Origin: an uncultured Prochlorococcus sp.
GTDB taxonomy: Bacteria > Cyanobacteriota > Cyanobacteriia > PCC-6307 > Cyanobiaceae
NCBI GenBank assembly: GCA_902625845.1
Contig: CACOCT010000006.1
Span: 1 to 44,740, forward strand
Direction: 5' to 3'
DNA length: 44,740 nucleotides
This document shows, in pieces, positions 1-44,740 of this stretch. Position 1 is the stretch's first letter; each line of letters starts with the position of its first letter. The translations under genes were made by a program, and so were the position numbers. The notes under the pieces were generated by a model that made no database searches, had not been told where the DNA came from, and saw only the letters and a program-made list of their open reading frames with translations.

Positions 1-620
1 TGTTTTGGGTGATTGCATTGTGCGGGGGGGTAAAAATTAATTCACTGATAACGGTAGCGACTGCTGGTGCTATCAGTGCCTATGCAAGCGTGATAAATAA
101 TCAGTACCAAATGTTACGAATTAAATCATTTATAAATCCTTGGAGCGATCCTGAGGGGCATGGATATCAACTTATTCAAAGCCTATTAGCTATTGGATCA
201 GGAGGTGTTTTAGGAAAAGGATTTGGCTTGTCAATGCAAAAATTACAATATTTACCTATACAGCATACTGATTTTATTTTTGCTATTTACGCTGAAGAGT
301 TCGGATTATTAGGTTCAATACTTCTTTTAGGATTTTTAGCAATCTTTTCTTATTTAAGCTTAAGAATTGCTATAAAATCCAGAAATAACTATACAAAATT
401 AGTTGCAACAGGTTGCGCAACTTTACTTATTGGTCAATCATTAATACATATCGCTGTAACTACTGGTTCCATGCCAACAACAGGATTACCCTTACCATTT
501 GTAAGTTATGGAGGCAACTCATTAATAGGATCATTGTGTATTGCAGCACTTTTATTAAGATGTTCACTCGAATCGACAGGATTTGTTGGTAACCTACGTG
601 CGCGAAAGACATTGAATTAG
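1..620 (+). CDS. ftsW: FtsW, septal peptidoglycan polymerase (C-terminal part, cut by window start)
   Basis: This is a SEDS-family integral membrane protein. Family members polymerise lipid II into glycan strands at the division septum, together with a class B penicillin-binding protein. The frame is open to the first base of the window, so only about the last 205 residues are visible; the GTG at position 9 is an internal valine codon, not a start. Several hydrophobic helices are present. Near the C-terminus the FtsW/RodA signature can be read as PTTGLPLPFVSYGGNS. RodA is the alternative, but the ftsW-ccdA-ccs1 neighbourhood known from picocyanobacteria favours FtsW. About 85 bases separate it from the ccdA reading frame downstream, on the same strand. 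Confidence 0.9.
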   Translation, partial: FWVIALCGGVKINSLITVATAGAISAYASVINNQYQMLRIKSFINPWSDPEGHGYQLIQSLLAIGSGGVLGKGFGLSMQKLQYLPIQHTDFIFAIYAEEFGLLGSILLLGFLAIFSYLSLRIAIKSRNNYTKLVATGCATLLIGQSLIHIAVTTGSMPTTGLPLPFVSYGGNSLIGSLCIAALLLRCSLESTGFVGNLRARKTLN

Positions 621-705
621 GTAGAATTTTAAAAACATATTTAAGTAAAACATTTTCGAATTCAATCTTGTTATCTCTGAATTAGCCCAAAGAGGGAATT
701 TGCTA

Positions 706-1369
706 ATGCAAGAAGCTGTTAGCAATCCTGGTCCTATTACTTTTGTATTAATTTTCAGTGCTGGACTTTTAACCAGCTTAGGTCCATGCTCTTTGTCGTT
801 GATGCCGTTAACAATTGCTTACATAGGTGGTTCAAAAAATAATAAAAAACAAATAAAGATTCTAAGTTTTTGTAGTGGTGTTATTTTTTCCTTAGTCTTT
901 TTAGGAGCTTTAAGTGGATTCTTGGGGAAAATATATGGTCAAGTACCTCATATTTTTACAACAGGTATTTCAATTTTTGCAATAATTATGGGATTAAATT
1001 TATTAGGTTTAATTAGATTCCAACTCCCTAATAGCCCTGATTTTAAATTTATTGAAAATAAAGTCCCACCATTTCTTGCCCCTATGATTACTGGAGCTGC
1101 TTTTGGACTCGCCTCCTCTCCATGTATAACTCCAGTTTTAGCTACACTTCTCGCATGGGTTTCGCAAGCGAAGAATCCACTAATATCAATAATATTTTTA
1201 TTCTTTTTTGGACTTGGACAAGTTATTCCTTTAATTATCGTTGGATTTACCACAGAAAGTTTAAAAAAGATTATTGGAGTTTAGAAAATTTAGCCAAATC
1301 ATTCCTACATTTAGCGGCTTAATACTAATTTCGCTTGGATTATTAAATATATTCTCCAACTGGATATAA
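706..1369 (+). pseudogene. ccdA: Cytochrome c biogenesis protein CcdA, +1 frameshift near the 3' end
   Basis: CcdA is a thylakoid or plasma membrane thiol-disulfide transporter. It passes reducing power across the membrane to keep apocytochrome c haem-binding cysteines reduced (System II). The two expected cysteines are present, in LGPCSLSLMP and SSPCITPVLA. The first frame stops at 1284 after the residues KKIIGV. The frame +1 from it continues from the A6 run at 1263-1268 and reads a typical last helix (SGLILISLGLLNIFSNWI), stopping at 1369, one base before the ccs1 ATG. Removing one A restores a protein of about 220 residues, the family size. As written, the product loses its final membrane helix. 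The ATG at 706 is preferred over the TTG at 700 because an AGAGGG ribosome site lies at 691-696. The lesion is either a real mutation or a sequencing indel. Confidence 0.85.
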
Positions 1370-2650
1370 ATGTTTTTTTTTAATAAATTAATTCTTAACA
1401 TATCTTCCTTAAAATTTGCTATTTTCCTCCTATTATTTATAGCTTTTTCAAGTGGGCTCGGAACATTTATTCCTCAAGGTATGGCAAAGAAAGATTATCT
1501 TGAAAGTTATAAAAATAACCCTCTTTTTGGGTTCATTGATGGAGATAAAATCTTATTGTTAGAACTAGATCATATTTATACAAGCAAGTGGTTTCTAATA
1601 TCTTTATTGCTTCTTTGCATTTCACTAGCAGCCTCAAGTTTTAGGAAGCAAATCCCGACGCTCAAAGCATCTTTAAAATGGATAGATTATGACAATATAG
1701 AAAAATTTAACAACCTTCAATTAGCTTTTAAGTGGCCTGAAAATGAAGGGGAAGAACCTATCTCAAATGCAAACGAAATACTTAAAAATCAAGGTTGGGA
1801 AATTTTAAGAAAAGAAAATAGATTATTAGCTAGAAAGGGTGTTATTGGAAGAGTTGGACCAATACTTGTACATACTGGACTGATAATACTTTTAATTGGT
1901 TCTGCATATGGCAATTTCACTAGGAACTCAGTAGAGGAGTATTTGATCCCCAATGAAAGTATAAATTTAATTAATGATGTATCCAAAGAGAGATTTTCTT
2001 TGAAATTAAAAAACTTTAATATTCAAAGAGAGGATGATGGTCTCCCAAAACAGTTCACTTCAAATTTGGAGATCTATTCAAATCAATCAAATGAAAAAAT
2101 AAAAAAACAAGCAGAAGTGAATCATCCATTAAGATATAAAGGATTAACAATTTACCAAGCTGATTGGGCAATATCTAATATTATTCTCGAAATAAATAAA
2201 ATAAATTACCAATTTGCTTTAAAACCAGTTCCTGAGATTGGTAATGAGGTATGGGGATTGGTTATAGAATTGGGCGAAAATATGAAAAAAAATTATCTTT
2301 TAACAATTGATAATGAAAATGGACCTGTAAAAATTTTTGATATTGATAATTTTTCAGAAAATGATCTTTATCTAAATGATAAAGAAGTAAAAATAAATTC
2401 TTCAAATATTAAGTTAATCAAAATCATACCTAGTAGTGGACTAATTATTAAAAGTGATCCATCTATTCCCATTATATATAGTTCATTTATACTAATTCTT
2501 TTAGGGGCAACTCTGAGCTTAATACCAACAAAACGTATTTGGATTCTCAATGATAATGCTTCAAAAAATTATTATATGGGTGGTTTATGCAACAAAAACC
2601 TATCAGGCTTTGAATTAGAATTTAATCAATTATCAAAAAAGTTAAGATAA
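1370..2650 (+). CDS. ccs1: Cytochrome c biogenesis protein Ccs1 (ResB family)
   Basis: Ccs1/ResB works with CcsA in System II to carry haem across the membrane and attach it to apocytochromes such as cytochrome f and c6. The 426-residue length is normal for cyanobacteria. Membrane helices lie near residues 15-35, 70-88, 160-180 and 370-390. A large hydrophilic lumenal domain sits between the last two. The ResB-type segment GRVGPILVHTGLIILLIGS is readable around residue 160. The ATG follows directly on the TAA of the ccdA tail frame. That spacing supports translational coupling and also argues that the ccdA tail frame was recently functional. ccsA itself is not in the window. Confidence 0.92.
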   Translation: MFFFNKLILNISSLKFAIFLLLFIAFSSGLGTFIPQGMAKKDYLESYKNNPLFGFIDGDKILLLELDHIYTSKWFLISLLLLCISLAASSFRKQIPTLKASLKWIDYDNIEKFNNLQLAFKWPENEGEEPISNANEILKNQGWEILRKENRLLARKGVIGRVGPILVHTGLIILLIGSAYGNFTRNSVEEYLIPNESINLINDVSKERFSLKLKNFNIQREDDGLPKQFTSNLEIYSNQSNEKIKKQAEVNHPLRYKGLTIYQADWAISNIILEINKINYQFALKPVPEIGNEVWGLVIELGENMKKNYLLTIDNENGPVKIFDIDNFSENDLYLNDKEVKINSSNIKLIKIIPSSGLIIKSDPSIPIIYSSFILILLGATLSLIPTKRIWILNDNASKNYYMGGLCNKNLSGFELEFNQLSKKLR

Positions 2651-2651
2651 A

Positions 2652-3059
2652 CTAATCGATTTTATTTCCATGAGTTAGCTCCAGCTTCATTGAAACATTA
2701 CCTCTTGGATTAAAGTCAGCATTTAAACATAGCCACTGTGGATTAGCTGCAGCTATTAAATCATCCATAATCTTATTTGTAACTTCTTCATGTGAAATCT
2801 TTTGATCCCTAAAGTTATTAACATAAAGTTTTAATGATTTAAGCTCATAAACTTTTTCTTTTGGTTGATAAGTAACTTTCAATTTAGCAAAATCAGGATA
2901 CCCCGAAAAAGGGCACTTACAAGTAAATTCTGGAAGATCAACTATTATTTGATAATTTCTTGATTTATTTGGGTTTTCAAAACATATAATTTCTGAATCT
3001 GCAATTTTTCTTTCACCATAAAGAGGTCTTATTGTACTTTGATTTAATTCTTCATTCAT
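2652..3059 (-). CDS. queF: NADPH-dependent 7-cyano-7-deazaguanine reductase QueF
   Basis: QueF reduces the nitrile of preQ0 to preQ1 using NADPH, a step of queuosine tRNA modification in the cytoplasm. This is the short, unimodular type (135 residues). The catalytic cysteine lies in the [10 protein letters not shown] segment (C49) with the conserved aspartate at D56. The substrate-binding glutamate is in YELKSLKLY (E72), followed by the typical FRDQKISHE segment. The gene is convergent with ccs1, with one base between the stop codons, and divergent from the small gene and glnB on the other side. Nothing unusual is seen. Confidence 0.95.
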
Positions 3060-3144
3060 TTGTCCAAATTTGCCTTAATTTCAGGAGTCAATCTTTTTCA
3101 AGTATTACAAATCAATAAATTAAAAACCATAAAAATCTCTTTTT

Positions 3145-3188
3145 GTATCAACGCGCACATTTTTAAATCAGCCTAAGAGGCTTAATAG
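3145..3188 (+). promoter_or_regulatory. Possible NtcA-dependent promoter upstream of the small gene and glnB
   Basis: NtcA, the global nitrogen regulator of cyanobacteria, binds GTA-N8-TAC, usually about 22 bases upstream of a -10 box at class II promoters. Here GTA-N8-CAC lies at 3145-3158 (one mismatch), and a weak TAATAG element lies at 3183-3188. That spacing would centre the site near -42. A short perfect inverted repeat (AGCCT-AAG-AGGCT, 3170-3182) sits between the two elements. The genes downstream include the PII gene, a known nitrogen-control target in other cyanobacteria. The match is imperfect and could be chance. Confidence 0.25.
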
Positions 3189-3209
3189 GTACATGTTAAA
3201 AATTGTTTA

Positions 3210-3455
3210 ATGGACATTTGTATTACAAACATCGATAATCAATCTAACAAATCACTTAGACCATTAAATATACATGGCATGTTATGGCTTCAGACTCATT
3301 TTGAAAATACTCAATGGGAAGCACTATCTAATAACAAAGTAATTATTTCAGAAACAGATTCAAAATTACTGATAGAAGATGCAAATTTAGCAGGAGTTAG
3401 TATTGAATCAATGTCAGATATATCAATTTTGGATGTTTTACCGAAAACAAATTAA
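3210..3455 (+). CDS. Small conserved-looking protein of unknown function upstream of glnB
   Basis: This is an 81-residue soluble, acidic protein without membrane segments, cysteine pairs or a motif I can name. A segment around residues 18-40 (HGMLWLQTHFENTQWEAL) and the remainder look like a small compact domain. It starts with ATG, and its stop lies 24 bases before glnB on the same strand, so co-transcription with the PII gene is likely. Codon and base use match the neighbours, which argues for a real gene rather than a chance frame. A link to nitrogen or carbon sensing through PII would be a guess from position only. Confidence 0.75.
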   Translation: MDICITNIDNQSNKSLRPLNIHGMLWLQTHFENTQWEALSNNKVIISETDSKLLIEDANLAGVSIESMSDISILDVLPKTN

Positions 3456-3473
3456 TATGTAGTTGTTATCTAA

Positions 3474-3818
<345 letters not shown>

Positions 3819-3819
3819 T

Positions 3820-4635
3820 TTAACTTAAAGTTTGCTTTACTAATTTATTCAGAAATTTCTCATTAACTGAAAATTCATTTAATTTTTTTTTACTAATCCA
3901 TATCAAATATTCATGGTTCCCTGCTGGACCAACTAATGGTGATGCTATTAAACCATTAATCCTCCAATTGAAACTTTCTATTGCGCTAATTACAGAATTT
4001 AATGCCAATAAGTGATACTTAAACTCTTTGACAACACCCCCTTTACTTACATATTCCTTTCCAACTTCAAATTGAGGTTTTATAAGAAAAATTCCTTCAA
4101 AAAATTTTTTATTTACTAACTCTTCAATTGGCTTTAAAACCAACTTAAGTGAAATAAAAGAGAGATCAGCTACCACAAAATCTGGAATTAAATCTTCTTT
4201 AGAAAAAATATTCTCTGATTTAAGAAATCTTATATTAGTTCTTTCTAAAAGTTTAACTTTTGGATTTTCCCTTATTTTCCATGAAGTCTGACCATAGCCA
4301 ACATCAATTCCATAAATCTTTTTTGCACCATTTTGTAATAAACAATCTGTAAATCCTCCTGTAGAGATGCCTGCATCAAGACATATTCTATCCTTTACAT
4401 CTAAAGAAAACTTTTGAAAAGCCTCAGATAATTTATCACCCCCCCTGGAAACATACTTTGGCTGAGCAGAAATATTTATTTGAGATTCGGAAGATATTTC
4501 ATGACCTGGTTTATCTAATACTTTGCCGTTATTATCCTTAACTTTACCTGCAAGAATAAGCCTTTGGGCTTTTTGACGTGAATCAACAAAGCCTTTAGTC
4601 AATAAAAAAATATCTAATCGTATCTTTTTACTCAT
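3820..4635 (-). CDS. tlyA: TlyA-family rRNA 2'-O-methyltransferase
   Basis: TlyA proteins methylate the ribose 2'-OH of rRNA cytidines; they are also annotated as haemolysin A. An N-terminal S4 RNA-binding domain covers about residues 4-60 and opens with RLDIFLLTKGFVDSRQKAQR. A FtsJ-like Rossmann methyltransferase domain follows, with its SAM motif at CLDAGISTGGFTDC (residues 85-98). Acidic and lysine residues expected for a K-D-K-E type centre are plausible, for example in VADLSFISLK and LIKPQFE. Length (271) is typical. Exact rRNA target positions cannot be read from sequence. The gene faces glnB tail to tail. Confidence 0.9.
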   Translation of the reverse strand: MSKKIRLDIFLLTKGFVDSRQKAQRLILAGKVKDNNGKVLDKPGHEISSESQINISAQPKYVSRGGDKLSEAFQKFSLDVKDRICLDAGISTGGFTDCLLQNGAKKIYGIDVGYGQTSWKIRENPKVKLLERTNIRFLKSENIFSKEDLIPDFVVADLSFISLKLVLKPIEELVNKKFFEGIFLIKPQFEVGKEYVSKGGVVKEFKYHLLALNSVISAIESFNWRINGLIASPLVGPAGNHEYLIWISKKKLNEFSVNEKFLNKLVKQTLS

Positions 4636-4888
4636 TTACGATAAATAAAGATTTAAGAAAAGAATACAAGGACATAACCAATTCATATTTATCTTTAATA
4701 AAATTCTAACTAAAGATAATATAAATTTATTTCAAAGAACCGATGTCGATTCCTTAACAAATATCCTCATTTGTTGTAGCAAAAGCTTTAAATATTGTTT
4801 CTACAAAAAAGTTTCCTTCTTATTGCAAAAATTTAGAAAAAAGACAATCAATAATTTTTTATAAATTAAATAAATTATGAGAAATAGT

Positions 4889-4894
4889 TATAAT
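4889..4894 (+). promoter_or_regulatory. Candidate -10 box for purB
   Basis: A perfect TATAAT lies 25 bases before the purB GTG, implying a leader of about 19 bases. No clear -35 is seen, which is common for picocyanobacterial promoters. The rest of the 4636-4919 gap holds one perfect 7-base inverted repeat with a six-base loop (AACAAAT/ATTTGTT, 4756-4775) and no credible small gene. In a genome this AT-rich a TATAAT can arise by chance, so support comes mainly from its position. Confidence 0.45.
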
Positions 4895-4919
4895 GTCAAT
4901 TGTATATAAATAAAAAATA

Positions 4920-6215
4920 GTGATTGAGCGTTACACGTTACCTGAGATGGGTCGTATATGGACAGAGGAAGCAAAATTTCAAAGTTGGTTAGAAGTTGAA
5001 ATTGCCGCTTGTGAAGCAAATTTTGAATTAGGAAACATTCCAGAAGAAGATTTAAATACAATTAAATCTAGGGCAAATTTCAAACCAGAAAGAATTAAAG
5101 AGATCGAAAAAGAGGTTAAACATGATGTAATTGCATTTCTAACGAACTTAAATGAATATGTGGGGGATTCTGGTAGATATATTCATGTAGGAATGACTAG
5201 CAGTGATGTTCTGGATACTGGTTTATCTCTTCAAATGAGAGATTCTTGCAAATTATTAATAAAAGAAACTGAAAACCTTGAGAATGCGATAAGAGAACTT
5301 GCCTCTCAACATAAAAAAACTATAATGATTGGACGTTCTCATGCTATTCATGGAGAACCTATTTCTTTCGGATTTAAGCTGGCTGGCTGGTTAGCAGAAA
5401 TAATAAGAAATAAAAAAAGATTAAGCGAATTGCAAGACTCTATTTCAATTGGACAAATAAGTGGCGCAATGGGAACTTATGCAAATACAAATCCTAAAGT
5501 TGAAGAAATAACCTGCAGAATATTAGGTTTAAATATTGATACAGCCAGTACACAAGTTATATCTAGAGATAGACATGCAGATTATGTGATGACAATAGCT
5601 TTAGTAGGTGCCTCTTTAGATAGGTTTGCAACAGAGATCAGGAATCTACAAAGAACAGATGTTTTAGAGGTAGAAGAAGGTTTCTCTAAAGGACAGAAAG
5701 GTAGCTCAGCGATGCCTCATAAAAGGAATCCAATAAGAAGCGAAAGGGTAAGTGGTTTATCAAGAGTTCTTAAGAGCCACGTCAATACAGCATTAGAGAA
5801 TGTCACTCTTTGGCATGAGAGAGATATTAGTCATAGTTCCAATGAAAGAATAATGCTACCAGACATATCTATTTGTTTACATTTCATTCTTCATGAAATG
5901 GTCGAAATAATAGAAAACTTAAAAGTTTATCCTGATAATATGTTGAAAAATATGAATATATACGGAGGGGTTATTTTTAGCCAAAAAGTCCTTCTTCTAC
6001 TTGTTGAGAAGGGGATTTCCAGAGAAGAGGCATATAAGCTAGTCCAAAAAAATGCACATCTTGCATGGAATACAGAAAATGGCAATTTTAAAGAAAATTT
6101 AATAAAAGACAAAAATATTATGAATTTAATTAACGTAACGGAACTAAATAAATGTTTTGATCCTTCAGTACACCTGAATAATTTAAATGTAATATGGGAT
6201 AGGTTAAATATTTAA
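4920..6215 (+). CDS. purB: Adenylosuccinate lyase
   Basis: PurB carries out two purine pathway steps in the cytoplasm: SAICAR to AICAR plus fumarate, and adenylosuccinate to AMP plus fumarate. The 431-residue length is typical. Fumarase/aspartase superfamily landmarks are present: TSSD at residues 93-96, the catalytic histidine region GRSHAIHGEP (H141/H144), and the signature loop GSSAMPHKRNP at 261-271 carrying the catalytic serine. The start is GTG, followed by the usual IERYTLPEM opening. fumC lies 55 bases downstream on the same strand. Both enzymes handle fumarate, so PurB feeds the substrate of the next gene's product. Confidence 0.97.
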   Translation: MIERYTLPEMGRIWTEEAKFQSWLEVEIAACEANFELGNIPEEDLNTIKSRANFKPERIKEIEKEVKHDVIAFLTNLNEYVGDSGRYIHVGMTSSDVLDTGLSLQMRDSCKLLIKETENLENAIRELASQHKKTIMIGRSHAIHGEPISFGFKLAGWLAEIIRNKKRLSELQDSISIGQISGAMGTYANTNPKVEEITCRILGLNIDTASTQVISRDRHADYVMTIALVGASLDRFATEIRNLQRTDVLEVEEGFSKGQKGSSAMPHKRNPIRSERVSGLSRVLKSHVNTALENVTLWHERDISHSSNERIMLPDISICLHFILHEMVEIIENLKVYPDNMLKNMNIYGGVIFSQKVLLLLVEKGISREEAYKLVQKNAHLAWNTENGNFKENLIKDKNIMNLINVTELNKCFDPSVHLNNLNVIWDRLNI

Positions 6216-6270
6216 AAGTTTATTATCCTAGATTTAGATAGTTGCTCTACTCATATCAACTCAAAACTTA

Positions 6271-7656
6271 ATGGAAGACGACTTTAGATTAGAAAAAGAT
6301 AGTATAGGCACTATTGAAGTTCCCAAAAATGCTTTATGGGGAGCACAAACACAACGATCAATTAAAAATTTTGCATTAGGTAATGAGTTAATTCCATTAG
6401 AATTAATATACGCACTCACCCTAATAAAAAAAGCAGCAGCGATTGCAAATAATAATCTTGGTTATCTTGACAACCGAAAAAAAGATTTAATAAAAAACAG
6501 TTGTGCTGATATTCTAGCTGGCTTATATGATTCAGAATTTCCTTTGAAAATATGGCAGACAGGAAGTGGTACTCAAACCAATATGAATGTAAATGAAGTT
6601 ATTTCAAATATTTCTGCGTTAAAAGTTAATGCTGAATTAGGTCAATATAAAATTCTGCATCCTAATGATGATGTTAATAAATCCCAATCAACGAATGATA
6701 CATTTCCTGCTGCTATTCACATAAGTGTAGTTATTGAAATCACAAACAAATTATTACCAGCCATTGAAAAATTAAATATATCTTTAGATAAAAAAAGTAA
6801 AGGATGGCATAATCTTATCAAAATTGGTAGAACACATTTTCAAGATGCAGTGCCCATCACATTGGGAGAAGAAATCTCTGCATGGTCTAAACAAATAAAA
6901 GATGCGAAAAATTCAATATTATCTGGTATCTCAGAAATATATAGTTTACAGATTGGCGGAACAGCAGTTGGAACAGGCATTAATTGTCCTGAAAATTTTA
7001 GTGAAGAAGTGATAAAAATAATCAGAAATGAAACAGACTTGCCATTTACTAAATCAGAAAATTATTTTTCTTTAATGGCTTCCCATGATCGTTTAGCGAA
7101 TATCATGAGCAAGTTAAAAATTTTAGCTTGTTCATTATTCAAGATCTCAAATGATATTAAAATATTATCTTCTGGTCCCAGAGCAGGTATTTATGAATTA
7201 ATTATTCCAAAAAATGAGCCCGGTAGCTCAATTATGCCCGGGAAAGTTAACCCCACGCAATGTGAGTCACTAAGTATGATTTGTTCTCAAATTATGGGAT
7301 TTGAATACGCTGTATCCATTGCAAACTGTAGCGGCACTTTGCAAATGAATGAATACAAACCTTTAATAGCATTTAATATATTGACTAGTATTAAATTACT
7401 AAGTGAGGCAATAGATAATTTTAGAATTAAACTAATTGATGGACTAATGCCTAACTTTAAATCTATTGAAACAAATTTAAATAATTCGCTAATGCTTATA
7501 ACTGCTTTAGTCCCAGAGATAGGATATGAGAAATCTGCAGAAATAGCTAATCTGGCATTTAATGAGTCACTTAATCTTAAAGAAGCGACTTTAAAATTAG
7601 GTTACTTAGACGAAACGAAATACGATGAGATTATGAATATTGAAAAAATGATATGA
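6271..7656 (+). CDS. fumC: Fumarate hydratase, class II
   Basis: FumC reversibly hydrates fumarate to malate and needs no iron-sulfur cluster. The protein has 461 residues. It opens with EKDSIGTIEVP and continues with WGAQTQRS, shows GSGTQTNMNVNEV, and has the superfamily signature GSSIMPGKVNP in the last third. In cyanobacteria it recycles fumarate released by purine and arginine synthesis and closes part of the TCA branch. It follows purB closely and is convergent with the helicase gene, 7 bases away. No anomaly is visible; aspartate ammonia-lyase is a relative, but the N-terminal motifs favour fumarase. Confidence 0.96.
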   Translation: MEDDFRLEKDSIGTIEVPKNALWGAQTQRSIKNFALGNELIPLELIYALTLIKKAAAIANNNLGYLDNRKKDLIKNSCADILAGLYDSEFPLKIWQTGSGTQTNMNVNEVISNISALKVNAELGQYKILHPNDDVNKSQSTNDTFPAAIHISVVIEITNKLLPAIEKLNISLDKKSKGWHNLIKIGRTHFQDAVPITLGEEISAWSKQIKDAKNSILSGISEIYSLQIGGTAVGTGINCPENFSEEVIKIIRNETDLPFTKSENYFSLMASHDRLANIMSKLKILACSLFKISNDIKILSSGPRAGIYELIIPKNEPGSSIMPGKVNPTQCESLSMICSQIMGFEYAVSIANCSGTLQMNEYKPLIAFNILTSIKLLSEAIDNFRIKLIDGLMPNFKSIETNLNNSLMLITALVPEIGYEKSAEIANLAFNESLNLKEATLKLGYLDETKYDEIMNIEKMI

Positions 7657-7663
7657 TAATTCT

Positions 7664-10396
7664 CTAAATTAAATCATCTAATCTTTTAATCGCAGGATTA
7701 ATCTGATTCTTATCAGATATTCTTAAGAGATCATTAGATTCTGACACAGGAAATCTATTTATAGCTTTCAAAGTTAATTTTGCATTGTTTTTAAGCTTAC
7801 TGCTAAGGCTCCCACAATATTGGATCTGCGAAAGGACATCTATTGTTCTTCTAATAATTCTTACAACATCACCCTCATCCAAAGAAGTATTAAAAATTAT
7901 CTCTTTCCATTTTTGGCCTCTCGCCCATTGAGAAACAATACCCGTTAAATCTTTTTCTAGATAAATAGGTAAATCTATAAAGTTATTAAATTGCTGCGAA
8001 GATAATAACTTCTTCAAACTTTCTAACTCATTAAAAACATCAAGTACTTTCGAAGATGGTTTGAAATTACACCACGAATCAGATCTTCTAACTTCTACTG
8101 ATATAGATTGAATAACTGCTGCCAGATCTGGAGGTTCTAGATCATCTAAATAACCACTTAATAAAACTAATCCAACCCATAGTTCATTCTCGGTTCTTAA
8201 AGACCCTATTGATTCACCAATATCAGTAATATTTACATCTTCTAGACAGCCAAAATAATTTAATATTTTCATCAAATTTGTAAATTTTTCCCAATTATAA
8301 TTTTCTTTCTTTTCTAACAATATTTTCTTTTCTTCAATCGCAATTTCTAACACGTTAACTTTATTTCTAAGCCTTTTTAGTTTTTTTAAATCGCCTATTT
8401 CATGAAAAGGTTGCTTGATAATTTTCTTTTCTATATCGGAGATAGCTTCTTTTTGAGATAATACTTCTTTTGCTAAATCATATTTTGGGATAGTTAAATC
8501 ATTTACTTGACTAAGTTCAAAAATCTTTCTAGCAAAAATCGATGAGAATTCATCACCCCTTAAACTTTCACCAGAAAAATTCAAATTGGGCAAAATTAGT
8601 TTAGTTAAATTTAATACTTCTATATCGGGAAAAATATTTACAATAAAATCTGGTTTTATAAGAATGAACAAATTATCAATAGTCAAACAAAGAATATTTA
8701 AATTTTTATTAGATCTTAAAAACTTTTTACATATGACTGCCGGCACAATTTTTCTTTTAATTTGAGGAGCTTTTAAAGCAATTAAACCTCCATCAGCATA
8801 GAATTTAATAGCTTTACTTATTTCTTCATATAAGTTTTGAGAAGCCTGTTTCTCTAAAATTTTTAATAATCTTTTTTCTTCTTTAAGAATACTTTTTAAC
8901 TTTTCATAAGCATCAAAATCTTCCCAAGAAATATTATCTGTAATTTTCTTTAAATTAATTAACTCTTCATTTAAAGAATTCAAATCACTATTTTCTTTTG
9001 AAGACTGGGAAATATGAACAAAACTTCCAAAACTTCGCTTAATAAGTTCTTGAGATTTAGAAAGAGTATAATGCTGCAGAAGATTTAGTACCATCCCATA
9101 ACTTGGTGAGAATTGACTAATCAATACATTTGGCTTACTCAAAGCGAGAGAACTTGCTTCTTTAGCTCCTTCAAATCTATTTTGAATAGTTACTACATAA
9201 CCCTGTGTATCTTTTCCTCTCCTACCCGCTCTTCCAGACATTTGCAAAAATTCACTACTAAAGAGTAAACGGTGTCCATCCTCAGACCTTTTTGAAAGCG
9301 ATGAGATTACAGTCGTTCTTGCTGGCATATTAATACCAGCAGCAAGTGTTTCAGTCGCAAAAACAACTTTTATAAGACCTTGCTGAAATAATTCCTCTAC
9401 CAATTCTTTCCAAGCAGGAAGTAATCCAGCATGATGAGAAGCAATTCCTTTTTTAAGAGCTTCAAAATGAACATTATCCTTAATACCTTCCTGATTATGT
9501 TTTGCATATTGTTTTAATCTTTGAGAGATTAAACTAGCTTCTTTATAATTAACTAAAGTTAAATGGTTTATATTCTCTAGTGCTCTATCACAACCCTTTC
9601 TGCTAAAAATAAAATAAATTGCAGGTAACATATTTTGATCAAATAGCTTGGATATAACAAAAGATATAGAAGGTGACTTTGGTTGAACTAATCTGCCAAC
9701 TTTAACTTTATTTTTTTGTCCTTTAGGCGATCTCCAAACTTTACAGTTAGGGTGAATTCCATTCTTTTTTTTATTTAAGAGAGGATGAAAACCTTTAGCA
9801 CTACAAAAAATAAAATCTAAAGGCACTGGTCTTATATCACTATTAATTAGTTGAGTTGGTCCATGGACTTGATTAATCCAGCTTTTAAGTTGATTTGCAT
9901 TTGCGATTGTCGCTGACAAAGCGATAATTTGAGTCCTACTTGGACAATGTATAATTGTTTCCTCCCATACTGTCCCCCTTTGAGGGTCATTCATATAATG
10001 GCATTCATCAAGTATTACTGATTCCAAATTAACTAGTGGATCATCAAAATCTTCAAACTCGCCATAAAGCATATTCCTAAATATCTCAGTTGTCATAACT
10101 AAGACTGGTGCCTCTCTATTTATACTCACATCTCCCGTGAGCAGACCAACTTTATTTTGGCCAAATTGAAGAGAAAAGTCCCTAAATTTCTGATTAGAAA
10201 GAGCCTTTAAAGGGGTGGTATAAAACACTCTACTTTTATGATTTAAAGCTCTATAAATCGCAAATTCGCCCAATATAGTTTTACCTGAACCAGTAGGCGC
10301 CGTTAAGACAATAGAGTTCCCACTATTAATTGCCTTAATTGCATCTAATTGAAATGTATCTAATGGAAATGGAAATATTTCCCCTAGATTATTCAA
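7664..10396 (-). CDS. Ski2/Mtr4-like DExH-box RNA helicase
   Basis: This is a 910-residue superfamily 2 helicase. The Walker A segment APTGSGKT is at residues 33-40, the DECH box at 130-133, SAT at 161-163, and the motif VI sequence QMSGRAGRRG in the second RecA-like domain. The long C-terminal half contains predicted coiled coil (lysine/glutamate rich, about 470-530 and 640-700). It ends in a region resembling the DSHCT domain of Ski2/Mtr4 helicases (around RRSDSWCNF to EGDVVRIIRRTID). Eukaryotic relatives unwind RNA for the exosome; in cyanobacteria a role in RNA turnover or ribosome maturation is inferred. The start is a TTG: no ATG or GTG lies between it and an upstream in-frame stop. The gene is divergent from bioF. 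Confidence 0.88.
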   Translation of the reverse strand: MNNLGEIFPFPLDTFQLDAIKAINSGNSIVLTAPTGSGKTILGEFAIYRALNHKSRVFYTTPLKALSNQKFRDFSLQFGQNKVGLLTGDVSINREAPVLVMTTEIFRNMLYGEFEDFDDPLVNLESVILDECHYMNDPQRGTVWEETIIHCPSRTQIIALSATIANANQLKSWINQVHGPTQLINSDIRPVPLDFIFCSAKGFHPLLNKKKNGIHPNCKVWRSPKGQKNKVKVGRLVQPKSPSISFVISKLFDQNMLPAIYFIFSRKGCDRALENINHLTLVNYKEASLISQRLKQYAKHNQEGIKDNVHFEALKKGIASHHAGLLPAWKELVEELFQQGLIKVVFATETLAAGINMPARTTVISSLSKRSEDGHRLLFSSEFLQMSGRAGRRGKDTQGYVVTIQNRFEGAKEASSLALSKPNVLISQFSPSYGMVLNLLQHYTLSKSQELIKRSFGSFVHISQSSKENSDLNSLNEELINLKKITDNISWEDFDAYEKLKSILKEEKRLLKILEKQASQNLYEEISKAIKFYADGGLIALKAPQIKRKIVPAVICKKFLRSNKNLNILCLTIDNLFILIKPDFIVNIFPDIEVLNLTKLILPNLNFSGESLRGDEFSSIFARKIFELSQVNDLTIPKYDLAKEVLSQKEAISDIEKKIIKQPFHEIGDLKKLKRLRNKVNVLEIAIEEKKILLEKKENYNWEKFTNLMKILNYFGCLEDVNITDIGESIGSLRTENELWVGLVLLSGYLDDLEPPDLAAVIQSISVEVRRSDSWCNFKPSSKVLDVFNELESLKKLLSSQQFNNFIDLPIYLEKDLTGIVSQWARGQKWKEIIFNTSLDEGDVVRIIRRTIDVLSQIQYCGSLSSKLKNNAKLTLKAINRFPVSESNDLLRISDKNQINPAIKRLDDLI

Positions 10397-10517
10397 AAAT
10401 TCGTGTTGAGATGAATTTGAGTTAACTTCTTAAGATATGATCTATTTAGATATTAATAAATTCAATAATTAACTTGCAAACTTTACTTATGAATGTAGAT
10501 TTTTAAGCTATAAAATT

Positions 10518-11660
10518 ATGAACAAATTTCAAACTCCTAAAAATAGAATTAGAAAATTACGAGTATTATCTCTTGGAGATAACCCATATGAATTTAAAGT
10601 TTGGAGAGACAATATCAACACAACTCTTATAGATTTAAGCAGTAATGATTATTTTGGATTAAGCCGAGATAAAGATGTTATTAATGCTGCTCATGAGGCA
10701 ACTCTTATTGAAGGATTAGGATCAGGTAGTTCTAGATTTATAAGTGGTTCTAGACCTATACATAAATCACTTGAAACTAATTTAGGTAAATGGTTAAATC
10801 AAGATTCTGTACTACTTTTCCCTAGCGGATATCAAGCAAACATTGCCGCCATTGAAGCTTTGACAGATAAAAACAGTATCATAATTGCAGATAGATTAAT
10901 ACATAACTCTTTACTTGTCGGATCAAAAACATCTGGAGCTAAATTAATCAGATTTCTTCACAATAATTTAAAAGATTTAGAAAATAAATTGTCAAAGTAC
11001 TCCATAATTAATAATTCAATTCTTGTTGTTGTTGAATCTCTCTACAGTATGGAGGGTAGTATCGCTCCAATAGAAAAAATAACAAAACTGTGTAAAAAAT
11101 ATAATTGCAAATTATTAGTGGATGAAGCTCATGCTTTAGGAATCTTAGGAAATAAAGGGAAAGGATTAAGTTATCCATTTCTTGATTCAATTAGCATGAT
11201 CAGTGGAACTTTTGGTAAAGCTTTTGGAAGCGGCGGTGCATTTCTAGCAGGCGATGAAAAAATAGGAGAATTGCTTATTCAATCGAGTAGTCCCTTTAGA
11301 TATACAACAGCTTTATCTCCTTCTCTTGCTGCAGGGGCATTAAAATCTTTGCAGAAAATCAAAAAAAATAAATATTTAGGCACTGATTTATTAAAAATTT
11401 CAAAAAGATGGAAAGAAGAGATTGAGCATATTGGCAAATATGAAGTTATTGGAGATGCTCATATCCTTTCTTTAATTATTGGAGATGAAGATAAAACAAT
11501 AATGATGCAAAAATTTCTTGAAGATAAAGGCTTCTTAGCAGTAGGGATAAGGCCTCCAACAGTACCAGCAGGAAAATCTAGAATCAGGTTGACTATAAGG
11601 AGTTCTTTCAATACAAATATTTTAAAAAACTTTATTTCTGCATTAAAAGCCTACAAATGA
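10518..11660 (+). CDS. bioF: 8-amino-7-oxononanoate synthase
   Basis: BioF is a PLP enzyme that condenses pimeloyl-ACP (or -CoA) with L-alanine to give KAPA, the first committed ring-precursor step of biotin synthesis. At 380 residues it has the expected GSGSSRFISG segment, DEAHALG (202-208) with the cofactor-binding aspartate, and the Schiff-base lysine in SGTFGKAFGSGG (K234). It starts with ATG and is the first gene of a five-gene biotin operon. Its stop overlaps the start of bioK by four bases (ATGA), so the two are probably translationally coupled. Confidence 0.95.
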   Translation: MNKFQTPKNRIRKLRVLSLGDNPYEFKVWRDNINTTLIDLSSNDYFGLSRDKDVINAAHEATLIEGLGSGSSRFISGSRPIHKSLETNLGKWLNQDSVLLFPSGYQANIAAIEALTDKNSIIIADRLIHNSLLVGSKTSGAKLIRFLHNNLKDLENKLSKYSIINNSILVVVESLYSMEGSIAPIEKITKLCKKYNCKLLVDEAHALGILGNKGKGLSYPFLDSISMISGTFGKAFGSGGAFLAGDEKIGELLIQSSSPFRYTTALSPSLAAGALKSLQKIKKNKYLGTDLLKISKRWKEEIEHIGKYEVIGDAHILSLIIGDEDKTIMMQKFLEDKGFLAVGIRPPTVPAGKSRIRLTIRSSFNTNILKNFISALKAYK

Positions 11661-12355
11661 ATCAAATCATTTCACAGCACGGTTGGGGATTAGATCAAAG
11701 TCTCTGGCATAAGTTAAAAGAAGACCTTATTAGACAAAATTGGATTTGGCAAGATAATGATAGAGGTTATTATTCAGATTCATGCGTTAAAGTTAAATGG
11801 ATCAAAACTGATTCAGATAACAATAAGAAAGTTGCTTTATGTCATTCTCTAGGTATCCATTTAATTGAGAAAGAAATTCTCAAAGAAGCATCTCATATCG
11901 TATTAATAAATTCCTTCTTCAGTTTTATACCCTCAAATAATGAGAGGGATATAACGATGAGAACTCTCAGAAGAATGGAAAAAAAAATTAATACTCTTGA
12001 AGTGCGCTTCATGTTAGAAGTATTTATTAGTAGATCATTTATGCCAAATCAAGTTGATATTAAATTTAAATCTCTTTTTAATCTAAACTCAAAACAAATT
12101 AATTTAAAACGTTTATTAAAAGATTTTCAAAAGTTATATTTCCAACCAAGTACATTTGATTTATTTTCTGAACATGCTGAAGTTTTAATAATTAAATCTA
12201 AAAATGATTTTATTCTTAAAGAATATGCTTCTAATGAATTTATTAATTTATTAAATAATTCTCAAATATATAAGCCTAAATTAGTACAAATTGAAAACCA
12301 AGGGCACTTAATAGATAATAATTGCATTGTAAAAATCCTCAAAGATTGGTTATAG
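11657..12355 (+). CDS. bioK: BioK-type pimeloyl-ACP methyl ester esterase
   Basis: This is a small alpha/beta-hydrolase of 232 residues. The nucleophile elbow reads LCHSLGIH with Ser64. Asp184 (in KSKNDF) and His217 (in QGHLID) complete a plausible catalytic triad. In marine Synechococcus and Prochlorococcus the gene between bioF and bioC has been described as bioK. It replaces E. coli bioH in cleaving the methyl ester of pimeloyl-ACP to end pimelate chain building. The identification rests on position plus the triad, because the family is poorly conserved. It overlaps bioF by four bases and lies nine bases before bioC. The elbow residue before His is Cys rather than the common Gly. Confidence 0.85.
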   Translation: MNQIISQHGWGLDQSLWHKLKEDLIRQNWIWQDNDRGYYSDSCVKVKWIKTDSDNNKKVALCHSLGIHLIEKEILKEASHIVLINSFFSFIPSNNERDITMRTLRRMEKKINTLEVRFMLEVFISRSFMPNQVDIKFKSLFNLNSKQINLKRLLKDFQKLYFQPSTFDLFSEHAEVLIIKSKNDFILKEYASNEFINLLNNSQIYKPKLVQIENQGHLIDNNCIVKILKDWL

Positions 12356-12364
12356 ATATTTTTT

Positions 12365-13123
12365 ATGTTGACAAATAAATATTGGAATAAAAAAATAAAT
12401 GATAATTTCAATAATGCTGCTTATTGTTATTCAAAATATTCCTTAGTTCAAAAATACTTTGCAAATAAGCTATTAATTATCATTAAAGAATTAGAACCTC
12501 AAATTGGGAGATGGATTGATTTAGGAGCAGGAACAGGCTATTTAGCTGATCTATTAGAAAAAGATTTTATGAATATAAATGTTATTAGGATTGACCTTAG
12601 TCCTAATATGCTTAAAGAAAATAAAAAAAATAGTCAAACCATATTGTGGGATTTAAACAATGATTTACCCCCTTATATAAATAAGGCAAGTCTAATTATT
12701 TCTTCTTTCTGCTTTCATTGGTTGAATGATCCTGAGGATAAGTTGAGAGAATGGTATGACAGATTAGTCCCTGGAGGTTTTCTAATAGTTTTATTTCCCA
12801 ATAATGAAAGTTTCCCAGAATGGAAAGATACATGTAGAAAAAACAACATAGAGTACAGTGGTCTTTCTTTGCCATGTACAAATACTTTAAAAAATTTTGT
12901 AAAAGAAAATGAAATATTCCAAATAAAAAATTTTTATTATAAGGAAACTTTTCCAGATATTTATAAACTTTTTAAGAGTATTATTAATGTAGGAGCTCAT
13001 ACTTCACAAAGCAGAAGAAAAACGGTTTCAGAATTAAAGTTAATGCAAAAGAAATGGCCCAAAGATCAATATGAGAAAGTAAATTTAACTTGGTATATAA
13101 GCGTATTAATCCTAAAAAAATGA
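12365..13123 (+). CDS. bioC: Malonyl-ACP O-methyltransferase
   Basis: BioC uses SAM to methylate the free carboxyl of malonyl-ACP, disguising it as a primer for fatty acid synthesis and so starting pimelate formation. The protein has 252 residues and the SAM-binding motif WIDLGAGTGYLADLL near residue 50. Post-motif acidic residues lie in RIDLSPNM, and the SSFCFHWLNDP segment is typical of BioC. It lies in the order bioF-bioK-bioC-bioD-bioA, and its TGA overlaps the ATG of bioD. BioK would later remove the methyl group that BioC adds. Confidence 0.92.
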   Translation: MLTNKYWNKKINDNFNNAAYCYSKYSLVQKYFANKLLIIIKELEPQIGRWIDLGAGTGYLADLLEKDFMNINVIRIDLSPNMLKENKKNSQTILWDLNNDLPPYINKASLIISSFCFHWLNDPEDKLREWYDRLVPGGFLIVLFPNNESFPEWKDTCRKNNIEYSGLSLPCTNTLKNFVKENEIFQIKNFYYKETFPDIYKLFKSIINVGAHTSQSRRKTVSELKLMQKKWPKDQYEKVNLTWYISVLILKK

Positions 13124-13776
13124 AAATCACTAATAAAAATTTTCAATTTATTATTTGCGGAACTGACACTGATGTTGGTAAAACATTAATTAGCTCGTTT
13201 TTAGTTAGAGGACTCAATTGTTATTATTGGAAGCCGATACAAAGTGGAATTGAAGGAGAGACTGATAGTCAATATGTAAAAAGGGTTAGCCAAATTAGTC
13301 AAAAAAAAATCTTAAAGGAAGCTTACATTTTCAATAATCCAGTATCACCTCATTGGGCTGCAGAAATTGATAAGGTAAGAATTATCAAATCAAATTTAAA
13401 TTTACCTAATATCGATAAGTCTCTTTTAATTGAAACAGCTGGCGGGCTTATGGTTCCTATAACAAGAGATTTTTTACAGATCGATCAAATCAAAATTTGG
13501 AACTTACCAGTTATACTTGTTGCCAGGAGCTCTCTTGGGACACTAAACCATACACTCTTAAGTATTGAGGCCCTAAGAAAAAGAAATATTCCTATTTTGG
13601 GTCTTATTGTAAATGGGAAAAAACATTTAGATAATCCGCAAACTTTAAAACTTTTTAGTCGATTACCAATTATCGCTGAATTCCCTTTGATTAAAAATTT
13701 AAGTGTTGAAAATTTAGATTTATTATGGAAAGATCTTAAAATGGGAGAAACACTAAATCAAATACTAAATAAGTAA
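13120..13776 (+). CDS. bioD: Dethiobiotin synthetase
   Basis: BioD closes the ureido ring of dethiobiotin from DAPA, CO2 and ATP. The P-loop GTDTDVGKT lies near the N-terminus. The WKPIQSG segment supplies the substrate-binding lysine, and ETAGGLMVPI is the conserved second loop. The chosen start is the ATG at 13120, which overlaps the bioC TGA by four bases (ATGA). A longer TTG start at 13090 would overlap bioC by 34 bases and add residues not typical of BioD. The product is 218 residues. bioA follows after nine bases. Confidence 0.94.
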   Translation: MKITNKNFQFIICGTDTDVGKTLISSFLVRGLNCYYWKPIQSGIEGETDSQYVKRVSQISQKKILKEAYIFNNPVSPHWAAEIDKVRIIKSNLNLPNIDKSLLIETAGGLMVPITRDFLQIDQIKIWNLPVILVARSSLGTLNHTLLSIEALRKRNIPILGLIVNGKKHLDNPQTLKLFSRLPIIAEFPLIKNLSVENLDLLWKDLKMGETLNQILNK

Positions 13777-13785
13777 ATATTTTTT

Positions 13786-15084
13786 ATGATTAATCATTCA
13801 AATTCATTTAATAATGATTGGCACCCTAATATTTGGCCTCCTTTTACCCAGATTCAAACAAATAAAGCTCAAATTGAAGTCAGTCATGGTAAAGATGCCT
13901 CTTTATTTACGGTAAATCCTGAGAAAGAACTTATCGATGGGATTAGTAGCTGGTGGGTTACTTTACATGGACATAGTAATGAATTCATCGCCAAAGCGAT
14001 ATCAAATCAAGCCAAGACATTAGAACAAGTTATTTTTGCTGATTTCCTACATCCTCAGGCAAAAAAACTAGCAGAAAGGCTTAGCAAATTAACTAAATTA
14101 GAGCGATTATTTTTTTCAGATAATGGATCAACGGCAGTTGAAGTGGCTCTTAAAATCGCTTATCAATGGTGGCAGAATAATGGCGAAAGAAGAAATCAAA
14201 TTATTGCTTTTGACGGTGCCTATCATGGAGATACTTTTGGTGCAATGGCGTTAGGTGAAAGAAATATATTTAATGAAAGTTTTGAGAAGTTAATGTTTCC
14301 AGTTAAAAGGGTACCGTGGCCCTCAACATGGATAGGAGATGAAGATATTAACAAAAAAGAAGAACTTTCTATACGAAAACTTTGTGCGCTTTTAAAAGAG
14401 CCAACGGTAGCTGTTATTGTTGAGCCAATTTTACAAGGTGCAGGTGGTATGAATATGGTTAGACCAGAATTTATAAAAAAGGTTTCAGAATTAGTGAGTA
14501 ATCATAATTCTCTTTTAATTGCGGATGAAGTATTGACTGGTTTTGGCAGAACTGGAAGTTTATTTGCTTTTCAACAAGCAAAGATCAAGCCAGATTTAAT
14601 TGCCATCTCTAAAGGTTTAACTTCTGGTTTTTTACCCATGGGGATAACACTTTCTAAAGAAAAAATTTTTCAATCTTTTGTTAGTGATTCTCCAGAAAAA
14701 ACATTTTGGCATGGGCATAGTTTTACAGCTAATCCACTTGGATGTGCAGCTGCAAATGCAAGTTTAGATCTTCTGGAAAATGAACCTAATAAATATCTTA
14801 AATTCAAAGAAAAACATTTATTTTTGATAAAGAAATTAAAGGATTTATCTTTTGTAAAAAAAGTAAGAATATGTGGCACTATTGTAGCTTTCGATTTAGA
14901 AATAGGTACTAATTCTGGATATCTAAATACGATTGGGAAAAAGATAAAATCACTTGCGATTGATAAAGGACTTTTTATTAGACCTCTTGGAAATGTAGTA
15001 TATTTATTACCTCCTCTATGCATCACAGATAATCAATTAGAAATAAGTTATGAAATTATCAATGATATTCTTTTAAACTTATAA
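13786..15084 (+). CDS. bioA: Adenosylmethionine-8-amino-7-oxononanoate aminotransferase
   Basis: BioA transfers an amino group from SAM to KAPA, giving DAPA, with PLP as cofactor. It has 432 residues. Readable landmarks are GISSWWVTLHGH near residue 52, the GAYHGDTFGAM segment with the ring-stacking tyrosine (Y146), the cofactor aspartate in IADEVLTGFGRTG (D247), and the Schiff-base lysine in ISKGLTSGFLP (K276). It is the last gene of the biotin operon. bioB, the final enzyme, is not in the window, so it must lie elsewhere or be absent. Confidence 0.96.
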   Translation: MINHSNSFNNDWHPNIWPPFTQIQTNKAQIEVSHGKDASLFTVNPEKELIDGISSWWVTLHGHSNEFIAKAISNQAKTLEQVIFADFLHPQAKKLAERLSKLTKLERLFFSDNGSTAVEVALKIAYQWWQNNGERRNQIIAFDGAYHGDTFGAMALGERNIFNESFEKLMFPVKRVPWPSTWIGDEDINKKEELSIRKLCALLKEPTVAVIVEPILQGAGGMNMVRPEFIKKVSELVSNHNSLLIADEVLTGFGRTGSLFAFQQAKIKPDLIAISKGLTSGFLPMGITLSKEKIFQSFVSDSPEKTFWHGHSFTANPLGCAAANASLDLLENEPNKYLKFKEKHLFLIKKLKDLSFVKKVRICGTIVAFDLEIGTNSGYLNTIGKKIKSLAIDKGLFIRPLGNVVYLLPPLCITDNQLEISYEIINDILLNL

Positions 15085-15325
15085 ATTGTAAAAGATTAGA
15101 AGATTAAAATAAAAATAAATTTTTTGGAAAATAAGAAAATTGATTTAGCTCATATTCCATTAGATATTTAATTCGCTTTAAATGCTTATTGTTATAATCA
15201 ATACTTAAAAATATTAGATTTTATCTGAATGATTTTAAAAAATATTTATTATAAGAATTCAAAAGTTCTTAATTCGGATATGATTTTTCAGGTTATCAAT
15301 TAATTTATTAAGTTACTCAATAAAA

Positions 15326-15772
15326 CTAATTCATCAACCATAAAGGCATAGAATTTATTTCTTTGCCTGTAAAGTTAGCAAATAATAAAGCAAATAATAG
15401 GCATACTAAAATAACAATTACTAATAAAAGTAATGAGAACATTTCTCCATTGGAAAAAGGTCTCCTATCTCCAATCGAATTAGCTATCTTTGAATCAGAT
15501 GTGTATGTATTAATAATAGGCTTCTTATATTTTTTTTTACTGGCTAAGCCATTTTGAATTTTATTATCATAAATATTTCTTAAATAAGGATTATTTAAAT
15601 TTTCATAAGCCTCCATTACCGTTTGAAGTTTGACTTTAGCATCTTCTAAATTTAGGGAAGTAGTATCAGGATGTAATTCCTTAGTCAATTTACAAAAAGC
15701 TTTTCTTAATTCATGAGTTGAAGCTGTCTCATGAACACCAAGAATTTTATAGTAATTTTTTTCTCCTTTCAA
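15326..15772 (-). CDS. J-domain protein with a C-terminal membrane anchor
   Basis: The 148-residue protein has an N-terminal J domain (about residues 6-70) with the DnaK-activating HPD triad at 34-36. A short polar linker follows, then one strongly hydrophobic helix at about residues 112-132, before a brief tail. There is no Gly/Phe region or zinc finger, so it is a type III J protein, not DnaJ itself. It probably recruits Hsp70 to a membrane; which membrane and which client cannot be told. The gene is convergent with bioA and divergent from rsmG. The 241-base gap to bioA holds only AT-rich sequence, a stray TATAAT at 15193 and a weak 6-base hairpin at 15252-15271. Confidence 0.85.
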   Translation of the reverse strand: MKGEKNYYKILGVHETASTHELRKAFCKLTKELHPDTTSLNLEDAKVKLQTVMEAYENLNNPYLRNIYDNKIQNGLASKKKYKKPIINTYTSDSKIANSIGDRRPFSNGEMFSLLLLVIVILVCLLFALLFANFTGKEINSMPLWLMN

Positions 15773-15860
15773 AATTGTTTACTATTAATTTTATTTTAAT
15801 GTATTTAAATTAAAGTTAATGCTATAAAAAAACATAAAATTAAAAATTTAATTGAAAAAT

Positions 15861-16574
15861 ATGATGCAAATAATACACTATAAAGAACTTAATGAATTTC
15901 TTGGTAGTAATGAGATTCAATTATTTAAAAAATTACAAGAAATTATAAGCGAAATTAATAAAAGTACAAATTTAACCAGACTTATTGAAGGGGATGATTA
16001 TTGGATATCACAGGTATATGATAGTATTTGGCCATTTTATATAAGTCCACATAAAAAAATGGACGGAAAAAAATTTGTTGATATTGGTTCAGGATGCGGT
16101 TTCCCAGGATTAGCTTACGCGATAACACATCCAAATTCAGAGGTATATTTAATTGATTCGTCTAGAAAAAAAACAGATGCACTACAACAAATTATTGATG
16201 CATTAAACTTTAGTAATAAGATATTTGTAATAAACGACAGGATTGAAGAAATTGCTCATAATTCTTTATATAGGAATATTTTTGATATTGGAACCACTAG
16301 GGCAGTTGGCTCACCTTCCACAGTTGCGGAATATATATTGCCAATGCTTAACAAGAATGGGAGTGGATTGCTTTATTGTGGTAAGTGGAATAAAAAAGAT
16401 GAGTTTAATATAAGGAAATCTTTAGATATATTAAAAGGCTCTATTACAGAAATCAAAAAAATTAAACTTCCTAAACACAAAGGAGAAAGAAATATTATTT
16501 TTATCAAACCGGAGGAAAATTGTCCTGATTCTTATCCAAGAGCGATAGGAAAACCTGCAAAATATCCTTTATAG
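15861..16574 (+). CDS. rsmG: 16S rRNA (guanine527-N7)-methyltransferase RsmG
   Basis: RsmG (GidB) methylates G527 of 16S rRNA using SAM. The SAM motif reads FVDIGSGCGFPGL, followed by VYLIDSSRKKTDAL, both diagnostic for RsmG. The ATG at 15861 is preferred to the in-frame TTG at 15852, giving 237 residues; a second ATG follows immediately. The Pro-rich C-terminus (YPRAIGKPAKYPL) is the typical RsmG ending. The gene is convergent with the aldo/keto reductase, two bases between stops. Confidence 0.95.
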   Translation: MMQIIHYKELNEFLGSNEIQLFKKLQEIISEINKSTNLTRLIEGDDYWISQVYDSIWPFYISPHKKMDGKKFVDIGSGCGFPGLAYAITHPNSEVYLIDSSRKKTDALQQIIDALNFSNKIFVINDRIEEIAHNSLYRNIFDIGTTRAVGSPSTVAEYILPMLNKNGSGLLYCGKWNKKDEFNIRKSLDILKGSITEIKKIKLPKHKGERNIIFIKPEENCPDSYPRAIGKPAKYPL

Positions 16575-16576
16575 AT

Positions 16577-17776
16577 TTATGTTATTGATAATCTAGTCTG
16601 TTCTTCTTTACCAAATTTTCTCTTTAAGTATCTAATTTTTTTAATTACTTTTTTAGGATTAATATGATTATTCAATGATTTATATAAATCATTTTCAGTT
16701 ACACTTACATCTAATGAATTTGCATTGTTACCAGGAAACCAATGCCCGCCATTTCCAAGCAATTGATATCTTGCTTTAGTAAAATTTTCTAGATCCCATG
16801 CTTCAAGCAAATTTGATAACCAAAGTAACACTGGAAGATTAATTTCTCCAGGAGTATTTTTCCATGTTGGTAAATTCTTATCCCAATTTTGATACCAATC
16901 AACACCTATAACTTTAATTAATTCTTTATTCAATTTGTTCTCAACGGAAGCAACTAAATCATTTGATTTATGAAGAAGGGATATCGCTTCTAAGTGATAA
17001 TCAAAATCTGATTCTTTTGCAACTCCAACACTTAGTGTATGCACAGAATTATTACTCAAGCAAAACAGGTCATTAAAAACTATTGGATGGAGAGGCTTAC
17101 AAAGTTTATAAATTTTCTCTGAAGGTGTATGCAAATGTCCACCCTTATCTGTAGGACTAATTATGAAAACCCCTAAATCAAATTTTTCAGCTAATTTTAT
17201 TGCTTTGATATTAGTCTGATTTATGAAATACCAATGTAAATTAACAAAATCAAATTTATTAGAAGATATTGCCTTTTGAATAAGGCTTAATGAACCATGA
17301 GTAGAGAATCCAATATGGCCAATCAAATTATCTTTTTGCCACTTTCTAAGAGCATCAACACATCCTCCATCTCTTATGGCTTGCTGAAGAAGTTCAAAAG
17401 TATTTATGCCGTGAATAGCAAGAAGATCAATTTTTTTTATTCCTAGTGTTTGAAAACTGATTTTTAGTTCATCTTGAAATTTATTAATATCTTTATTTGG
17501 AGGAATTTTCGTTTGAATAATTTTTGAACTCATATCCATATTTTTAAATGCACTACCTAACTGCATTTCAGAGGTACCATAATGTCTTGCAGTCTCAATA
17601 TGATTTAAACCATATAAATCCGCTAAATCTAAAATCTTTATTACTTTATTTTGCTCTTCTTTCGATATATTATTAATTTCTAACTGTTTCCAACTTTTTT
17701 GAAATCTCATTCCACCAAGAGATAACACCGGCATATGAATGTTTGTCCTGCCAAACCTACGATATGGTAATACCAT
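16577..17776 (-). CDS. Aldo/keto reductase family oxidoreductase
   Basis: This is a TIM-barrel NAD(P)H-dependent oxidoreductase of 399 residues, longer than classical aldo/keto reductases because of a C-terminal extension. The protein opens YRRFGRTNIHMPVLSLGGMRF. The catalytic tetrad region reads ETARHYGTSE with Tyr66. Lys90 is in IQTKIP and His122 in AIHGIN. The usual first tetrad aspartate is glutamate (E61). The extension carries GNGGHWFPGNNA but no Cys-rich iron-sulfur motif. Such cyanobacterial members have no settled substrate. The ferredoxin gene lies 10 bases upstream on the same strand, so an electron-transfer partnership is possible but not shown. Confidence 0.85.
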   Translation of the reverse strand: MVLPYRRFGRTNIHMPVLSLGGMRFQKSWKQLEINNISKEEQNKVIKILDLADLYGLNHIETARHYGTSEMQLGSAFKNMDMSSKIIQTKIPPNKDINKFQDELKISFQTLGIKKIDLLAIHGINTFELLQQAIRDGGCVDALRKWQKDNLIGHIGFSTHGSLSLIQKAISSNKFDFVNLHWYFINQTNIKAIKLAEKFDLGVFIISPTDKGGHLHTPSEKIYKLCKPLHPIVFNDLFCLSNNSVHTLSVGVAKESDFDYHLEAISLLHKSNDLVASVENKLNKELIKVIGVDWYQNWDKNLPTWKNTPGEINLPVLLWLSNLLEAWDLENFTKARYQLLGNGGHWFPGNNANSLDVSVTENDLYKSLNNHINPKKVIKKIRYLKRKFGKEEQTRLSIT

Positions 17777-17786
17777 TTAATTTTTT

Positions 17787-18260
17787 CTAGTGTTTATTTA
17801 CTCTAGGTAATTTACCTAATGATTGAAACATATCTCTATTTAAACTAGCTTCTAATCTATCAAGATCTTCAAAATCGACCCAATGCATACACTCAACTGG
17901 ACATGTATCAAAGGCTTCTTGAACGACTTCAAGATTATCTCCATTTTGACGAATTACTCTTGCTCTACCTAGATCCTCATCAACAATAAATGTATTTGTA
18001 GCAACATGAACACAATACTGACAGCCTATACAAGCAGCTTCATCCACCCAAATTGCTTTTTCACGCAATTCTCCACCAAGTACTGGTTCAAATCCAGAAA
18101 TATCATTAGACTCAATATATTCATGAAATGCAGCTAAATTATCACTATTACTGTCATCAATAAAATCTAGATTAGAATCAGATTTCACAAAAGATTTAAA
18201 CGAAGAAGTGTCTAATGTTTCCTCGAAAAAGTTGAATGCAGTAGAAGGATCAATATCCAA
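17787..18260 (-). CDS. [4Fe-4S] ferredoxin-like protein
   Basis: The 157-residue protein has an acidic N-terminal half without a recognised fold. A single bacterial-type [4Fe-4S] binding site follows: Cys77, Cys80 and Cys83 in ACIGCQYC, with a fourth ligand at Cys120 in DTCPVECMHW (Cys124 is an extra cysteine). Only one full cluster site is visible. The start is TTG, three bases after the Ycf35 stop, and no ATG fits better. In cyanobacteria this ferredoxin is commonly next to the DUF1257 (Ycf35) and DUF2997 genes, as here, suggesting a shared but unknown redox function. Confidence 0.88.
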   Translation of the reverse strand: MDIDPSTAFNFFEETLDTSSFKSFVKSDSNLDFIDDSNSDNLAAFHEYIESNDISGFEPVLGGELREKAIWVDEAACIGCQYCVHVATNTFIVDEDLGRARVIRQNGDNLEVVQEAFDTCPVECMHWVDFEDLDRLEASLNRDMFQSLGKLPRVNKH

Positions 18261-18263
18261 ATT

Positions 18264-18656
18264 TTACGTTTCCCATTTTGTTAGCACTAATTCTATAGAG
18301 CCATCATTTTCATTCTTTTGTTCAACAATTTGATATCCATCTTTTTGTGTTTGGGAAATTATTGTTTGATAAGCATACATCTGAGTAACTTTTGAAATAA
18401 ATCTTTCAACTGGAAGTGTATATTTCCATAGATCCAAATCAGTAACTAATTCATAAGAATTCGTTTTATTATCCCATTTAAAACCAACCTTGGTACTTTC
18501 AGGTAAATCTAAGCTAATATCGACAGCCGTGAATTTACCTTGGTAACCTTTCACAAATTTTTCATCCTGGTTGGGATTATAACCCAATAAATCTAAAGCT
18601 TTTATTAGAGGCTCTGTTTCTTTGAGCTTTGTTTTTATAGTACTAAAATGTGACAT
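18264..18656 (-). CDS. ycf35: Ycf35 family protein (DUF1257)
   Basis: Ycf35 is conserved in cyanobacteria and some algal plastids; its function is not established. The 130-residue protein opens with MSHFSTIKTKLKE, typical of the family, and contains the LGY and YAY-type segments. No membrane helix or cysteine cluster is seen. It overlaps the DUF2997 gene by 14 bases and is followed by the ferredoxin after three bases, so all three are almost certainly one transcript. The co-occurrence suggests an accessory or assembly role for a redox protein, which is inference only. Confidence 0.9.
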   Translation of the reverse strand: MSHFSTIKTKLKETEPLIKALDLLGYNPNQDEKFVKGYQGKFTAVDISLDLPESTKVGFKWDNKTNSYELVTDLDLWKYTLPVERFISKVTQMYAYQTIISQTQKDGYQIVEQKNENDGSIELVLTKWET

Positions 18657-18858
18657 TAGATTCGTTTTTTAATTGATTGGAATTGTTGACTTGCTTTATG
18701 ATAAATGAGTCTGATGTTAATCTCTTAGTTTTAACTTCTCCAAGAGAATCTTCTAAAATCTTAGTTGCATCATTACAGGAATCACCTTCAAAACCTTCGA
18801 CCGTTTCTTGGACACGTCCATCTTGATAAATTTTGAATCTTAATGTTCTTTGTGGCAT
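18643..18858 (-). CDS. DUF2997 family small protein
   Basis: This 71-residue protein has the DUF2997 pattern: an opening RTLRFKIYQDGRVQETVEGFEG, a single Cys in DSCNDATKILEDSLG and a basic C-terminus. No function is known for the family. It starts at an ATG and is the first gene of the DUF2997-Ycf35-ferredoxin set, overlapping Ycf35. The 117 bases upstream of it, before the HEAT-repeat gene's stop, hold no gene. Confidence 0.88.
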   Translation of the reverse strand: MPQRTLRFKIYQDGRVQETVEGFEGDSCNDATKILEDSLGEVKTKRLTSDSFIIKQVNNSNQLKNESNVTF

Positions 18859-18975
18859 TAGAGTTACACACTAAGTACTTATACTTTATATAAAATAACC
18901 AAAATTTTTGGTTTCAGTTGATAACGTAACTTTGTTTTCATTATTGAATATAAAATATTTCAATATCCAAATAAA

Positions 18976-19749
18976 TTATTTATAAAATCCTCTCATCCCC
19001 ATTGAATCAAGTGCGGTTCTAGCTTCTTCCATAACAGAGGGTTCTGAATCAAATAAAGCAATTTTTGTACATTCATCTATGAATAATTCTTGTAACTTAT
19101 TACTTAAATTTTGATAAAGCCTACATAAAGACCAAATACAATTACTCCTGACAACTGGTTCATTATCAATTTTAAGACTTATTAATAATTGGTCTGCAGC
19201 TAATTGAGCATTATCATTTGAAATGCTACCAATCTCGGCGAGAGAACTTGAGGCCCATAGCCTTACTGATGAGACATCATTCTGCAAGGCTTTTATTAAA
19301 GGAGGTAATACAATATGATTATCATAATTTGCTAAACTCCAAGCTGTAGCTCTTCTCACATAAGCATTATCATCAGACTCTAACAAACCAACTAATTTAC
19401 TTACAGCATCAGGACAAGGATTACGACCTAAGGCATAAACAGCACTCATTCTCTCTACGGGGCAAGACTGATCCAATAAAGGTAGCAATAGAGGGAAAGA
19501 CCTTTTATCACGATATTCACAGAAAATTTTTAAACCTTGAATTCGCTGTTCCTTATCTCCTTTTAAATATTCTAAAGCCTGATCACATGCAGAAGAAATA
19601 TCTAAATTATCTTTTGAGAAGCCATCTTTATCAATTTCCTCAAGAGGATCAATTTCAAAATCAACAGCTAACTCTTTAGCTAAAATATCTGGATCAATAG
19701 CAATATCTGCCAAGCTATCATCATTTAATTCTTTTTTGTAATTAATCAT
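18976..19749 (-). CDS. HEAT-repeat protein (PBS lyase HEAT-like)
   Basis: The protein has about 257 residues. After an acidic N-terminal stretch it contains five or so HEAT-like repeats from about residue 60 to the end, with recurring AVYALGR, ATAWSLANY, LWASSSLAEIG and CIWSLCRLY helices. Such repeats occur in CpcE-type phycobilin lyases and in scaffold proteins. Since Prochlorococcus lacks normal phycobilisomes, a bilin lyase role is doubtful and a protein-binding scaffold is safer. The ATG at 19749 is preferred over the TTG at 19761. The small membrane-protein gene ends 15 bases upstream, so the two are likely co-transcribed. Confidence 0.85.
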   Translation of the reverse strand: MINYKKELNDDSLADIAIDPDILAKELAVDFEIDPLEEIDKDGFSKDNLDISSACDQALEYLKGDKEQRIQGLKIFCEYRDKRSFPLLLPLLDQSCPVERMSAVYALGRNPCPDAVSKLVGLLESDDNAYVRRATAWSLANYDNHIVLPPLIKALQNDVSSVRLWASSSLAEIGSISNDNAQLAADQLLISLKIDNEPVVRSNCIWSLCRLYQNLSNKLQELFIDECTKIALFDSEPSVMEEARTALDSMGMRGFYK

Positions 19750-19764
19750 TGAACAAAACAAGTA

Positions 19765-19908
19765 TTAATTAATAGGAGCGGGAGACATCATATCACCAGG
19801 CAACCAAATTCTTGCACTAACAGCAAAAAAAGCAACTCCAAAAAGAAGTACAATCGATACAGGAAGTAATTTGGTTTTAATAAAGCTCACTAAATTTTTT
19901 AATTTCAT
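19765..19908 (-). CDS. Small single-pass membrane protein, 47 residues
   Basis: The reading frame runs from an ATG at 19908 to a TAA at 19765. It encodes a basic N-terminus (MKLKNLVSFIKTK), one hydrophobic helix (about residues 14-31) and the short tail RIWLPGDMMSPAPIN. The basic-then-hydrophobic layout predicts a single-pass protein with the N-terminus in the cytoplasm. It fills the gap between rlmN and the HEAT-repeat gene in the same direction. I do not recognise the family. It is shorter than usual gene-finding cut-offs and could be missed in automated annotation. Confidence 0.7.
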   Translation of the reverse strand: MKLKNLVSFIKTKLLPVSIVLLFGVAFFAVSARIWLPGDMMSPAPIN

Positions 19909-19968
19909 TAATACTAGCTTTTTTATTGAAGAATTAACAATAATTACTAAAAATAATCTATTTACTAT

Positions 19969-21174
<1,206 letters not shown>

Positions 21175-21211
21175 TCAAATTTTTATTCTAATATTCAAAA
21201 ATAATAATAGC

Positions 21212-25324
<4,113 letters not shown>

Positions 25325-25351
25325 TTATAAGAGTTAAATGTATTGTCTTGA

Positions 25352-27280
<1,929 letters not shown>

Positions 27281-27293
27281 TTATTGATAAGAA

Positions 27294-30200
27294 TTAATCT
27301 TCTTCATACTCTGAAGTCCCCAATGATTCGTAAGTTGGTCTTGAAGGAGTATTCCTTCTAGAATTAACATCTTGCATTAAGTCAACTTCCTTACCTTCAT
27401 CTGTATAAACAGAAATATCAAGACCTAAAGATTGAAGTTCTCTCATTAAAACTTTAAATGATTCAGGAGTACCAGGGCGTGGGATTGGTTTACCTTTGAC
27501 AATTGCATTAAGAGCTTCATTTCGACCTTGCATATCATCAGATTTAACTGTTAATAATTCTTGTAGGGTATAAGCTGCTCCATATGCTTCTAATGCCCAA
27601 ACTTCCATTTCACCTAAACGCTGACCTCCCTGCTGAGCTTTTCCACCAAGAGGCTGCTGGGTAACAAGTGAATAAGGCCCTGTGGATCGAGCATGAATTT
27701 TATCATCTACTAAATGAACAAGCTTTAGGAAGTGAGAGTAACCCACAGCAACTGGTTGATCAAAAGGTTCGCCAGTTCTACCATCTATTAAAAGAAGTTT
27801 GCCAGGATCTTTCTGATTGTAAACCCAATCTTTACCTTTCTGTTTTGATGCTTCGGTAAGAAATGCTTGAACTGTTTGGTGTGATTTCTCAGGACCATAC
27901 ATTTCATCAAAAGGCACTACTTTGACCCTACAATTTAGATTAGAAGCCGCCCATCCCATAAGGAGTTCAAAAACTTGCCCAACATTCATTCTGCTTGGCA
28001 CTCCAAGAGGATTTAATACAATATCTACAGGTGTTCCATCTGGTAAATAAGGCATATCTTCTCTAGGTAAAATCCTGCTAATAATACCTTTATTTCCATG
28101 TCTTCCAGCCATCTTATCTCCAACCTGTATCTTACGTCGTTGGGCTACATATACTCTTACAACCATATTTGCGCCAGGGGGCAACTCATCTCCTTGCTCT
28201 CGAGTATATATTCTTACATCAACAACCCTACCTCTTTCTGTATTTGGCACTCGTAATGAATTATCTCTTACATCTCTAGCCTTTTCTCCAAATATCGCTC
28301 GTAATAATTTTTCTTCAGGAGGTTGATCAGATTCACCTTTTGGAGTAACTTTACCTACTAATATATCGCCACTTTCAACAAAAGCTCCGATTCTTATTAT
28401 TCCCATCTCATCAAGATTAGCGAGACTATCTTCTGAAACATTAGGAATCTCCCTTGTGATTTCTTCAGGACCTAACTTAGTTTGTCTAGCCTCTATTTCG
28501 TATTTTTCGATATGGACAGAGGTATAAAGATCATCTGTAACTAACCTCTCACTTACAAGTATTGCATCTTCATAATTGTATCCTTCCCAGGGCATATAAG
28601 CTATTAGAACATTTTGTCCTAGAGCAATTTCACCTCCCTCACAAGCAGATCCATCAGCTAAAACTTGTCCAGAAATGACTTTATCTCCATTATTTACAAT
28701 TGGTCTCTGGTTTAAACAAGTGTCTTGATTAGATCTTTGATATTTTTGTAATTGATGAATATGATCTTTACCCTCATCGTCTCTGACAATAATTTCATTC
28801 GCATCTACGTAAGATACCGTGCCATTAACTTTAGTGATCGGGACCATTCCTGAATCTCTAGCAACCTGAGATTCGAGGCCAGTGCCGACGAGTGGTCTTT
28901 CAGGTCTTAAAAGAGGAACAGCTTGTCTTTGCATATTTGATCCCATCAAGGCCCTGTTCGCATCATCATGCTCTAAGAAAGGAATTAAAGATGTGGCTAC
29001 AGAAATAACCTGAACAGGAGATAATTGGACATAATCAACTTGCAGAGGTGGAACTTTTTCAAAATCTTGGCGATATCTCACTGGAATTAAATCAGCAAGT
29101 ATTAATCCTTCTTCATCTGTCGCGACATCACCAGGAGCGACTCTACATTCATCTTCTAAATCAGCTGATAAGTAAATTGGATTGCCACTTTTTACAACCC
29201 TACCTTTATCAACCTTCCAAAATGGAGTTTCTATAAAACCATATTCATTTACCCTTGCATGAGTTGCTAAAGAATTTATAAGGCCAGCGTTTGGCCCCTC
29301 AGGCGTTTCAATTGGACAAAGTCTTCCATAATGAGAAGGATGTATATCTCTTACGGCGAAACCTGCTCTTTCTCGTGTTAGTCCTCCTGGACCTAAAGCT
29401 GAAATTCTTCTTTTATGAGTCAATTCTGCTAAGGGATTTGTTTGATCCATAAATTGACTCAATTGACTTGAACCAAAAAATTCTTTAATAGCAGCGACTA
29501 GTGGCTTAGGATTAACTAGTTGAGCAGGTGTTAGGGAATCAGTTTCGCCAACTGTCATCCTTTCTTTGATTATTCTTTCGAGCCTATTAAGACCAACACG
29601 AACTTGATTTTGTAATAATTCACCAACGGATCGAACTCTTCTGTTCCCTAGGTGATCAATATCATCCAGACTTGCACCCCCGATATCAAGTTCTAAATTA
29701 ATCAAATAATCAATCGTAGAAAGAACATCTTCATGTGTCAAAGTTCTTATATTATCTGGAACAGTAAGCCTAAGTTTTTTATTAATTTTATATCTGCCAA
29801 CTCTACCTAAATCGTATCTCTTAGGATCAAAAAAACGACTATGCAAAAGTTGTTGCCCGCCAGAAACAGAAGGTGGTTCACCTGGTCTTAATTTTTTATA
29901 AAGTTCAAGTAAGGCTTGATCCTCAGAAGTTATTCCTTCTTCATTAGCAGAGTCAATTGAATTTTTATAAAATTCAGGATGTCTTAGTTTATCAATTACA
30001 TCATTATCTGAGAGACCCATGGCTCTCATTAAGACATGAGCATTTATTTTCCTAGTTTTATCAACCCTAACGTAAAGTAAATTGTTCTTATCTGTTTCAA
30101 ATTTTAACCAAGCCCCTCTATTAGGAATAACACTTGCATTATAGGTTCTTCTACCATTTTTATCTTGTTCATCTTTAAAATAGACTCCTGGGCTTCTAAC

Positions 30201-30587
30201 TATTTGGTTTACGATAACCCTTTCAGCACCATTAATGATAAAAGTACCTCTTTCTGTCATTAGAGGTAATTCGCCTATAAAGACTTCTTGTTCCTTAATT
30301 TCACCTGTTTCTTTATTTATAAGTCTGCAAGTTACATACATTTGGGAGGCAAAAGTTGCATCTCTTCTTTTTGCTTCCTCAACATCATGTCTTGGTCTTT
30401 TTAAACGATATTCTTCACCTATAAAATGCAATTCAAGCTTACCTGTATAGTCGGTAATTGGTGAAAAATTCTGAAGTTCTTCAATTAAACCTTTTTCCAA
30501 AAACCATTTAAAACTTGCTCTCTGTACCTCTACTAAATCAGGTAAATAAGTAACTGTCTTCGTTACTTGTAAAGCGCTACTGCTCAT
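27294..30587 (-). CDS. rpoB: RNA polymerase subunit beta
   Basis: RpoB forms the second half of the catalytic cleft and binds the rifamycin pocket. It has 1097 residues, as expected for cyanobacteria. Readable landmarks include the Rif region around [20 protein letters not shown] (Q and D conserved, as in sensitive enzymes) and [24 protein letters not shown], with the conserved GNKGIISR and [11 protein letters not shown] segments later. It starts at ATG with about 177 bases to tatD upstream, where a candidate promoter lies. Confidence 0.98.
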
Positions 30588-30634
30588 CCAATAGAATCCT
30601 GGGTTTTTTAAGATTTACCTTTAAATCTACTTAA

Positions 30635-30666
30635 TTTATAAATGTTTAGGATAAGATTTAAGTCAA
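30635..30666 (-). promoter_or_regulatory. Candidate promoter for rpoB-rpoC1-rpoC2
   Basis: Read on the minus strand, TTGACT (30666-30661) is followed 20 bases later by TATAAA (30640-30635), about 48 bases before the rpoB start. The -35 is close to consensus but the spacer is longer than the usual 16-18, so only one of the two boxes may be real. The gap from tatD to rpoB is one of the few on this strand large enough to hold a promoter. Confidence 0.35.
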
Positions 30667-30764
30667 TTTTACCCATAAAATATGAATAGTTAAAAACTAA
30701 TTAACTAGCCATAATTTAAAAACTTAAGAAAATTTGCCAGTAATTTTTCATTCTAGCAGATATT

Positions 30765-31562
30765 CTATCGATTTACCAAATTAAATTTAAATAATTTTTC
30801 AGCATTATATGATGATTCACTCGCAATTACGTCAATTTTTGATGATCTTATTAAAGCTATAGCTTTTGCAACGCTTTCAACGAATGCAGGTTCATTTCTT
30901 TTACCGCGATGGGGAACAGGGGCTAAAAAAGGAGAATCTGTTTCAATAAGATATCTATCACTGGGTACTAATCTAGCGCAATCATGAGTGTTAATAGCTT
31001 TTGGAAATGTAACTATACCGCTAAAACTTATATAAAATCCTAGTTCTAAAAATTCTCGCATTTCATCAACTGTTCCGCTCCAGCAATGTAAGACTCCTTT
31101 GGGACAAATATTATCTTTTTTTAGGTCTTTACAGATGCTTATAATTTCATGAGCTGCATCTCTGCAGTGAATGATCACAGGCAAATCAAATTCAAAGGCT
31201 AATTTCATCTGAGGTAAAAGAGCAGCTATTTGTGTTTCAATATCATTGTTCTTAAATAAATCTAAACCCATTTCTCCTATTGCAACAATTCTATTATCAC
31301 TCTTAATCGCTTCTCTCAAGACATATTCAGAATGAGTGTCCCATTTATTCGCATCAAGAGGATGCAAACCGACAGAATAATATACTTCTGAAAACCTATT
31401 TGCAATTTTTTGCATTTTTGGAATATCTGATAGCTCTACACAGGCATGAAGAAGCTTTTTAACACCTTTTGATCTCCATCGACAGGCAACTTCATCTATA
31501 TCATCTAAAAAATTTTCAAAAATAAGATGACAATGTGAATCAATTAAATTGATTTCTTCCAT
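30765..31562 (-). CDS. tatD: TatD family metal-dependent DNase
   Basis: TatD-type enzymes are TIM-barrel hydrolases with a metal centre, acting as 3'-5' exonucleases or on D-aminoacyl substrates. The protein (265 residues) opens LIDSHCHL (metal-binding His pair) and shows GEMGLDLFK, VIIHCRDA, LHCWSGT and the C-terminal IETDSPFLAPVPHRGKRNEP, all family signatures. It lies between rpsT (18 bases upstream) and rpoB, suggesting read-through transcription from rpsT. Confidence 0.95.
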   Translation of the reverse strand: MEEINLIDSHCHLIFENFLDDIDEVACRWRSKGVKKLLHACVELSDIPKMQKIANRFSEVYYSVGLHPLDANKWDTHSEYVLREAIKSDNRIVAIGEMGLDLFKNNDIETQIAALLPQMKLAFEFDLPVIIHCRDAAHEIISICKDLKKDNICPKGVLHCWSGTVDEMREFLELGFYISFSGIVTFPKAINTHDCARLVPSDRYLIETDSPFLAPVPHRGKRNEPAFVESVAKAIALIRSSKIDVIASESSYNAEKLFKFNLVNR

Positions 31563-31580
31563 TATTAAAAGTTGATTTAA

Positions 31581-31871
31581 CTAACTTTTTAATGTGTTTT
31601 TTACTAAGTTGTTAATCCTTGATTTTTTATTAGCCCCATTATTTCTATGCAAAACATTTTTTTTAACGGCTTTATCAATTAAACTATATGCTTTTTTAAG
31701 ACTAGTATTAACAAGTTCTTGATTATCAGAATTAGGATCTTTTTTATAATTTTCACAACTGATAATTGTTTTTTTTATTAAAGTTCTTACTGTAGATTTA
31801 TAGTACTTGTTAACTTGTCGGTTTCTTTCTGCTACGAGAATTCTTTTTTTTGCTGATTTGTTATTTGCCAC
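31581..31871 (-). CDS. rpsT: 30S ribosomal protein S20
   Basis: S20 binds 16S rRNA early in 30S assembly. The 96-residue, very basic, helical protein opens with MANNKSAKKRILVAERNR and has the family pattern ending in LHRNNGANKKSRINNLVK. It is the first gene of the minus-strand run into tatD and rpoB and is divergent from hisD across a gap of 113 bases, which contains a candidate -10 box. Confidence 0.97.
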   Translation of the reverse strand: MANNKSAKKRILVAERNRQVNKYYKSTVRTLIKKTIISCENYKKDPNSDNQELVNTSLKKAYSLIDKAVKKNVLHRNNGANKKSRINNLVKNTLKS

Positions 31872-31891
31872 AGAAATAGCTTTGATTTATA

Positions 31892-31897
31892 ATTATA
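31892..31897 (-). promoter_or_regulatory. Candidate -10 box for rpsT
   Basis: A perfect TATAAT on the minus strand lies about 20 bases before the rpsT ATG, predicting a leader of roughly 14 bases. No proper -35 is visible. Placement in the short divergent gap makes it the best available promoter candidate for rpsT-tatD. Confidence 0.4.
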
Positions 31898-31984
31898 TAC
31901 TATATCAAAAAATAAGACCTCTGATCAATAATATTTCCACTCTCTCTGATTATCTGAAAATTTTAATTCACAATCCAAAAGAAA

Positions 31985-33230
31985 ATGAATATAGTCCATA
32001 ATGAAATTGAAATCTTAAATGAACTCAAAAGAATCGAAAATAGAATAAATTTAGAAAATAATGAGGAAGTTAATTCTACTGTAAAAAAAATCCTTAAAGA
32101 TGTTAAAAATCAAGGTGATAAAGCTTTAAGGAAATATACATTAAAATTCGATGGATTTAATCCTGACCCTCTCAGTGTTTCCAAAAAAGAAATTACAAAA
32201 GCATGGGAGACAACAACTAAGCCTTTGCAGGAAGCCTTAAAAAATGCAAAACATCGGATTGAAAAATTTCATGAAAAAGAGATTCCTAAGTCCTTTTCTA
32301 TAAAAGGTATATATGGCGAAAATGTTCAAAGAAAATGGCTCCCTGTACAGAGAGCTGGATTATATGTTCCAGGAGGTAGAGCATCATACCCCAGTACAGT
32401 TCTTATGAATGCTATTCCTGCTAAAGTGGCCGGAGTAAAAGAAATTATAATGGTTTCACCCGCTAATGCAAAGGGTGAAATGAACAAAACTGTATTAGCG
32501 GCAGCCCACATATGTGGCATTAAAAATATTTTCAAGGTTGGTGGAGCACAAGCTATTGCCGCATTAGCATTTGGTACAGAAGAGATAAGTAGAGTAGATG
32601 TTATTTCCGGTCCAGGAAATATTTTTGTAACAACAGCAAAAAAATTAATTTTTGGATCAACTGGGATTGATTCACTTGCAGGGCCAAGTGAAATTTTAAT
32701 AATTGCAGATAATACTGCCAACAGCTCTCAGTTAGCAACAGATTTATTGGCACAAGCAGAACATGATCCATTTGCGTCAGCAATTCTTTTAACCACAAGC
32801 CATTCTGTTGCTAAAGATGTAAGTAAACATATCTATAAAAAATTAGAAACTCATCCAAGAAAAGAAATTTGCATGCGATCAATTAATGACTGGGGGTTGA
32901 TAGGAGTTTGCGCCAGAGCATCTTGAAATAATGACTATTAATCCAAAACGAATTGTAGATAAGATAGAAAATGCCGGCGCAATTTTCTTAGGTAAATGGA
33001 CACCAGAGGCAGTTGGCGACTATATAGCTGGACCAAATCATACTTTGCCAACATCAGGAAATGCAAGATTTAGTGGTGCTTTGGGTGTAGAAACCTTTAT
33101 GAAAAATTCTTCAATTATTGAATTTACTCAACAAAGTTTGCAAGAAAATAGTGAAGACATTATAAATCTTGCGACCAGCGAAGGCCTTTACAGTCATGCT
33201 GATTCTGTCAAAGTTAGATTTGAAGATTAA
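31985..33230 (+). pseudogene. hisD: Histidinol dehydrogenase, broken by an internal out-of-frame deletion
   Basis: HisD oxidises L-histidinol to L-histidine in two NAD-dependent steps, the end of histidine synthesis. The first frame (31985-32926) matches HisD through SINDWGLI, including zinc ligands Gln257 and His260 in LLAQAEHDP. It then runs into eight unrelated residues and a TGA. A second frame picks up at 32904 with EFAPEHLE (the catalytic Glu-His pair) and continues through [16 protein letters not shown] to the stop at 33230. In relatives about 14 residues separate these blocks; here they abut. The phase shift requires a deletion of a length equal to 2 modulo 3, most simply 41 or 44 bases. 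The catalytic and zinc residues are therefore split between two frames and no intact enzyme is encoded. The gene is convergent with rpiA (stops overlap). Confidence 0.9.
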
Positions 33231-33940
33231 TTAACTCTCTCTGGTGAATATACAACAGTTTGATTATTCTCAACTTTTCCAACTAAAACTTTATAAGTCA
33301 AATCAACAAATAAACCGTTTTCAAGAACTCCTGGAATGTTATTGATCTGCTTTTCAATTTCTTTTGGTTTTTTTATACCGCCATTGAATAAAACATCCAA
33401 TACTAAATTACCCTCATCGGTAACAACAGGGCCAGCTTTTTTTTCTGCCATCCTTAACTTACAATTAGCATCCATTTTTTCTATCACATCTTTAACTTGT
33501 TTCCAAGCTGATGGTAGAACCTCAACAGGGAGGGGAAATACTTCATTTAAATTTTTTACTAATTTTGATTGATCAACAACTATTAATAATTTATTAGCTT
33601 TACTAGCAACTAATTTTTCTCTAACATGGCAAGCTCCTCCCCCTTTGATAAGTTGATAATCAGGATTAACTTCATCTGCACCATCAATGGCTAAGTCAAT
33701 TTGAGGAACTGAGACTAAATCAATCAACGGAATACCCAATTCTAGAGCTAAAACTTCTGACTGAAATGAAGTTGGAACTCCTCTTAAATTTTTTAATTCT
33801 CCAGCTTTAATTTTGTTAGCAAGAGTTTTTATCATGATTGCTGCTGTAGAACCTGATCCAAGACCTACAATCATGTTGCTAGTGACTTCATTAACAGCTG
33901 CTTCAGCAACTGCTTTTTTCATTTGATTTTGTAAATCCAA
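33227..33940 (-). CDS. rpiA: Ribose-5-phosphate isomerase A
   Basis: RpiA interconverts ribose 5-phosphate and ribulose 5-phosphate, serving the Calvin cycle and pentose phosphate pathway. The 237-residue protein shows [13 protein letters not shown] near the N-terminus, [10 protein letters not shown] with the catalytic acid region, and [14 protein letters not shown], all strongly conserved in RpiA. Its stop overlaps the end of the hisD tail frame. The HtrA gene follows upstream on the same strand, 46 bases away. Confidence 0.97.
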
Positions 33941-33986
33941 AGTTTTATAAAATTTTTACTTTAGATTATAAATTTGAGTTAGTGCT

Positions 33987-35132
<1,146 letters not shown>

Positions 35133-35206
35133 CTATAACAAAATTATTAATTTTATTATAGTCTTATATTTTTTAAATTTTTGTTTAATTCAGCACATCT
35201 CTAGTG

Positions 35207-35236
35207 TTGATTTGCATAAGAAAACTTTTGTATAAT
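35207..35236 (+). promoter_or_regulatory. Promoter for rimP-nusA-ylxR-infB
   Basis: TTGATT at 35207-35212 and a perfect TATAAT at 35231-35236 are separated by 18 bases, a good sigma-70 arrangement. The predicted transcript starts near 35243, about 27 bases before the TTG start of rimP. It is the clearest two-box promoter I saw in the window. Confidence 0.6.
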
Positions 35237-35269
35237 TTAAACTAATAGCAATTTCTAACTTTTTCTAAA

Positions 35270-35737
35270 TTGATAAAAGAGAATAAAAGTAATTTAGAAA
35301 ATCTCATTAAAGAAATTGGAGAGAAATTTAAATATGAAATTCATAGCATAAATTTGTTAGCAAATCATAATCCCATGACAATACAAATCATCCTAAAAAA
35401 AATAGATGGTAAAGATATTACTATCGATGATTGTTTACTTTTTAATGAACCTGTCATGTGTGCAATTAATTCATCTAATCTTCTTAATTGTAGATATGTT
35501 TTAGAAATTAGTAGTCAAGGAGTCAGTGATGAATTAACCTCTAATAGAGACTTCAAAACTTTTAAAGGTTTTCCAGTTAGAGTTGAATTAAATCAAAATA
35601 ATTCAAAAATTAAAAATTTGAATGGTTTGCTTTATGAAAAGTCTAATGATTATCTAGCCATTAATATTAAGGGTAAAATACAAAAAATCCCCTTTAATGA
35701 AGTATCAAAGGTTATTCTTGCTACAATTAAAGATTAA
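35270..35737 (+). CDS. rimP: Ribosome maturation factor RimP
   Basis: RimP helps mature the 30S subunit. The 155-residue protein has the family layout: an N-terminal alpha/beta domain ([11 protein letters not shown]) and a central [14 protein letters not shown] segment (family consensus YxLEVSSPGxxRPL). A C-terminal SH3-like barrel follows ([11 protein letters not shown] to [11 protein letters not shown]). Start is TTG: no ATG or GTG lies nearby in frame upstream of the conserved region. It leads the rimP-nusA-ylxR-infB operon, whose order is widely conserved in bacteria. Confidence 0.92.
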
Positions 35738-35772
35738 TCCAGTTCAATTTCAATTTATTTTACCCATCCTAG

Positions 35773-37128
35773 ATGGCATTAGTAATTCTCCCAGGTTTAA
35801 ACAATCTTATAGATGACATAAGTGAGGAAAAAAAATTACCTCCTCAAGTTGTCGAAGCAGCTTTACGTGAAGCTCTTTTAAAGGGTTATGAAAAGTATAG
35901 ACGTACTTTTTATATAGGTACAAAAGAAGATCCTTTTGATGAAGAATATTTTAGTAATTTTGATGTAGGATTGGATCTTGAGGAAGAAGGCTATAGAATT
36001 TTAGCAAGCAAGATAATAGTAGAAGAAGTTGAAAGCGAAGACCACCAAATTTCCTTAATAGAAGTTCAGCAAGTTGCTGATGATGCTCAAATTGGAGATA
36101 CAGTAGTATTAGACGTTACTCCCGATAAGGAAGACTTCGGTAGGATGGCAGCTTCAACTACGAAACAAGTTCTAGCTCAAAAACTTAGGGACCAGCAAAG
36201 AAAAATGATACAAGAAGAATTTGCTGATTTAGAGGATCCTGTTTTAACAGCGAGGGTTATTAGATTTGAAAGACAGTCTGTCATAATGGCGGTGAGTTCT
36301 GGGATTGGTAGGCCAGAAGTAGAAGCAGAGCTACCCAAAAGAGATCAATTACCGAATGATAACTATAGAGCTAATGCTACGTTCAAAGTATTTTTAAAAG
36401 AAGTTAGTGAAATAGCTAGAAAAGGTCCACAGCTTTTTGTAAGTAGGGCTAATGCCGGCCTAGTAGTTTATTTATTTGAGAATGAAGTGCCTGAGATCCA
36501 GGAAGGTTCTGTTAAAATAGTGGCAGTGTCAAGAGAAGCAAATCCACCTTCAAGGGCTGTGGGACCAAGAACAAAAGTAGCAGTTGATAGTATAGAAAGA
36601 GAAGTTGATCCCGTAGGAGCTTGCATTGGAGCGAGAGGAGCTAGGATACAACAGGTAGTAAATGAACTTAGAGGGGAAAAAATAGATGTTATAAAATGGT
36701 CTTCCGATCCAATCCAATATATTTTAAATTCGCTTAGTCCAGCAAAAGTTGATTTAGTAAGATTAGTTGATCCTGAAGGTCAACATGCACACGTATTAGT
36801 TCCACCAGATCAACTAAGCCTTGCGATTGGGAGAGAAGGTCAAAATGTCAGATTAGCCGCAAGATTAACCGGTTGGAAAATTGATGTTAAAAATTCACAT
36901 GAATATGATCAAGACTCAGAAGATGCCGCAGTCGCTGAATTAATTGAGCAAAGAGAAGAAGAAGAAAGTCTTCAAAAAGAGGCGGAAAAGAAATTTGAGG
37001 CTGAACAAGCTGCTAGAGCAGAAGAAGATGCAAGATTAAGGGAACTATATCCTTTACCAGAAGATGAAGAAGAGATTGATGAGCCTTATGAAGAAGAAAT
37101 AGTTACCTCCGAGGAAAGAACACGGTGA
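35773..37128 (+). CDS. nusA: Transcription termination/antitermination factor NusA
   Basis: NusA binds RNA polymerase and nascent RNA and modulates pausing and termination. In the 451-residue protein the N-terminal polymerase-binding domain covers about 1-120. S1 follows (about 130-195, with DPVLTARVIRFERQ), then two KH domains (VGACIGARGARIQQVV and LSLAIGREGQNVRLAARLTGW). The C-terminus is a highly acidic, Glu-rich tail rather than the acidic repeats of E. coli NusA, as usual in cyanobacteria. Its stop overlaps the YlxR gene start. Confidence 0.97.
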   Translation: MALVILPGLNNLIDDISEEKKLPPQVVEAALREALLKGYEKYRRTFYIGTKEDPFDEEYFSNFDVGLDLEEEGYRILASKIIVEEVESEDHQISLIEVQQVADDAQIGDTVVLDVTPDKEDFGRMAASTTKQVLAQKLRDQQRKMIQEEFADLEDPVLTARVIRFERQSVIMAVSSGIGRPEVEAELPKRDQLPNDNYRANATFKVFLKEVSEIARKGPQLFVSRANAGLVVYLFENEVPEIQEGSVKIVAVSREANPPSRAVGPRTKVAVDSIEREVDPVGACIGARGARIQQVVNELRGEKIDVIKWSSDPIQYILNSLSPAKVDLVRLVDPEGQHAHVLVPPDQLSLAIGREGQNVRLAARLTGWKIDVKNSHEYDQDSEDAAVAELIEQREEEESLQKEAEKKFEAEQAARAEEDARLRELYPLPEDEEEIDEPYEEEIVTSEERTR

Positions 37129-37385
37129 AGAAGAAAAGATCTATTTTGCGTAGGTGCATTTCTTGTAGAGCAATTCTTGATAGAGTCAACATGTTAAGAA
37201 TTACTCGTGAAGACAAATCAGCAATTTCTATAAATTCAGGGATTGGACGTTCGGCTTACATATGTAAATCAAAAAATTGCACTCAAGATCCAAAATTAAA
37301 AAAAAATCTTCAAAGAGCTTTAAAAACAAACTTTGATCATAAATTTTATGAGGTTTTTATAATCGAAACGCAAAACTACAAATAA
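37125..37385 (+). CDS. ylxR: YlxR family RNA-binding/nucleoid protein (DUF448)
   Basis: The 86-residue basic protein has the YlxR signature: RRCISCRAI near the N-terminus, then GRSAYICKSKNC. It starts at a GTG that overlaps the nusA TGA by four bases (GTGA), supporting translational coupling and this start. YlxR lies between nusA and infB in many bacteria. A role in RNA binding or in modulating transcription has been suggested but is not settled in cyanobacteria. Confidence 0.92.
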   Translation: MKKKRSILRRCISCRAILDRVNMLRITREDKSAISINSGIGRSAYICKSKNCTQDPKLKKNLQRALKTNFDHKFYEVFIIETQNYK

Positions 37386-37454
37386 CTTTCCAAAAAAGGA
37401 ATATAATTAAAATAAAGTTCTACATTTAATTATTTAGAACATATTTCCAACTCA

Positions 37455-40400
37455 ATGACTCTCAGCGATAAAATCAGAATTTATGAGCTTTCCAGAGATT
37501 TAAATCTGGACAATAAAGACATATTGGATGCCGCTCAAAAACTTTCAATAACAGTGAAAAATCACAGTAGCTCAATAAGTTTTAACGATGCACAAAAGAT
37601 AAAAAATCATTTAAAAAATAATGTTAATAAAAGTAAAAATATCATATCTGTTAATAAATCATCCTTAAGTTCTAAACCTCAACAAAATCAAGCTAAAAAT
37701 TCTGAGGATAGTTCGAAAAATCTTAAAACAAATGCAAATTTAAAAAATAAAAATTCTAAAGTAGTAAAACCGTCAAAACCTTTATTAACAAAGCCAAGTA
37801 TTTCAAAATTTACTAGTAAAGATAATTTATCAAAAAAAGAAGAAAAAAATCCACCTCTAATTATATCAACATCTAAATCCATAAATGAGCATAAAAATTC
37901 TAGCTTTTCTAATATCAAGAAATATGAAAGTAAAGTTAAGTTAAAAAGTAAATTAAATGACAAAAATGATCAACTTCCTAAATCGCCCAAGCCAACAATT
38001 CAATTAATTGAAAAGCCTAAAAATGTTAACAAGAATCAAATTCAGTCCACACAAACCAATAAAAATAAACTAAATAATCCAAAATATTCTAATTCTAATC
38101 GTGTTGAAAGTAATTCAATCAAAAATTTTCCTAAGAAAGCAGTCACATCAAGCCCGGAATTAGTTGGAGCGCCTATTAGAAGAGAGAACATTCAAAATAA
38201 ACAGAATATCAATTACAAACAAAGCTCAAATAATAAATCTGGAGGTCCAATTAAAAGTAATAATATCAATAAGCCCATAAACAGTAATAGAAATAATCAC
38301 TTAAATAGATCTTCAATACAAAATAGATATGGTACTCCCAACAGACCAAATAGCCCAACCAAAATGGGAAATCAGGGTAGGTCTATCTCACCAAATCGAC
38401 CAGGTACACCCAATAAAGCAGGCATTTCTAATAGACAGGGTATAGCTAATAGACCAAACTCACCAAATAAAAGAGGAGAATTTAACAAATCCAATTCAAA
38501 ATTCAATCGACAAATGGGCTCTGGAGTTAGAAAACCGGTTTCTCCAAATGAGCTAATGCAGCTTCAAAAAACTCGTTCTTCAAATAACGAAAAAACAAAT
38601 CAAACTGACTATAAGAGACCTAAGCCGATCATTGCTCAAAAGCAAAAACCAAAGGCACCTGCAGCAAGACCCAATTCAATTGTACCTGCCAAAAAAGCAC
38701 CGCATAGATCAAGTAGTGCCTCAAAAAAACCAGGAAGAACAGATTGGGATGATTCAGCAAAACTTGAAGCCTTAAGAAATAAAAGCCCTCAAAAACAGAG
38801 ACAAAAAGTCCACATTATTGGAGAGAATGACGATTCTCTTACTACAGAAACTAGTGGATTCGCTGGAGAACAAAAAACATCAATCTTATCTGCAAGTTTA
38901 GCCAGGCCTAAAAAAGCAAAGTCTGAGAATGAAAAATCACAAAAGCCAAATAACAAAGCTAAAAAGAAGAAAAAAGAAAGTACAAGGCAAAGACAAAAAA
39001 GAAGAGCTATGGAATTACGTGCTTCGAGAGAAGCGCAACAAGTAAGACCTGAAATGATCATAGTTCCTGAAGATAATTTAACCGTACAAGAATTAGCCGA
39101 TAAACTAAGACTTGAAAGTTCAGAAATAATTAAATCTCTATTCTTTAAAGGTATTACTGCTACTGTTACTCAATCATTAGATCTAACTACAATCGAAACT
39201 GTTGCTGAAGAATTCGGAGTTCCTGTTTTACAAGATGATGTTGAAGAAGCTGCAACAAAAACAGGAGATATGATTGAAAAAACTGATATAGATAGCTTAA
39301 TAACAAGGCCACCTGTTGTCACGGTAATGGGTCATGTAGATCATGGTAAAACAAGTCTTCTTGATTCAATCAGAAAGTCAAGAATAGCTTCGGGAGAAGC
39401 GGGAGGAATTACACAACATATTGGTGCGTATCAAGTTGAAGTCAACCATGAATCTAAGACCAAAAAACTTACTTTCTTAGATACACCAGGGCATGCTGCA
39501 TTTACTGCTATGCGCGCAAGAGGAACGAAAGTAACTGATATTGCAGTATTGGTTGTCGCAGCTGATGACGGGGTAAGACCTCAAACTCTTGAAGCGATAA
39601 GCCATGCAAGAGCTGCCAAAGTTCCAATAGTTGTAGCTATTAATAAAATTGACAAGGAAGGGTCATCACCAGATAGAGTAAAACAAGAGTTATCTGAAAA
39701 AGATTTATTAGCTGAAGATTGGGGAGGAGATACTGTAATGGTGCCAGTCAGTGCAATTAAAGGTCAGAATATCGATAAACTACTAGAAATGATTTTATTA
39801 GTGTCTGAAGTTGAGGATCTACAAGCAAATCCTCGAAGATTAGCAAAAGGCACTGTTATAGAAGCACATCTAGATAAGGCGAAAGGTCCTGTAGCAACTT
39901 TGTTAATACAAAATGGAACTTTAAAATCAGGTGATGTTCTTGCCGCTGGTTCTGTTCTTGGAAGAATTAGGGCTATGGTTGATGAACATGGAAATAGAAT
40001 TAAAGAAGCAGCTCCATCATTCCCTGTTGAAGCCCTAGGGTTTAGTGAAGTGCCTACTGCTGGAGATGAATTTGAAGTATATACAGATGAGAAATCAGCA
40101 AGAATGATTGTAGGAGAAAGAGCAACAGATGCAAGAGTAACAAAATTAGCTCAACAAATGGCCTCTAGAAGAGTAAGTTTATCTTCACTATCAAATCAAG
40201 CAAATGAGGGGGAACTTAAAGAATTAAATCTAATTCTAAAAGCAGATGTACAAGGGAGTGTCGAAGCTATTTTAGGTTCATTAGAACAACTACCTAAAAA
40301 TGAAGTTCAGGTTAGAGTACTCTTTTCTGCTCCTGGAGAAATTACAGAAACAGATATAGACTTAGCTGCTGCCTCAGGTTCTGTTATTATTGGTTTTAAT

Positions 40401-40835
40401 ACCTCTCTCGCTTCAGGTGCTAAAAGAGCCGCTGATACAAATGATGTTGATATTAGAGAATATGAAGTAATTTATAAATTATTAGAAGATATTCAATCCG
40501 CAATGGAAGGTCTATTAGAGCCTGATTTAGTTGAAGAGGCCCTAGGAGAAGCTCAAGTTAGAGCTACTTTTGCTGTTGGCAAAGGATCAATCGCAGGTTG
40601 TTATGTAAATACTGGAAAATTACAAAGGAATTGCTCATTGCGTGTACGCAGAGCTGGTCAAATTATTTACGAGGGGAATTTAGATTCTCTAAAAAGGTCT
40701 AAAGATGATGTAAAAGATGTAAACACAGGTTTTGAATGCGGTATCGGTTGTGATAAGTTTTCTAATTGGAACGAAGGAGATATTATTGAGGCTTATAAAT
40801 TAGTAACAAAGAAAAGAACATTAAGTAAAAACTAA
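37455..40835 (+). CDS. infB: Translation initiation factor IF-2
   Basis: IF-2 is the GTPase that brings initiator tRNA to the 30S subunit and promotes subunit joining. The protein (1126 residues) has an IF2_N-like first domain ([19 protein letters not shown]). About 500 residues of low-complexity, Asn/Lys/Ser/Pro-rich sequence follow, with repeated NRPxSPxK-type units at about 290-345. After a Lys/Arg-rich stretch comes a second IF2_N-like domain ([13 protein letters not shown]). The GTPase has its P-loop GHVDHGKT at 626-633, then DTPGHAAF and NKID. Domains II to IV reach the end. It is the last gene of its operon and overlaps the convergent DUF3493 gene by four bases. Confidence 0.97.
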
Positions 40836-41068
40836 TTTTTATCCCTTTCAAAATAAAATAAAGTTGGAAATAAAATTGATGCACCTATTTGGATTAATAA
40901 ATTATTTTGTTGTATTTCGTTTCCACCAATTATTTGAGAAAGCATTATAAACAAACCTAGAAAAGCAGAGCCAGTACAAGCTGCCCAAATTAATCTTCGC
41001 AAACCTTTAAATGGAGCTTTTGTTTCTCGAAGTAATTTCTTCTTCAATTTAGGATCAATTTCTGACAT
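40832..41068 (-). CDS. DUF3493 family membrane protein
   Basis: The 78-residue protein has a basic N-terminus with [14 protein letters not shown], typical of the DUF3493 family (relatives of plant LPA3). Two hydrophobic helices follow (about residues 28-46 and 58-72) before a short charged end. Relatives are linked to photosystem II assembly in plants; for the short cyanobacterial form this is only inferred. The ATG at 41068 is preferred over the TTG at 41080. It overlaps the end of infB by four bases. Confidence 0.82.
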
Positions 41069-41121
41069 CAATGATTTCAAACATAAACTTTAGTTTATAT
41101 TAAAAAAACTATTTGAACATT

Positions 41122-41193
41122 GTCGACATGGCTCAGTGGTAAAGAAACTGTCTCGTAAACTGATGTTCATTGTTTCGAATCCGATTATCAGCA
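41122..41193 (+). pseudogene. Decayed tRNA-Thr(CGU)-like sequence
   Basis: The sequence lines up base for base with a tRNA cloverleaf. The D loop is AGTGGTA, the anticodon loop CTCGTAA gives anticodon CGU (threonine) at 41154-41156, and the T loop is TTCGAAT. Every stem is damaged. I count two mismatches in the acceptor (C24-A90, C27-A87; last two digits of position), two in the D stem, two in the anticodon stem (A47-A63, T49-T61) and one in the T stem (T73-C81). The loops are intact but about 7 of 21 pairs fail. A functional tRNA is unlikely; a degenerate copy or remnant is more likely. It marks the left edge of a gene-poor region. Confidence 0.65.
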
Positions 41194-41334
41194 TTAACTA
41201 TTTAAATAATATCTTGAAGAGAAATGTTGTATTTGAGATATGAAATCTATCTGCAGAAAATTCTTACCGATTAATTATAGAAATTGATCTAACAGTTGAT
41301 ATTGGAATATTATAAATTATGTTTTTAAGGCTCA

Positions 41335-41360
41335 AGTAATTAATATTTTAATTAATTACT
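41335..41360. repeat. Perfect 10-base inverted repeat
   Basis: AGTAATTAAT and its exact reverse complement ATTAATTACT flank a six-base AT loop. The stem has only two G-C pairs and no T-run follows, so it is not a good terminator. It lies 30 bases before a candidate small gene and could be a protein-binding palindrome or chance in an AT-rich spacer. Confidence 0.5.
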
Positions 41361-41390
41361 CATATACGATATTTCCTATGAGAAAAGATA

Positions 41391-41519
41391 ATGTCATGTG
41401 GCTTAATTGTAATTGTAATATTATGTTTTGCTAATTTATTATCAATAATTACTAATAACCCTGTTTCAGATTCTCTAAATAGAATAATTGACTTGTCGAG
41501 AAATTTTTTAATTTTATAA
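41391..41519 (+). CDS. Candidate 42-residue membrane peptide
   Basis: The frame runs from ATG to TAA. It encodes a hydrophobic N-terminal helix (about residues 3-20, LIVIVILCFANLLSIIT) and a polar helix-like tail (SDSLNRIIDLSRNF). The layout resembles other tiny membrane proteins of picocyanobacteria, but I do not recognise the family. There is only a weak purine-rich stretch upstream and no second line of support, so it may be a chance frame. Confidence 0.35.
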   Translation: MSCGLIVIVILCFANLLSIITNNPVSDSLNRIIDLSRNFLIL

Positions 41520-41900
41520 AAGAGAATGAATTCTAGGATTTATGAATACATCCTTTCCTGGAATTTACAATATTAAAAGAAGACGTCACAAATGACATTA
41601 GATACCTAAAATTATGTCAGTTATTATACCCAAAAATCAGAGGCACCTCATAAATCAAGTTAAATTGATAGTTCAAGTTATCGGAAGTATCTTTGGATTA
41701 TTTGATATCAAATGTTTAACGAATAATTTTTGAGTTACATAATTAAATAAATCTATAAATTTTTCTTTTATTAATTCAAAAAAAGTAATAAAATATTAAT
41801 TGATCTAAATTAATCTGTTATGTTCACTTAAATTATTCATATAAATTAAATCATTTCAAATAAGAAAAAAGTTTAGTAGAGTTTTAGTAATATTAGATTT

Positions 41901-42040
41901 CTAATAGCGTCAAGAATAGATGAACAAGAAATTCTAAAATCAAAACAACTTCAAATGTTTTTAGAGCAGTAACTTCAAAATTCAAAAAAGATACTGCATA
42001 TTCAATTTACATAAAAAATTTAGTAGAAAATCAGCACATT
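41901..42040 (+). pseudogene. Possible frame-broken gene remnant before the methyltransferase
   Basis: One frame reads 23 codons ending IDEQEILKSKQLQMFLEQ then TAA at 41970-41972. The next frame, open from 41924, reads on as AVTSKFKKDTAYSIYIKNL to the methyltransferase ATG. Together they look like one helical, Lys/Gln-rich protein end interrupted by a frameshift near 41966. No start codon lies in either piece. This is pattern recognition only and may be chance. Confidence 0.2.
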
Positions 42041-42970
42041 ATGAATCAAAATTACATTATTCTAATTATTTCAATTATTAGCTTTTTTATCATTTTATGG
42101 ATTGCTAAGAATAGAAAATTTGAAACTACTGACTCAGTTTCTGATGCTTATGATACGTGGACAAATGATAGAATCTTGGAAAAATTATGGGGTGAACATA
42201 TTCACTTAGGTTACTATCATAACCCAAAAAAATTAGGGGATTTTAGAGAAGCCAAAGCTACATTTGTGCATGAATTAGTAAAATGGAGTGGGTTGGATAA
42301 ATTACCAAAGGGATCAAGAGTTTTAGACGTTGGATGTGGGATCGGAGGCAGTTCAAGAATCCTAGCCGAACATTATGGTTTCAATGTAATTGGAATAACA
42401 ATAAGTTCCGAACAAGTAAAAAGAGCAAGAGAACTAACAAAATCAACTTTAAATTGTACTTTTCAGCAAATGGATGCTATGAATTTGAAGTTTGAGGATG
42501 GAGAATTTGATGGAATTTGGAGTGTTGAGGCAGGCCCTCACATGCCAGATAAACAAAAATATGCAGATGAGATGCTACGAGTGTTAAGACCAGGAGGCTA
42601 TTTAGCTGTAGCAGATTGGAACTCTAGAGATCTAACTCTAAAAGCACCAAATATGATTGAGAAAATGGTTTTAAAGCAATTACTTGAACAATGGGCTCAT
42701 CCAAGCTTTAGCAGTATCAATAGCTTTAAGAAAAATCTTTCAAATAGTTCTTTTGTAGGAAGTCAAGTTGAAACAGATGATTGGACAAAAGAAACATTAC
42801 CATCTTGGTGGGAATCTATTTTTGAAGGAGCTAGAAGACCAAAAATATTTTTAACACTAGGTTTATCTTCACTAATAAAATCATTTAGAGAAATACCAAC
42901 TATTCTTTTGATGAATTGGGCTTTTGGAAATGGACTTATGCAATTTGGTGTATTTAGATGCAGAGGTTAA
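42041..42970 (+). CDS. MPBQ/MSBQ methyltransferase (Sll0418-like)
   Basis: The protein is SAM-dependent and methylates 2-methyl-6-phytyl- and -solanesyl-benzoquinol in tocopherol and plastoquinone synthesis, acting at the membrane. It has 309 residues with a hydrophobic N-terminal anchor (about 4-22). The SAM motif is VLDVGCGIGG (94-103). It also carries the family-specific segments AYDTWTNDRILEKLWGEHIH, IWSVEAGPHMPDK and QLLEQWAHPSFSSI, which I recognise as close to Synechocystis Sll0418. Gamma-tocopherol methyltransferase is a relative, but the anchor and these segments favour MPBQ/MSBQ methylation. A reductase or hydroxylase-like gene follows 130 bases downstream. Confidence 0.88.
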   Translation: MNQNYIILIISIISFFIILWIAKNRKFETTDSVSDAYDTWTNDRILEKLWGEHIHLGYYHNPKKLGDFREAKATFVHELVKWSGLDKLPKGSRVLDVGCGIGGSSRILAEHYGFNVIGITISSEQVKRARELTKSTLNCTFQQMDAMNLKFEDGEFDGIWSVEAGPHMPDKQKYADEMLRVLRPGGYLAVADWNSRDLTLKAPNMIEKMVLKQLLEQWAHPSFSSINSFKKNLSNSSFVGSQVETDDWTKETLPSWWESIFEGARRPKIFLTLGLSSLIKSFREIPTILLMNWAFGNGLMQFGVFRCRG

Positions 42971-43100
42971 AATAATTTGTAAATAATTTTTCAAAAATTG
43001 TTTTTCCTCATCAAATAAAACCATACATTATTAATTTAGATAATTATTATTTTACTAATCTTTATTCTTTAAAAGTTAATTTCAACAAAGGTTTATACTC

Positions 43101-44258
43101 TTGATTAAAAAAAATATTAAAGTTATAGGATCAGGACCAACTGGATCACTTTTAGCCCTAGCATTAGCACTAAATGAATGCAATGTAACTCTAATTGAAC
43201 CTCTTTCTGATTCAAAATTGTTGGAAAAAGATAAGGGTTATGCTGTCACACAATGTACAAGAAAGATATTTGAAGAATTAGGTTTATGGAATGTAATCCA
43301 AAAAAATTCTTTTGGATTTACTTCTTTATCAATTATTGATGATGTTTTATCACAATCGGTATTAATTAGAAATAATGACTTAAAAAGGCTTAATAATGAC
43401 CAAACAGATATTGGATGGGTTGTAGAACATAAAGATCTTATGAAATTATTGATTAATAAAATTAATAATAATGAATTTATTAAGAAATTAAATTATGACT
43501 CAACTGATGATGCAGATTTTGATTTTATTTTTGCCTCTGATGGAAAAGAATCTTCCACCAGAAAAAAATGGCAAATTAAATACTTTAGAAGTTTATATAA
43601 ACAAAAATGTATTTCTTTTAAGGCTATATTAAATGGCTCACCGCCTAAAAGAGCTTATGAAATATTTAAAAGTGAAGGTCCCCTAGCACTGCTACCTCTA
43701 TCTAACAATATTTATCAAATTATTTGGTTCTCCTCAGAATCAGATACGAAGGCAAAACTTAAAATATCAACTAAGAAATTATTAAAGAAATTAAGAGATG
43801 AATTACCTGATAATATCGTGCCTGAAAAAATAGTAGGTAATATTTCTTCTTTTTCCTTATCCAAGGCTTTTGCATTACCAAATTTAAAAAATTTTAAAAG
43901 TATTTTAGTTGGTGACTCAGCACATTCATTTCATCCCGTAGGCGGACAAGGCTTAAATTCTTGTATAAGAGATGTTTATGAGTTAAGCCTTATGATCAAT
44001 AATTATGAATATTTATCAGACATAAATCGTAAATATTTCTCGTTGAGATATTTCCTAAATCGCTCTTTAGATATTATTTCCTTAATTCTTTTTACAGACT
44101 TTCTGGTAACTTTTTTTTCAAATAAAATTATTATTCTATATCCATTTAGATATTTAATTTTTTTCGTAATGAAAAAGGTTCCATTTATAAGAATTCATAT
44201 TTTTTCTGTAATGACAGATTCTATTAAAAAATACAATTTTAAAAATAAAATAAATTAA
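43101..44258 (+). CDS. FAD-dependent hydroxylase, UbiH/COQ6 family
   Basis: This 385-residue flavoprotein belongs to the aromatic-ring hydroxylase superfamily. The N-terminal FAD dinucleotide-binding motif is GSGPTGSLLALALA (about 10-23). The second FAD motif reads LVGDSAHSFHPVGGQGLNSCIRD around residue 275. The C-terminal part is hydrophobic with two likely membrane-associating helices. UbiH/UbiF/COQ6 enzymes hydroxylate quinone rings, and in cyanobacteria a role in plastoquinone biosynthesis has been proposed. Start is TTG with an AAAGG-like ribosome site upstream; no ATG precedes the FAD motif. Position right after the MPBQ/MSBQ methyltransferase fits a quinone role, but the substrate is inferred. 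Confidence 0.85.
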   Translation: MIKKNIKVIGSGPTGSLLALALALNECNVTLIEPLSDSKLLEKDKGYAVTQCTRKIFEELGLWNVIQKNSFGFTSLSIIDDVLSQSVLIRNNDLKRLNNDQTDIGWVVEHKDLMKLLINKINNNEFIKKLNYDSTDDADFDFIFASDGKESSTRKKWQIKYFRSLYKQKCISFKAILNGSPPKRAYEIFKSEGPLALLPLSNNIYQIIWFSSESDTKAKLKISTKKLLKKLRDELPDNIVPEKIVGNISSFSLSKAFALPNLKNFKSILVGDSAHSFHPVGGQGLNSCIRDVYELSLMINNYEYLSDINRKYFSLRYFLNRSLDIISLILFTDFLVTFFSNKIIILYPFRYLIFFVMKKVPFIRIHIFSVMTDSIKKYNFKNKIN

Positions 44259-44260
44259 TT

Positions 44261-44740
44261 TCAACCAAATTTGGAATGATTTTTTAAAGTTTTAATTTCA
44301 TATATATTTAATAAAAATAAAGTAGAAATACCAATTAACCCACTAACGGGATTAATAAAGTCATTATATTGATTCCCATAAATGAAAAAAGGATAATTTC
44401 CTTGAACGTAAAAAATAGATTTGGCTAGAAATATATAACCAACGATTCCTCCATGAAAGGCAATAGAGGGAAATATATTTGGATAATTATTAATTCTTAA
44501 AAGATTTAAATAAATACCTAACAATAATAATCCAATTTTCATCAAAATATTCATAATAAAACTTTCACCAAAATCATATGGATGCAACATTGAGAATAAG
44601 ATTGATTGAAGAAAAATAGCTTTATTTGTACTTAAAAATAGCTTTAATTCTTCAAAAAGCCACACTCTAAAGAGTAATTCTTCAGCAACACCTACAAAAA
44701 TTGAAGTAAATAAAATATCAAATAAAAGGCTATAGTTAAA
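44261..44740 (-). CDS. CPBP-family intramembrane metalloprotease (cut by window end)
   Basis: The frame is open to the last base of the window, so the N-terminus is missing; the apparent GTG start at 44665 is an internal valine. Just inside the edge the CPBP glutamate motif AEELLFRVWLFEEL is visible, followed by SILFSMLHP and IAFHGGIVG. These supply the expected Glu/Arg and the two His sites of the family. About four membrane helices are present. Members include CAAX-processing and Abi proteins; the substrate is unknown. The gene is convergent with the hydroxylase gene, two bases apart. Confidence 0.85.
   Translation of the reverse strand, partial: FNYSLLFDILFTSIFVGVAEELLFRVWLFEELKLFLSTNKAIFLQSILFSMLHPYDFGESFIMNILMKIGLLLLGIYLNLLRINNYPNIFPSIAFHGGIVGYIFLAKSIFYVQGNYPFFIYGNQYNDFINPVSGLIGISTLFLLNIYEIKTLKNHSKFG

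Follow-up and report, generated by a model that had tools for sequence, protein, structure and literature searches.

The locus at positions 41122-41193 (forward strand) raises the question of whether a tRNA-Thr(CGU)-like sequence is a working tRNA gene, a gene that decayed where it stood, a fragment left by a mobile element, or a gene broken only in appearance. It also raises the question of how ACG codons are read if the gene is lost. The sequence lies in the window, i.e., the whole stretch of 44,740 nucleotides that was analysed. The window is one entire contig (C6) of a 59-contig assembly of 1.18 Mb (genome G000), which is 66% complete. Judging from the contig number and the completeness, the assembly probably comes from a single cell or a metagenome.

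The nearest named relatives were searched with the DUF3493 protein encoded beside the tRNA-like sequence. Prochlorococcus HNLC1 showed 94% identity, AH-287-E16, AH-321-P05, AH-287-B22, and AH-321-J03 showed 91-92%, and W8 and HNLC2 showed 83 and 81%, respectively, in agreement with the Prochlorococcus origin implied in the first-pass annotation. According to a table in PMC4421930, HNLC1 belongs to clade HLIV, and HNLC2 and W8 belong to HLIII. The terms group and nearest, as well as the number of independent losses given below, are based on DUF3493 identity, differing mutations, and a shared new site.

Identity and fold of the tRNA-Thr(CGU) remnant

The Rfam model RF00005 matched 41122-41193 (+) over all 71 model positions with 30.4 bits, the gathering score being 29. 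The coordinates and the strand were exactly those of the first-pass annotation, which had described a tRNA-Thr(CGU) remnant with mismatches in each of the four stems. On the Rfam model structure, 14 of 21 stem pairs were kept and seven were broken, i.e., two in the acceptor stem, two in the D stem, two in the anticodon stem, and one in the T stem. Of the features of a functional tRNA-Thr(CGU), the CGU anticodon was found within a seven-base loop (CTCGTAA, anticodon CGT). However, a cloverleaf with paired stems was absent, and the gene finder ARAGORN detected no tRNA anywhere in the window.

The remnant was compared with the intact tRNA-Thr(CGT) of HNLC1 (GL947594.1; G079:C1:1365181-1365252). 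The two sequences stand at the same locus between the same neighbours, are full-length, and share the anticodon. They were aligned over 72 of 72 bases with 85% identity, and because of this identity to a tRNA at the same locus, the remnant cannot be a chance resemblance. The differences comprise 11 of the 72 bases. Seven of them fall in stems, where they break seven different pairs with no compensation, whereas the HNLC1 copy retains 21 of 21 pairs. The HNLC1 copy folds as a cloverleaf at -20.2 kcal/mol (z -2.8). The remnant had been called cloverleaf-shaped, but its best fold is no longer a cloverleaf (-10.5 kcal/mol, z +0.85) and is no better than the folds of shuffled sequences.

Intact orthologs were found at the same place. 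ARAGORN predicted tRNA-Thr(CGT) beside the DUF3493 gene in all seven nearest relatives (L077-L083), and 20 or all 21 of the stem pairs are formed in these copies; the corresponding named records (L166-L172) are HNLC1, AH-287-E16, AH-321-P05, AH-287-B22, AH-321-J03, W8, and HNLC2. According to the first-pass annotation, relatives lacking a tRNA at this locus would have spoken against a remnant, and the opposite was observed. By DNA search with 41050-41260, matches were obtained in 24 of 36 same-genus relatives, and ARAGORN predicted tRNA-Thr(CGT) in all 24. The match extended across the upstream flank in 21 of them and began at the tRNA in the other three. Among 22 named loci, tRNA-Thr(CGT) was present in 15 and absent in seven, and these seven belong to a second group of genomes with remnants, which is described below. 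Because an intact tRNA occupies the same place in relatives, the remnant is to be considered a full-length ortholog and not a partial copy.

When the remnant itself was used as a query on 266 genomes, it hit itself and, beyond that, nothing but intact copies in four near relatives (E up to 1e-14). Therefore, no second genome with the same remnant was found among these 266 genomes. The pseudogene was also not found described in the titles or abstract openings of the literature searched. In the same Rfam search, a SNORD107 match was attributed to chance, its score of 22.1 bits being below the cut-off of 50.

Very probably, 41122-41193 represents the tRNA-Thr(CGU) gene that an HLIV-type Prochlorococcus inherited from its ancestors and that became a pseudogene by decay in place. 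Selection on the ancestral gene would have been relaxed, and point mutations would then have accumulated at the original position.

Neighbouring genes and the 2.16 kb deletion

Upstream of the remnant, an ORF of 1126 aa at 37455-40835 (+) was named by eye as infB, encoding IF-2. It is followed by the DUF3493 gene (PF11998, LPA1/Rep27) at 40832-41080 on the minus strand, which was recognized with 66.5 bits in Pfam. This conserved left neighbour is present in 213 of 266 genus genomes, many of which are incomplete. On the right side, an intact methyltransferase gene was found at 42041-42970 (+; PF08241, 83.1 bits).

The genes between the tRNA and the methyltransferase were mostly lost. In HNLC1, the tRNA is followed after about 22 bases by an open PMT_2-type glycosyltransferase gene (PF13231), an open glycosyltransferase family 2 (GT2) gene (PF00535), and the methyltransferase gene. 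The window, in contrast, shows the junction of a deletion of approximately 2.16 kb at 41215-41217, where window position 41215 corresponds to position 4974 of the relative's locus L192 and 41217 corresponds to 7136. Lost in the deletion were the PMT_2-type gene and over half of the GT2 gene, from codon 1 to about codon 199. The decayed 3' part of the GT2 gene was detected by tblastn at 41217-41720 (+) as a pseudogene with many stops (39% identity to residues 242-367, E 2e-12). A search of the window's genome, as far as it is assembled, gave no other copy of the PMT_2-type gene.

The first-pass annotation had pointed to partial tRNA copies at island borders. The remnant could then be a border fragment, i.e., the attachment-site copy of a mobile element that integrated at the tRNA. 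Tycheposons use tRNA genes in Prochlorococcus (cited in PMC10872708), and the 2.16 kb are missing directly beside the remnant. However, the copy is full-length and no 3' fragment, and its context is conserved, since the missing stretch consists of the two glycosyltransferase genes that lie downstream of the tRNA in many Prochlorococcus genomes. The order of DUF3493, tRNA, and two glycosyltransferase genes is conserved in the genus, and the first glycosyltransferase gene follows the tRNA in 12 of 16 other intact-tRNA loci examined. The tRNA end TATCGGCA occurred near the stretch only in the tRNA itself in seven of seven relatives, with one more copy about 5 kb upstream in L170. In another genome (G020), the intact tRNA is directly followed by core-like genes, as named by eye. 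An integrase was absent from the five proteins scanned in Pfam, i.e., the two lost genes as read in HNLC1 and three neighbours. The border of a mobile element is thus a highly improbable origin of this copy.

Two near-identical 3'-half tRNA fragments were seen elsewhere in the same genome (L045, G000:C3:36738-36793; L201, G000:C11:5882-5936). By eye they derive from tRNA-Pro(UGG), and they resemble the island-border copies that the first-pass annotation had in mind.

The loss of the tRNA and the loss of the glycosyltransferase genes are separable, because genomes with an intact tRNA have lost the genes and the second remnant group has conversely kept them. AH-287-B22 (L169) carries its own separate glycosyltransferase deletion, G035 has only the GT2 tail left, and in G020 both genes are missing from the 16 kb that were read; the tRNA is intact in all three. 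Both genes were kept in seven of eight second-group genomes examined, the eighth locus being cut by the contig end.

Sequencing or amplification errors could also make an intact gene appear broken, and an assembly of 59 contigs with 66% completeness would, if it is of single-cell or metagenome type, leave room for them. Nevertheless, the 11 changed bases out of 72 stand next to 41 unchanged bases and are accompanied by the adjoining deletion and a stop-ridden pseudogene. Of the explanations considered for this locus, errors are the least probable.

Substitution pattern and rate

The 11 changes in the remnant were distributed as seven in stems (42 positions), one in hairpin loops (21 positions), and three elsewhere (nine positions). 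The first-pass annotation had held that the loops were spared too cleanly for sequence drift, unless the remnant is young or the loops retain a role. The probability of at most one of 11 changes falling in loops is P = 0.10, so the loop conservation is not significant as a signal of function, and this claim was not borne out. When the lone loop change, which restores the majority letter of the genus, was omitted, the value became P = 0.024. This range leaves a little room for residual constraint. The seven broken pairs compare with 4.8 expected under random substitution (P = 0.13), and the pattern of changes is compatible with neutral drift.

The window-side branch lengths were estimated by three-point comparison. 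The tRNA gave 0.16-0.18, a rate based on 11 changes only, the third codon positions of three genes gave 0.10-0.13, and the GT2 fragment gave 0.27-0.29. The tRNA branch of HNLC1 itself was approximately zero. Changes unique to the window amounted to 0.14 in the tRNA, 0.19 in the GT2 fragment, and 0.04-0.07 in the third positions of two genes. The substitution rate of the tRNA on the window branch is at least that of third codon positions. From these branch rates, it is reasonable to consider that the tRNA was without visible constraint during much of the time since the split. An intact ortholog at the same position, together with change at least as fast as at silent sites and no compensation, is what decay in place would leave. 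The decayed GT2 fragment (41217-41720) has itself changed on the window branch more than twice as much as nearby third codon positions.

In raw differences from HNLC1, the tRNA (11/72) has changed less than the GT2 fragment (133/500; P = 0.04). This is a hint that the glycosyltransferase genes were lost first, and the deletion may have preceded the decay of the tRNA.

The intergenic stretch of 41 bases 5' of the tRNA (41081-41121) is identical to HNLC1 in all positions, which differs from the tRNA with its 11 changes (Fisher P 0.007). It perhaps holds a promoter and the 5' region of the DUF3493 gene. Such conservation, together with intact D, anticodon, and T loops, would be in line with continued production and use of the RNA, whether as an unusual tRNA or as some other small RNA. 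The fold, however, is no better than that of shuffles, none of the seven broken pairs is compensated, and the identity of the upstream bases may be explained by the divergent DUF3493 gene that they also precede. Continued use of the RNA is accordingly considered very unlikely. The same low standing applies to its more specific form, in which the locus is transcribed and the RNA with intact loops and broken stems is kept for another use, e.g., as a small RNA source, with tRNA-Thr(CGU) truly lost and the UGU isoacceptor alone reading ACG. A promoter and terminator scan gave no terminator and 16 promoter-like sites against a shuffle mean of 9.0, and this result was not used as evidence.

Reading of ACG codons and tRNA loss in the genus

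The probable decay in place of tRNA-Thr(CGU) leaves the ACG codons to be accounted for. In 34 mechanical ORFs of the window, 41 of the 571 Thr codons are ACG. Avoidance of ACG was considered as a footprint of the loss and was rejected, since at aligned sites the window has 38 ACG codons against 33 in HNLC1, i.e., they are if anything commoner in the window. Because ACG codons are present and undepleted, they must be read. The assembly encodes 21 canonical tRNA genes including Thr(GGU) and Thr(UGU), whereas no intact Thr(CGU) was found in the assembled part. Since ACG is undepleted and tRNA-Thr(UGU) is present, wobble reading is likely, and it is plausible that ACG is read by this tRNA. Selection on tRNA-Thr(CGU) may have been relaxed for the reason that the few ACG codons are served by tRNA-Thr(UGU) through wobble.

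A comparable redundancy is described for E. coli thrW (tRNA-Thr2), the tRNA for ACG, in PMC6599085. The study worked with a thrW knockout, and its authors state that the UGU isoacceptor with (m)cmo5U34 reads ACG redundantly. The codon is the same, but thrW was deleted in the laboratory, whereas the gene in the window decayed in nature. For Prochlorococcus, this (m)cmo5U modification of E. coli is putative. UPF0176_N (PF17773), a domain of the U34 hydroxylase TrhO, was detected in six of seven genomes searched, and the seventh is the window's own incomplete genome. Methyltransf_9 (PF08003), presumably CmoB, exceeded the cut-off in none of the seven genomes, with two weak matches below it, so that a wobble modification of UGU is only putative here.

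Given that the copy in the window is a pseudogene, the true loss of tRNA-Thr(CGU) with wobble decoding is favoured as the probable state of this genome. Another intact tRNA-Thr(CGU) could be hidden at a new site in the unassembled third, with the old copy abandoned. This explanation shares the pseudogene part with the preferred one and is regarded as a tentative possibility; both gradings are judgements and were not computed. The first-pass annotation had proposed wobble reading for the case that this was the only tRNA for ACG. This is plausible in so far as Thr(UGU) is present and an intact CGU copy is lacking in the assembled part, but a 66%-complete assembly may hide such a copy.

The case for a hidden copy comes from the rest of the genus. 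Among the 87 genomes with a completeness of 90% or more, a match to the intact tRNA at E below 1e-23 is present in 84, a hand count from search tables in which the matches were not each checked by ARAGORN. The remaining three are G145 and G189, which are without the infB end and thus represent an assembly gap, and G149, which represents a contig end. Among the DUF3493-bearing genomes, 207 of 213 match the tRNA at E below 1e-22 (likewise a hand count), and the six without a match are G000, G032, G114, G149, G172, and G223. In G223, DUF3493 is present with no Thr(CGU) match, and ARAGORN gives only other tRNAs. Such near-universal retention suggests that the loss has a cost, and a hidden second copy can be argued from it. 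In addition, the 21 tRNA genes of the window's genome are few compared with the 34-37 tRNA matches in each of four fuller genomes.

The second remnant group shows that such a hidden copy has a precedent. Decayed copies beside DUF3493 were found in ten genomes (G015, G032, G105, G113, G114, G115, G116, G120, G121, and G181; among others AG-679-M10, AG-686-J21, AG-673-L20, and AG-388-E21). These remnants are full-length as in the window, differ from a reference copy by 12-21 substitutions, and have four to seven pairs broken, and ARAGORN predicted a tRNA in none of the ten loci. The G105 remnant lacks most of the mutations common to the others. The group differs from the window in its mutations, in mostly keeping the glycosyltransferase genes, and in that an intact tRNA-Thr(CGU) is present at one shared new site in eight of the ten genomes. 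The two exceptions are G114 (65% complete) and G032 (58% complete).

Against a hidden copy in the window's genome, no second copy was found in its assembled part, and HNLC1 (90% complete) has a single copy. ARAGORN also predicted no Thr(CGU) in the 20 kb beside Thr(GGU), which apparently correspond to the region where the moved copy lies in the second group. Furthermore, G172 (89% complete; L202, G172:C18:8000-16500) has deleted the tRNA, and no other tRNA-Thr(CGU) copy was found in its assembly. In this genome, a deletion of about 2.6 kb extends over the entire tRNA and the first glycosyltransferase gene and into the second, most of which is gone. The locus has thus apparently lost its tRNA twice more elsewhere in the genus.

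The remnant in the window represents a real but modest gene loss, a new example of a known process, and it is neither the border of a mobile element nor a new kind of RNA. The larger meaning is that within a single streamlined genus a conserved tRNA locus was apparently lost three times or more, each time in a different way, i.e., by decay in the window, by relocation and decay of the original copy in the second group, and by clean deletion in G172. Prochlorococcus thereby offers a natural experiment on two questions, whether the C34 isoacceptor can be dispensed with in the presence of a U34 isoacceptor, and how tRNA genes reach new sites. The losses are also a warning that incomplete genomes can display only the abandoned copy.

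Some details of the moved copies were also noted. The upstream flank is common to all eight, and the downstream sequence was seen in several comparisons to diverge about 45 bases past the tRNA. A tRNA-Met lies approximately 1.3-1.5 kb downstream of the moved copy in G015, G181, and G010. The moved copy is also present in G010 and G012, with no infB-end match in their assemblies. Three small ORFs of the region gave no Pfam match. In G015, the old decayed copy lies at C1:1434146 (L089) and the new intact copy at C1:818172 (L114). In G149, contig C8 (L145/L199) stops inside tRNA-Thr(CGU) after about 30 bases, and this break could reflect a repeated tRNA there.
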